Source: Leptolyngbya sp. DLM2.Bin15 (GTDB taxonomy: Bacteria > Cyanobacteriota > Cyanobacteriia > RECH01). From it: DNA of 40,424 nucleotides. The stretch is taken from assembly GCA_007694125.1 (NCBI GenBank), contig RECH01000230.1, positions 1-40,424 on the forward strand. Reading direction: 5' to 3'. Below, piece by piece: positions 1-40,424 of the stretch. How positions within the stretch are numbered: the first letter of the stretch is position 1; the number at the start of each line of letters is the position of its first letter. The notes beneath the pieces were generated by a model. It had not been told where the DNA came from, ran no database searches, and saw only the letters and a program-made list of their open reading frames with translations. Made by a program: the position numbers and the translations under genes.

Positions 1-2
1 TT

Positions 3-170
3 GGCGATCGCGAAGGTGAAGCTAACTCCTTATTTAATATGGGCATTGCACTAGCTCGGCTCGATCAGCATGATGAGGCATTGCAGAGCTTTCAACAGGC
101 TTTGGCGATTTATGAAGAGCTCAATCTAGACCATAGGGTTGAACAATGCAAAGCCGCTATTGCAGAGTGA
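3..170 (+). CDS. TPR-repeat protein, C-terminal part (5' end outside window)
   Basis: This is an open frame entering from the left edge and ending at TGA 168-170. The visible 55 residues contain a typical tetratricopeptide unit (NMGIALARLDQHDEALQSF) followed by the helix QALAIYEELN. TPR units mediate protein-protein contacts; the function of this protein cannot be told from the fragment. The same frame stays open after the TGA for 31 more codons and encodes a very hydrophobic segment ending at TAA 264-266. The visible stop may therefore be a nonsense mutation or a readthrough site that removes a membrane anchor. The TPR call is sure; the complete architecture is unknown. Confidence 0.75.
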   Translation, partial: GDREGEANSLFNMGIALARLDQHDEALQSFQQALAIYEELNLDHRVEQCKAAIAE

Positions 171-266
171 AATAAAATCATCACAACTCAGCAGCGATGG
201 CAAACCTGGGGGTTGTGGTTTGCGGTGGGGTTGGCGATCGCCCTCCTGATTTGGTGGTTGCAATAA
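171..266 (+). other. In-frame hydrophobic extension after the TPR gene's TGA
   Basis: It lies in the same frame as the upstream TPR coding sequence. It reads as a short polar linker, then WGLWFAVGLAIALLIWWLQ, then TAA. That is a single transmembrane helix with flanking tryptophans, as expected of a C-terminal membrane anchor. It has no start codon or ribosome binding site of its own. It is most simply the detached tail of the TPR protein. Confidence 0.45.
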
Positions 267-321
267 TCGCTGCAAGAACTTGGATGATGGGCTACTGGAG
301 CGATCGCCAACCTCACATGAG

Positions 322-1098
322 CTAAACCGTGGGCTGGGTTTGGAGCTGAAGTTCTAGGCGATCGCCCGGTTGGGGTTCGATAACCTGGGTGGTCAGATGG
401 CGATCGCGGAGCCCAGCTCGCACCTCATCCGTATTGCCCACCGCCCGCAAAAACGACACCAGCAAACCCTCATACTGCACCTGCCCCGCCGCCGCCGTGG
501 GCAGCATCACTTGCGGCGTCAGCCATTCCGCGGCCCGCAAAGCGCTCTCCCGTCCCTTAATGATCGGCCCCAGCAGCGGCAGTTCCAAATTCATCATGGG
601 CGTAATCGCCACATCCACGGGCGCAAAGTCTTTCAGCGTCTCCGAGTGGAATCCATGGGGCTCATAGTAGAGCGATCGCCCCGTTTGTAGATCCTTCAGA
701 ATGTAGCCATTTTCCACCAGGGTTGGGCCAATCGGCGATCCGGGTACTGCCCGAATCTCCAAGCGATCGTCTAAACAATAGGTCTCGCCGTGGGGCAAGG
801 CCACCACGCGGCTGTAGCCCATTTTTTGAACCACCGATGCGGCATTCGGCGATCCCACCACCAGCCAATCGTGATTGAGGTGAGCTAGGGTGGCAGGGTG
901 GGCATGGTCTTCCAGCCCTTGGGAGAGCAAAATTACATCGACATCCTCTGGCACCGGCACCGGCTGGGGGTGCGTCCCGCGAAATAACCAGGTCGCGCCA
1001 CCAAACACCAAGTCGCCCACCAACCAAGGGTCTAGCAAAATGCGCTTACCGCCCAGTTCAATCAGCCAACTGTTGCTGTCTAGCCAGGTTACATGCAT
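322..1098 (-). CDS. UlaG-like metallo-beta-lactamase-fold protein with degenerate metal motif
   Basis: The 258-residue protein begins MHVTWLDSNSWLIELGGKRILLDPW, the N-terminal strand pattern of UlaG-type MBL hydrolases (the H/N...ILiDPw motif). It continues with YYEPHGFH and a C-terminal VMLPTAAAG segment. The usual HxHxDH loop is SQGLEDH (residues 59-65): Asp and the last His are kept, but the first two His are Gln and Leu. Metal binding is therefore probably altered. It resembles a cyanobacterial/plant group of MBL-like proteins of unknown function. The start is the second ATG of an ATGCATG stretch; an AAGGAG lies about 20 nt upstream, too far to be a convincing ribosome site. The fold is fairly certain; the activity is not. 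Confidence 0.75.
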   Translation of the reverse strand: MHVTWLDSNSWLIELGGKRILLDPWLVGDLVFGGATWLFRGTHPQPVPVPEDVDVILLSQGLEDHAHPATLAHLNHDWLVVGSPNAASVVQKMGYSRVVALPHGETYCLDDRLEIRAVPGSPIGPTLVENGYILKDLQTGRSLYYEPHGFHSETLKDFAPVDVAITPMMNLELPLLGPIIKGRESALRAAEWLTPQVMLPTAAAGQVQYEGLLVSFLRAVGNTDEVRAGLRDRHLTTQVIEPQPGDRLELQLQTQPTV

Positions 1099-1487
1099 GG
1101 GAACTCGCCAATAGGTCTACTCCTTAATTGTAAACACTTGTTACGCACTGTGTCGGTCAGGACGATCTAAACTGGTAGGCCAGGGCAATGGAGGCTAGCT
1201 GTCGGGCGATCGCTCTAGATGACGCCCAGATCCATTCACCCTTGGTTGAGCTTCGGCTCGGAACGTATGGTACGATTATCTGTTTGTGACGTCTTGTGGT
1301 GATGGATCGGTTGAGTGCGGTTGTGCTCATGGCAGGGTCTATCATTCACCAGGCAAGGTTCAGACTTCAGCTAGCCCAAGATGGCTAAGACTCACAATTT
1401 GCCAACCGTGGGGATCACGTCCTGCCCGGTTTGCGAGAAAAGTTGCGACTTCCTCTCGCCCTGATCACTTGTTTCACGAGGTTTAGA
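1099..1487. other. Intergenic gap, no gene seen
   Basis: Short ORFs here on both strands have no recognisable family and no ribosome site. The gap separates the divergent MBL-like gene from the small basic protein gene and probably carries promoters of both. I could not place them with confidence. Confidence 0.4.
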
Positions 1488-1676
1488 ATGGCCAAACGCC
1501 GCAATCCGAAAAAAGAAAAAGCACTTAGAAACCAAGCCTACGCCCGTAAGTTCCGCAAACGTTCATCTGGTCGCTTTAGCCGCAATAGACGCTACGGCAA
1601 CAACAGTTCGTCCGGTGGAGATGACGAGACCAACTCGGATGAGTCGGAAGAAACGGAAGGTGCGTCTAATAACTAG
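1488..1676 (+). CDS. Small conserved protein, basic N-terminus and acidic C-terminus
   Basis: The 62-residue product starts MAKRRNPKKEKALRNQAYARKFRKR and ends in a Ser/Asn/Asp/Glu-rich tail (DDETNSDESEETEG). I chose the internal ATG over the ORF-track start because GAGG lies 7-10 bases upstream and the 19 codons before it look non-coding. The very basic first half suggests binding to RNA, the ribosome or another polyanion, and the acidic tail would balance or mask it. I take it to be a conserved cyanobacterial small protein without assigned function. Nothing in the neighbours gives a role. Confidence 0.7.
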   Translation: MAKRRNPKKEKALRNQAYARKFRKRSSGRFSRNRRYGNNSSSGGDDETNSDESEETEGASNN

Positions 1677-1760
1677 ACGCCCTAAACCGTGATCCCTTCC
1701 GGGTTCATAAATCCTATGCGCCGATCGGGTGAGTCATGATAGGCAACCTGATCCGTCTTG

Positions 1761-1783
1761 TAGGGTGGGCATTGCCCACCCTA
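1761..1783. repeat. Perfect hairpin TAGGGTGGGC-ATT-GCCCACCCTA (dispersed-repeat type)
   Basis: It has a 10-bp perfect stem and a three-base loop, and is followed on the plus strand by ATTTGTGCTTTT. It sits between the convergent ends of the small basic protein gene and the FAD oxidoreductase gene, so it can serve as a bidirectional terminator. GTAGGGTGGGCATTGCCCACCCTAC-like palindromes are widespread dispersed repeats in cyanobacterial genomes. Confidence 0.6.
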
Positions 1784-1833
1784 TTTGTGCTTTTAGGGGT
1801 CGTGCCTGCTGCATCGCCTTCTAGATCCTCCAT

Positions 1834-2949
1834 CTAAGCAGGTTCCGCCGAGTAGCGATCGCATAACGCTTGCACCAACTCATGAAAGGAGAGCGCCGCT
1901 GGCGTATCTCCCAATTTTTGCTGGAAATAGGTCGCCGCTTGTAGCCCCGAGGCGATCGCTCCCCCCACCTGCTGCCCTCCACACCAATCGCCACAGCATA
2001 GTAGGGGTAAGGGTGTCTGCGTGGCAATATAGGGGCCAGGGTAGGAGCACTGGGCAAAGGCATAGCGCCAGCGATGGACGTAGAGATCCACAGGCTTATC
2101 GAGCCAATCATAGAGCGCTTGGGCGGCCTGCTGGATAAGGGTGATGCCAGCGGGCTGCAGATCCTGAGCATCTTGGTATTGTTCGGCAAAGGCGGCCGTG
2201 CTTTGAAAGACGAACACCGGCGGGGTAGCCTTATCCGGTATCAGGCTTGGACGTTTACTGGTTTCAAAGGAAATCCAGGCTAGATCGGGGTGGGTATCAA
2301 ACTGAATGCCGTGCCAAGCCTGGGAATAGTCTAAAAATTCTCCCTGTTCATGGCTGTAGGTGGCGATCGCACTGATGCAGGGGGAAAACTCCACCGCCCG
2401 CACGGCGTCTAATACGGGCAGGGGTAGCCCCAAGGGCGTCAATGGTGTGAGCAAGTCAACGGCTTGGGGCGCGGGAATGGCTAGCACTAGCGCATCGGCC
2501 CAAGTGTCGGGGTGTTCGTCTGCAAACGTGATCTGCCAGCCCTGCTTGGCCACCGGGGCGATCGCGGTCACCCGATGTTGCCGACGAATATCTAGCCCCA
2601 CGGCCAGCCATTTGGCAACCGCATTCACGCCCTCTCGGGCAATATAACGACGGCTGGGGGTGAGAAAATGGCAGCTTCCATCCGACAACATTTGGGCGAT
2701 CGCTCCCCGCCAGGCCCGCACCACATGGTGATCATGGAGCACTCCTAAGAGGTGGCGCAGGGCTTCTCCCTCCGGCTCTAGGTAACGAACGCCGTGATCA
2801 GCACAGGTGCCTGCCAGTCGCCGGGTGGCCATGCGTCCTCCCACACCGCGAGACTTTTCATAGACCACAACCTGATGTCCGTACTGCTGGAGTACCTGCG
2901 CGCATACCAAACCCGCTATTCCAGCGCCCACTACTCCAATCGTTGCCAT
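1834..2949 (-). CDS. Renalase-like FAD-dependent oxidoreductase
   Basis: The 371-residue flavoprotein opens with MATIGVVGAGIAGLVCAQVL, a Rossmann dinucleotide-binding GxGxxG motif. A conserved acidic turn (VVYEKSRGVGGRMATRR) follows, as in renalase and amine-oxidase-type FAD proteins. A C-terminal FAD segment (LLCCGDWCGGQQVGGAIASG) completes the pattern. I set the start at this ATG because the upstream 35 codons of the ORF are not family-like. The family oxidises NAD(P)H-like or amine substrates; the substrate here is unknown. It probably acts in the cytoplasm, since no signal peptide is seen. It is transcribed alone. Confidence 0.8.
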   Translation of the reverse strand: MATIGVVGAGIAGLVCAQVLQQYGHQVVVYEKSRGVGGRMATRRLAGTCADHGVRYLEPEGEALRHLLGVLHDHHVVRAWRGAIAQMLSDGSCHFLTPSRRYIAREGVNAVAKWLAVGLDIRRQHRVTAIAPVAKQGWQITFADEHPDTWADALVLAIPAPQAVDLLTPLTPLGLPLPVLDAVRAVEFSPCISAIATYSHEQGEFLDYSQAWHGIQFDTHPDLAWISFETSKRPSLIPDKATPPVFVFQSTAAFAEQYQDAQDLQPAGITLIQQAAQALYDWLDKPVDLYVHRWRYAFAQCSYPGPYIATQTPLPLLCCGDWCGGQQVGGAIASGLQAATYFQQKLGDTPAALSFHELVQALCDRYSAEPA

Positions 2950-3229
2950 AGGCTCACTATTGCTCAATGCACTGACGTTTAGATTACCGCGTCTTTTACC
3001 GGCGCGTCTGCTGTCTCTGCCGATCAAGATTAGGGGGTGAAGCAGAGAATCCACACCCCATTGCTGGATTTAAGCATGGGAAATCAGCAGAATTTGAGCT
3101 GACCTTGGTAGACTGAAAACAATCCTAGGGCGATCGCCCCTCGTGATACCCCTGGCTTGCATCACTAAAGGGTCAAACTTGGGACACAGCTTGTTGGTGT
3201 AGGTTTACTGCTGGTTGGAGGATGCTTGC

Positions 3230-4072
3230 GTGGATGAATTGAGAACCGCTCTAGAATTGGCAACGGATGAAGAACTCTCGGGGTTAACCAATGTTCTTTT
3301 CCACCGTCAGCTTAACCCGTTGGATTATCTCTGTGCGCCAGACCCCATCGATGTGCAAAGTCAAGATCGCTTGACCTGGTTGGATAGCTTAGAAGAACGC
3401 TTTCGCTTTCTTGCCGCAGATGGGGTCACCGTGATTCGTGGCCAGTCTGCCCAGGTCAGCTACCGCCAAGTGCTCATCCAGGTCTGCCGATACCTGAGAA
3501 TTCCCTACGCTCAAGATTTCTCCACCCTCGATCTAGAATCCGAAATTTTCCTCCATTTACTGCAGCGGGCCTGCAAACGCATGAACGCTGATGAACGCCG
3601 CCAGCTCAATCAGCGGATGCAGCGATCGCTCTCCCAACTACAATTTGCCCAGCCCCTGCCCGCCAACCTACAGCACAATCCCATGGGCGTACTTCTGAAG
3701 GGCAGCAGTGCCCTCGCCCTCAGCGCCGTGGTGCGACCGCTGGTCTTGCAGCAGCTAGCCCGCCAAATTGCCATCCACATGGCTACCTATCAAGTTGCTC
3801 AGCAGGCGATCGCGAAAGGCGGTGTGGCGATCGCCACCCAAATTCAGGCCCGGGCCGCTATGCAAACTGCCACCCGAGGCATTGTCCTCAATACGGCTCG
3901 CTATACAGCAGTGCGCAGCGTCTTAGCCGTGCTTGGCCCCGCCATGTGGGCTTGGTTCTTCGCCGATCTAGGCTGGCGGGCGATCGCCACCAACTACGGA
4001 CGCATCATTCCCGTCGTCTTCACCCTGGCCCAGATTCGCCTAACCCGAGCCGACTGTTTTGGCACCGCTTAA
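3230..4072 (+). CDS. YaaW family (UPF0174) protein
   Basis: The product is 280 residues from the GTG start. GGAGG at 3217-3221 stands 8 bases before this GTG and decides the start; the ORF-track TTG at 3215 lies inside that ribosome site. The N-terminal half is an acidic, helical domain (ELRTALELATDEELSGLTNVLF). The C-terminal half carries long Ala-rich hydrophobic helices and ends in VLGPAMWAWFFADLGWRAIATNYGRIIPVVFTLAQIRL. This layout matches the E. coli YaaW/UPF0174 family, whose function is unknown. A J-domain membrane protein and a DUF3143 protein follow on the same strand. Confidence 0.75.
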   Translation: MDELRTALELATDEELSGLTNVLFHRQLNPLDYLCAPDPIDVQSQDRLTWLDSLEERFRFLAADGVTVIRGQSAQVSYRQVLIQVCRYLRIPYAQDFSTLDLESEIFLHLLQRACKRMNADERRQLNQRMQRSLSQLQFAQPLPANLQHNPMGVLLKGSSALALSAVVRPLVLQQLARQIAIHMATYQVAQQAIAKGGVAIATQIQARAAMQTATRGIVLNTARYTAVRSVLAVLGPAMWAWFFADLGWRAIATNYGRIIPVVFTLAQIRLTRADCFGTA

Positions 4073-4207
4073 GCTTAGACCCAAAATCGACCCTAGAGGG
4101 TTTCTTGACGGCTCAGCGATCGCTAGAATAGTTCAGTAGCCTGGCTAAAGCGTAGCGCTCCTAGCCGTCAAGCTGTTATAGATTAATCCTGAGAGAGAGA
4201 CGCGGTT

Positions 4208-4744
4208 GTGACAACTGGTCATTCTGCCCAACCTTCTACCCCCGCCACTGCGCTCAACTACTACCAACTGTTGGGTACCGATCCGTCGGCCTCGCCCCAA
4301 GTCATTCGCCAGACCTACCGAGATCTCAGCAAGCTCTACCATCCAGACACCACAACCCTACCGGCAGCGATCGCGACGGCCAAGTTTCAAGACCTCAACG
4401 AGGCCTATGCCACCCTCAGCAATCCCGATCGCCGCCTCGCCTACGACCTAAAGATGGGCTATGCGCGGGTCTCGGTGATCCAGCCGCAGCCGTCCCTTTC
4501 CCAGGCGGCCTCGTTCCGCAAGTCTTCTGCCTACCTCGATCCCACCGATCGCCCCCTCTCTGCCGGGGAGCTGTTTGCCCTACTCATTTTGACCGTCACG
4601 TTTATTGGCTGTGTGCTGCTGGCGATCGCCGTGGGCCTTACCCGTGGAGAAGTCACCCTCCAAACCCCGGTGCCAGCCGTCCAAGTTAGTTCCCCAGCAG
4701 CCAACCCCCGATCATCCGCCTCGCCAACCGCCGAGCAAATCTGA
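4208..4744 (+). CDS. J-domain (DnaJ-like) protein with C-terminal membrane anchor
   Basis: The 178-residue protein starts at GTG. Residues about 17-82 form a J domain: YYQLLGTDPSASPQVIRQTYRDLSKLYHPD, with the HPD tripeptide that stimulates Hsp70 ATPase, then the NEAYATLSNPDRRLAYD helix. A single transmembrane helix follows near residues 120-145 (LFALLILTVTFIGCVLLAIAVGL), then a Pro/Ser-rich tail. No Cys-rich or client-binding DnaJ domains are present. It should recruit DnaK to a membrane. The DUF3143 gene follows about 150 bp downstream. Confidence 0.85.
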   Translation: MTTGHSAQPSTPATALNYYQLLGTDPSASPQVIRQTYRDLSKLYHPDTTTLPAAIATAKFQDLNEAYATLSNPDRRLAYDLKMGYARVSVIQPQPSLSQAASFRKSSAYLDPTDRPLSAGELFALLILTVTFIGCVLLAIAVGLTRGEVTLQTPVPAVQVSSPAANPRSSASPTAEQI

Positions 4745-4893
4745 GAGAGCCCGATGGAGAGAGTAACAGTTCGATACAATTAACTATCGGGGGGCGATCG
4801 CTGGCTGCTGTGTTGTAGCGATGCTTTGGATACTCCGATGATGCCAACCGTGGCTCTGCTGTGCCGTTTATGCCGTTTACGAGTAGGTTACCT

Positions 4894-5193
4894 ATGATAT
4901 TACCCTCTACAGATACACCGCTCTATAATCATCCCCTCCCCGATATTGAGCGGTGGCTAGCGTCCAAGGGCTGTCAGCAAGATGTCACCAATCTACACTG
5001 CTGGTCGTTGCATACGCCCGATTGGCAGGCCGAAATTACCATGGAGGTTGATTCCTTGGTGGTTCGTTACCTCAATGCCGGAGACGACGGAGAAGATATT
5101 CAGCGATCCTTCAAATATTCCCTAACCCGCCAAGACTTGGAGGAGGTGATCTTCTCCGATCCGCTCACGACCACATCCAAGCAAGACGCCTAG
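4894..5193 (+). CDS. DUF3143 domain protein
   Basis: The protein is 99 residues from the ATG preferred here (MILPSTDTPLYNHPLPDIERWLASKGC). The TPLYNHPLPxIE opening is the hallmark of the cyanobacterial DUF3143 family. The upstream codons from GTG 4861 (MPFMPFTSRLP) look non-coding. The rest is a compact alpha/beta sequence with no membrane segment or signal peptide. Its function is unknown. Its position directly after a J-domain gene suggests a shared role, but this is inference. Confidence 0.8.
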   Translation: MILPSTDTPLYNHPLPDIERWLASKGCQQDVTNLHCWSLHTPDWQAEITMEVDSLVVRYLNAGDDGEDIQRSFKYSLTRQDLEEVIFSDPLTTTSKQDA

Positions 5194-5210
5194 AGTCTAC
5201 CTAGCTCTGC

Positions 5211-5633
5211 TCACGCATCGGCTGTAAACAGGTCTAACGGCAGATGCCCATACATCTCGTTCAGACCGTCCGCATAGGCAGACTGGCAGGACACCAACAC
5301 CCCCCGATGATCGCCCACGTAGCGATCGCTGTAGAGCAGGCCGGTTTTAGGATTGAACTTGATGTAGACAGGGCCTTCAACGGGCGTTAGGGCATCGGGC
5401 TGAACGGGATAGCCTAGGGCCGTTGCGTAGGCGACAAGGGCTGTCTTACCCTGATCTAGGGTGTCGGCACAGATGCCCAACATCTGATAGTCGCTGTGCT
5501 GCGCCACCTGCTTGAGCGCTGCCTGCACCTGTTGGGGCGTGCTGGCGATGGCTTCAGAGCGATCGTAGTCAAACTGCTTGAGCGTGGCTTGAGCCTGCTC
5601 TAGGGATAGGTGTTCAGAATTGGTTTGGATCAT
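5211..5633 (-). CDS. DUF1824 family protein
   Basis: The 140-residue soluble protein contains GPVYIKFNPKTGLLYSDRYVGDHRGVLVSCQSAYADGLNEMYGHLPLDLF, the conserved core of the cyanobacterial DUF1824 family. The N-terminal 60 residues are helical (LSLEQAQATLKQF). The ATG at 5633 is the first in frame. The function is unknown. It is convergent with the DUF3143 gene, separated by only 17 bp. Confidence 0.8.
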   Translation of the reverse strand: MIQTNSEHLSLEQAQATLKQFDYDRSEAIASTPQQVQAALKQVAQHSDYQMLGICADTLDQGKTALVAYATALGYPVQPDALTPVEGPVYIKFNPKTGLLYSDRYVGDHRGVLVSCQSAYADGLNEMYGHLPLDLFTADA

Positions 5634-5760
5634 GGCGATCGCTCTCCTCTTAGGTCAAGCAGCATACAGAGTGCCGGGTATGGCTGCCTTGATTCAACCC
5701 GGCCTTGTTTTCACAATAGAACAAGAGCATCCCTGCTCAACGTATTAGCGATAAAAATCT

Positions 5761-6336
5761 ATGACCCACTCGGATTCTAGCTCCACCTCCATGACCCGCC
5801 TGCGCAACTTAGTGGTTGTGCTTGTCGCCGTAGCGCTGTCGGTGTCTGTCTTTTTAGGCATTCAAACCAAGTCTACGGGAACGTCTCTGGCCGCTCTTGC
5901 CGAAGCATCAGTTCCCCTAGACCTGGCGTTGACCAACGGCAAGCCAACGCTGGTGGAGTTTTACGCTAACTGGTGTACGTCGTGCCAAGCCATGGCCGGC
6001 GACATGGGAACGCTCAAGCAGGCCTATGGCGATCGCCTCAACTTTGTCATGCTGAACGTAGACAACACCAAATGGCTGCCGGAAATGCTGCACTACCAAG
6101 TGGACGGCATTCCCCATTTTGTCTTTCTCGATCCTCAAGGGGAAGCGATCGCCAGCACCATTGGTGAACAGCCGCGGCCGGTGATGGCGGCAAATCTCGA
6201 TGCTCTGATCGAAGGCGGCCCCTTGCCCTATCTGCAAGGTCGGGGTCGTGTCTCGGATGTGGAAACTCGCACCGTGGCACCCTCCAGTAACGATGATCCC
6301 CGTAGCCACGGCAGTCAGGTGGTATCGCCCACGTAG
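5761..6336 (+). CDS. txlA: Membrane-anchored thioredoxin-like protein TxlA (HCF164-like)
   Basis: The protein has 191 residues. An N-terminal signal anchor (LRNLVVVLVAVALSVSVFLGI, residues 14-35) is followed by a thioredoxin fold. That fold has VEFYANWCTSCQAMAGDM, so the redox CxxC is CTSC, and the conserved cis-Pro is in DGIPHFVFLD. The C-terminus is polar and disordered-looking. TxlA/HCF164 proteins are thylakoid-membrane thiol oxidoreductases on the lumenal side. They relay reducing equivalents, with CcdA, for cytochrome and photosynthetic complex assembly. No ccdA gene lies in this window. The ATG is the first in frame and fits the anchor position. Confidence 0.88.
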   Translation: MTHSDSSSTSMTRLRNLVVVLVAVALSVSVFLGIQTKSTGTSLAALAEASVPLDLALTNGKPTLVEFYANWCTSCQAMAGDMGTLKQAYGDRLNFVMLNVDNTKWLPEMLHYQVDGIPHFVFLDPQGEAIASTIGEQPRPVMAANLDALIEGGPLPYLQGRGRVSDVETRTVAPSSNDDPRSHGSQVVSPT

Positions 6337-6342
6337 ATAGTT

Positions 6343-6903
6343 TTAGGGCACAGGCGTAATCGTGATGCGATCGCCCACTTCCAGACCCAGTTCTTCTGCT
6401 CGCCCGCCGCGTAGCTCAATCACCTGGGTGATTTGGGTATCAGGGCCGTAGGTGGGGCATACGGTTTCCCGGCAAGGCGGTACATCCTGGGCGATCGCCA
6501 CCACCTCATCCCCAGTCAGGAAAATCATATCCAGGGAAATCTCAACATTCCGCATCCAAAACCGCGTAAACCGAGGGCGATCGAAGGGAAACAGCATCCC
6601 TCGGTTGTCGGGCAGGCTGGTGCGATACATCAAACCCAGGGCCTGCTGTTCTGGGGTTTGGGCCACTTCCAGCTCAATCACCTCCCCAGCTATCAGGGCG
6701 GTAGCGGTAATCGGCAAGGATTGGGCCTGGTCGTTGAGCTCAGGACTTGGAGGTGCCTCGGAGGGCGGCGCTGTATCGGGAGAAGAAACAGTCACGGGCG
6801 GTTTGCTTGCAGGAGTGGACTCAGCCGTCGAGGGAGCCGCACAGCCCATCATCATGACACTGAGGCCCATCATGAGGGCGATCGCAGAAGCAGAGTAAAC
6901 CAT
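6343..6903 (-). CDS. DUF192 family lipoprotein
   Basis: The product has 186 residues. It has an N-terminal lipoprotein signal (ALMMGLSVMMMGCAAPS) with Cys-21 as the likely lipidated residue. A Pro/Ser-rich linker of about 45 residues follows. The DUF192 domain then runs from about residue 70 to the end: TPEQQALGLMYRTSLPDNRGMLFPF, WMRNVEISLDMIFL, GDRITI. DUF192 proteins are small envelope beta proteins of unknown function. The gene is convergent with txlA and only 6 bp away. Confidence 0.85.
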   Translation of the reverse strand: MVYSASAIALMMGLSVMMMGCAAPSTAESTPASKPPVTVSSPDTAPPSEAPPSPELNDQAQSLPITATALIAGEVIELEVAQTPEQQALGLMYRTSLPDNRGMLFPFDRPRFTRFWMRNVEISLDMIFLTGDEVVAIAQDVPPCRETVCPTYGPDTQITQVIELRGGRAEELGLEVGDRITITPVP

Positions 6904-7156
6904 AGCTTGCAGTTTTAAAGTAAATCAACGCTAGGCAGTGGTTGAGATCCGAAGCGATCGCGGTGAACCCAACTGGCTCTTTTCCCTTATTCGCTTGAAT
7001 CTAGGCCCCACCCGCACTAATTGGACAAGTTGCTTGTAGCGGGATGGCGATCGCTATCCATCGAGATAGACAGGACCCATCGTCCCATCTATGCTCAACT
7101 ACACTGGTTCGATCCCAAGGGAGCAGGTGTAGTTCAGCAGACGGCTAACGCTAACC

Positions 7157-7852
7157 TTAGGTTTCGCGCAGCACATACCCAACGCCGCGCACGGTTTGAA
7201 TGAGGCGCTTGTCTCCATCATTTTCAATCTTGAGGCGGAGGTAGCGCACATAAACCTCAATGACGTTCGATTCACCCACAAAGTCATACCCCCAAACATT
7301 TTCGAGGATTTGCTCCCGCGTCAGCACATCTCGGGGATGTTCCATGAGAAACTTGAGCAGCTCAAATTCCTTCATCGTCAAGTCAATGGTGCGATCGCCC
7401 CGGATCGCTTGACGGGTGGATAGATCCAAAATCAAATCCCCAAAGCGTAGCTGTTCTGCATTGGGCATATCCGGCTGAAGGTAGAACCGGATGAGCCGCA
7501 GAAAGTCATCCACTCGGTAGGGTTTAAGAAAATAGTCATCGGCTCCAGCCGCCAGGCAAGCCACCCGATCCTCCACCGACTCGCGCACCATCATTAATAC
7601 AATGGGAATTCGGCTACCGGACGCTCGTACTTGCTCACAGAGGTCTATGCCCGACTCATTGGAGAGCATTCGATCCACCACCATCAAAGCTGGCTGAAAG
7701 TCTTTGACCTGTTGTAAACCCACCATCGCATTGCGGGCGATCGCTGTTTCATAGCCAGCTTCTTGGAGGTCAAGGCTAACTTGCTGAGCCAGAACGTCAT
7801 CTGTCTCAACGAGTAGGATTCGAGGGGGTTGATCGGCGATCGTTAGGTTCAT
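7157..7852 (-). CDS. nblR: OmpR-family response regulator, NblR-like, with atypical receiver
   Basis: The protein is 231 residues from the ATG at 7852; a GTG at 7885 would add 11. The receiver (residues about 10-125) keeps the phospho-acceptor Asp (MVVDRML, D60) and Lys (FLKPYR). The conserved Thr/Ser after beta-4 is replaced: PIVLMMVRESVEDR has Met where LTA-type receivers have Thr. The C-terminal half is a winged-helix OmpR DNA-binding domain (LTMKEFELLKFLMEHP, YVRYLRLKIE, TVRGVGYVLRE). The DRMLS/ESG and EDRVACLAAGADDY stretches resemble NblR. NblR controls phycobilisome degradation under nutrient stress and has been described as active without phosphorylation. No histidine kinase lies next to it. 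The family is certain; the NblR identity is likely. Confidence 0.7.
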   Translation of the reverse strand: MNLTIADQPPRILLVETDDVLAQQVSLDLQEAGYETAIARNAMVGLQQVKDFQPALMVVDRMLSNESGIDLCEQVRASGSRIPIVLMMVRESVEDRVACLAAGADDYFLKPYRVDDFLRLIRFYLQPDMPNAEQLRFGDLILDLSTRQAIRGDRTIDLTMKEFELLKFLMEHPRDVLTREQILENVWGYDFVGESNVIEVYVRYLRLKIENDGDKRLIQTVRGVGYVLRET

Positions 7853-8261
7853 CCCGATGTCGCTCACGCGGTAGAGCAGCTCCACTATTGAGAGGGTTAC
7901 GTTACGCTAAAAAGATAAAAGCTGCTGAAACTGAAGGTCTCCAGCGAGTCTTACTTTATCATTGCAATGGATCACCATACTGATAACCCGCCATCATTCT
8001 AGCGATGGTTGGTGAAATCAGGGTGGTCGGTGCAATCAGGATAGCTGATGCTTGGATCAATCGACCGTGGTCATGAACGTGAGAGTGCCACGACGCCCAA
8101 GGCTTGGTCTTTGCTCAACCAGCCATCGCCTGTCCCATGTCATCTTGTCACCCGCAAGCCTAACTCGGTTTGCCACCCACAGATATCGAAAGCTTTCAGC
8201 CCTAGGCTCTTTTGGTATACCCTAGTTCACTCATCCTTCAGAGCCGCGTTGTGTAATATCT
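7853..8261. other. Divergent intergenic region between the nblR-like gene and cdsA
   Basis: There is no convincing gene here; the plus-strand ORF at 8048-8446 is a shadow that overlaps cdsA. The region should contain the divergent promoters. I could not identify a clear -10/-35 pair. Confidence 0.4.
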
Positions 8262-9134
8262 ATGTCGATAGCCCGCCTCCTCAGTGCAATTGTTGCGATT
8301 ATCCTGGCTCTTGGGATGATCTTTTTGGGTGGATGGTATTTCACGGCTGGGTTTGGCATCATTGTTTACCTCGGTCTACAAGAATACTTCCAGCTCGCTC
8401 GGGCCAAAGGCATTGCGCCTGCTGCCAAAACGACGTTGATTGCTAGCCTCACCATGCTAGTGGTTGCTACTCTTTCCTCGGAGCTAGCCGATGCGGTGAT
8501 GCCTGTTGCTGGCACCATGATTTGCTTTTATCTCCTCTTTCAACCCAAATTTGCCACGATCGCTGACATTGCTACGTCCGTCTTGGGCTTGTTTTATGGT
8601 GGCTATCTCCCTAGTTACTGGGTGCGGTTGCGATCGCTGGAAAGCAACGCGGCCAGCTTACCGTTCTGGGGAGATTGGCCGCAAAACGGCTGGGCCCTGG
8701 AGGATCTCCCCCTCGGGCTAACCCTGACGCTGGTTACCTTTGCCTGCATCTGGGCGGCGGATATTGGGGCCTATGTGTTTGGCAAACTCTATGGCAAAAC
8801 TCGGCTCTCCGACCTCAGCCCCAAAAAGACCGTCGAAGGGGCTGTTTTTGGCATCACCGGCAGTGTTCTAGTGGCGATCGCTGGGGCACGGCTCCTAGAG
8901 TTTCCAGCTTTCTGGCTCACGGGAATTGCCCTAGGACTCCTGATTGGCGTAGCTAGCTTAATGGGCGACCTGACGGAATCGATGATGAAACGCGATGCCG
9001 GGGTCAAAGACTCCGGGCAACTGATTCCCGGTCACGGCGGCATTTTGGATCGCACCGACAGCTATGTGTTCACCGCCCCCTTGGTCTACCATTTTGTGAC
9101 TCTACTGCTACCCATGTTGGGCTATACCCGCTAG
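8262..9134 (+). CDS. cdsA: Phosphatidate cytidylyltransferase CdsA
   Basis: The integral membrane enzyme has 290 residues. It makes CDP-diacylglycerol from phosphatidate and CTP, the branch point for phosphatidylglycerol, which is essential for thylakoids. There are about eight hydrophobic helices. The C-terminal CTP-transferase signature is complete: SLMGDLTESMMKRDAGVKDSGQLIPGHGGILDRTDSY. The upstream conserved segment DIGAYVFGKLYGKTRLSDLSPKKTVEGA is also present. The ATG at 8262 is well placed before the first helix. A strong HIP1-cored terminator hairpin follows. Confidence 0.95.
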   Translation: MSIARLLSAIVAIILALGMIFLGGWYFTAGFGIIVYLGLQEYFQLARAKGIAPAAKTTLIASLTMLVVATLSSELADAVMPVAGTMICFYLLFQPKFATIADIATSVLGLFYGGYLPSYWVRLRSLESNAASLPFWGDWPQNGWALEDLPLGLTLTLVTFACIWAADIGAYVFGKLYGKTRLSDLSPKKTVEGAVFGITGSVLVAIAGARLLEFPAFWLTGIALGLLIGVASLMGDLTESMMKRDAGVKDSGQLIPGHGGILDRTDSYVFTAPLVYHFVTLLLPMLGYTR

Positions 9135-9176
9135 GGCTGGAACGCTTGTCTGGCATGACCCAACCCCATTTAAAAA

Positions 9177-9200
9177 CCCAGGATGCGATCGCATCCTGGG
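9177..9200 (+). terminator. Terminator hairpin after cdsA, palindrome centred on HIP1
   Basis: The arms CCCAGGATGC and GCATCCTGGG form a perfect 10-bp stem with the tetraloop GATC. The centre of the palindrome is therefore the HIP1 octamer. An A-run precedes it and CAGGCGTTTT follows. It lies 43 bp past the cdsA stop. Confidence 0.65.
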
Positions 9201-9401
9201 CAGGCGTTTTGATAAGCCAGTCTTTATAAAAGGGTGACTGACGATTTTGAGTGGAGATACCTACACCATAGTCAATCCATGATAAAGAACTATTCATAAC
9301 AACGTCTTTCTTGACAATCCGTGATAGTCCTTAATATTTTGCTGTTTTCCCATCTGCCACCATCCGATCTCAACACAATCACCCATACTCACCATGAAGA
9401 A

Positions 9402-9430
9402 GGGGTTGGACGACCCCGTCATCCAACCCC
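9402..9430 (-). terminator. Hairpin downstream of the SLH-domain gene
   Basis: GGGGTTGGA pairs with TCCAACCCC; after one mismatch a further three pairs (GAC/GTC) close on a CCC loop. On the minus strand it is followed by TTCTTC. It lies about 100 bp past the stop of the minus-strand DUF3747/SLH gene and could end its transcript. Confidence 0.45.
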
Positions 9431-9526
9431 AATCCATAGAATCTAATCGTCTTCGAAACAGGCTTAACAGAACTGGACTAACAGAGCATCCATCCTATCC
9501 AGGGAGAGCGATCGCCCTCCACTTCT

Positions 9527-10744
9527 CTATTGCTCAGTCGAGCAATTCAACATCCGGAGAGTAGCAGCGGCTGCGTAGTTCCGTTGAGCAGCGCTATCCG
9601 GTGCAAAGTTGCTTCCCCGTTCGTTCAATGGCGAGGCAACGCCGCAGTAGGTAGACATTTGGCTAATCAGAGGGTTGGCCCAATGTCCATTAATATCAAC
9701 GAAGTTGAACGACGCTTGATTGCCTGGCAAGGTCGTGGGTTGACCTTGGAGGGTTTGGGCATATTCTGCTGCGCGCCGGAGCACTGCCATCAGTTCGGCA
9801 CGGGTCACGGCTTGGGTTGGGCGGAAGTTGCCATCTTGATAGCCGGTGACGATACCGCTTTGTTGAGCAAACTGGATCTTCGCTGCGCTCCAGCGAGAAG
9901 CTGCCACGTCAGGGAAGGGGTTGCGAGAGGTGGTGGTGGGCAGTTCCATGTCCACGTCGGGCAAGGTTTGCAGCGACTCTAGCACCATGGAGACCAGTTG
10001 TTCCCGCGTTAGCTGGGCTTGGGGGCGGAAGGTGTTGTCTTCCATGAATCCGGCGATGAAGCCCATGGATACAGCGGTATTGATGTCTCGGGCATAGATG
10101 TCGTTGGAGATGTCGCGGAAGCTAGGGGTGCCACCGGGATTGGGCGCGGGTGTAGCGCCACCATTGCCGGGATTGGGCACAGCGGCGGTGTCACCATCAT
10201 AGGTGAGGTAAACATGGCCGAGGGTGCGTCCATCGTAGGTGCGCTTGGTGAACCGCCAGCCATCATCCAGGCTCAGTTTGGCGAAGTTATTGGTGACACC
10301 GTTGGAGCGACCAATTTCTAGGGTTTCACCCTGACCTCGGAAGGGAACGCCCACCAAGACCATTTCGCCATTCTTGCGGGTGACCCGTAGGCTGTACTGC
10401 ATTCCTAGGTCTTGACCATTCATGCGGATGGAGTAGCCGTTGCTGTCGGTGCTGCGACCGCAGATGCCGGTGAAATCGAAGCTCAGCAAGAGGGGATCGA
10501 TTTCAACGGGAGCATTACCCACTTCATTCCAGCAGCTTCGGGAGTTGGAGACTTGTTCGAGGATCAAAAGCTGGTGGGAATTGCCGCTGCCGATGGGAGA
10601 TGCCACGGCGACAAATTTGTTTTGATCAACGTCTTGCTGACCGAAGGGGCTGGAGGCGATCGCTGGGATGGCTGAGAGCGCACTCACGGAGAGGGTGGTA
10701 GCGGCGGCGGTCAGGGCAGCGATGCGGTGGAGGAACGATTTCAT
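9527..10744 (-). CDS. DUF3747 and S-layer homology (SLH) domain envelope protein
   Basis: The protein has 405 residues. A Sec signal peptide (MKSFLHRIAALTAAATTLSVSALSAIPAIA) is followed at about 32-190 by the cyanobacterial DUF3747 domain. That domain contains QQDVDQNKFVAVASPIG, SCWNEVGNAPVEIDPLLL and GWRFTKRTYDGRTLGHVYL. A Gly/Pro/Asn linker (GNGGATPAPNPGG) leads to three SLH repeats near 212-265, 275-330 and 347-400 (FRPQAQLTREQLV, FRPTQAVTRAELM). SLH repeats bind cell-wall polymer, so the protein is probably tethered to peptidoglycan in the periplasm or outer envelope. The third SLH unit is divergent. The DUF3747 function is unknown. Confidence 0.9.
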   Translation of the reverse strand: MKSFLHRIAALTAAATTLSVSALSAIPAIASSPFGQQDVDQNKFVAVASPIGSGNSHQLLILEQVSNSRSCWNEVGNAPVEIDPLLLSFDFTGICGRSTDSNGYSIRMNGQDLGMQYSLRVTRKNGEMVLVGVPFRGQGETLEIGRSNGVTNNFAKLSLDDGWRFTKRTYDGRTLGHVYLTYDGDTAAVPNPGNGGATPAPNPGGTPSFRDISNDIYARDINTAVSMGFIAGFMEDNTFRPQAQLTREQLVSMVLESLQTLPDVDMELPTTTSRNPFPDVAASRWSAAKIQFAQQSGIVTGYQDGNFRPTQAVTRAELMAVLRRAAEYAQTLQGQPTTLPGNQASFNFVDINGHWANPLISQMSTYCGVASPLNERGSNFAPDSAAQRNYAAAATLRMLNCSTEQ

Positions 10745-10951
10745 AGATGACTCCTTAACAGATAGACGAGATTCTTTGGATGGGCAAGAACGTTGGTGTC
10801 TCTTGCGATGAATTCATCATCATCTAGCTGCCTAGAGGTTGGGGGAGCGATCGGTCGGCTTTTTCAACTGGGCCAACTTGCCCGCTGGGTTGGTGACGTT
10901 ATTGATCTAGATCCATAGCACTCAAACCCTTGCACATAGGGGGTTAACAAG

Positions 10952-10996
10952 CGATCGCCCCTCAGGGAGAGCATCATCTCCTCCAAGGGGCGATCG
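10952..10996. terminator. Long hairpin with HIP1 in both arms
   Basis: CGATCGCCCCT pairs with AGGGGCGATCG (11 bp). The loop contains a second small stem, GGAG/CTCC. It lies about 75 bp past the stop of the minus-strand secreted protein and about 210 bp before the SLH gene. It could be a terminator of the former or a leader structure of the latter; no T-run is present. Confidence 0.4.
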
Positions 10997-11015
10997 GGGA
11001 CCAGTTGGCTATCTG

Positions 11016-11057
11016 TCCTGTGGTGTGGAACCTGTGGGGTAGAACCTGTGGGGTAGA
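11016..11057. repeat. Three tandem 14-bp repeats
   Basis: Two identical units of ACCTGTGGGGTAGA follow one imperfect unit, TCCTGTGGTGTGGA. They sit just beyond the stop codon of the minus-strand gene that ends at 11069. Slippage or a short protein-binding array are both possible. Confidence 0.7.
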
Positions 11058-11068
11058 TTGACAGATCC

Positions 11069-11845
11069 TTAGGCAGGGTCTGGGGCCGTCAGGGTGGGTT
11101 CGAGGGTGGCATAAACGGCGTCTACCTGGTCTGCCGCTTCCGCCGTGGCCGCAACCAACAGCAACAACACCCGCCCGGGCACCTGCCGCGCCAGCATCAC
11201 CCCCTGCATGGGTTGGGTATTGCGGCCCATGGTGAGCGTTCCTGTCCAGGGCAAGCGGGCTCCATCGGTGACCGGTTCAAAGGCACCGACCTGTAACCCT
11301 TCTCCAGTGCGGAAGGTGTCGATCGCTACCTGAGATAGGGCTCCTGCATTTAAGTCCACATCGGTGGCACGGGGACGCAGGGCTACCGTGTAGGCCAGGG
11401 TGCGATCGGGGGATTCAAAAACTGGCACCCCCGCCAGCATGGTTTGGGTATAGTCTGCCAGTAAGCCCACCTGAAAGCGCTGTCCTGGATCTTGATACCC
11501 CTCCTCTGCTAACGCCAAGCTAGGGGCTGGTGAGGTGGTGGCTTCAGGGCTAGCCGGAGGTTCCTCAGCCGCTGTTGCCGGAGTCGCTGTTGCCGGAGTC
11601 GCTGTTTCTGGAGACTCGTCAGTCGCTCCTTCCTCAGCCGCTGGTGCTGGAGCTTCGCCAGCCGCTCCCTCCTCAGCAGTCTCTGGGGCTTCCTCAGCAG
11701 CCGGTGCCTCTTCTGAGACAGCTTCCGGTGTGGCAGGCGCTGGATCTTGGGCATAGACGGGCAGATACCACGGCTGTCCCTGCAGCAAAATCATCACAGC
11801 AGCCGTAAGACCAATTAAACCAATGAACCATTGGGTACGTTTCAT
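11069..11845 (-). CDS. Secreted or membrane-anchored protein with Pro/Ala/Glu-rich linker
   Basis: The protein has 258 residues. The N-terminus (WFIGLIGLTAAVMILLQGQPWYLPVYAQ) is a signal peptide or anchor ending in an AQ cleavage-like site. Residues about 33-110 are low complexity (A, P, E and T), with a 15-bp tandem repeat coding TPATA units. A folded C-terminal domain of about 145 residues follows (GQRFQVGLLADYTQTMLAGVPVFESPDRTLAYTVALRPR). I do not recognise the family. The gene is 36 bp downstream of the CNT nucleoside transporter on the same strand, so the two are probably co-transcribed, and a periplasmic partner role is conceivable. Confidence 0.65.
   Translation of the reverse strand: MKRTQWFIGLIGLTAAVMILLQGQPWYLPVYAQDPAPATPEAVSEEAPAAEEAPETAEEGAAGEAPAPAAEEGATDESPETATPATATPATAAEEPPASPEATTSPAPSLALAEEGYQDPGQRFQVGLLADYTQTMLAGVPVFESPDRTLAYTVALRPRATDVDLNAGALSQVAIDTFRTGEGLQVGAFEPVTDGARLPWTGTLTMGRNTQPMQGVMLARQVPGRVLLLLVAATAEAADQVDAVYATLEPTLTAPDPA
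11571..11615. repeat. In-frame 15-bp tandem repeat inside the linker-coding region
   Basis: Two identical copies of GCTGTTGCCGGAGTC are followed by a diverged third. On the coding (minus) strand they give the pentapeptide run TPATA. The length is a multiple of three, so copy-number change would lengthen or shorten the linker without a frameshift. Confidence 0.7.
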
Positions 11846-11881
11846 AGGGTAGAGATGACGCAGTAGGACAGAACGAGATGA

Positions 11882-13384
11882 TTAGCGACCAATGATACTG
11901 GTGGGTTCGCCCAGTAGACCAAAGAACACCCCTGCGACACAACCGGTCATTAAGGTGGCGAGGGTCGCGCCCCAGAGAGCCTTGAAGCCGAGGGCAGAAA
12001 TTTCGGAGCGGCGTTCTGGCACCAGCGCCGACAGACCGCCTACGAAGATGCCGTAGGATGCAAAGTGGGCAAAGCCACAGAGCACGTAGCTCACAATCAG
12101 GAGAGAGCGATCGCTAATGGCTCCCGATTGGGATAATCCATTGAGGGCTAGGTAGGGGGGAATGTTGGTTTCAAACAGCCGTTGCCCAATCAGGGTCGAT
12201 GCCAGCCAAAGGTTTTGCCAATCTAGCGCCACCCCCGTTAAGAAGGTGAGGGGCAGGAAGAGCATCGCCATCAGGTTGCGTAACGGCTGCTGCAGGAATT
12301 CGGATAGCAGGGGGTTAACGTCTGCGCCATCAATCCATACAGCGATTTGATTGAAGGGAGCGTTAAACAGCGCGATGACGCCGAGAATGGCAATCAAAAC
12401 TGCTGCAATCCCCACGGCCATCTTCACCCCATCTAGGGCTCCGATAATCAAGCTATCAACCGGGGAGGGGCGGTTCTCCGGGTTACCTTCTGTTACATCC
12501 TCAGGCACATGGCCCATGGTCTCGGGTTCGCCCATCTCGGGCACCAGCAGTTTGGAAATCACAAAGCAGGCGGGAATGGTCAAAATTGAGGCCGAGACCA
12601 AATGCCCGGCAATGTCAGGAAAGCTACCCCGCAAAAAACCGGCATAGAGCCCTAAAACCGATGAAGCAATGGATCCAAAGCAACTGGTGAGAATGGCGCA
12701 GAGTTCACTGCGGGTCATTCTCGGCAAAAAGGGCTTGACGGCGATCGCTGATTCGATGCCGACAAAAATATTGGCTGCCCCCGACAAGGCCTCTGCGCCA
12801 CTAATGTTCATGGTGCGTTTGAACACCCAGGCAAACACCCGCACCACCGGTTGAATGATATTCAGCCGATAGAGCAGAGCGACCAGCGCCGCAAAAAAGA
12901 TCACCTGGGGTAAAGCTCGAAAGGCTAGCACATAGGAGAAGCCTGGATTTAAGGTGTCTGGGCCAAGGCGATCGCCTGGAATGGCTACATAGGCATCCCC
13001 CACCGCCCGCGCAATCCAGCGACCGGCAGGCCCAGGGCCTGGACTGGCAACGGGATCTACCGCCAGGATGGACGTTGGCCCACCAAAGAGAAACTTAGCG
13101 CCAGCTTCCGAGGCATCGAGAATGGGGTTAATAATGTTGTTGATGCCATCAATCAGGTAGCTGCCCACGCCAAAGACCAGGATGCCCACCAACAATTGCA
13201 GCGTAATCCCAACAATGACAACGTTCCATTGAATTACTCGGCGGTGTTCGGAGCCAAGCCAAGCAACGAAGCAAAGGACGAAAATCCCGACTAATGAAAT
13301 GAGATTAAGGAGAAGGTTCACAGGTTTGACTGACTCCACGATAATTCGCAGGCTGCTGCAGAGGATGAATGCAGCGATCGCCAC
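11882..13384 (-). CDS. NupC/CNT-family nucleoside transporter
   Basis: The membrane protein has up to 500 residues. It is homologous to concentrative nucleoside transporters, which import nucleosides with Na+ or H+. The characteristic core is present: SGAEALSGAANIFVGIESAIAVKPFL, TRSELCAILTSCFGSIASSVLGLYAGFL and HLVSASILTIPACFVISKLLVPE. So is the C-terminal GFAHFASYGIFVGGLSALVPER. The start is uncertain: the outermost GTG is given, but a GTG at 13321 would put the first helix (NLLLNLISLVGIFVLCFVAW) at the N-terminus, as is usual. The secreted Pro/Ala/Glu-rich protein follows 36 bp downstream. Confidence 0.88.
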   Translation of the reverse strand: MAIAAFILCSSLRIIVESVKPVNLLLNLISLVGIFVLCFVAWLGSEHRRVIQWNVVIVGITLQLLVGILVFGVGSYLIDGINNIINPILDASEAGAKFLFGGPTSILAVDPVASPGPGPAGRWIARAVGDAYVAIPGDRLGPDTLNPGFSYVLAFRALPQVIFFAALVALLYRLNIIQPVVRVFAWVFKRTMNISGAEALSGAANIFVGIESAIAVKPFLPRMTRSELCAILTSCFGSIASSVLGLYAGFLRGSFPDIAGHLVSASILTIPACFVISKLLVPEMGEPETMGHVPEDVTEGNPENRPSPVDSLIIGALDGVKMAVGIAAVLIAILGVIALFNAPFNQIAVWIDGADVNPLLSEFLQQPLRNLMAMLFLPLTFLTGVALDWQNLWLASTLIGQRLFETNIPPYLALNGLSQSGAISDRSLLIVSYVLCGFAHFASYGIFVGGLSALVPERRSEISALGFKALWGATLATLMTGCVAGVFFGLLGEPTSIIGR

Positions 13385-13867
13385 CGCCCTTCGACGTTGA
13401 CTCTAGGGAATCATAGTATGATTTCTTGACGTTGCACGGCAGAAAGTTTGCGTTTTTTTGCAATCTAGGTGCCAGTGTCTTGGCTGTAAAAAGTGATGCA
13501 TCCGAATCGTTCCTATGCTGAGCGTGGGAATGCTCTAAGCGGCGCTCCTGCGCCCAGGCTTCAAGTCGCACGATGAATGGTCGCAGGAGTGACCGAGATA
13601 GGTGTCAACGCAGGAGCGCTGACACCATAAGATACTGTTCTCAACAAGCTCCGGCAAGATGCCCATACCGAGAATTGCCGAAGCGATCGCTCCCCAACGT
13701 CCAGATTCGAGTAGACCTGATAAGCTAAAGGCAGTCTTTCAGCCGACTCTGCTCCCAACCGATGAGTCGGGCTAGGTGCCCCTGTATCACAGCCTTTGAC
13801 CCTAGCGATCGCCCCGAAACACAGGGTATAGCCAGCATAATCACCCATACTTCCAGCTCGCTAATTC
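13385..13867. other. Intergenic region with a cluster of three hairpins
   Basis: No convincing gene is seen; the minus-strand 95-residue ORF here has no family features. The left part lies upstream of the CNT gene and includes a run of seven T. The hairpin cluster at 13541-13626 is described separately. Confidence 0.45.
13541..13626. ncRNA. Three consecutive hairpins with complementary loops; possible small RNA
   Basis: Hairpin 1 (13541-13554) is GGCGC-TCCT-GCGCC. Hairpin 2 (13579-13594) is GGTCGC-AGGA-GTGACC with one G-U pair. Hairpin 3 (13601-13626) is GGTGTCA, one mismatch, CGC-AGGA-GCG, TGACACC. All loops are tetraloops: TCCT, AGGA and AGGA. The first can base-pair with the other two. 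Read on the minus strand, two loops would be UCCU, complementary to Shine-Dalgarno sequences. Read on the plus strand, two loops show the GGA motif favoured by CsrA-type proteins. Transcription and strand are unknown. Confidence 0.3.
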
Positions 13868-14125
13868 ATGGATGCTTTTGACCCCACGCCGCCTCAATGG
13901 GCTGAACCAGCCATTCATGCCCTGTCTTTTTGCTGTCCTCGCTGCGGCGCATCATCGCAGCAGGCCAACCATGTCTGGATTAACCGCCGTGCTCCCGTAA
14001 TCAGCGATGACTATCGCCGTAAGTGGCAAGAGTTTTATGATTGCGAATGTGGCCAGGCTTGGTGGGCCTGGAGCAGCGATCGCCCGCCCCAGGATTGGCA
14101 AAAACAGGATGGAGATGAGTCCTAG
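13868..14125 (+). CDS. Small zinc-ribbon-like protein
   Basis: The 85-residue product has two cysteine knuckles: CCPRCGA near residue 23 and CECGQAWWAWS near residue 63. The arrangement resembles a four-Cys zinc ribbon. The middle is polar (NRRAPVISDDYRRKWQEFYD). It looks like a conserved cyanobacterial hypothetical; I cannot name a function. The TAG stop codon lies inside the CTAG that begins a 110-bp dispersed repeat, so the element abuts the reading frame exactly. Confidence 0.65.
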   Translation: MDAFDPTPPQWAEPAIHALSFCCPRCGASSQQANHVWINRRAPVISDDYRRKWQEFYDCECGQAWWAWSSDRPPQDWQKQDGDES

Positions 14126-14231
14126 TATCGCAAGACAGAAGAACGAAGACAGAAGAACGAAAAGGAAGTCCAGGACACGCCAGGTTTCCCATCTCAGCAC
14201 CTAGGCGAGTGACTGACACCTCAGGTACTAG
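14122..14231 (+). repeat. 110-bp dispersed repeat, copy A
   Basis: It begins CTAGTATCGCAAGACAGAAG and ends in GGTACTAG. The left half has the tandem ACAGAAGAACGA twice, then AAAAGGAA and CCAGGACA. The right half is the most diverged of the three copies, and its internal GC hairpin is degraded. It overlaps the stop codon of the zinc-ribbon gene. See copies at 17606-17715 and 30072-30181. Confidence 0.85.
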
Positions 14232-14469
14232 AGCGATCAAGGACAGCTCCCTTGGGTACCCTAAGGACTAGAGGTCAAGCAATCAAGCGATCGCCCCTAG
14301 CCCTGCAATAGTCCGGACAGGGCGACTCCCTTCTGGAATAAGCAAGCACAGATTGAGATGCAGGAGCCCATGATCCTTGGGTCTACTCGACCATGAGCCT
14401 CCCTCCGTAGCCGTTGTTGCTCCTGCTTGCCAATCCTCAGTGAGATGCTCGTGTGAAGGAACTTTAGCC
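14126..14469. other. Intergenic region before the pentapeptide gene
   Basis: Apart from repeat copy A at its left edge, no gene is seen. Short ORFs on both strands are HIP1-containing shadows. The ribosome site AGGA at 14457-14460 belongs to the pentapeptide gene. Confidence 0.4.
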
Positions 14470-15240
14470 ATGGCCAATGCAGAACACTTAGCGCTACTGA
14501 AGCAGGGCGTGGACGTATGGAACCACTGGCGAGGTACCTATCCGGCCTATGTCGATCTATCCGATGCTGATCTTCAAGGCATTCAGCTCCAGCGGGCCAA
14601 CCTCAGCCAAACGGATTTCAGCAACGCCAATCTCAGCCAAGCGAATCTATCTCGGGCTGACCTAGGTCGGGTGATTTTGAGCGATGCCAATCTCACAGAT
14701 GCCAACCTCAGCGAGGTTTACCTGGGCGAAGCCTATGTCAGCAATGCCAATTTGAGGGGCGCAAATCTCAGTGAAGCGGTGCTGCGAGAGGCCATCTTCA
14801 GCGAAGCCTGTTTGACGGGCTGCAACCTGGGGCATACGGATTTAAGACAATCTAACTTCCAGCGTGCCAACCTCAGTGATGCTAACTTGAGCGCTGCTGA
14901 CCTTCGCTATGCCGACTTCAGTGCCGCTAATTTGACCATGGCCCATCTCCGCTGGGCCAACCTGAGCCATGCCAATCTCAACCAGGCGAACTTGCAAGCC
15001 GCCAACTTAAGTGGGGCTAATCTAGCCTTTGTCACCCTAGTCCAGGCAGGCTGTCGCACCACGATTTTCAACCTCAGTGAGCTAGAGCAAGCAGATTTCA
15101 GCCAAGCAGACCTATCCGAGGCGTCCTTCGTAGGGGCCAATCTTCTCAACGCGACGTTTACTGGCGTCGATCTCCAGCAGATTGATCTACGGGGTGCCAC
15201 CCAGGTGCCGATGGATCTGACCGTTAACACCTCTGTGTGA
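14470..15240 (+). CDS. Pentapeptide-repeat protein
   Basis: The 256-residue product starts at MANAEHLALLKQGVDVWNHWRG; AGGA lies 9 bases before this ATG and decides it over the ORF-track start. From about residue 28 to the end it is an almost unbroken series of A(N/D)L-type pentapeptides (ANLSQ, ADLGR, ANLTD). These fold into a right-handed quadrilateral beta-helix. There is one irregular stretch near FVTLVQAGCRTTIFNLSELEQ. The N-terminal WNxWR motif is common in cyanobacterial members. No signal peptide or membrane segment is present, so it is probably cytoplasmic. Its partner is unknown. Confidence 0.9.
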   Translation: MANAEHLALLKQGVDVWNHWRGTYPAYVDLSDADLQGIQLQRANLSQTDFSNANLSQANLSRADLGRVILSDANLTDANLSEVYLGEAYVSNANLRGANLSEAVLREAIFSEACLTGCNLGHTDLRQSNFQRANLSDANLSAADLRYADFSAANLTMAHLRWANLSHANLNQANLQAANLSGANLAFVTLVQAGCRTTIFNLSELEQADFSQADLSEASFVGANLLNATFTGVDLQQIDLRGATQVPMDLTVNTSV

Positions 15241-15813
15241 CAGACTTATATCTAGACAATTTTTCATCAAGAAACCGCAGCTTAGGCTTGTTCACGGCGT
15301 AGCATTCGTTGGATGAACGTCAGGATAGAATCCTAGGCTGAGCAAGGAGCTTGGGTAATAATCCGGCTAAAATAGCGAGCATAGATTCTTCAAGAATCAC
15401 TCATTCTTGCTGGCAGTCTTCTATACTTTGTCAACGGTGCTATCTGCAATGACTGACAGCCTAGCTTCTGGAGCAATCCTGAAACCGAGAGCAGCCCTGG
15501 CATCTACAACCTATCTTGGGGATAACCGAGAGTCTCAGGTGTAGTCTGCGGTTGGATTCCATGGTCGATGGCTTGCTGTCTTGGGTAGCAGCCTAGTTTG
15601 GGCAGCGATCGCCTCGCAATGTTATAGAAGAGATAACAACGATACTCACCGGACGTTGGGTGGGATAGTTAAAGATTCATTACTGCAAGTTAGCAGGTTG
15701 CCCGTCTCTCTTGAAGACGTTATTAATATAGGGTCGAAGTGCTTTAAGCCACACTGATATCATCACTCACTTGATCATCACGCATTAACCGCCGTGCTAG
15801 AGGTTGCATACGG
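15241..15813. other. 573-bp intergenic gap, nothing identified
   Basis: There is no ORF with coding character and no tRNA-like fold. One HIP1 site is present, and the right end just before the transporter gene is AT-richer. It may hold the promoter and a long leader of the downstream transporter, or an unrecognised RNA. Confidence 0.4.
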
Positions 15814-17595
15814 ATGGAGTCGCTGAACAATCTACCGAATAATTCTGATTCAGACCAGGGTCATCACCCTGATCAAGTTTTGGCTAAGATGAGCCAAGAC
15901 TTGCAGCAGCTACAGCAAAGCTTAGTGGTTCAACTGAGCCAAGATGTAAGCCGACTTCAAACCGAGAAGTCGAAGCTGATGAACGATATTGACGCGCTGC
16001 AGTCTCGGCGGCAAGATCTAACCACCCATCAAGAGGCCACGCTATCTCAGCAGCAAGTTGCTCAGCAGCAGATTTGGGCTTCGCAAATGGCCCAAGCGAT
16101 CGCCGATCATCTCCAAACCTTGATGGTACATCGCCTCAGCGAGATGCACCAAGAGCCCGATCGCTCTGAGCCAGCGCCAACCCTAGCCGATCACCCCAGT
16201 ACGCCAGCTAGCCAGGATGACGCTACCTATCGGGTGCTTAACTCCTTAGATACCAGCCTCAACCAGACCCTCACCTCCGTCAAACGCGACCTGAGCAGCT
16301 ATCAAAGCTCCCTATCCCAACAGCTCAATCGGATGCAAACGATGCAGCAGCAGGGAGAAGCTATTTTAGAGGTGCTGGTGAGCCGTCTCAATCAACAGCT
16401 TCAAGAGGAAGTGCGGCGATCGCAGGTGCGTCCCGCCGACCAAAACGGCTATATGGGATCCTCTCCCAACCCCTGGAGTTCATCTCCCCCACCGGAGGGT
16501 GGTGTGGCCACCGCCCATCGTAATGGCTCTCCCCCACCCATGGCAGCTCCTGCTCCATCCAAGCCGCCGGCTCAAGCGCTTTCCTCGTTCCAACTGGGCC
16601 TGATTATGGTGCTGGGGTCTACCCTGGCGCTTTCGCTACACAACGTGGTGGTGGGCATCATTGGCAACGAAAGCAGCATTTTCAACATTTGGTCCCTGGG
16701 CGGATTTATTAGCCTGTCTAGCCTAGGCAACTCGATTTTGGTGCTGCTGATTCGCATGTTGATTGTGGTGCCGCTGATGGCGTTGATTGCCATGGTGATC
16801 TACCCCAAGACTTGGAGTGAAATTAAGGGCTTTTGCCTTTCTCAAGATTATGGATTGATGCGTAGTGTGGTGGGCAGCGGCTTCTTCCTCTTCCTATCGC
16901 AGGTCTTAATCTATATTTCCATTGCCGGTGTGGGGCCGGGCGTTGCGGTGACGATTCTATTCATGTACCCCATCATTACCGCGCCCCTCGCCTGGATATT
17001 TTTTGGCGATCGCCCCAGTTGGCTGCGCGTTGTGGTGATGATCGCTATTTTCCTGGGTGTTGTGCTCACCAGTTGGCCAAGGCTTGTTGGCACGGGTGAA
17101 CTATCAGTCTGGGGCATTGGCACGGCGATTATTTCCGGCATCGCCTTTGCCTTTTACCTAATTGCCATGCAGATTAGCTTCCGAAAACTGCATCCGGTGC
17201 CGGTCAGCGTCATCCAGTTTTTTACCATTTTTGTCTTAACCTGCCTCAGCCTGATTGTGCTACCGCTCACCAGTCCCATTACAGGGTTTGACTATGGTCT
17301 ATCCCTCAACCCCCAAGGACGGGTAGGACTCTTGGCCAGCGGCTTTATCTTGGGAGCCTTGACCTTAGTGGGCTACTTGATGAACAACTATGGCGTGCGC
17401 TATATGGGGGCGGCGCGGGCGTCGATTATTGCGTCTAGCGGGCCGGTGTTGACGGCTCTCCTGGCCTTTTTGATTACGCCGGGGCCCCGCACGGACTTAG
17501 CAATGGTGCAAATTATTGGGGTGTTGATTGTCACGATTGGGGTGACGGCGATGAATTTTGAAAAGATGGTGATGCAACGCCCCAAAAAATCCTAG
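15814..17595 (+). CDS. DMT/EamA-type transporter fused to an N-terminal coiled-coil domain
   Basis: The product has 593 residues. Residues 1 to about 210 are hydrophilic and Gln/Ser/Leu-rich with strong heptad character (MSQDLQQLQQSLVVQLSQDVSRLQTEKSKL; SLSQQLNRMQTMQQQGEAILEVLVSRL). A Pro/Ser linker follows at about 210-255. The C-terminal 340 residues contain about ten membrane helices with EamA-like features: GPGVAVTILFMYPIITAPLAWIFFGDRPS and YMGAARASIIASSGPVLTALLAF. EamA proteins export metabolites; the substrate is unknown. The large cytoplasmic coiled coil is not part of the usual DMT transporter. The 110-bp repeat copy B starts 10 bp after the stop. Confidence 0.82.
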   Translation: MESLNNLPNNSDSDQGHHPDQVLAKMSQDLQQLQQSLVVQLSQDVSRLQTEKSKLMNDIDALQSRRQDLTTHQEATLSQQQVAQQQIWASQMAQAIADHLQTLMVHRLSEMHQEPDRSEPAPTLADHPSTPASQDDATYRVLNSLDTSLNQTLTSVKRDLSSYQSSLSQQLNRMQTMQQQGEAILEVLVSRLNQQLQEEVRRSQVRPADQNGYMGSSPNPWSSSPPPEGGVATAHRNGSPPPMAAPAPSKPPAQALSSFQLGLIMVLGSTLALSLHNVVVGIIGNESSIFNIWSLGGFISLSSLGNSILVLLIRMLIVVPLMALIAMVIYPKTWSEIKGFCLSQDYGLMRSVVGSGFFLFLSQVLIYISIAGVGPGVAVTILFMYPIITAPLAWIFFGDRPSWLRVVVMIAIFLGVVLTSWPRLVGTGELSVWGIGTAIISGIAFAFYLIAMQISFRKLHPVPVSVIQFFTIFVLTCLSLIVLPLTSPITGFDYGLSLNPQGRVGLLASGFILGALTLVGYLMNNYGVRYMGAARASIIASSGPVLTALLAFLITPGPRTDLAMVQIIGVLIVTIGVTAMNFEKMVMQRPKKS

Positions 17596-17605
17596 CCCGA
17601 TATTC

Positions 17606-17715
17606 CTAGTACCGGAAGACAGAAGAACGAAAACAGAAGAACGAAAAGGAATCCAGGACATATGAGGTTTCCCGCCTCAGCAAATAGGCGGGTCACGTCC
17701 GCCTCAGAGTACTAG
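17606..17715 (+). repeat. 110-bp dispersed repeat, copy B
   Basis: It runs from CTAGTACCGGAAGACAGAAG to CAGAGTACTAG. It contains the ACAGAAGAACGA doublet, then CCCGCCT/AGGCGGG, a clean 7-bp hairpin, with an alternative GGCGG/CCGCC pairing downstream. It lies between the convergent transporter and glutaminase genes, 10 bp past the transporter stop and 10 bp from the glutaminase stop. Confidence 0.9.
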
Positions 17716-17725
17716 TTCAATCTTT

Positions 17726-18637
17726 CTAGCCAAACACATTCAGATCTGCTTGGGCGGCCAACTGGCGTAGAAACCAAAGGCTGGCCGCGGAGTTGCCGAT
17801 CGCATCTAGGGCCGGGCTATAGCAAGCGATCGCTCCCTGACGAGGCACCAGAGCCAACACCGCACCGCTCACCCCCGACTTGGCAGGCAGACCCACCTCT
17901 ACGGCAAACCGTCCAGAATATTGGTATAGCCCGCAGGTCATCATCAAGGCAGTGACCAGTTGCCGATGGCGAGGGGCGATCGCTCCCGCCACCAGCAGCA
18001 AACCCAACTGGGCTAGGTCAGACACTGTGCCCGACAGGCAGCAAAGCTGCTCATACACATCCAGCGCCTCGGCGGCGGCGGTGCCGAGGTGATCCGTCAC
18101 GTCTAAATAACGGGCGATCGCTTGGTTCTGTTCATTGGGGCGATCGCGGACAGAGGCCAGAATTGTTTCATCTAAAGCCAGATGGGTCTGAGCCTGGTCA
18201 TTCAGCCATTGGCAAAGGCGATGGCAGCGTTCATGGGGCGTAGCGCCTGGCAAACGACTGCAGAGGGCGATCGCCCCACTGTTGATCATGGGATTGCGCG
18301 GAAATCCCCGATCGGCTTCGAGCTGCTCTAGGGAATTGTAGGCATAATCTGAAGGCTGAATCCCCACACTGCGCAACACCGACTCTGCCCCAACCTGCTC
18401 TAGGGCATAGAGCATGATGAATGGCTTAATCACGCTCATCAACGCAAACGGCAGGGGGCGATCGCCTACTTGTATAGTCTGTCCTGTGATCGTCAACAGG
18501 TGAACGGAAAATCCCGATGGATTAGCCTGCCCCAACGCAGGAATATAGGTGGGTAATTGACCCGACTGCGTATGCTGCTGGGCGTTCGCCGCCAAAGACT
18601 CAAGTGCATCTACCGAAACCAAATCTAATGGAATCAC
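17726..18637 (-). CDS. glsA: Glutaminase A
   Basis: The 303-residue serine-dependent beta-lactamase-fold glutaminase hydrolyses L-glutamine to glutamate and ammonia. The nucleophile motif SxxK is present as SVIK (residues 68-71), though the usual QSISK context is changed to MSVIK. Conserved INSGAIALC, the Tyr in VYEQLCCLSGT, CGLYQYSGRFA and VGLPAKSGVSG follow. The length is normal. No signal peptide is seen, so it is cytoplasmic. It is adjacent to prmA on the same strand but 131 bp away, with a hairpin between. Confidence 0.9.
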   Translation of the reverse strand: MIPLDLVSVDALESLAANAQQHTQSGQLPTYIPALGQANPSGFSVHLLTITGQTIQVGDRPLPFALMSVIKPFIMLYALEQVGAESVLRSVGIQPSDYAYNSLEQLEADRGFPRNPMINSGAIALCSRLPGATPHERCHRLCQWLNDQAQTHLALDETILASVRDRPNEQNQAIARYLDVTDHLGTAAAEALDVYEQLCCLSGTVSDLAQLGLLLVAGAIAPRHRQLVTALMMTCGLYQYSGRFAVEVGLPAKSGVSGAVLALVPRQGAIACYSPALDAIGNSAASLWFLRQLAAQADLNVFG

Positions 18638-18716
18638 AGTTGCCCTTTCCTAATTGGTTTTGCTAAGTAGGTGGACTCAATTAGCTGAAGTTAATCAGTT
18701 GCCGGGTTTCGACGTC

Positions 18717-18746
18717 GCTCAACCCTCTTCTCATGAGGGTTTGAGC
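18717..18746 (-). terminator. Hairpin downstream of prmA
   Basis: GCTCAACCCTC pairs with GAGGGTTTGAGC with one bulged base and a 7-nt loop. It lies just past the prmA stop codon on the minus strand. No T-run follows on that strand, so termination would be weak or factor-assisted. Confidence 0.4.
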
Positions 18747-18768
18747 ATTGGAGCAGGGAAACCTGGAT

Positions 18769-19677
18769 CTACGAGCGGCGAATGTTCAAACAACACCAGT
18801 CCTTGCGCCGCCAAAGCGTTGCCACAATCCAGCCATGCTGCTCTAAGGTATCGGCAACGGGCTTGGCTTGCTCAATCAGCAAACCGCTCAGCACTGCCCA
18901 TGTGCTTGGCTTGGCAATGTCTCCCATCATAGGAATCAAATCGAGGATCACCTCGGCCAAGATGTTGCACAAAATGCCATCCACCGGCTCCGTCAATTGC
19001 TCAACTAAGTCCGCCAAGCTGCCTTTTTGCACCATCAGCTGATGCTTGGAAATGTTGTTCATATCTCGATTGGTGCGCGTCGAGCGTACGGCCAAGGGAT
19101 CGGTATCGACCGCGTAGATCTGGGCCGCTCCCATCAAAGCCGCCGCAATCGACAGGATGCCCGACCCGCAGCCAATGTCAGCAATCACCAAATTGTCACC
19201 ACCTTCGGGCGTGGTAGCGGTAGCGCCCAAGCGCATTTCCAACGCTTCTAAACAAAGCTGAGTGGTGGCGTGGGCACCGGTGCCAAAGGCAGCCCCAGGA
19301 TCTAGCTGGAGAATTAGGCGATCGCTGTCGGTGGGGGGCTCTATCCAGGATGGATTGATTAAGAGGCGATCGCCAATTTCCTGGGGATGCCAATAGGTTT
19401 TCCAACTGCTGGCCCAGTCTTCTTCATCAATCAGTTGCCAGCGCACCGTGGGCGTGGGCAAACTGGCAAAGGTGGCATCTTGCTGCAGCCAAATGGACAG
19501 GGCAGATAGGTCTAAGAGCTGGGCTTCCAACTGAGGCAAATAGGCTTTCATCAAGCAGTTGCTGCCGTTGGTTTCACTAGATGTACCCCGGCACCCAAAC
19601 TTTTCTAGCCGCCAGAAGACGAGCTCCTCGGCATTTGCATCGCATAAAACTTGGATTTCCCACCAGCTATTGACCAA
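18769..19677 (-). CDS. prmA: Ribosomal protein L11 methyltransferase PrmA
   Basis: The 302-residue protein starts at TTG and reads [24 protein letters not shown], the usual PrmA N-terminal L11-recognition domain. The SAM-binding motif [21 protein letters not shown], then [10 protein letters not shown] and the catalytic-loop sequence [13 protein letters not shown], complete the methyltransferase domain. PrmA trimethylates ribosomal protein L11. serA lies upstream on the same strand after about 230 bp. Confidence 0.92.
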
Positions 19678-19909
19678 GACAACCGTCCCTCATATTGGAT
19701 GATGAAACTGCCCTCTACCCCATGATGATGCTCAGAACCCACCTCACAGAGTAGGGGGTAATCCAGCCCTTAAGGCTAATCCTGTGGCCGATCTTAATGA
19801 TTGGGGCTCACCTATGCGCCACCGCAGTGCTCCCAACCGACCGACCTAAGAAGCGATCGCCCTGCCATCAGCCCATCTGAGCCTGCATCGAGAGCGATCG
19901 CTCCGAGTT

Positions 19910-21502
19910 CTAGGTATTGGCACCCAAGGCCACGGTGTAGGCCTCGCGGATGCCTGGCACCTTGGTGATCTCCGCCAAAATTCCGTCCGGCAGGGGATCA
20001 TCAATGCTCAAGACCATCACCGCATCACCACGGACAATCTTTCGTCCCACCTGCATACTGGCAATGTTGACATTGAAGCTGCCCAGGAGGGAGCCAATTT
20101 TGCCAATAATGCCCGGCATATCGCGGTGTAGGGTGAATAGCATATAGCGATTGGGCGGCACATTCACCGGGAAGCCATCAATGCTGGTGATCCGGATTTC
20201 GCCGTCACCCAAGATAGCCCCGGTGACGGAATGGCTGCCCATGGAACCCTTGGCTTCCAGCATCAGCGATCCCGTGTAGTCTTTCACCGACGCATCTCGG
20301 GTTTCGATGACGTGAATCCCCCGTTCCTTGGCTTCGATGGTAGCGTTTACATAGTTCACCCGCTCTTGCAGCGCATGGGAGAGCAAACCCTTAAGGGCCG
20401 CAATCACCAAAGGCTGACTTTCATTGACCGCTAGGTCACCCTGCAGACGAATGTTGAGCGACTCGATGCGTCCGCCCGCCATTTGACTGACCAAGTTGCC
20501 CAAGGTTTCTGCCAAGGCCAAGTAGGGACGCAGTTTTTCCAAGAGATCAGGACGCAAGCCAGGAATGTTCACCGCTGAGCGTGCCGGCAGCCCCAGCAAC
20601 ACATCCCGAATTTGCTCCGCCACGTCAATAGCAACGTTCACCTGAGCTTCTTCCGTCGATGCGCCTAGGTGCGGCGTCAGAATGATCTCGGTACCCAGAT
20701 CCCGCAACGGCGATTCACCCAAGGGTTCTTCTTCATAGACATCCAGAGCAGCCCCGGCAATCTTGCCCTGCTTCAGAGCTTCTGCCAATGCCAACTCATC
20801 GATAATGCCGCCGCGAGCGCAGTTGATGATCCGGGCCGTGGGTTTCATCTTATCCAGCATCTCTGCATTGATGAGATGATAGGTCTCGGGCGTTTTGGGC
20901 AAATGCAGGGTGATGTAGTCAGAGTCTTGGATGAGCAAATCTAGCTCCACCAACTGGCAGCCAATTTGCTCCGCCCGCTCCATGGACAGGAATGGATCGT
21001 AGGCCAACAGGCGCATCCCCATAGCCCGGGCGATCGTGGCAACGTGGGAGCCAATTTTACCAAGCCCCACCACACCTAAGGTTTTCTTATAGACCTCCAC
21101 CCCAGTGAACCGCTTGCGATCCCACTGGTTTGCCTTGAGGGATTGGTTGGCATCGGGGATATGGCGAGACAGGGACAACATCATGGCCACCGCATGTTCT
21201 GCAGCGGCAACCGTATTGCCTTCGGGGGAATTGACGACGATGATCCCGCGTCGTGTAGCCGCCTGCACGTCTACGTTATCAACGCCAACCCCAGCCCGAC
21301 CGATGATTTTGAGCTGAGATCCTGCCTCAATCACCTCTTTCGTCACGCGGGTACCCGACCGGATCATCAGGGCGTCGTACTCCGGAATGCAGTGAATCAG
21401 CTCATCAACCGATAGCTTGGTTTGGACATCAACCTGAGCGACCTGAGACAAAATATCAATTCCGACTTTATCAATCGGATCAGAAACGAGAACCTTTGGC
21501 AT
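19910..21502 (-). CDS. serA: D-3-phosphoglycerate dehydrogenase SerA
   Basis: The 530-residue enzyme catalyses the first step of serine synthesis from 3-phosphoglycerate. The start is set at ATG 21502 (MPKVLVSDPIDKVGIDIL), where the family begins; the ORF-track start adds nine unlikely residues. The NAD-binding GLGKIGSHVATIARAMG, INCARGGIIDE and LTPHLGASTEEAQ (catalytic His) are present. An intervening domain and a C-terminal ACT domain (YMLFTLHRDMPGIIGKIGSLLG) follow, as in long-form SerA. The ACT domain usually gives serine feedback control. Confidence 0.95.
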   Translation of the reverse strand: MPKVLVSDPIDKVGIDILSQVAQVDVQTKLSVDELIHCIPEYDALMIRSGTRVTKEVIEAGSQLKIIGRAGVGVDNVDVQAATRRGIIVVNSPEGNTVAAAEHAVAMMLSLSRHIPDANQSLKANQWDRKRFTGVEVYKKTLGVVGLGKIGSHVATIARAMGMRLLAYDPFLSMERAEQIGCQLVELDLLIQDSDYITLHLPKTPETYHLINAEMLDKMKPTARIINCARGGIIDELALAEALKQGKIAGAALDVYEEEPLGESPLRDLGTEIILTPHLGASTEEAQVNVAIDVAEQIRDVLLGLPARSAVNIPGLRPDLLEKLRPYLALAETLGNLVSQMAGGRIESLNIRLQGDLAVNESQPLVIAALKGLLSHALQERVNYVNATIEAKERGIHVIETRDASVKDYTGSLMLEAKGSMGSHSVTGAILGDGEIRITSIDGFPVNVPPNRYMLFTLHRDMPGIIGKIGSLLGSFNVNIASMQVGRKIVRGDAVMVLSIDDPLPDGILAEITKVPGIREAYTVALGANT

Positions 21503-21536
21503 GATCAGCAGATATGTTGAGTAACACAAACAACCT

Positions 21537-21562
21537 CAAAGTGGAGCGATCGCACCACTTTG
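21537..21562. promoter_or_regulatory. Hairpin/palindrome with HIP1 core upstream of serA
   Basis: CAAAGTGG and CCACTTTG form an 8-bp perfect stem. The enclosed AGCGATCGCA contains HIP1, which can extend the stem to a GATC tetraloop. It is centred about 47 bp upstream of the serA start, so it would fall in the leader or promoter. Confidence 0.4.
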
Positions 21563-21840
21563 CTTAAATACGGAGTGGCGACTGAGGCATACAGAAGCAA
21601 TGCGGGAGCAACGAGGGCAAAAACCACTCAAGACCCTATGCGGCTGCACATCAGTCTGAATGGTGCAAAACTTTTGTGGCACTGTGGGAGCAGACAACAA
21701 CTAGAAATCGCCCAAGTGTCAATTCTACTGGGTTTTGTCCAGCTTCTAAACCGAATTCCAAGAGTTTTCCATAGTATAGAGAGCATACGGAGCTTCAAAC
21801 TTGATTGACGGATAAAACGTCTGCAATCCTCATGCCCTGG

Positions 21841-21941
21841 TGGGGTGGCTTAGCGCTAGCCTAACCCAGTGGACGCTGAGCTGGTGCTGGGTTGCCCGTT
21901 GCCCAACCCCGTCTATGCAAAAAGATGGGTCAGTCAACCAG
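21841..21941 (+). repeat. About 100-bp dispersed repeat, copy 1
   Basis: It matches the reverse complement of 33267-33366. The strongest block is the identical GATGGGTCAGTCAACCAG at its right end, preceded by AGCTGGTGCTGGGTT and TTAGCGctAGCctAACCCA-like blocks. Alignment by eye is nearly gap-free and about 70% identical overall. There is no ORF inside. Confidence 0.75.
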
Positions 21942-22086
21942 GCTGCGCCGTAGATCCATGGGGTCAACCCTGTTGAACCTATGATGGGCAAGATGGTTGA
22001 GCACTACCACTGTTATTAGCAATGTCAGTCATTCTTGATACAAAATTTGATACTCTAGTTCAAATATAGATTTGGGGGCGACTCGC

Positions 22087-23250
22087 GTGACTATACAACT
22101 TGGTAGAGGCAAAACTGCTAGACGGGCCTATGGTATTGATGAAATTGCCCTCGTGCCAGGGACAAGAACTCTGGATCCGTCCCTAGCGGATACAAGCTGG
22201 AGCATGGGCGGCATTGAGCGTGAGATTCCCATCATTGCCAGTGCTATGGACGGCGTGATTGATGTGGGCATGGCGGTCAAGCTCTCTCAGTTGGGAGCCA
22301 TGGGTGTGCTTAACCTAGAAGGCATCCAAACTCGCTACGACGATCCTAACCCCATCCTCGATCGCATCACCTCGGTGGGCAAGGATGAGTTTGTACCCCT
22401 CATGCAAGAACTCTATGCTGAACCCGTCAAGCCAGAGCTGATCAAACGGCGCATTCAGGAAATCAAGTCCCAGGGAGGGATTGCTGCGGTTAGTATTACC
22501 CCAGTCGGTGCCACTCGCTTTGGGGCGGCTATTGCCGAAGCTGGTGCAGATATTGTGTTTGTTCAAGCGACCGTGGTGTCTACGGCTCACCTATCGCCTG
22601 AAGCCGTAACGCCTTTGGATTTAGCTGACTTCTGCCGCGAGATGCCGATGCCTGTGGTGTTGGGCAACTGTGTCACCTATGATGTGACGCTCAACCTGAT
22701 GAAGGCGGGTGCTGCTGGTGTGTTAGTGGGCATTGGCCCTGGCGCTGCCTGCACGTCTCGCGGTGTTTTGGGTGTGGGGGTTCCTCAAGCAACGGCTGTG
22801 GCCGACTGCGCCGCCGCTCGGGATGATTATTTCCAAGAAACAGGGCGCTATGTGCCGGTGATTGCGGATGGTGGTCTGGTGACTGGCGGCGATATCTGCA
22901 AGTGTATTGCCTGCGGTGCCGATGCCGTGATGATTGGCTCTCCCTTTGCTCGGGCCCAGGAAGCACCGGGCCGAGGTTTTCACTGGGGGATGGCCACCCC
23001 TAGCCCCGTTCTACCGCGTGGTACCCGCATTCGTGTGGGCACGACGGGCACGCTAGAACAAATTCTGCGGGGCCCAGCTCAGCTCGATGATGGTACCCAC
23101 AACTTCCTAGGGGCGTTGCAAACCAGCATGGGCACCCTCGGCGCGAAGGACATTCGTGAGATGCAGCAGGTGGAAGTGATCGTGGCACCCTCGCTGCTCA
23201 CGGAAGGTAAGGTCTATCAAAAGGCACAGCAGCTAGGCATGGGTAAGTAA
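22087..23250 (+). CDS. guaB3: GuaB3-type IMP dehydrogenase-related protein (probable GMP reductase)
   Basis: The protein is 387 residues from GTG 22087, chosen because GGGGG lies 8 bases upstream and [25 protein letters not shown] is the family N-terminus. It is a TIM barrel with the catalytic-Cys loop [39 protein letters not shown] and MIGSPFARA. The CBS (Bateman) module of true IMP dehydrogenase is absent. GuaB3 proteins of actinobacteria and cyanobacteria were long annotated as IMP dehydrogenases. A cyanobacterial member has been reported to act as a GMP reductase in guanine-nucleotide recycling. A strong hairpin follows the gene. Confidence 0.88.
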
Positions 23251-23262
23251 TGTGCAACTCTG

Positions 23263-23299
23263 GAGGATACCTGAGTCCAGGCTAGACTTAGGTATCCTC
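23263..23299 (+). terminator. Terminator-like hairpin after guaB3
   Basis: GAGGATACCT pairs with AGGTATCCTC, then GAGTC with GACTT (one G-U), giving a 15-bp stem with a 7-nt loop. It lies 12 bp past the guaB3 stop. The downstream sequence TAGGAGG lacks a T-run. Confidence 0.5.
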
Positions 23300-23317
23300 T
23301 AGGAGGAAAGATATGAA

Positions 23318-23363
23318 GCGATCGCCCTGTTCTACTGAGCCTAGAGTGGTAGAAGGCGATCGC
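23318..23363. promoter_or_regulatory. HIP1-armed hairpin in front of the Rad50-like gene
   Basis: GCGATCGCC then TTCTAC on the left pairs with GTAGAAGGCGATCGC on the right, with a 3-nt bulge. The stem is about 15 bp and uses two HIP1 sites as its outer arms. It ends about 48 bp before the ATPase start. Confidence 0.4.
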
Positions 23364-23410
23364 CCTTCAACATCTGTTCTAGACTAGAAACCACGATGAC
23401 ATGCTAGCCT

Positions 23411-26155
23411 ATGCAGATTCTCTCAGTTACTCTGACGAATTTCAAAACTCACCAGGATCGCCACTTTGTATTCCAGCCAGGGGTAAATACTATCTGTGGG
23501 GAAAATGGAGCGGGCAAAACTAGCATCGTGGAAGCGATCGCTTGGGTACTCTTCAATTACCGTGGATCCTATAAGAATGAAGACTTAATTCGCAACGGTC
23601 AAAGCAGCACCCAGGTGGCGGTGGAGTTTGTGTCTAGCCACGATGAGCGCACCTATCAAGTTCAGCGCTGTACCACCAAGGGCTATCGCCTCTACGATCC
23701 ACAGCTTGACCAAGTTCTCAACTATCGCCACATTGAAGACGAAGTCACCCCTTGGCTACGGCAGCAGTTGGGCATTGCTCCTGGCATTGATCTCGGCCAG
23801 CTTTTTGCCAATACCATCGGTGTTCCCCAAGGTACCGTCACGTCTGACTTTTTGCAGCCGCCCACCCAGCGTAAGCAGATTTTTGACGCCATCTTGAAAG
23901 TTGAAGAATTTCGCTTGGTCTACAAGGAAACGGGGGCATTAGAGAAGTATGCCAAGGCTGAACTGGATCAAGTGAAGCAGGCGATCGCTCAATACAACGA
24001 AAGTCTAGAACCTTTACCGGAACTGCAATCCCGGCAAGCAGCACTGGTGGAAGCGATCGCTCAGGATGAGACTCACCTGGCAGCCCTGGAGCAAGAGCTG
24101 GCCCAGCTTGAAGAACGCCAAGCGGCGATCAGCCAGCGTCAGCAGCAGTTGCAAACCCTCACCGCTGAGAAACAAGCGATCGCTGCCCAGGTGGAGGCCA
24201 AGCAAAGCGCCCTGAAGATTCTAGACCAAGCGCTGCAGGCGGCCCGGCAGGCGGCCAACTTCTGCGCAGAAAATCGGGAGAGCTACGACCTCGTCCTGCA
24301 GGCGGAGCAGATGCTGGCCGATCTAGAGCAGCAGCGTAAGCAACGCCACCAACTGCAAACCCAGCGGCAAGACCTACAGCGACAGCTCACCCTAGGGCAA
24401 AACCAGCTCACCCGCTATGCCCTGCAGCTTGAGCAGGTTGAAAAGGCCGAACAAGACTGCGATCGCCTGCAGCCGTTGCTCGAAACCCAGGGACAGCTAG
24501 AGGAACAGCAGCGTCAGATCGATCAACAGATTCAGGCCCTCAGTGCCCAAACCGTTGAGTTTCAAAGTCTAGAACAGCATTTAAACCGTCTGCGAGGCCA
24601 GTGGAAGCAGGTATCCCAGGAGATCGATCGCATCCAGCCCTTTGAAGAGGCGATCGCCGCGATCCCCGAGCTAGAGCGCCAGCGCGATCGCCTCCAGCAA
24701 CAGTTGAGCCGGGTGGAAGCCGCCAAACAGTTTGAAGCCGAGCTGCGGCACCTGGTCACCCATACCCAAGCCCAACGGCAGCCCCATCTTGATCGCATTC
24801 AGGCAGGAATTGCCCTATTGCGCCAGCTTCCGCCCAGTGACACCCTGCAAGCGGCGATCGCTAGCATCGAAGCCGATAGGGACTTGACCACCGATCTGAT
24901 CACCGCTCTGCAAGGCATCCTCTCGGAACTAGGGGAGCAGGTGTCGGCGATCGCCCTGGGGCAGCAGTTGACCCAGGTCACCCAAACCTTGGATCAGGCC
25001 TATCGTCAGCGGGCTGAGGTGGCCACCTTGGAGGAAAAGCGGCATCGCTTGGTGGATTTGAAAACCGAGGGTGAACAAACGCGATCGCACCTAGAGCAGT
25101 TAACTCAACAGCTCGCCCAGCTCACGCCGTTGCAGACGGAGCGATCGCACCTGGCCCAGCAGCTTGCTGCCCTAGACAATCCCCGTGCCCGCCACCAGGT
25201 GCTGACTCAGGAGCTGCAGCGTCGGCCGGCCCTGCTTCAGGATCAACAGACTGCCCAAGATCAATTAGCTAAGGTAGACGATGCGATCGCTGCCTTAGAT
25301 CTACAACTGGTGCCCTTTGCCCAGCTCGATAGGGATCTTGAACGCCAGCAGCAGCAGCGCCAGCAGCACCAGACCGGGTATTTAGCCTATCTACGCTACC
25401 GCAACGATGCGGATCAGGTGCCCAAACGTCAGGCTGATCTAGATCAAGCGATCGCCGATCTCCAGCAGAGTCAAGATGCGGCCCAAGCGATCGAGGAGCA
25501 GTATCAAATCCTCATGCAGGACTATGATGCCGAGGCTGCCGAGGGGATTCGCAGCCGCTATGAGGCCACCCGTCGTCAGGTCGATCGCCTGTCGGGAAGT
25601 TTGCCCCAGCAACGTCAGCGCCAGGCGGAATTGGCTGAGCAGATCCACATCCTGATGGAGTTGGCCCATAAGCGCGATCAGGCTGAGGTTGATCTCAAGA
25701 CCAAGGAACGGATCAAGCGCCTGATTAGTTTTGCCCGCAAAGTTTACAAAGAGGCTGGGCCGCGGATCACGGAGCGCTATGTGCAAACGGTTTCCCAAGA
25801 AGCCGATCGCCTGTTTCGGGAACTGCTGAATCGCCCTAATGTGGCCCTGGAATGGACGCGAGACTATGACATTGTGGTGCAGGAAGGGCCCCACAACCGA
25901 CGATTTATGAACCTCTCTGGCGGTGAGCAAATGTGTGCAGCCTTGGCCGTGCGCCTAGCCCTGCTGCGAGTGTTTGCGGAAATTGACGTGGCTTTCTTTG
26001 ATGAACCCACCACCAATATGGATCGCCCCCGCCGTCGCCATCTGGCGGAAGCGATCGCCAATCTCAAATCGTTCCAACAACTGTTTGTGATCAGCCACGA
26101 TGACACCTTCGAGCAGGTCACCGAAAATGTCATCTTTGTCGAACGCCTTGCCTAG
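23411..26155 (+). CDS. Rad50/SbcC-like SMC-type ATPase lacking a CxxC zinc hook
   Basis: The protein has 914 residues. Walker A is GENGAGKTS at 30-38. The ABC signature LSGGEQMCAALAVRLALL is near 835, and Walker B DVAFFDEPTTNMD near 859-871, followed by the H-loop VISHDD. Two long Gln/Leu-rich coiled coils (about 175-445 and 525-770) flank a non-coiled segment at roughly 447-520 (RIQAGIALLRQLPPSDTLQAAIA). Rad50/SbcC normally have a CPxC zinc hook there; no CxxC occurs anywhere in this protein. It should be a DNA-end or repair ATPase. The partner gene starting at once downstream encodes a PD-(D/E)XK nuclease, not an SbcD/Mre11 phosphoesterase. Confidence 0.88.
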   Translation: MQILSVTLTNFKTHQDRHFVFQPGVNTICGENGAGKTSIVEAIAWVLFNYRGSYKNEDLIRNGQSSTQVAVEFVSSHDERTYQVQRCTTKGYRLYDPQLDQVLNYRHIEDEVTPWLRQQLGIAPGIDLGQLFANTIGVPQGTVTSDFLQPPTQRKQIFDAILKVEEFRLVYKETGALEKYAKAELDQVKQAIAQYNESLEPLPELQSRQAALVEAIAQDETHLAALEQELAQLEERQAAISQRQQQLQTLTAEKQAIAAQVEAKQSALKILDQALQAARQAANFCAENRESYDLVLQAEQMLADLEQQRKQRHQLQTQRQDLQRQLTLGQNQLTRYALQLEQVEKAEQDCDRLQPLLETQGQLEEQQRQIDQQIQALSAQTVEFQSLEQHLNRLRGQWKQVSQEIDRIQPFEEAIAAIPELERQRDRLQQQLSRVEAAKQFEAELRHLVTHTQAQRQPHLDRIQAGIALLRQLPPSDTLQAAIASIEADRDLTTDLITALQGILSELGEQVSAIALGQQLTQVTQTLDQAYRQRAEVATLEEKRHRLVDLKTEGEQTRSHLEQLTQQLAQLTPLQTERSHLAQQLAALDNPRARHQVLTQELQRRPALLQDQQTAQDQLAKVDDAIAALDLQLVPFAQLDRDLERQQQQRQQHQTGYLAYLRYRNDADQVPKRQADLDQAIADLQQSQDAAQAIEEQYQILMQDYDAEAAEGIRSRYEATRRQVDRLSGSLPQQRQRQAELAEQIHILMELAHKRDQAEVDLKTKERIKRLISFARKVYKEAGPRITERYVQTVSQEADRLFRELLNRPNVALEWTRDYDIVVQEGPHNRRFMNLSGGEQMCAALAVRLALLRVFAEIDVAFFDEPTTNMDRPRRRHLAEAIANLKSFQQLFVISHDDTFEQVTENVIFVERLA

Positions 26156-26188
26156 GTGCCGTCCCTGTCCCGTTATCCAACCAACTCC

Positions 26189-26968
26189 ATGCCGCTCCAG
26201 CTTTCCCAAAGTGCGCTGACTGTCCTCAGTCTCTGCCAACGAAAATTTCAGCATGTTTATTGGGATCAGCTCAGTGGCCTGATGCCCACGGAACAGCGAT
26301 CGCACCTAGAGTGGGGTAGCCGCTTCCACCACCTGATGCAGCAACGGGATCTAGGGCTACCGCTCCATGCCAACTCGGCCGATGATGTTTCCTTCTACCG
26401 CTGCATGGAGGCCTTGGTGCAAACCGTTCCCCAGATTTTTGACCCCAGCGCTTGGCGCGATCGCCTCAGTGAACATCGGCGCAGCCTGCGTCTAGGCGAT
26501 GCTGTCTTCACCGTCGTGTATGACCTGCTGCTGCTGGGTGATGACCAAGCCCAGATTATTGACTGGAAAACCTACCCTCGTCCTCAACAGTCTCACTGGC
26601 TCTCCCAGCATTGGCAAACCCGCCTCTATCCCTTCGTCCTGGCTGAAACCAGTGACTACAGTCCCGACCACATCAGCATGACCTACTGGTTTGTACAGCC
26701 CTATTTGACGGAACCGATCCCCCAATCCATCACCTTTCCCTACAGCACAGCCCAACACCAGCAAACGCGCCAACGCTTGACCACCCTGGTGGAACACCTG
26801 ATGGCTAGTCTCGCTGCCTACCAAGATGGACAACCCCTGCCCCAGCTACCTGAGGGATCGGCCGCCTGCGAAGACTGCGCCTTTGCCCTCCGCTGCCAGC
26901 GCGGTGCCTACGCTATTGCAACGCCGGCACTGCCTACGCTGACTGATATTGCCGAAGTGGTTCTTTGA
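26189..26968 (+). CDS. PD-(D/E)XK nuclease, RecB/Cas4-like, with putative Fe-S cysteines
   Basis: The protein is 259 residues from ATG 26189; the ORF-track start at 26156 follows the ATPase stop without a gap and is an alternative. The motifs are in order. LSLCQRKFQHVYW holds the first Cys. HLEWGSRFHHLMQQ is the motif I His region. VVYDLLLL supplies the acidic residue, IIDWKTY the DxK, and QTRLYPFVLAE the QxxxY motif IV. At the C-terminus, CEDCAFALRC supplies three more cysteines. One N-terminal and three C-terminal Cys is the 4Fe-4S pattern of Cas4/AddB-type nucleases. It is directly coupled to the Rad50-like ATPase, so the two probably form a DNA-processing complex. Confidence 0.82.
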   Translation: MPLQLSQSALTVLSLCQRKFQHVYWDQLSGLMPTEQRSHLEWGSRFHHLMQQRDLGLPLHANSADDVSFYRCMEALVQTVPQIFDPSAWRDRLSEHRRSLRLGDAVFTVVYDLLLLGDDQAQIIDWKTYPRPQQSHWLSQHWQTRLYPFVLAETSDYSPDHISMTYWFVQPYLTEPIPQSITFPYSTAQHQQTRQRLTTLVEHLMASLAAYQDGQPLPQLPEGSAACEDCAFALRCQRGAYAIATPALPTLTDIAEVVL

Positions 26969-27013
26969 GCATCTTCTTAGTCCGGTCGTTGAGCAAACCC
27001 GTCGCGCATCCTA

Positions 27014-27070
27014 CGAATGAACGCGTTGGCGTTAGCCTGCCGGAGGCATAGCGTCATGAGCGGAGCATTC
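27014..27070. repeat. Palindromic intergenic repeat
   Basis: It is a nested palindrome: GAATG/CATTC outermost, then GCGTTA/ATAGCG-like arms, and GCCTGCCGGAGGC at the centre. The sequence GCGTTAGCCTGCCGGAGGCATAGCG is of a type seen as dispersed repeats in many cyanobacterial genomes. It follows the nuclease gene and may act as a terminator. Confidence 0.5.
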
Positions 27071-27088
27071 ACACTTCCTACCCCTCGT

Positions 27089-27116
27089 TTTACAATGGGA
27101 GAGGACTAATTAAAAT
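27089..27116 (+). promoter_or_regulatory. Predicted sigma-70-type promoter of the small Cys-rich gene
   Basis: TTTACA (27089-27094) and TAAAAT (27111-27116) are separated by 16 bp. Transcription would start near 27123, giving a leader of about 50 nt with AGGAG before the ATG at 27171. Confidence 0.4.
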
Positions 27117-27170
27117 TTGTAACTAAATTCGCTCGATCAAGCGACGGCGGTTGCTGAGGAGAACAACACT

Positions 27171-27389
27171 ATGAATCCAGCCGACATTAACTGTGCAGAA
27201 GCCTGCGTGAATGGGTGTGTCCTAGGGGATCAATGCCCCAATCTAGAGTATCGGGCCCAGGCGTCCCAATTTATTGCCAGTACGTCCCTCGATGACATGC
27301 TGGCGATCGCTGAAGAAGCGGTGCGCAAAAAAACCTTAGAAAGAGTGTCAGAAGCACCCCAATGGGTCTTTCCAGAGGATGGCATCTAG
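27171..27389 (+). CDS. Small conserved Cys-rich protein
   Basis: The 72-residue protein opens MNPADINCAEACVNGCVLGDQCPN, with four closely spaced cysteines (Cx3Cx3Cx5C) that could bind metal or form a redox site. A helix follows (SLDDMLAIAEEAVRKKTLERV), then the short PQWVFPEDG tail. AGGAG stands 9 bases before the ATG. It resembles a family conserved in cyanobacteria without known function. No membrane segment is present. It is convergent with the Crp-linked zinc-finger gene. Confidence 0.75.
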   Translation: MNPADINCAEACVNGCVLGDQCPNLEYRAQASQFIASTSLDDMLAIAEEAVRKKTLERVSEAPQWVFPEDGI

Positions 27390-27458
27390 GGTCACACCGA
27401 TCCTAACGGTGGCGTTGCACTGGGCTGATAGAGCAAATCGCTAGGAAAGGGCCCAGCC

Positions 27459-27656
27459 CTAGCCATCGGGAAACTGCCAGCAATTCAGCCACTCGATTTG
27501 ACGACTGCCGCAGGTGCAGGCCTCTGGCCCCGACGCCACCCATTCTCGGTCGCACTGGCGGCAGTGACACAACACATTATTCCGACTGGCCTCTGCCAAG
27601 CGCGATCGCCATGCCCGACGATCGTCTTCACTTAGATAGAAGGTATCCTCGGCCAT
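27459..27656 (-). CDS. Small zinc-finger-like protein downstream of the Crp/Fnr gene
   Basis: The 65-residue protein carries NVLCHCRQCDREW and ACTCGSRQIEWLNCW, two Cys pairs or triplets separated by about 14 residues, as in a zinc ribbon. The N-terminus is charged and helical (LSEDDRRAWRSRLAEA). Its ATG is 6 bp after the stop of the Crp/Fnr regulator on the same strand, so translation is probably coupled. The function is unknown; an accessory nucleic-acid-binding role is conceivable but unproven. Confidence 0.7.
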   Translation of the reverse strand: MAEDTFYLSEDDRRAWRSRLAEASRNNVLCHCRQCDREWVASGPEACTCGSRQIEWLNCWQFPDG

Positions 27657-27662
27657 GGTTCT

Positions 27663-28361
27663 CTACACCAACATGCGATCGAGGGCATCAATGTCGGGAA
27701 TGCAGAGTACATCGCGATCGCGCTTGATTAACTCTTTTCTCTCTAGCTTATTAAGCACGCGGGTGACCGTTTCGCGGGCCAGCCCACTCAGGCTACTCAG
27801 CTCACGATGGGGCAGGTTGGGAATTTCCGTTCCCTGCTCGCTGACCGTTCCTTGCCCATCGGCTAAAAATAGTAAGATATCGGCCACCCGCGCGACGCTA
27901 TCCGCCTCCCGTAGCCGCAGCCGCCGGTTGACTTGACGCAGTCGTCGAGCCATCAGCTTAGCCAAATGAATGCCGGCTTGGGGTTCGGAGCTAATCAGCT
28001 TCACAAAATCTTGGGCTGGCATATTGCCAATCACCGTTTCCGCCAAGGTCAACACATCCGTGGAGCGCGGTACTTCATCGAGGGGAGCCATTTCCCCAAA
28101 CAGCTCTCCCTTGCCCAAAATATTCAGCGTAATCTCCCGTCCATCCAAGTTATAGGTGCGGATCTTGACCCACCCATCCAAAATGAAATAGACCGAACTA
28201 CCCCAATCATTTTCTAGCAAAATCACCTGTCCGGCGGGATGAGCCCGCACCACGACTTGGCTCGTCGCTTGATCAACAGACTCTTCTGGCAGCCCCTGAA
28301 AGAAGGGGGCCTGACGAATAATGGAATTATCTAAATCACGAGAACGAAACCGATCACGCAT
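27663..28361 (-). CDS. Crp/Fnr-family transcriptional regulator
   Basis: The 232-residue protein has an N-terminal cyclic-nucleotide-binding beta-roll (residues about 15-125): GQVILLENDWGSSVYFILDGWVKI, then GKGELFGEMAPLDEVPRSTDV. The GE and RS residues that contact cAMP in CRP are in place. A dimerisation helix and a C-terminal winged helix follow, with recognition helix LSSLSGLARETVTRVLNKLERKELI. The lack of N-terminal cysteines argues against an Fnr-type Fe-S sensor. Cyclic AMP sensing, as in cyanobacterial SYCRP1, is plausible but not shown. Confidence 0.88.
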   Translation of the reverse strand: MRDRFRSRDLDNSIIRQAPFFQGLPEESVDQATSQVVVRAHPAGQVILLENDWGSSVYFILDGWVKIRTYNLDGREITLNILGKGELFGEMAPLDEVPRSTDVLTLAETVIGNMPAQDFVKLISSEPQAGIHLAKLMARRLRQVNRRLRLREADSVARVADILLFLADGQGTVSEQGTEIPNLPHRELSSLSGLARETVTRVLNKLERKELIKRDRDVLCIPDIDALDRMLV

Positions 28362-28793
28362 GGAATCATAAAGTAATGAACTATAAGAGCAAATGAACTA
28401 GTGTCTTCTATACAGGTGGGGTCGTCCCTTCAGACACTATTTACACCGATACCCTGTGCATGGTTTAACCTACTGAACACTAGCTTAAGCAGTTTTGCGT
28501 CAATAACGTTCACGGTGATGGGTGTTGGCTATCGTTACATTGAAGATGGCTTGATGTGGGATCGAGACTGCCCTAACGTCATCCAGTCTATCCGTTCTAG
28601 ATACAAAAGACACACTCTTCACCCGCCGCTAGGTTGATCGAATGGCTTCCTAGCGAAGGTTTCACTGGATTGACCCCAGGATAGATGGGGCAGATTTGTA
28701 TCCCTAGTATCCTAGCGTTGTCAGGGACATTGTGGTTCAGGTCGTTAAGATTATCCTGAAAATTCCCTTGGATGGGCACCTCGTCTCCAACGT
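28362..28793. other. Intergenic region, no gene seen
   Basis: This region lies upstream of the Crp/Fnr gene and past the end of the next minus-strand gene. A 7-bp inverted repeat, AGTGTCT/AGACACT (28400-28438), encloses 25 nt and could be a regulatory site. It does not match TGTGA-N6-TCACA. ORFs of 60-78 residues here are not convincing. Confidence 0.4.
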
Positions 28794-29324
28794 CTACTCA
28801 TCGGGGCTAGACTCATCGGGGCTAGGTGTAAACAGAATATCATTCACCACAAATGGGGCATCAGACATCAGGGCTACTTGGTGCATATTGGGGCCGATCG
28901 CATCGAGGGTTAGGCAGGGCAAGGGTAGGGTTAAGTCTCGATGCTGGTGGAGCGATCGCTTGCCGTGAACGGCATGGCGGGCAATCACCTTACCCTGGGC
29001 ATCTAGGGCCACCAGGCTAATTTGGCGCAGGCCGATCACCGAGGCGCTGATGTGCAGCACGCTGGAGGAGAATCGCATGAGTAAGGAGGTGTGTCCTGCG
29101 GTGGGCATGAGAACTAGGGGGTGGGCATAGTGGGAGAAGGCAGGATTGGTGGGAGACAGGGCGATCGCCTGTTCAAACTGAATGCCATGGTCTCGATACT
29201 GATCTCGAACACGCTCAAAGGGGCTAAGCGCGTTAAAGGATAGATGTACCGTTGCTTTTGCCGTTTTTGTCGTTTTGGTTGTAGACATGGCCGGATGCAC
29301 GAGTGAAGATTTTCGAGGATTCAT
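28794..29324 (-). CDS. Conserved hypothetical beta-rich protein
   Basis: The protein is 176 residues from ATG 29324. After a Thr/Lys-rich start it reads VHLSFNALSPFERVRDQYRDHGIQFEQAIALSPTNPAFSHYA, LVLMPTAGHTSLLMRFSSSV and LVALDAQGKVIARHAV. The pattern of a domain that begins F-LSP--V-DQY---GI-F and continues with a strand-rich core resembles a beta-sandwich domain seen in cyanobacterial PEP-CTERM-type secreted proteins. Here there is no signal peptide or PEP-CTERM tail. The function is unknown. It diverges from uraH. Confidence 0.6.
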   Translation of the reverse strand: MNPRKSSLVHPAMSTTKTTKTAKATVHLSFNALSPFERVRDQYRDHGIQFEQAIALSPTNPAFSHYAHPLVLMPTAGHTSLLMRFSSSVLHISASVIGLRQISLVALDAQGKVIARHAVHGKRSLHQHRDLTLPLPCLTLDAIGPNMHQVALMSDAPFVVNDILFTPSPDESSPDE

Positions 29325-29462
29325 GACGTTCTGTGACAATGATGGCGAGATAGATGGTAGGGAGAACTGGGGGGCGATCGCGTTGTCCTTCCTGTCTAGG
29401 GATATCTACGGATCGATACTCAGGTCTACACCTTAGGATTCCGTAGTTTCCGGCTCAACCGC

Positions 29463-29717
29463 TTAAAGCTGTGGCACTTTATTAGGTGGTTGTCCGGATG
29501 GAACTATGGGGGTAGGGGTGAACCTGGGGGGCGATCGCTGCGATGCCCCCAGGCAGTTATCTTCAAGGATCCGGGTTGTGATCATCGATGAAATCCAGCC
29601 TTGGCCACCTCGGGATGTCTTGTGCCAGTCGGCTGAGTTGTCTAGGCCAAGGGCGATCGCTTTTAGGGGGTTCGCGGTATGGTTGAGGTCAGATTTGAGT
29701 GCAAGCGATTTCACCAT
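29463..29717 (-). CDS. Possible small ORF antisense to the uraH leader
   Basis: The 84-codon frame from the ATG at 29717 (MVKSLALKSDLNHTANPLKAIALGL) has GC-rich third positions like the neighbouring genes and fills an otherwise empty 375-bp gap. Its ATG overlaps the uraH ATG head to head within CATG. No ribosome site or family is recognised, and the C-terminal half is low complexity. It is weakly supported. Confidence 0.25.
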   Translation of the reverse strand: MVKSLALKSDLNHTANPLKAIALGLDNSADWHKTSRGGQGWISSMITTRILEDNCLGASQRSPPRFTPTPIVPSGQPPNKVPQL

Positions 29718-30075
29718 GACCGGATACCTGACCACCCATATTCTTGATACGGCCCACGGATGTCCAGCAGCAGGGGTGGCGATCGCCCTTTGGAGCATTT
29801 CTGCTGAGGGAGACCGTCTATTACTCGCCCAGGTCACTACTAATGAGGATGGCCGCACCGATGCACCGTTGTTGACCGACAGCGGTTTTAAGGTAGGTAC
29901 CTATGAGCTAGTCTTTTCCGTGGGCAGCTATTTTGCGCAGTTCAACCAAGCAGCTCCCAATCCACCGTTTTTGGATGACATTCCCCTGCGCTTCAGTGTG
30001 GCGAATTCTGCCGCCCACTATCATGTGCCCTTACTGGTTTCTCCCTGGTCTTATAGCACCTACCGAGGTAGCTAG
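29716..30075 (+). CDS. uraH: 5-hydroxyisourate hydrolase (transthyretin-like)
   Basis: The protein is 119 residues from the ATG at 29716 (MTGYLTTHILDTAHGCPAAGVAIALW). The N-terminal His in LTTHILD, the second conserved segment (TTNEDGRTDAPLL) and the C-terminal tetrapeptide YRGS are the signature of HIU hydrolase. This enzyme converts 5-hydroxyisourate to OHCU in urate breakdown. The 70 codons the ORF track adds upstream are not family-like. No urate oxidase or OHCU decarboxylase gene lies in this window. The TAG stop lies inside the CTAG edge of repeat copy C. Confidence 0.92.
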   Translation: MTGYLTTHILDTAHGCPAAGVAIALWSISAEGDRLLLAQVTTNEDGRTDAPLLTDSGFKVGTYELVFSVGSYFAQFNQAAPNPPFLDDIPLRFSVANSAAHYHVPLLVSPWSYSTYRGS

Positions 30076-30181
30076 TACTCTGAGGCGGAAGTGACCCGCC
30101 TATTTACGAAGACGGAAACCCTTGTGTGTCCTGGATTCCTTTTCGTTTTTCTGTCTTCGTTCTTCTGTCTTGTGATACTAG
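30072..30181 (-). repeat. 110-bp dispersed repeat, copy C (inverted)
   Basis: The reverse complement runs CTAGTATCACAAGACAGAAG to CAGAGTACTAG. It keeps AAAAGGAATCCAGGACA and AAATAGGCGGGTCACTTCCGCC identical or nearly so to copy B. Its edge supplies the uraH stop codon. Confidence 0.9.
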
Positions 30182-30214
30182 TGGGGCAGATGTAGCGATG
30201 CCCATTTAAAACAC

Positions 30215-30242
30215 GAGAGGCGCAGCCTGGGCTGCGCCTCTC
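30215..30242 (-). terminator. Strong 12-bp terminator hairpin
   Basis: GAGAGGCGCAGC and GCTGCGCCTCTC are perfectly complementary around a CTGG loop. On the minus strand the hairpin is followed by GTGTTTTAAA. It ends the minus-strand gene at 30310 and may also stop uraH transcription from the other side. Confidence 0.7.
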
Positions 30243-30309
30243 TTCGGTATGCTACCGGAGCTACTGGAACTATCCATAGTGGATTTTAGGTGACCTCAAC
30301 TCAATAGGG

Positions 30310-30684
30310 TTAGGCAAAGGGGGCGGCGATCGCCATCCGTTTGCGGGTAAACCAGTTGCCCGATGAGGGTTGAACAGGTTTGTCTGGATCAGACGACTGC
30401 GATGGATCTGCACCGGGTTGGGTAGCAAACACTAGCATCGAGTCGCTAGGACGCACAACCATTTCTTGCCGAGCAAGCGCATCACGCCATTGTCGTCCCT
30501 TTTTCCATGCACGCAGCTTGGTAACAGTCCAGCGGGGATTTACCGTATATCCAGCAAACCCGGCTCGGAGGGCAGCGTGATTGGCGGCGGGAATGGAGGT
30601 GCGAACATACACGCCGGGTGTTAGTTCAACCACCGTGAAGTTAGGCTGGGGCGAGACGTTGGACGCCGAGATAGTGTGAGACAT
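30310..30684 (-). CDS. Conserved hypothetical protein
   Basis: The protein is 124 residues from ATG 30684, chosen because AAGGAG stands 8 bases upstream; the ORF-track start is not supported. It reads MSHTISASNVSPQPNFTVVELTPGVYVRTSIPAANHAALRAGFAGYTVNPRWTVTKLRAWKKGRQWRDAL. The C-terminus is Ser/Pro-rich. No signal peptide, membrane helix or known catalytic motif is seen. The central TVNPRWTVTKLRAWKKGRQWR segment is basic and aromatic. The family is not recognised. Confidence 0.6.
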   Translation of the reverse strand: MSHTISASNVSPQPNFTVVELTPGVYVRTSIPAANHAALRAGFAGYTVNPRWTVTKLRAWKKGRQWRDALARQEMVVRPSDSMLVFATQPGADPSQSSDPDKPVQPSSGNWFTRKRMAIAAPFA

Positions 30685-30878
30685 GGACTTCACTCCTTCT
30701 CTATTCAATTGACTAGGTACATCTATCGACCATCATACCCCTGTATTACAAATTATTGCACTGCGCAACATGGCGGAACTGGGGCGCAGACCTTGCGGGT
30801 GATAGGATACGGATGGTCTACTGATGTTTTCACTCAGGTTCATCGCTGTTCAGGATAGTGTTCAGGATAGGTTAAAGC

Positions 30879-31673
30879 GTGTTAAGCAATCTTCGCCACT
30901 ATGCCAGAATTTTGCAGCGGTTTTGGGGAGCAGCGATCGCTGTTGAGCTAGAATACCGGGTCAATTTTGCGATCGCTACTCTGAGCAGTCTGCTGGGGAT
31001 GAGCGGCAGTCTATTTGGCCTGTTTTTGTTTTACCAGCAAGACTATACCTTTGAGGGCTGGAGCTGGGATGAAGCCCTGATTGTGCTGGGGATGTTCACC
31101 CTATTCCAAGGCTTTTCTGCCACCCTCCTGGCCCCCAACCTCAACAAAATTGTCACCCATGTGCAAAACGGCACCCTCGATTTTATTTTGATCAAGCCGG
31201 TTAGTGCCCAGTTCTGGCTATCGCTGAATACCATTTCCCCTTGGGGGTTACCCGATGCCCTTTTTGGGATGATTATCATCGGCTATGCGGGACAGCGGTT
31301 GGGACTTGCGCCGCTGGATTACCTGCGGGGGCTGCCAGCGATCGCCTTTGGGTTTCTCAGCCTCTATAGTCTCTGGTTTATTCTGGGAGCTACCAGCATC
31401 TGGTTCGTCAAAATCTACAACGTCACCGAAGTTTTGCGGGGGCTGATTGAATCGGGACGCTTTCCCATTGTTGCCTACCCCACCGCCTATCGCTTCTTCT
31501 TCACCTTCATCATTCCCGTGGCTTTTCTCACCACCGTCCCCGCCCAGATGATCCTCAACCGAGCAACGAGCTGGTGGGTTCTAGGTTCAGCGCTGCTGTC
31601 CATGGGACTCTTCTGGGCCTCCCATCGCTTCTGGCGTTTTGCTCTACGGTTTTACACCAGTGCCTCTAGTTAG
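30879..31673 (+). CDS. ABC-2-type transporter permease
   Basis: The 264-residue membrane protein with about six helices starts at GTG. It has the layout of the ABC-2 permease group COG3694: YRVNFAIATLSSLLGMSGSLFGLFLFYQ, then LDFILIKPVSAQFWLSL, and SGRFPIVAYPTAYRFFFTFIIPVAFLTTVPAQ. The last motif is highly typical of that group. Such permeases usually work with a second permease and a separate ATPase. Neither is adjacent, so its partners lie elsewhere. The substrate is unknown. Confidence 0.85.
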   Translation: MLSNLRHYARILQRFWGAAIAVELEYRVNFAIATLSSLLGMSGSLFGLFLFYQQDYTFEGWSWDEALIVLGMFTLFQGFSATLLAPNLNKIVTHVQNGTLDFILIKPVSAQFWLSLNTISPWGLPDALFGMIIIGYAGQRLGLAPLDYLRGLPAIAFGFLSLYSLWFILGATSIWFVKIYNVTEVLRGLIESGRFPIVAYPTAYRFFFTFIIPVAFLTTVPAQMILNRATSWWVLGSALLSMGLFWASHRFWRFALRFYTSASS

Positions 31674-31701
31674 CCGCGCCGTTGATGCGTTGCGCCGTTC
31701 C

Positions 31702-32868
31702 CTAGTCATGCTGTTCAACGCTATAGGAAAAGCGGGTTAGGGACGCGATCGCATCCACCACCCGCTGCACTTGTGCTTGCTGCAAACCTGGATAGAGCGG
31801 CAGAGAAAGCACTTCCTGACACAGCAGTTCTGTATTGGCAAACGATTCGGGTGGATAGCCCAAATATTTGAAGGCCGGCTGGAGGTAGGAGGGAACCGGG
31901 TAGTGAACCAATGTCTGAATACCTTGGGCCGCCAATTCCATCTGCATAGAGGCGCGATCTAGGGGACAGGATTGGGTCATCCGCACAACGTAGGACTGGT
32001 AGGCGTGCCCTGGCCCACCTTGATTTTCAAGGGGCACAATACCTTGATCCAACAGGGGAGCAAGCAGTTGGTCGTAGCACTGGGCCAGGTGCTGGCGTTC
32101 GTTCGTCCAAGCTGGTAAATAGGGCAGCTTGACCCCCAGAACCGCCGCCTGCAGGGTATCAAGACGGCTTTGGGCCCCAATATCCGTATGGTAGTGTTTG
32201 CGGGGTGCGCCACAGTTACGGAGCGATCGCACCGTCTGGGCCACAATCCCTTCCCGCGTCACCACCATCGCCGCATCCCCTAGGGCCGATAGATTGCGGG
32301 TGGGATGGAAGCTAAACGCCGCCGCCATGCCCACCGAACCAGCCCGATAACCATCGCGCTCAGCAAACGGAGCATGGCTAGCATCTTCAAAAATCATCAC
32401 ATCGTAGGTGCTGGCTAGGCTCAAAAGCTGCACCGGCGATACCATCTGTCCATAGAGGTGAACGGGAATAATGGCGCGGGTTTTGGGCGTAATCAACTTT
32501 TCGGCTGCCACCAAATCCATCAGGCCGGTTTCCAGATGGCAATCGACGAGGACGGGCGTTGCCCCTGATCGCACCACGCCCAATAGGGTAGCGATCGGCA
32601 TATGCGCGGGCAGTAATACTTCGTCACCAGCACCAATCCCACAGCCACGTAGCCCCAGGGTAATAGCATCATTTTCTGAACCCACACCGACGCCATAGTC
32701 CACACCACAGGCCGTGGCAAAGGACATCTCAAACTCATTTACGGCTTGTCCAAGAACATAGTCTCCGCTGAGCATCACCTCCTGCATTGCCGCTAGAATT
32801 TTTTCCTGCAATGGCTGATGTTGATGCTCAAGATCAAGCATCAGGATTCGATTGAGATGGGTAGTCAT
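31702..32868 (-). CDS. DegT/DnrJ/EryC1/StrS-family protein with Arg in place of the PLP lysine
   Basis: The 388-residue protein has the fold-type I sequence of sugar aminotransferases of the DegT family: GSENDAITLGLRGCGIGAGDEVLLP, IIPVHLYGQ, IFEDASHAPFAERDG and VHYPVPSYLQPAFKYLGY. The Asp that holds the PLP ring nitrogen (EDAS) is present. The segment that normally reads SF(Y/F)P(T/S)KN is SFHPTRN, so Arg-191 (codon CGC) replaces the Schiff-base lysine. A normal transaminase reaction is unlikely with this residue. It could be a pseudoenzyme, a regulator, or a dehydratase-like enzyme comparable to ColD, which has His there. No sugar-synthesis genes adjoin it. Confidence 0.8.
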   Translation of the reverse strand: MTTHLNRILMLDLEHQHQPLQEKILAAMQEVMLSGDYVLGQAVNEFEMSFATACGVDYGVGVGSENDAITLGLRGCGIGAGDEVLLPAHMPIATLLGVVRSGATPVLVDCHLETGLMDLVAAEKLITPKTRAIIPVHLYGQMVSPVQLLSLASTYDVMIFEDASHAPFAERDGYRAGSVGMAAAFSFHPTRNLSALGDAAMVVTREGIVAQTVRSLRNCGAPRKHYHTDIGAQSRLDTLQAAVLGVKLPYLPAWTNERQHLAQCYDQLLAPLLDQGIVPLENQGGPGHAYQSYVVRMTQSCPLDRASMQMELAAQGIQTLVHYPVPSYLQPAFKYLGYPPESFANTELLCQEVLSLPLYPGLQQAQVQRVVDAIASLTRFSYSVEQHD

Positions 32869-33550
32869 AGGGGTGAAAAGGTCTGTCAGTGAAGAGCTCG
32901 ATGGTCAAGGGAAAATGCAGCCACACATCTAAACAATGGGTATGGGGATAGTGCTGGTGATCCTGATTTTGACTGGGGGAGCTAGGGGATTTTGAGGAGG
33001 CAGAATGACCCTAAAGACCTCAGGGCAAGGTCATAGGTGAAGGGGCATCTATGGGCCGCCCACTAGCTCTACAGTAACGCGATCGCCTGGGTCGTGCTGT
33101 CGAAGGCAAGGCGGCCCAGGTTTTCCCATGAGGGTTCTGGTGTGGAGCTAGATGGCCGAGGGGCCATCTGCAGGATAGATGCAGTTAGATTACCCAATCT
33201 CCTGGCAATTCTACGCACTGGTTGAGATTGGGTTAACGATGTCAGGGTTACGTTTGACCTAGAGAGCTGGTTGACTGACCCATCGTTTTGCCTAGGCTAG
33301 GTTGAGCGACGTCAAACCCAGTACCAGCTTAGATGCCGTTGGGTTCCGCTGACGCTAACCCAAGCTACGAGAGAATCAAGATCGTAGGAGTTTTGTTCAT
33401 CAATCAGCCTTCCATCAATCAGCCTAGAGAGACGTGAGGGGCGATCGCTCTCTAGAGCCTATGAGTTCAATGGCATGGGTTGAACGCCAGATATTTCTCG
33501 GTGAATCATAATGATTCATCGAAGGTCTATCTAGTTACATCGGTCAATTA
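32869..33550. other. 682-bp intergenic region with hairpins and dispersed repeat
   Basis: No gene is seen. It contains two adjacent hairpins at 33151-33184 (GATGGCC-GAGG-GGCCATC, then TGCA...TGCA) and repeat copy 2 at 33267-33366. It separates tRNA-Leu from the DegT-family gene. Confidence 0.5.
33267..33366 (-). repeat. About 100-bp dispersed repeat, copy 2 (inverted)
   Basis: The reverse complement matches 21841-21941. The shared blocks are GGTTAGCGTCAGCGGAACCCA-like, AAGCTGGTACTGGGTT and the exact GATGGGTCAGTCAACCAG. Confidence 0.75.
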
Positions 33551-33632
33551 TGCGGATGAAAGGACTTGAACCTTCACTTCTTGCGAAACTAGAACCTAAA
33601 TCTAGCGCGTCTACCAATTCCGCCACATCCGC
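33551..33632 (-). tRNA. tRNA-Leu (anticodon UAG)
   Basis: The minus strand reads GCGGATG as the 5' acceptor arm and CATCCGC at the 3' end, with discriminator A and no encoded CCA. The anticodon stem is CTAGA/TCTAG and the loop TTTAGGT gives anticodon UAG. A long variable arm (TTTCGCAAGAAG region) precedes the T arm GAAGGTTCAAGTCCTTTC. The 82-nt length and class II variable arm fit tRNA-Leu. Confidence 0.93.
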
Positions 33633-33842
33633 GTATTGCTTTCCTATCCTAGCAAAGGTCGGAGGAAATGGCGCAACTTTTTTTGAGAATTCGTTGAAGG
33701 ATGAGAACCTTTGTGGGGATGTGGACTACGACGCCCTTCAGAAGAGCGATCGCTCCCTTGGGTCAAGGTCGCCATCTCTGGGGGTGCGGAAGCTGAAGGA
33801 ATAGGAGACAATAGGCGGAGCACATTCAAGTGACAAGGTATC

Positions 33843-35168
33843 GTGGCAAAAGTCGTTCTAGAGAACGTGTACAAAAGTTTTTCCCACCGGACGGGGCAGG
33901 CGGGAACGCGCCCGCCTAGTGGGGCAATGGTGGGCGGTGGAGCTGTTCCCGTTGCGGCGATCGCTGACCCTGTGGAGGAGTCGGCAGATGGACGGCAGAG
34001 CCATGTATCGGTGCTGCGGCGGATTCAGCTCACGATCCATGATGGCGAGTTTATGGTGCTGGTGGGGCCATCGGGCTGCGGTAAAAGTACGCTGCTGCGG
34101 TTGATTGCGGGGCTGGAGTCGTTGACCGGCGGCAATATCTGGGTGGGCGATCGCTTGGTCAATGAGCTACCCCCCAAGGCGCGGGATATTGCCATGGTGT
34201 TTCAAAACTATGCCCTCTATCCCCATTTGACGGTCTACAACAATTTGGCCTTTGGCTTGCGGCGCACGGCCCATTCGTTGGTTGATCCCCAAAAGCTAGA
34301 CGAGGAGCGATCGCTGCCTCCTTGGCTAGAAAAGGGTTTGGTGGCTGCAACCCGCCCCCTACCGCGATTATTACGCTACTGGTCTCCCACGGAGCGGGCC
34401 ATTGATCAACGGGTGCTGACGGTGGCGGACATGCTGCAGATTAAGCCGTTGCTCGATCGCCTGCCGAAGCAGCTCTCTGGTGGGCAAAAGCAGCGGGTGG
34501 CCCTAGGGCGAGCCATGGCCCGCAATCCATCGGTGTTTTTGATGGATGAACCGCTCTCTAACTTAGACGCCAAGTTGCGGATTGAGACGCGATCGCAAAT
34601 TGTGAACCTCCAGCGACGGCTGGGCATCACCACCATTTACGTGACCCACGACCAAACTGAAGCCATGACCATGGGCGATCGCATTGCGGTGATGAATGGG
34701 GGGCAAATTCAACAACTGGCCGCGCCGCTGACGTTGTATAACCATCCCGTCAATCGCTTTGTGGCGGAGTTTATCGGCACCTTGCCCATGAACTTTTTGA
34801 CGGTGGCCGTGACCGCACCGCTGCTGATTACCCACGATCACTTTCGCCTGACCATCCCCGATACCTGGGAAGATGCCCTGCGCCGCTATGATGGGCGATC
34901 GCTCATTCTGGGTATTCGACCTGAACATGTGAGCGTGAGCGTCCCGGCACCCAAAAATCTGCCGGTGACGGTGGAACGGGTGGAGGCGTTGGGGAGTGAA
35001 ACCTACTTATCAGTACGTCTGGGGCACGGCACGGTTAGCGATCGCATCACCCTCCAGGCTCGCATCGAGCCGGATCGGCCGGTGTCTATTGGTGAAGAAC
35101 TTTGGCTGGCGATCGCTTCAGATAAGCTACATCTATTTGACCCTGACACTGAGAATGCGATCGCCTAA
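33843..35168 (+). CDS. MalK/UgpC-type ABC transporter ATP-binding protein with two insertions
   Basis: The 441-residue protein starts at GTG. Walker A is GPSGCGKST (75-83), the Q-loop is VFQNYALYPHLTVYNN, the signature LSGGQKQRVALGRAMA (211), and Walker B VFLMDEPLSNLDAKLR. The regulatory C-terminal OB domain contains LGIRPEHV. This is the sugar/polyol ABC ATPase family (MalK, UgpC, GgtA). Two segments interrupt the usual core: residues about 16-54, Gly/Ala/Pro-rich between strand 1 and VLRRIQL, and about 142-187 between the Q-loop helix and VADMLQIKPLL. No permease or binding protein adjoins, so it may serve several transporters. Confidence 0.9.
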   Translation: MAKVVLENVYKSFSHRTGQAGTRPPSGAMVGGGAVPVAAIADPVEESADGRQSHVSVLRRIQLTIHDGEFMVLVGPSGCGKSTLLRLIAGLESLTGGNIWVGDRLVNELPPKARDIAMVFQNYALYPHLTVYNNLAFGLRRTAHSLVDPQKLDEERSLPPWLEKGLVAATRPLPRLLRYWSPTERAIDQRVLTVADMLQIKPLLDRLPKQLSGGQKQRVALGRAMARNPSVFLMDEPLSNLDAKLRIETRSQIVNLQRRLGITTIYVTHDQTEAMTMGDRIAVMNGGQIQQLAAPLTLYNHPVNRFVAEFIGTLPMNFLTVAVTAPLLITHDHFRLTIPDTWEDALRRYDGRSLILGIRPEHVSVSVPAPKNLPVTVERVEALGSETYLSVRLGHGTVSDRITLQARIEPDRPVSIGEELWLAIASDKLHLFDPDTENAIA

Positions 35169-35187
35169 CCTATCTGGACAACTGGGA

Positions 35188-35937
35188 TCAGTTGCTACAG
35201 TCTGCACTCAGGCATACCAAGAGAATCGACTGTAGAACGGCATCGCCGCGAAATGCTTGGGTTTCATTGTAGGAACCGCTGGGGTCAGCGTAGATACCAG
35301 CGGTTTGGGCACCGTAGCTACCGGTACCAAATAAAATATTATTGGCCGGAAAATTGGCAAACCGCACGTATTCCCGCCCTTCGTTGTCAAGGTTGTAGGC
35401 TAAGGTGGCGTCGCCGTAGATGTCTTCTGCTTGGGTAATGGCGCTGCCGACGCCAATGCCCTCCTGGGTTTGGTAGGCTGGGTTTTCAGTTTTCAGCCCC
35501 TGAATCACATCTGCATCGGTGAAGGGCGCGCCGCTGAGGTGGAGAATGTAGTACTGAATCTCGCCTGCCTGGGTGACAGCGATCGCATCAAAATCCACCA
35601 TGACATTGGCGACCGGCGTTAGCTCTTGATCTGCTGTTAAGGTCTCTCGAAACTCGGCCAGGGTCATGCCCAACTGGGCGGTACCGATCCCGGATGCAGA
35701 AATTAAGTGGCTAGAGGTTGAAGCCGCGGGTGCTGGCCTAGGGGCGGCCGTGGAGCTGTCATCCCCAAGCGTCTCCGGCTGATCCAGCGGGACACCATCA
35801 CTCAGGGGTACGCTCGGCGTTCCGCTCTCCACTGCAACTGATTCGGTACTGGTGGTAGGCGAGCTGCAGGCTGTACCCATGAGCAGACCGAGGAGCACAA
35901 GGGGTGCAACGACATAAAAACGAATGACGGTCATCAT
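35188..35937 (-). CDS. Putative lipoprotein translationally coupled to rsmI
   Basis: The protein is 249 residues from ATG 35937 (MMTVIRFYVVAPLVLLGLLMGTACSS). The signal peptide ends at a cysteine in a lipobox-like context (MGTAC), followed by a Ser/Thr/Pro-rich linker to about residue 75. A soluble domain of about 170 residues comes next: GIGTAQLGMTLAEFRETL, IQYYILHLSGAPFTDADVI and GIGVGSAITQAEDIYGDATLAYN. The GMTLAEFRE and GVGSAITQAEDIYG units look like two related halves. Two Cys near the C-terminus (LVCLSADCSN) may form a disulfide. Its ATG overlaps the rsmI TGA as ATGA. The family is not named with confidence. Confidence 0.72.
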   Translation of the reverse strand: MMTVIRFYVVAPLVLLGLLMGTACSSPTTSTESVAVESGTPSVPLSDGVPLDQPETLGDDSSTAAPRPAPAASTSSHLISASGIGTAQLGMTLAEFRETLTADQELTPVANVMVDFDAIAVTQAGEIQYYILHLSGAPFTDADVIQGLKTENPAYQTQEGIGVGSAITQAEDIYGDATLAYNLDNEGREYVRFANFPANNILFGTGSYGAQTAGIYADPSGSYNETQAFRGDAVLQSILLVCLSADCSN

Positions 35938-36809
35938 ACAACACCTGCTTCGTCTAGGGGAGACTGGGAATCGGGAATTGCTAGGGCCAGTTGATAAAGC
36001 TGCCGCCGCGATAGGGAGGTTTGATGGGCTAGCTGTCGGCTGGCCTGCGATCGCGATATTCCCTGCCGTAGGAGGGCTTGGAGTTCGGCTTTGAGCGCAT
36101 CTTCGGATAGCACCGGCTGCGACAAACAAGCACCCCCCACCACCAGGGTAAACTCTCCTTGGGGGGCATGGGTTTGGTAATGGGCGATCGCTTCTGTGAG
36201 GGTGCCGCGCCAAAATTCTTCGTAGCGTTTGGTCAGCTCTCGGGCTAGAACCACGGGGCGATCGCCGCCAAAACTCTGGGCCAGATCCTGCAACGTTGCC
36301 AACACTCGATGGGGCGCTTCATACAAAATCACCGTGCGAGGATCCATCTGCAGGGCATCCAGCCGTTCCTGGCGCAGACTGGTCTTGGTCGGCAAAAATC
36401 CTTCAAAGATGAATCGATCTGTGGGCAGGCCCGAAGCAATCAAGGCCGTGGTGGCGGCCGTGGCGGCGGGAATGGGCACGACGTCAAGACCTGCTGTGAT
36501 GCAAGCACTGACCAACTCATAGCCCGGATCGGAAATCCCTGGCATCCCAGCATCGGTCACTAAGGCCAGCGCCTCGCCTCGCTGGAGACGCTGCAGCAAC
36601 TCCGGCAGCCGCGCCACGCGATTATGTTCGTGGTAGCTCACCTGGGGGGTGGTGATCTGAAAGTGCTGAAGGAGCTTACCCGTATGGCGTGTGTCTTCCG
36701 CAGCGATCGCTGTCACCTGCTGCAACACCTGCACGGCTCGAAAGGTCATGTCTTCCAGGTTGCCAATGGGCGTCCCCACCACGTAGAGCGTTCCCGATTG
36801 AATCTCCAT
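35934..36809 (-). CDS. rsmI: 16S rRNA (cytidine(1402)-2'-O)-methyltransferase RsmI
   Basis: The protein is 291 residues from ATG 36809 (MEIQSGTLYVVGTPIGNLEDMTFRAVQVL). GAGG lies 9-12 bases upstream and supports this over the ORF-track start. The conserved tetrapyrrole-methylase-fold motifs are AAEDTRHTGKLLQHF, LVTDAGMPGISDPGYELV, PIPAATAATTALIASGLPTDRFIFEGFLP and VILYEAPHRVLATL. RsmI 2'-O-methylates C1402 in the ribosomal P site. The stop codon overlaps the start of the lipoprotein gene, so the two are coupled. Confidence 0.94.
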   Translation of the reverse strand: MEIQSGTLYVVGTPIGNLEDMTFRAVQVLQQVTAIAAEDTRHTGKLLQHFQITTPQVSYHEHNRVARLPELLQRLQRGEALALVTDAGMPGISDPGYELVSACITAGLDVVPIPAATAATTALIASGLPTDRFIFEGFLPTKTSLRQERLDALQMDPRTVILYEAPHRVLATLQDLAQSFGGDRPVVLARELTKRYEEFWRGTLTEAIAHYQTHAPQGEFTLVVGGACLSQPVLSEDALKAELQALLRQGISRSQASRQLAHQTSLSRRQLYQLALAIPDSQSPLDEAGVV

Positions 36810-36872
36810 AGGTTTCCCTCTACTATCATGAAGGCGATGCCCGCCCGGAACGGTTAGACAGGCACTTTGACG

Positions 36873-37769
36873 ATGGCCCACGGTTTATTTATTGGACTCA
36901 CCACCCTCGACGTGATTTACCACGTAGATGTTCTGCCCCATCCTAACCAAAAGATTGTAGCCGAAGACTACGACATCGCTGCGGGCGGCCCCGCCACCAA
37001 CGCCGCCGTTGCCTTCCAGCATTTGGGACAAGGGCAGCATGACAGTACGCTGCTCAGCGGCATTGGCAGCCATGCTCTCGGCAGCATCCTGCGCTCCGAT
37101 ATCCAAGCCTGCGGCCTGACCCACTGGGATCTGCATCCCCAGCGTTCTGAACCACCGCCCACATCATCGATCCTCGTCACCCAAGCCAGGGGCGATCGCG
37201 CCGTAGTCTCCCTCAATGCTACCCGCGCCCAAGCCGGGGGCGATCGCATTCCAGACCAGCTCTGGACAGCGATCGACAACCGCCGGGTTGACGTGGTGCT
37301 GATCGACGGTCATCAAATGGCGGTGAGTGCGGCGATCGCCCCTCGGGCTAAGCAGGCTCAGATCCCGATCGTCATCGATGGTGGTAGCTGGAAACCGGGG
37401 TTTGAGAAGGTGCTGCCCTGGGCCGACTACGCCATCTGTTCCGCCAACTTTCAGCCACCCCAAGGCTCGACGCCAGAGGATCGACGACGGTATCTGATCG
37501 ACCTGGGCATTCCTCACGTCATCGTCACCCAGGGCGATCGCCCCATTCAATGGTGGAAGGGCGATCGCCTGCAGGAAATTCCCGTGCCCACCATCCAGCC
37601 CGTGGACACCCTAGGAGCTGGAGACATTTTCCATGGCGCATTCTGCCACTTCATCCTCACCGAATCGGTGGAAACAGCTCTACACCAAGCTGCCCAATGC
37701 GCCGCTGCAGCCTGTTTATATCGCGGTACCCGTCGCTGGCGATCGCCCTCCTCAACTGACTCGTATTAG
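36873..37769 (+). CDS. PfkB-family carbohydrate/nucleoside kinase
   Basis: The protein is 298 residues from ATG 36873; a TTG two codons earlier is possible. The N-terminal GLTTLDVIYHVDVLPHPNQKIVA, then AAGGPATNAAVAFQHLG and the C-terminal PVDTLGAGDIFHGAFCHFIL (catalytic Asp in GAGD) are the PfkB signatures. The protein ends with LYRGTRRW, near where relatives end. The substrate may be a sugar or nucleoside and cannot be chosen from the sequence. It diverges from rsmI with about 60 bp between starts. Confidence 0.88.
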   Translation: MAHGLFIGLTTLDVIYHVDVLPHPNQKIVAEDYDIAAGGPATNAAVAFQHLGQGQHDSTLLSGIGSHALGSILRSDIQACGLTHWDLHPQRSEPPPTSSILVTQARGDRAVVSLNATRAQAGGDRIPDQLWTAIDNRRVDVVLIDGHQMAVSAAIAPRAKQAQIPIVIDGGSWKPGFEKVLPWADYAICSANFQPPQGSTPEDRRRYLIDLGIPHVIVTQGDRPIQWWKGDRLQEIPVPTIQPVDTLGAGDIFHGAFCHFILTESVETALHQAAQCAAAACLYRGTRRWRSPSSTDSY

Positions 37770-37871
37770 GAATTCAATTGGTATGACCTATAAGTCTGGA
37801 TTGCAAATGTCTTTCCAGAAGGGTGCAGTGTCAGGGTTTAGAGCCACTCAAAACTGAGCGGTTAAGAAGGA

Positions 37872-37901
37872 TTGACACAAAAACCGTCCAGACGGTATAG
37901 T
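37872..37901 (+). promoter_or_regulatory. Promoter with embedded inverted-repeat operator for the TetR gene
   Basis: The -35 TTGACA (37872-37877) and -10 TATAGT (37896-37901) are separated by 18 bp. The spacer holds ACCGTC-CA-GACGGT (37883-37896), a 14-bp inverted repeat of the TetR-operator type. Repressor bound there would block RNA polymerase, so autoregulation is likely. Confidence 0.65.
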
Positions 37902-37998
37902 TACTTTTGTGAGCACGTCCAGGTTTTTGGCAATCTCCCTCTTGATTGCCCAAGAGGTTGACTGTGCTTACGTTCTTGCTGCTCTCCTGGCCCCTTCT

Positions 37999-38565
37999 AT
38001 GGCAACTTCCAAAACGTCAAAATCTCGATCAGATACTCGTGAATCACTTCTGAAAGCTGCCAGTCAAGTTGTGATTGATAAGGGGGTTGAGGCGTTAACC
38101 CTAGACGCTGTTGCAAAACAAGCTGGCGTCAGCAAGGGAGGGCTACTCTATCATTTCCCTAACAAAGATGCGTTGATAGGAGGTATGGTTGAGCACCTGA
38201 TTCAAGAGTTTGAAGCGGTGCTGCAAACTGAGTTTGACCAGGATGATGCGCCAGGAACACCAGGACAGTGGGTGCGAGCATACATACGAGCAACGCTACG
38301 GTTTAGCAAACAATCGCTGGCATTAATTGCCCGTCTTACCTCAATTGCGGCTGACTCACCCAATTTGTTTGAAGCTGCCAACGTTTATGACCAGCAGTTG
38401 CGACAGCGGATTGAAGCCAGTGGAATCGACCCCACTAAGGCAACGATTATTATGTTAGCGATCGATGGTTTATGGCTCTCAGAAGTATTTCAGGTTGGCA
38501 CCCTAGAGGAACCTCGTCTGGCTCAAGTGCTAGAAACATTGCTTGAGATGACGCGCACCGATTAG
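37999..38565 (+). CDS. TetR/AcrR-family transcriptional regulator
   Basis: The protein is 188 residues from ATG 37999 (MATSKTSKSRSDTRESLLKAASQVV); the 30 codons upstream in the ORF are not TetR-like. The N-terminal helix-turn-helix ALTLDAVAKQAGVSKGGLLYHFPNKDALI is clear. The C-terminal all-helical ligand-binding domain contains YIRATLRFSKQSLALIARLTSIAADSP. The embedded operator 100 bp upstream suggests self-repression. The membrane protein and MBL hydrolase downstream are probable targets. The block lacks HIP1 sites. Confidence 0.88.
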   Translation: MATSKTSKSRSDTRESLLKAASQVVIDKGVEALTLDAVAKQAGVSKGGLLYHFPNKDALIGGMVEHLIQEFEAVLQTEFDQDDAPGTPGQWVRAYIRATLRFSKQSLALIARLTSIAADSPNLFEAANVYDQQLRQRIEASGIDPTKATIIMLAIDGLWLSEVFQVGTLEEPRLAQVLETLLEMTRTD

Positions 38566-38676
38566 TGATCTAGATATTTTCCCAATTCATTGATCCAATG
38601 CTGATGACTCCAGGTCATTCAGCGAATGTGGTCTGCGAATTTTTCACGATTTACACCCTTAAATCCTATCCTCACC

Positions 38677-39159
38677 ATGCTGATAGCTGAGTACATGACC
38701 AAAGCACTGGCTACCTGGTTGGTTGGTTTCTTTCCTTACGCTGAGGTCTATGTCGCAGTTGCAGCAGGAATGGCCATGCAACTGGATGTGGTGTCATCGG
38801 TGGTTTGGGGAGTGTTTGGTAACTTTACGCCTGTTCCTTTGATGCTGTGGAGCTACGGTCGATTGATGGGTATTCCTCGATTACGCGCCTGGTTATTGCG
38901 GATGGAAATACGCGCCTGGTTATTGCGGATAGAAAAACGGGGTGGACAAAGCGCAAAACGCGCTTTTGATCGCTATGGCATCTGGTTTCTGATTCTGATG
39001 ACTCCAATTCTTGGCAGTTGGACGATCGCCGTTGTGACTCCAATCATCGGTATCCATCCCAGACGAATACTCCTCTTTTCATTCATTAGCATCACGCTCT
39101 ATGGCGTGCTTACGGCGGCAGCGATCGCCTCTGGTGTCAGTTGGGTTACACACCGTTAG
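38677..39159 (+). CDS. Small multidrug-export-type membrane protein (COG2426-like)
   Basis: The protein is 160 residues from ATG 38677; an in-frame ATG at 38626 would add 17. Helices are AEYMTKALATWLVGFFPYAEVYVAVAAGMAM, VVWGVFGNFTPVPLMLW, YGIWFLILMTPILGSWTIAVVTPIIG and ILLFSFISITLYGVLTAAAIA. The E--V-VA-G and GN--PVP patterns fit the small multidrug export family PF06695. The cytoplasmic loop carries a tandem 27-bp duplication (RAWLLRMEI/RAWLLRIEK). It is probably an efflux or membrane-stress protein under the TetR regulator. Confidence 0.75.
   Translation: MLIAEYMTKALATWLVGFFPYAEVYVAVAAGMAMQLDVVSSVVWGVFGNFTPVPLMLWSYGRLMGIPRLRAWLLRMEIRAWLLRIEKRGGQSAKRAFDRYGIWFLILMTPILGSWTIAVVTPIIGIHPRRILLFSFISITLYGVLTAAAIASGVSWVTHR
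38883..38936 (+). repeat. In-frame 27-bp tandem duplication
   Basis: ACGCGCCTGGTTATTGCGGA-type units at 38883-38909 and 38910-38936 differ at only a few bases near their ends. They encode nine residues each inside the cytoplasmic loop of the membrane protein. Confidence 0.85.
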
Positions 39160-39245
39160 CGCCAACTCCAACATTCGATTCCTAAACTATCTGATCTACA
39201 ACGTCTTCTCTCCACGCCAACTCAAACAGTACTCAAGTTATTTAT

Positions 39246-40064
39246 ATGCACATTCATCACCTCAATTGTGGTACCAATTGCCCGCTGGGTGGACGGCTAA
39301 TTGACGGCATTAGCAAAGGTCTAACGGCAAAGCTGGTATGCCATTGCCTACTGATTGAATCAGCGGAGGGGCTGGTGCTAGTTGACACTGGACTTGGCAC
39401 CGAGGATGTACAACGCCCTGTTCCCCGGCTCAGCGCTACCTTTCTACTCATGAACAACTTCCAACTCCGGCCCCAGGAAACGGCCCTTGCTCAGCTGAAG
39501 TCTGCCGGATATAACCCCAACGATGTGCGCCATATTGTCCTGACACATCTAGATTTTGACCATGCAGGCGGCGTTAGTGATTTTCCCCATGCCACGGTGC
39601 ATGTGATGGCCGACGAGCTACGGGCAGCAAAAGAGCGTCAAGGATTTTGGGGGGTTCGGAGGTATCGACCTGTGCAGTGGAGTCGTGTCGCTAAGTGGCA
39701 ACTTTACGAACCTCAAGGCGAAACCTGGAACGGCTTTCAGGCTGTGAAGCAGCTTGAGGGTCTGCCATCTGATATTCTTTTGATTTCGCTGATAGGACAC
39801 TCTAGAGGTCATGCAGGTATCGCCATTCGGCAAGCTGACGGTTGGCTGCTCCATGCAGGCGATGCCTATGTGCATCACTCCGAACTCCAGTACGACTCGA
39901 TTTATCCAGGGATCGTTGAATATCAGGGACTACTGGATGTAGACAGGAAAGCGCGTATTCAAAATCAGACCCGACTTAGGGAATTAGCCAATAACCCCGC
40001 AGCCAAGGTTCACGTTTTTTGCTCTCATGATCCCCTTGAGTTAGCCCAACTGAGCAACGCCTAA
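39246..40064 (+). CDS. MBL-fold metallo-hydrolase, lactonase-like
   Basis: The 272-residue product starts MHIHHLNCGTNCPLGGRLIDG. The metal site is HIVLTHLDFDHAGG, so HxHxDH has Asp at the second His. Further ligands are in GHSRGHAG (His), HAGDAYVHH (Asp) and FCSHDPLE (His). The HLNCGTxCPxGGRL opening and RPxQW region place it with lactonase-like MBL hydrolases of the COG0491 type. Acyl-homoserine-lactone cleavage is possible but unproven. It lies 86 bp after the membrane protein and may share its transcript and TetR control. Confidence 0.82.
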   Translation: MHIHHLNCGTNCPLGGRLIDGISKGLTAKLVCHCLLIESAEGLVLVDTGLGTEDVQRPVPRLSATFLLMNNFQLRPQETALAQLKSAGYNPNDVRHIVLTHLDFDHAGGVSDFPHATVHVMADELRAAKERQGFWGVRRYRPVQWSRVAKWQLYEPQGETWNGFQAVKQLEGLPSDILLISLIGHSRGHAGIAIRQADGWLLHAGDAYVHHSELQYDSIYPGIVEYQGLLDVDRKARIQNQTRLRELANNPAAKVHVFCSHDPLELAQLSNA

Positions 40065-40237
40065 TGACAAATCCCCCTGAGGGCGAAATCGTGCTAGGTC
40101 GTGGTTTAAAACTCATCCAAACCCTGATTCTCTCGTACGAAAGATCAAGAGGTTTAGCAGGTTTTAAAACAGAGCCTAGTACCAATTAAAGGTGAAGCTG
40201 CGTCAAACTAGAGAAATCCCTTTTAAGTCTAAAAAAC
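40065..40237. other. Junction between the hydrolase gene and the insertion sequence
   Basis: This 173-bp stretch holds no gene. The left end of the IS should lie here, perhaps near the TA in CCTAGTACCAATTAAAGG (40172-40189). The matching right end is outside the window, so the terminal inverted repeat cannot be proven. Confidence 0.35.
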
Positions 40238-40424
40238 ATGAAAGGATGCCCCTTCCAAATCACGGTGACAGAGAGCTTGGAGCAGCTAGAAAAATTCCTG
40301 CAAAAGGCTTGGATAGTCAGCCAAAAAGAACGCTCAGAAATGCTGGTATGGTTAAAGCAGGGCGTGGTGAATAGCCGAGGAGAGCTAGCGTCCACTGTAA
40401 GCGCCAACCCCTCCACTATCAATT
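40238..40424 (+). mobile_element. IS630-type transposase, N-terminal part (cut by window end)
   Basis: The frame is open from ATG 40238 to the window edge and absent from the ORF track. It reads MKGCPFQITVTESLEQLEKF, then QKERSEMLVWLKQGVVNSRGELASTVSANPSTIN. That matches the N-terminal helix-turn-helix of cyanobacterial IS630 transposases, which typically has a TES-EEL start, KER-Q-LYWLK and an ELA-----R-TV recognition helix. No catalytic DDE residues are visible because the gene runs off the window. It shows that this end of the block is a mobile-element junction. Confidence 0.6.

Follow-up and report, generated by a model that had tools for sequence, protein, structure and literature searches.

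The window analysed here is the whole 40,424-nucleotide stretch of contig RECH01000230.1 from Leptolyngbya sp. DLM2.Bin15. The locus of interest comprises an ATPase gene and an adjoining nuclease gene, with the following features.

23260..23302, + strand: terminator-like hairpin between guaB3 and the ATPase gene (21-nt inverted repeat, 86% complementary, 1-nt loop)
23411..26155, + strand: hookless Rad50-type ATPase, 914 aa (SMC_N 80.6 bits, AAA_23 38.1 bits)
23498..23524, + strand: Walker A, GENGAGKTS, residues 30-38 (near-invariant in a 49-sequence alignment)
24662..25021, + strand: apex module where the zinc hook belongs, residues 418-537, three helices predicted by AlphaFold2
24701..24733, + strand: conserved apex patch 1, QLSRVEAAKQF, residues 431-441 (conservation peaks locally midway along the coiled coil; R434 and F441 invariant)
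24917..24940, + strand: conserved apex patch 2, ILSELGEQ, residues 503-510 (L504, D/E506, L507 and Q510 are near-invariant columns)
25913..25930, + strand: ABC signature, LSGGEQ, residues 835-840 (near-invariant in the same alignment)
25991..26023, + strand: Walker B and D-loop, AFFDEPTTNMD, residues 861-871 (invariant in the same alignment)
26156..26968, + strand: PD-(D/E)XK nuclease with four conserved cysteines, 270 aa from GTG (PF12705 87.7 bits; likelier start ATG 26189; probably outside the complex proposed below)

A second hairpin is located at 23318-23363, and the two hairpins set the ATPase gene apart from the upstream guaB3.

A sequence-only reading of this DNA had described a full-length SMC-type ATPase devoid of CxxC, and this was confirmed. 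The open reading frame at 23411-26155 is real, and its bipartite ABC ATPase head is complete, with Walker A, signature and Walker B motifs; in the AlphaFold2 model the two head halves are joined by long antiparallel coiled-coil arms. The protein scored 219 bits against the NCBIfam archaeal Rad50 model PRK03918 and 77 bits against the SbcC model TIGR00618, with the qualification that 219 is under the PRK03918 cut-off of 700 and that the NCBIfam Rad50 scores are all below curated cut-offs. Its nearest solved structures are archaeal Rad50, and it is well apart from SbcC in a tree of the heads. By these comparisons the ATPase is assigned to archaeal Rad50, not to SbcC. Full-length relatives were detected in 23 of the 386 genomes of the phylum, with members scoring at least 168 bits and the next best protein 78 bits.

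The five cysteines of the ATPase (residues 29, 87, 285, 350 and 842) form no CxxC, and the Pfam zinc-hook model failed to match the protein even at E<=1. CxxC is likewise absent from every one of 96 relatives belonging to the window's class, 71 of which lack cysteine altogether in the apex segment. Since the motif is missing from all 96, its absence is more than chance, and the window's protein is therefore named a hookless variant and not a canonical Rad50. The lack of a hook in this class is genuine and clade-wide. The same reading had placed a non-coiled segment of about 70 residues at the hook site; the absence of the hook stands, but AlphaFold2 gives three long helices there, at residues 418-470, 477-508 and 513-537 of the full-length model.

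Downstream, the open reading frame at 26156-26968 is also real, and it was proposed to follow the ATPase gene without a gap and to encode a RecB/Cas4-like nuclease with a C...CxxCx6C pattern. A zero gap requires the GTG start; relatives of the nuclease begin near residue 12, making ATG 26189 likelier and the gap 33 nt. Four cysteines (27, 238, 241 and 247) are indeed invariant in 31/31 sequences, although their spacing is CxxCx5C, and the catalytic residues H58, D123, D136, K138, Q154 and Y158 are likewise invariant in 31/31. The Cas4 model gave 11.2 bits against a cut-off of 65 bits, so the protein is not classed as Cas4. It shares the PDDEXK_1 fold and the four-cysteine pattern with the AddB/Cas4/RecB-like Fe-S nucleases, but differs from them as a common single-copy cyanobacterial gene that is independent of the ATPase.

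The position of these two genes invites the hypothesis that they encode a dedicated complex, with the nuclease standing in for Mre11. They lie in tandem on the same strand, 0-33 nt apart, and are probably co-transcribed; moreover, a clear copy of the nuclease was present somewhere in 17 of the 23 ATPase genomes, and the two genes co-occur across the 386 genomes with a Fisher p of 2.4e-5, a value that treats related genomes as independent. However, among approximately 100 ATPase loci (80 from named genomes; some short downstream, most extending at least 1.5 kb), the nuclease adjoins the ATPase only at the window's own locus. At locus L017 it is encoded on the opposite strand, roughly 3 kb upstream. 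The conserved co-occurrence expected of such a pair was not borne out either: the nuclease was found in 134/386 genomes, mostly without the ATPase, with 106 of its 123 clear copies in ATPase-less genomes (hence at least 106 genomes with the nuclease alone), and the remaining six ATPase genomes contain only a weak match to it. The adjacency is a gene-order coincidence in one genome, and we regard the dedicated pair as highly improbable. For annotation, this corrects a tempting but wrong pairing drawn from adjacency in a single genome. No generally conserved neighbour of the ATPase gene was found at any position across the approximately 100 loci; a caspase-like/NACHT-like gene precedes it in one subgroup only.

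The sequence-only reading further held that both the zinc hook and the Mre11/SbcD partner had been replaced. The hook is missing, but Mre11 is not replaced. The window's genome encodes, on contig C280, a 418-aa Mre11 homolog (Mre11-2) distinct from its SbcD. Mre11-2 scored 99 bits against the Pyrococcus Mre11 model and 43 bits against SbcD, and its best solved match is Mre11 of P. furiosus. All five Mre11 phosphoesterase motifs are kept in 24/24 Mre11-2 sequences. Mre11-2 was present in exactly the same 23/386 genomes as the ATPase, and no genome has only one of the two; members scored at least 274 bits, and the best outside score was a weak, unrelated-looking match in genome G032 (45.6 bits, i.e. 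46). This perfect match of distributions is not seen for the nuclease. Six genomes (G013, G021, G041, G053, G177 and G332) have mre11 and rad50 side by side.

The canonical bacterial proteins are encoded separately. Elsewhere in the window's genome we detected SbcD (237 bits) and a 1038-aa SbcC with a CPLC hook, which scored 373 bits with the SbcC model and 149 with the archaeal Rad50 model, the reverse of the window's ATPase. Among the 23 ATPase genomes, 16 contain SbcD above the family cut-off. The absence of sbcD, proposed earlier as a check on the pairing, was thus not borne out, and the two observations named at the time as telling against the nuclease pairing, an sbcD gene elsewhere in the genome and ATPase homologs apart from the nuclease, were both made. 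Like the set described here, SbcCD combines a Rad50/Mre11-type ATPase with a phosphoesterase, and some cyanobacteria contain two complete Mre11-Rad50 systems, one bacterial-type and one archaeal-type.

The ATPase gene of G177 and G332, two genomes of 3.0 Mb from the same family, comes immediately after an Mre11 gene that opens an operon with the order mre11-rad50-nurA-X-herA; Mre11-2 of the window's genome is an orthologue of this Mre11. The NurA of these operons matched PF09376 with 191.5 bits, and the HerA matched DUF87 with 188 bits and the NCBIfam HerA model with 209 bits. Gene X, between nurA and herA, encodes an uncharacterised protein of 197 aa with no match in Pfam or among PDB sequences; its resemblance to the HAS-barrel of the HerA N-terminus, which seemed likely by eye, was rejected when profile comparison gave a probability of 0.2%. 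The nurA-X-herA genes are together in G021 and X-herA in G053, and basal genomes retain part of the cluster. As an uncharacterised fifth gene, X accompanies nurA and herA in three lineages. Across the phylum, this NurA (NurA-2) was found in 21/386 genomes and this HerA (HerA-2) in 22/386, all inside the ATPase set, with best outside scores of 61 and 102 bits, respectively. The full complement is missing from two draft genomes: G013 lacks NurA-2 and HerA-2, and G041 lacks NurA-2. In most cyanobacteria without the set, the only NurA is of a different type. The best scores of Rad50, Mre11-2 and HerA-2 were all to archaeal relatives.

All five genes are present in the window's genome, on different contigs: in addition to rad50 and mre11, NurA-2 is on C172, HerA-2 on C109 and X, 64% identical, on C272, completing the four-gene HerA-NurA-Mre11-Rad50 set. 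They are also widely separated in complete crown genomes; on the one chromosome of G011, for instance, rad50 is at 2.92 Mb, mre11 at 0.75 Mb, nurA at 2.25 Mb and herA at 0.22 Mb. Since the genes are dispersed in the window's genome and in complete crown genomes alike, the link between them rests on distribution and on the operons of other lineages. Fisher tests over the 386 genomes, which ignore shared ancestry, gave p values for association with the ATPase of 1.6e-37 for Mre11-2, 1.1e-32 for NurA-2 and 5.9e-35 for HerA-2. A rough tree built from markers of 33 genomes implies about 7 changes of the trait, of which well-supported branches force 3. The set is spread over 13 families of the genome sample, with no sign of a mixed family among those listed. 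The operons are evidence independent of these co-distribution statistics.

Together with this co-distribution, the gene content suggests that the ATPase is very probably the Rad50 subunit of a second, archaeal-type Mre11-Rad50 complex, served by a NurA nuclease and a HerA translocase of its own, that would physically assemble and act beside ordinary SbcCD. Judged by its sequences, the whole system is a hookless variant, in bacteria, of the archaeal HerA-NurA-Mre11-Rad50 end-resection machinery, with assembly and activity presumed. By analogy with the archaeal proteins, whose roles are established (PMC9960219; PMC8708640), two hookless Rad50 and two Mre11-2 subunits would form an ATP-driven clamp that recognises DNA ends and nicks or trims them. 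A HerA hexamer with NurA would then resect the 5' strand, leaving a 3' tail for RecA. Any link between the Rad50 arms would be made by a metal-free helical apex in place of a zinc hook.

We considered whether the hookless ATPase might instead be an SMC/RecN-like tether or loader that functions independently of Mre11, in which case the shared distribution would reflect only the inheritance of an ancient group of genes. There are other SMC-like ATPases that function with no nuclease partner, and the dispersal of the set's genes in crown genomes is in keeping with this. We nevertheless consider it unlikely, as every catalytic motif is kept in Mre11-2, genomes with the ATPase only or Mre11-2 only are absent from the sample, and mre11 and rad50 are adjacent in the six genomes above and linked in phages.

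An alternative end-processing or defence complex had also been suggested on first inspection. End processing is likely; the defence role is unsupported. The PADLOC model of LmuB, the SMC component of Lamassu, matches the ATPase with an E-value of 9e-39, but the match covers generic SMC features only. There is no defence neighbourhood, with no LmuA/LmuC-type or other conserved defence genes around the ATPase in approximately 100 loci. Entire families also conserve the ATPase, and the four genes of its partner set are those of archaeal end resection. That it is the SMC component of Lamassu or a similar defence system is therefore extremely improbable.

The archaeal-type complex that we favour has clear counterparts. 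Thermophilic archaea have the HerA-NurA-Mre11-Rad50 genes in an operon (Constantinesco 2004, cited in PMC9960219; review PMC8708640). The cyanobacterial set has the same four proteins and, in G177 and G332, the same kind of clustering, and the nearest relatives of its Mre11, Rad50 and HerA are archaeal. It differs in being bacterial and mostly dispersed, in the extra conserved gene X of about 200 aa between nurA and herA, and in the absence of the zinc hook from the Rad50 of the window's class. NurA-HerA of Deinococcus radiodurans is an example of the nuclease with the translocase in a bacterium, treated as a pair alone (PMC9960219), whereas the cyanobacterial pair goes with a dedicated Mre11-Rad50; a second, unlinked NurA is also found in most cyanobacteria. 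HerA/NurA homologs have been noted in Cyanobacteria (PMC8708640), and PMC4477158 lists only a 'bipolar DNA helicase'. In the literature searched we found no prior description of the HerA-NurA-Mre11-Rad50 set as such in cyanobacteria, though an older mention is possible.

To our knowledge, the zinc hook is regarded as a near-universal signature of Rad50 that is essential for function. A large natural clade that lost the hook and kept Mre11, HerA and NurA offers a direct test of the hook's purpose. Conservation in the ATPase is low in the arms, rises sharply at residues 421-441 and rises again near 503-510 (ILxDLxEQ), and these two conserved patches of the predicted helical apex suggest a specific contact; the apex may serve in dimerisation. 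Modelled alone, residues 385-570 gave a pLDDT of 90.7. A PDB fold search with the apex returned generic coiled coils only, with no match below E 0.001. A metal-free apex is plausible since yeast Rad50 in which the MukB hinge replaces the hook is functional (PMC6969161). That chimera was engineered, whereas the present apex is a different one, found throughout a natural lineage.

We lean, with limited confidence, towards a scenario in which a bacterial lineage runs an archaeal-type HerA-NurA-Mre11-Rad50 machine whose Rad50 dimerises via a metal-free helical apex, or works without apical dimerisation, and in which a cysteine-bearing form gave rise to this natural substitute for the zinc hook a single time, in the ancestor of the window's class. 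In the head tree a well-supported branch (100/99) splits hook-bearing from hookless proteins. This fits a single loss of the hook, on a tree whose root is unreliable because the branch to SbcC, tried and rejected as an outgroup, is saturated. In basal members of the phylum, the relatives of the ATPase have C-x6-C at the apex (CPILxxGC) and sit beside mre11. Two phage contigs encode a Rad50 of the same subfamily with a CPTC hook; mre11 is directly upstream of it in one (L283) and upstream with one gene between in the other (L284).

The Rad50 proteins of two related genomes with the operon mre11-rad50-nurA-X-herA (G177 and G332; loci L123 and L124) were about 1,200 aa long, with arms some 280 residues longer than those of other class members, and were likewise hookless. 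At the Rad50 apex of basal phylum members (loci L125, L126, L127 and L128), C-x6-C was present in place of CxxC, in the sequence CPILxxGC or similar, and is possibly an atypical metal hook. Two phage contigs encoded an Mre11 close to the subfamily under study, upstream of a short Rad50 (about 810 aa) with a CPTC zinc hook:

L283:2728-6448, viral contig, mre11 and rad50 region
L284:2208-6430, viral contig, mre11 and rad50 region

Gene X, which encodes approximately 200 aa and matched no Pfam family, was flanked by nurA and herA in each of three lineages. The version in the window's genome shared 64% identity with that of G177. Copies were located at:

L123:4933-5526, (-), gene X
L282:1501-2106, (+), gene X

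Upstream of the ATPase gene, the window contained:

22072-23250, guaB3 (TIGR01304, 554 bits)
23260-23363, two hairpins, after guaB3

In one subgroup, the gene just upstream of the ATPase encoded a caspase-like protein of ~940 aa with a P-loop NTPase domain. This gene was directly upstream at loci L019, L024, L026 and about 20 similar loci, and is lineage-specific.

Across the whole window, the only Rfam match was one tRNA gene:

33551-33632, (-), tRNA gene

HIP1 (GCGATCGC), known to be abundant in many cyanobacteria, was present in 118 copies in window positions 1-40424 versus 0.9 expected, with many copies inside the ATPase gene.

Follow-up and report, generated by a model that had tools for sequence, protein, structure and literature searches.

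In Listeria, SugR represses its own SMR pump operon, and mutations in its gene or in the promoter derepress the operon and raise tolerance (PMC10580936). In the quaternary-ammonium systems SugR-SugE1/E2 and BcrABC of Listeria, a TetR self-repressor heads a small-exporter operon (PMC10580936); the locus described here is likened to them in kind, from that description. CgmR of Corynebacterium glutamicum (structures 2yvh, with operator, and 2zoz) is a multidrug-binding repressor that occupies a 32-bp operator in the form of a dimer of dimers (PMC4150764). In TetR-QacH operons of Bacillota plasmids (e.g. pLIS12, pBT469-1), the regulator gene stands first and the membrane gene second, as in the present locus. 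The PF06695 family has been tied to DedA/VTT (PF09335) by HHpred, with transport predicted (PMC7818093). A block at the end of the 40,424-nucleotide stretch of Leptolyngbya sp. DLM2.Bin15 DNA analysed here (the window) is read, with a probability of about 0.78, as an operon of the TetR-efflux/detoxification kind that came in by horizontal transfer and is repressed by its own TetR. Inducibility, on the likeliest reading by the operon's own substrate, is plausible on TetR-family grounds.

The tetR repressor gene occupies positions 37999–38565 (plus strand, ATG at 37999). Its product matches TetR_N (PF00440, 53.4 bits; curated cut-off 24) and TetR_C_28 (PF17937, 82.8 bits; cut-off 26.4) in the profile search. 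By sequence comparison, the nearest solved structures are 2yvh and 2zoz; identity to CgmR is low, although it is the closest solved relative. The recognition helix SKGGLLYHF, similar to SKSGLIYHF of CgmR as judged by protein sequence, shows no or almost no variation among 14 aligned homologues and is invariant where the operator is conserved. As in TetR-family members, a palindromic operator is assigned to the gene's own promoter, an assignment made by sequence and footprinting only.

The promoter upstream consists of a −35 hexamer TTGACA (37872–37877, plus strand; most orthologues retain it as TTGAC(A)) and a −10 hexamer TATAGT (37896–37901, plus strand). Their spacer of 18 encloses the candidate TetR operator ACCGTC-CA-GACGGT (37883–37896, plus strand), proposed on cross-homologue conservation; its last T is the first T of the −10 hexamer. 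The letters and positions of this arrangement, given in the original prediction, are confirmed, and its claim that the palindrome is a TetR operator receives strong support from phylogenetic footprinting and from the identical site in Bacillota TetR-QacH operons. The promoter score of 11/12 is the top match in the region, but the scan found 3 promoter-like matches against 2.9 expected from shuffles, so that the score alone means little. Perfect 6-2-6 palindromes number eight in the 40-kb window, two of them HIP1; a palindrome by itself is thus not rare, and its significance rests on conservation. A search for further operator copies, recommended with the original prediction, found the exact 14-mer once in the 5.0-Mb genome. 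Seven further palindromic near-sites (arms only, one mismatch allowed) are fewer than those of a reversed-pattern control. A wider regulon in this genome was rejected on these two counts. A structured leader RNA was also rejected (seven pairs, none with a compensatory change; no Rfam match). The operator letters (ACCGTCTGGACGGT and other spellings) turned up in no publication of the open-access literature searched, where strings in figures may escape a search.

Regulator homologues were gathered from the contigs of the genome, from close genomes and from 390 genomes of the class. The footprinting set comprised the 29 cyanobacterial TetR homologues with E < 1e-25 and a locus, strand-corrected. 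The site lies 31–249 bp upstream in 29/29 (0–2 arm mismatches), with perfect arms in 21, one mismatch in four and two in four; the homologues are kin and do not represent 29 independent events. The homologues are 40–89% identical; with regulator identity down to about 43% the arms are still fixed, and the flanking bases vary. At most of these loci the site is enclosed by TTGACA and a −10-like hexamer. Seven TetR genes further removed are without it (best match with 3–5 mismatches). The same site precedes homologues in Paenibacillus, Virgibacillus, one Myxococcota genome, one Chloroflexi genome and Azoarcus; the homologues of Ensifer and Roseateles are without it. On the plasmids Listeria pLIS12, Brochothrix pBT469-1 and Rossellomorea p25, the TetR-QacH genes are preceded by the identical 14-mer, with TTGACA on one side of it and a −10-like hexamer on the other. 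A count over about 1.06 Mb of DNA, part of it overlapping, yields 61 perfect sites with the arm ACCGTC; control arms with the same base composition average 0.06. The sites listed stand just upstream of homologous tetR genes.

The second gene (38677–39159, plus strand) encodes a PF06695 'small multi-drug export' membrane protein of 160 aa. The start was picked from homologues, which make 38677 more likely than a further ATG upstream at 38626. The Sm_multidrug_ex profile is matched with 48.5 bits (cut-off 30.7). A 27-bp in-frame tandem duplication (38882–38939, plus strand) adds 9 aa that are absent from all aligned homologues. The AlphaFold model, built on a shallow alignment, is unusable at a pLDDT of 46.8. 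The TetR, the small multidrug-export-type protein and the MBL hydrolase that the original prediction placed downstream of the promoter are confirmed as genes and domains; 'multidrug export', however, is a family name and putative, and efflux by this protein is unproven. Three PF06695 homologues give sub-threshold VTT matches (E 0.001–0.013); the present protein gives none in the profile search. In hhalign, PF06695 homologues gave no match to two DedA proteins of this genome or to SMR proteins, a test of little power because each was represented by a single template sequence. No SMR match was found among the locus proteins in the profile search, so the SMR cargo of the TetR-QacH, BcrA or SugR type is absent from them.

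In the nearest relatives the usual gene order is TetR – PF06695 – cytochrome P450; one relative has TetR-P450 without PF06695. The P450 is absent from the present block; all that remains of it in the genome is a C-terminal part and a tail fragment, both on another contig (C33). A second group, with a Synechocystis plasmid among its members, has PF06695-P450 pairs next to a different TetR and lacks the ACCGTC operator. Since the pair is found with two kinds of TetR, it constitutes a recurring core. Its joint function is apparently without description in the papers searched. At four loci (L151, L154, L155 and L183) with PF06695-P450 pairs under the different TetR, GTAATA-NN-TATTAC palindromes were observed in the intergenic region; they are likely a second operator type. 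In Scytonema sp. NIES-4073 (L013, about 6001–6677), a second cassette copy lies near the first, and a deletion removes its tetR end and PF06695 start. The Enterococcus faecium plasmid pEF0656-2 (L185, 2385–3438) carries a TetR-PF06695 pair, but its TetR is a distant one and this operator is missing.

Two same-genus genomes are without the TetR and PF06695 genes and have the upstream PfkB-family kinase with 94–95% identity. DNA homology with them runs out where the kinase gene finishes, at 37764 and 37771 (left junction 37738–37771, plus strand, at the 3' end of that gene). The next 3.7 kb of these genomes correspond to contig C361 of the present genome (172–3878, 89%). Contig C361 begins with about 80 bases readable as a transposase-like tail, then a short kinase piece, then a 22-bp repeat; the latter is the window sequence 37738–37759, recurring at the right junction (C361:143–164). 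The window ends at a contig end, and the order C374 to C361 is taken from synteny, not from the assembly. HIP1 octamers mark the end of the rearranged kinase piece at the right junction (C361 1–176, L080); it looks like a duplicate from which the DNA separating two HIP1 sites has dropped out. The TetR-PF06695 DNA is 80.6–81.3% identical to that of two genomes of other families (G022 and G098). Third-position GC is 0.43–0.52 in the block, against 0.66 in two upstream genes. No relative of the whole block was found in the plasmid DNA search.

Acquisition of the block, claimed in the original prediction, is thus supported by the empty site found on inspection of gene content in close relatives and by the DNA identity of about 81% with unrelated families. 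Evidence to the contrary, named there as a syntenic occurrence of this block in distant cyanobacteria, was looked for: homologous cassettes exist, but their surroundings differ in the neighbourhoods compared. The poverty in HIP1 octamers, from which acquisition had been argued, holds as a count (exactly one after 37746, at 39121) but is not specific evidence. It was rejected as proof, since a 3.4-kb stretch of the same window (19901–23318) encoding serA and a guaB-like gene also has one octamer and is equally poor. Past the coding genes lies a palindromic MITE-like repeat CTAGG...CCTAG of about 88 bp (40094–40180, no strand assigned), with three further close copies on contigs C129, C181 and C94 of the genome. 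It is followed by an IS630-like ORF (40238–40424, plus strand) cut by the contig end and 37–47% identical to cyanobacterial transposase N-termini, including that of ISAcma28. Of the IS630 end announced in the original prediction, the transposase-like ORF is present as its N-terminal part; a complete transposase with ends was not found before the contig end.

Three other explanations were weighed. That the palindrome is an intrinsic terminator or a chance inverted repeat is hardly credible. The terminator scan does report a weak terminator-like site here on the minus strand (stem 5, then T-rich sequence). The palindrome, however, lies inside a promoter, its conservation alongside the same regulator extends across phyla, and arms that stay identical around a varying centre (CA, TG, TA and CG among homologues) favour recognition by a protein. 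An improbable history, though less so, is a block that the ancestor of the genus already had and that the two sister genomes lost, with low GC and few HIP1 octamers reflecting old divergence. Two same-genus genomes are the whole count, with which two losses or one shared loss are compatible. Against it, a genome of the same family (G003) is also without close homologues, and the homology break at the kinase stop codon is clean. The DNA identity to other families is, moreover, high for the distance, as the kinase there has 52–58% protein identity. Acquisition remains the preferred reading.

The third explanation concerns the MBL-fold hydrolase, whose gene (39246–40064) is contained in a block at 39185–40057 (plus strand). 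On this explanation, TetR, PF06695 and MBL would form one co-inherited efflux-plus-hydrolase module, the MBL protein degrading the compound exported by the membrane protein. The genes are on the same strand, with an 87-bp gap and no terminator match between PF06695 and MBL, and the MBL block also occurs downstream of a PF06695 gene in a genome of another family (G120) and between P450 fragments on contig C33. The module is nevertheless doubtful. MBL is absent from the other TetR-PF06695 loci examined and from their 6-kb surroundings, and the usual third gene is the P450. Homology to the other MBL copies begins and ends sharply around the gene, and the block DNA is 95% identical to G120:C33 and 93% to the C33 copy of its own genome, with different flanks each time, against 62–66% for the PF06695 genes. 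The efflux-plus-hydrolase module of the original prediction is therefore unsupported as an ancestral unit: the conserved third gene of such loci is a P450, and MBL has a block of its own. We infer from sequence a separate mobile block, seen in three contexts and each time beside cassette parts. It appears to move alone but would tend to settle near the TetR-PF06695-P450 cassette, a tendency drawn from three cases only. On the own-genome contig C33 (L150, 185–1773), a P450 C-terminal part, the MBL copy and then an 85% repeated P450 tail follow one another; the MBL block there is apparently inside or behind a P450 gene. The best solved relatives of the MBL protein are AiiA-type N-acyl homoserine lactonases. 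Its scores against the AiiA/AttM lactonase equivalogs, 62.6 bits (cut-off 375) and 54.3 bits (cut-off 390), fall far below the curated thresholds, and HLDFDH stands at the position of the AiiA metal motif HxHxDH.

The preferred reading, an acquired TetR-autorepressed operon, starts from what is read in the letters: the site and the way it is conserved together with this regulator, TetR paired with PF06695 (and P450), and the absence of the block from the sister genomes. For TetR binding, repression, ligand, transport and read-through into MBL, we infer the following course. A TetR dimer or a pair of dimers would bind ACCGTC-NN-GACGGT in the promoter spacer and exclude RNA polymerase. A lipophilic or cationic toxic ligand would bind the C-terminal domain of TetR and release it, allowing transcription of tetR and the PF06695 gene, possibly also of the MBL hydrolase. 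Against this model stand the lost P450, the private 9-aa duplication, the separate arrival of MBL and the lack of a proven pump, SMR or otherwise, at this locus; the local operon may be in decay, or its ancestral function may be gone.

A guess made by eye at an operator has become a specific, testable site common to cyanobacterial and Bacillota regulators, and one gel-shift could test the whole group. A recurring cyanobacterial gene pair, PF06695 membrane protein and cytochrome P450, is named. The promoter-operator is an inducible-promoter candidate for cyanobacteria.

Compared with the described systems, the regulator is about 39–43% identical to the TetR of TetR-QacH, in which the identical 14-mer has the same promoter position. 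The distance from operator to tetR start is about 20 bp there and about 100 bp here. The cargo is an SMR pump in TetR-QacH (QacH), in SugR-SugE1/E2 and in BcrABC, unlike the PF06695 protein here. Across the group, TetR homologues neighbour SMR-like pumps, HlyD-like subunits and one RND-like protein; the Azoarcus homologue lies near the non-efflux genes betAB/hydantoinase. It is tentatively suggested, as a less than even prospect, that a portable inducible head (SKGGLLYHF-type TetR with in-promoter ACCGTC-NN-GACGGT) spreads across phyla onto varied cargo: SMR pumps, HlyD-type exporters and the undescribed cyanobacterial PF06695-P450 pair, which might first modify a lipophilic compound and then transport it. 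Elsewhere the head would be replaced on the PF06695-P450 core by the second TetR with GTAATA-NN-TATTAC sites. The locus is a known kind of system, but with an unusual set of partners.
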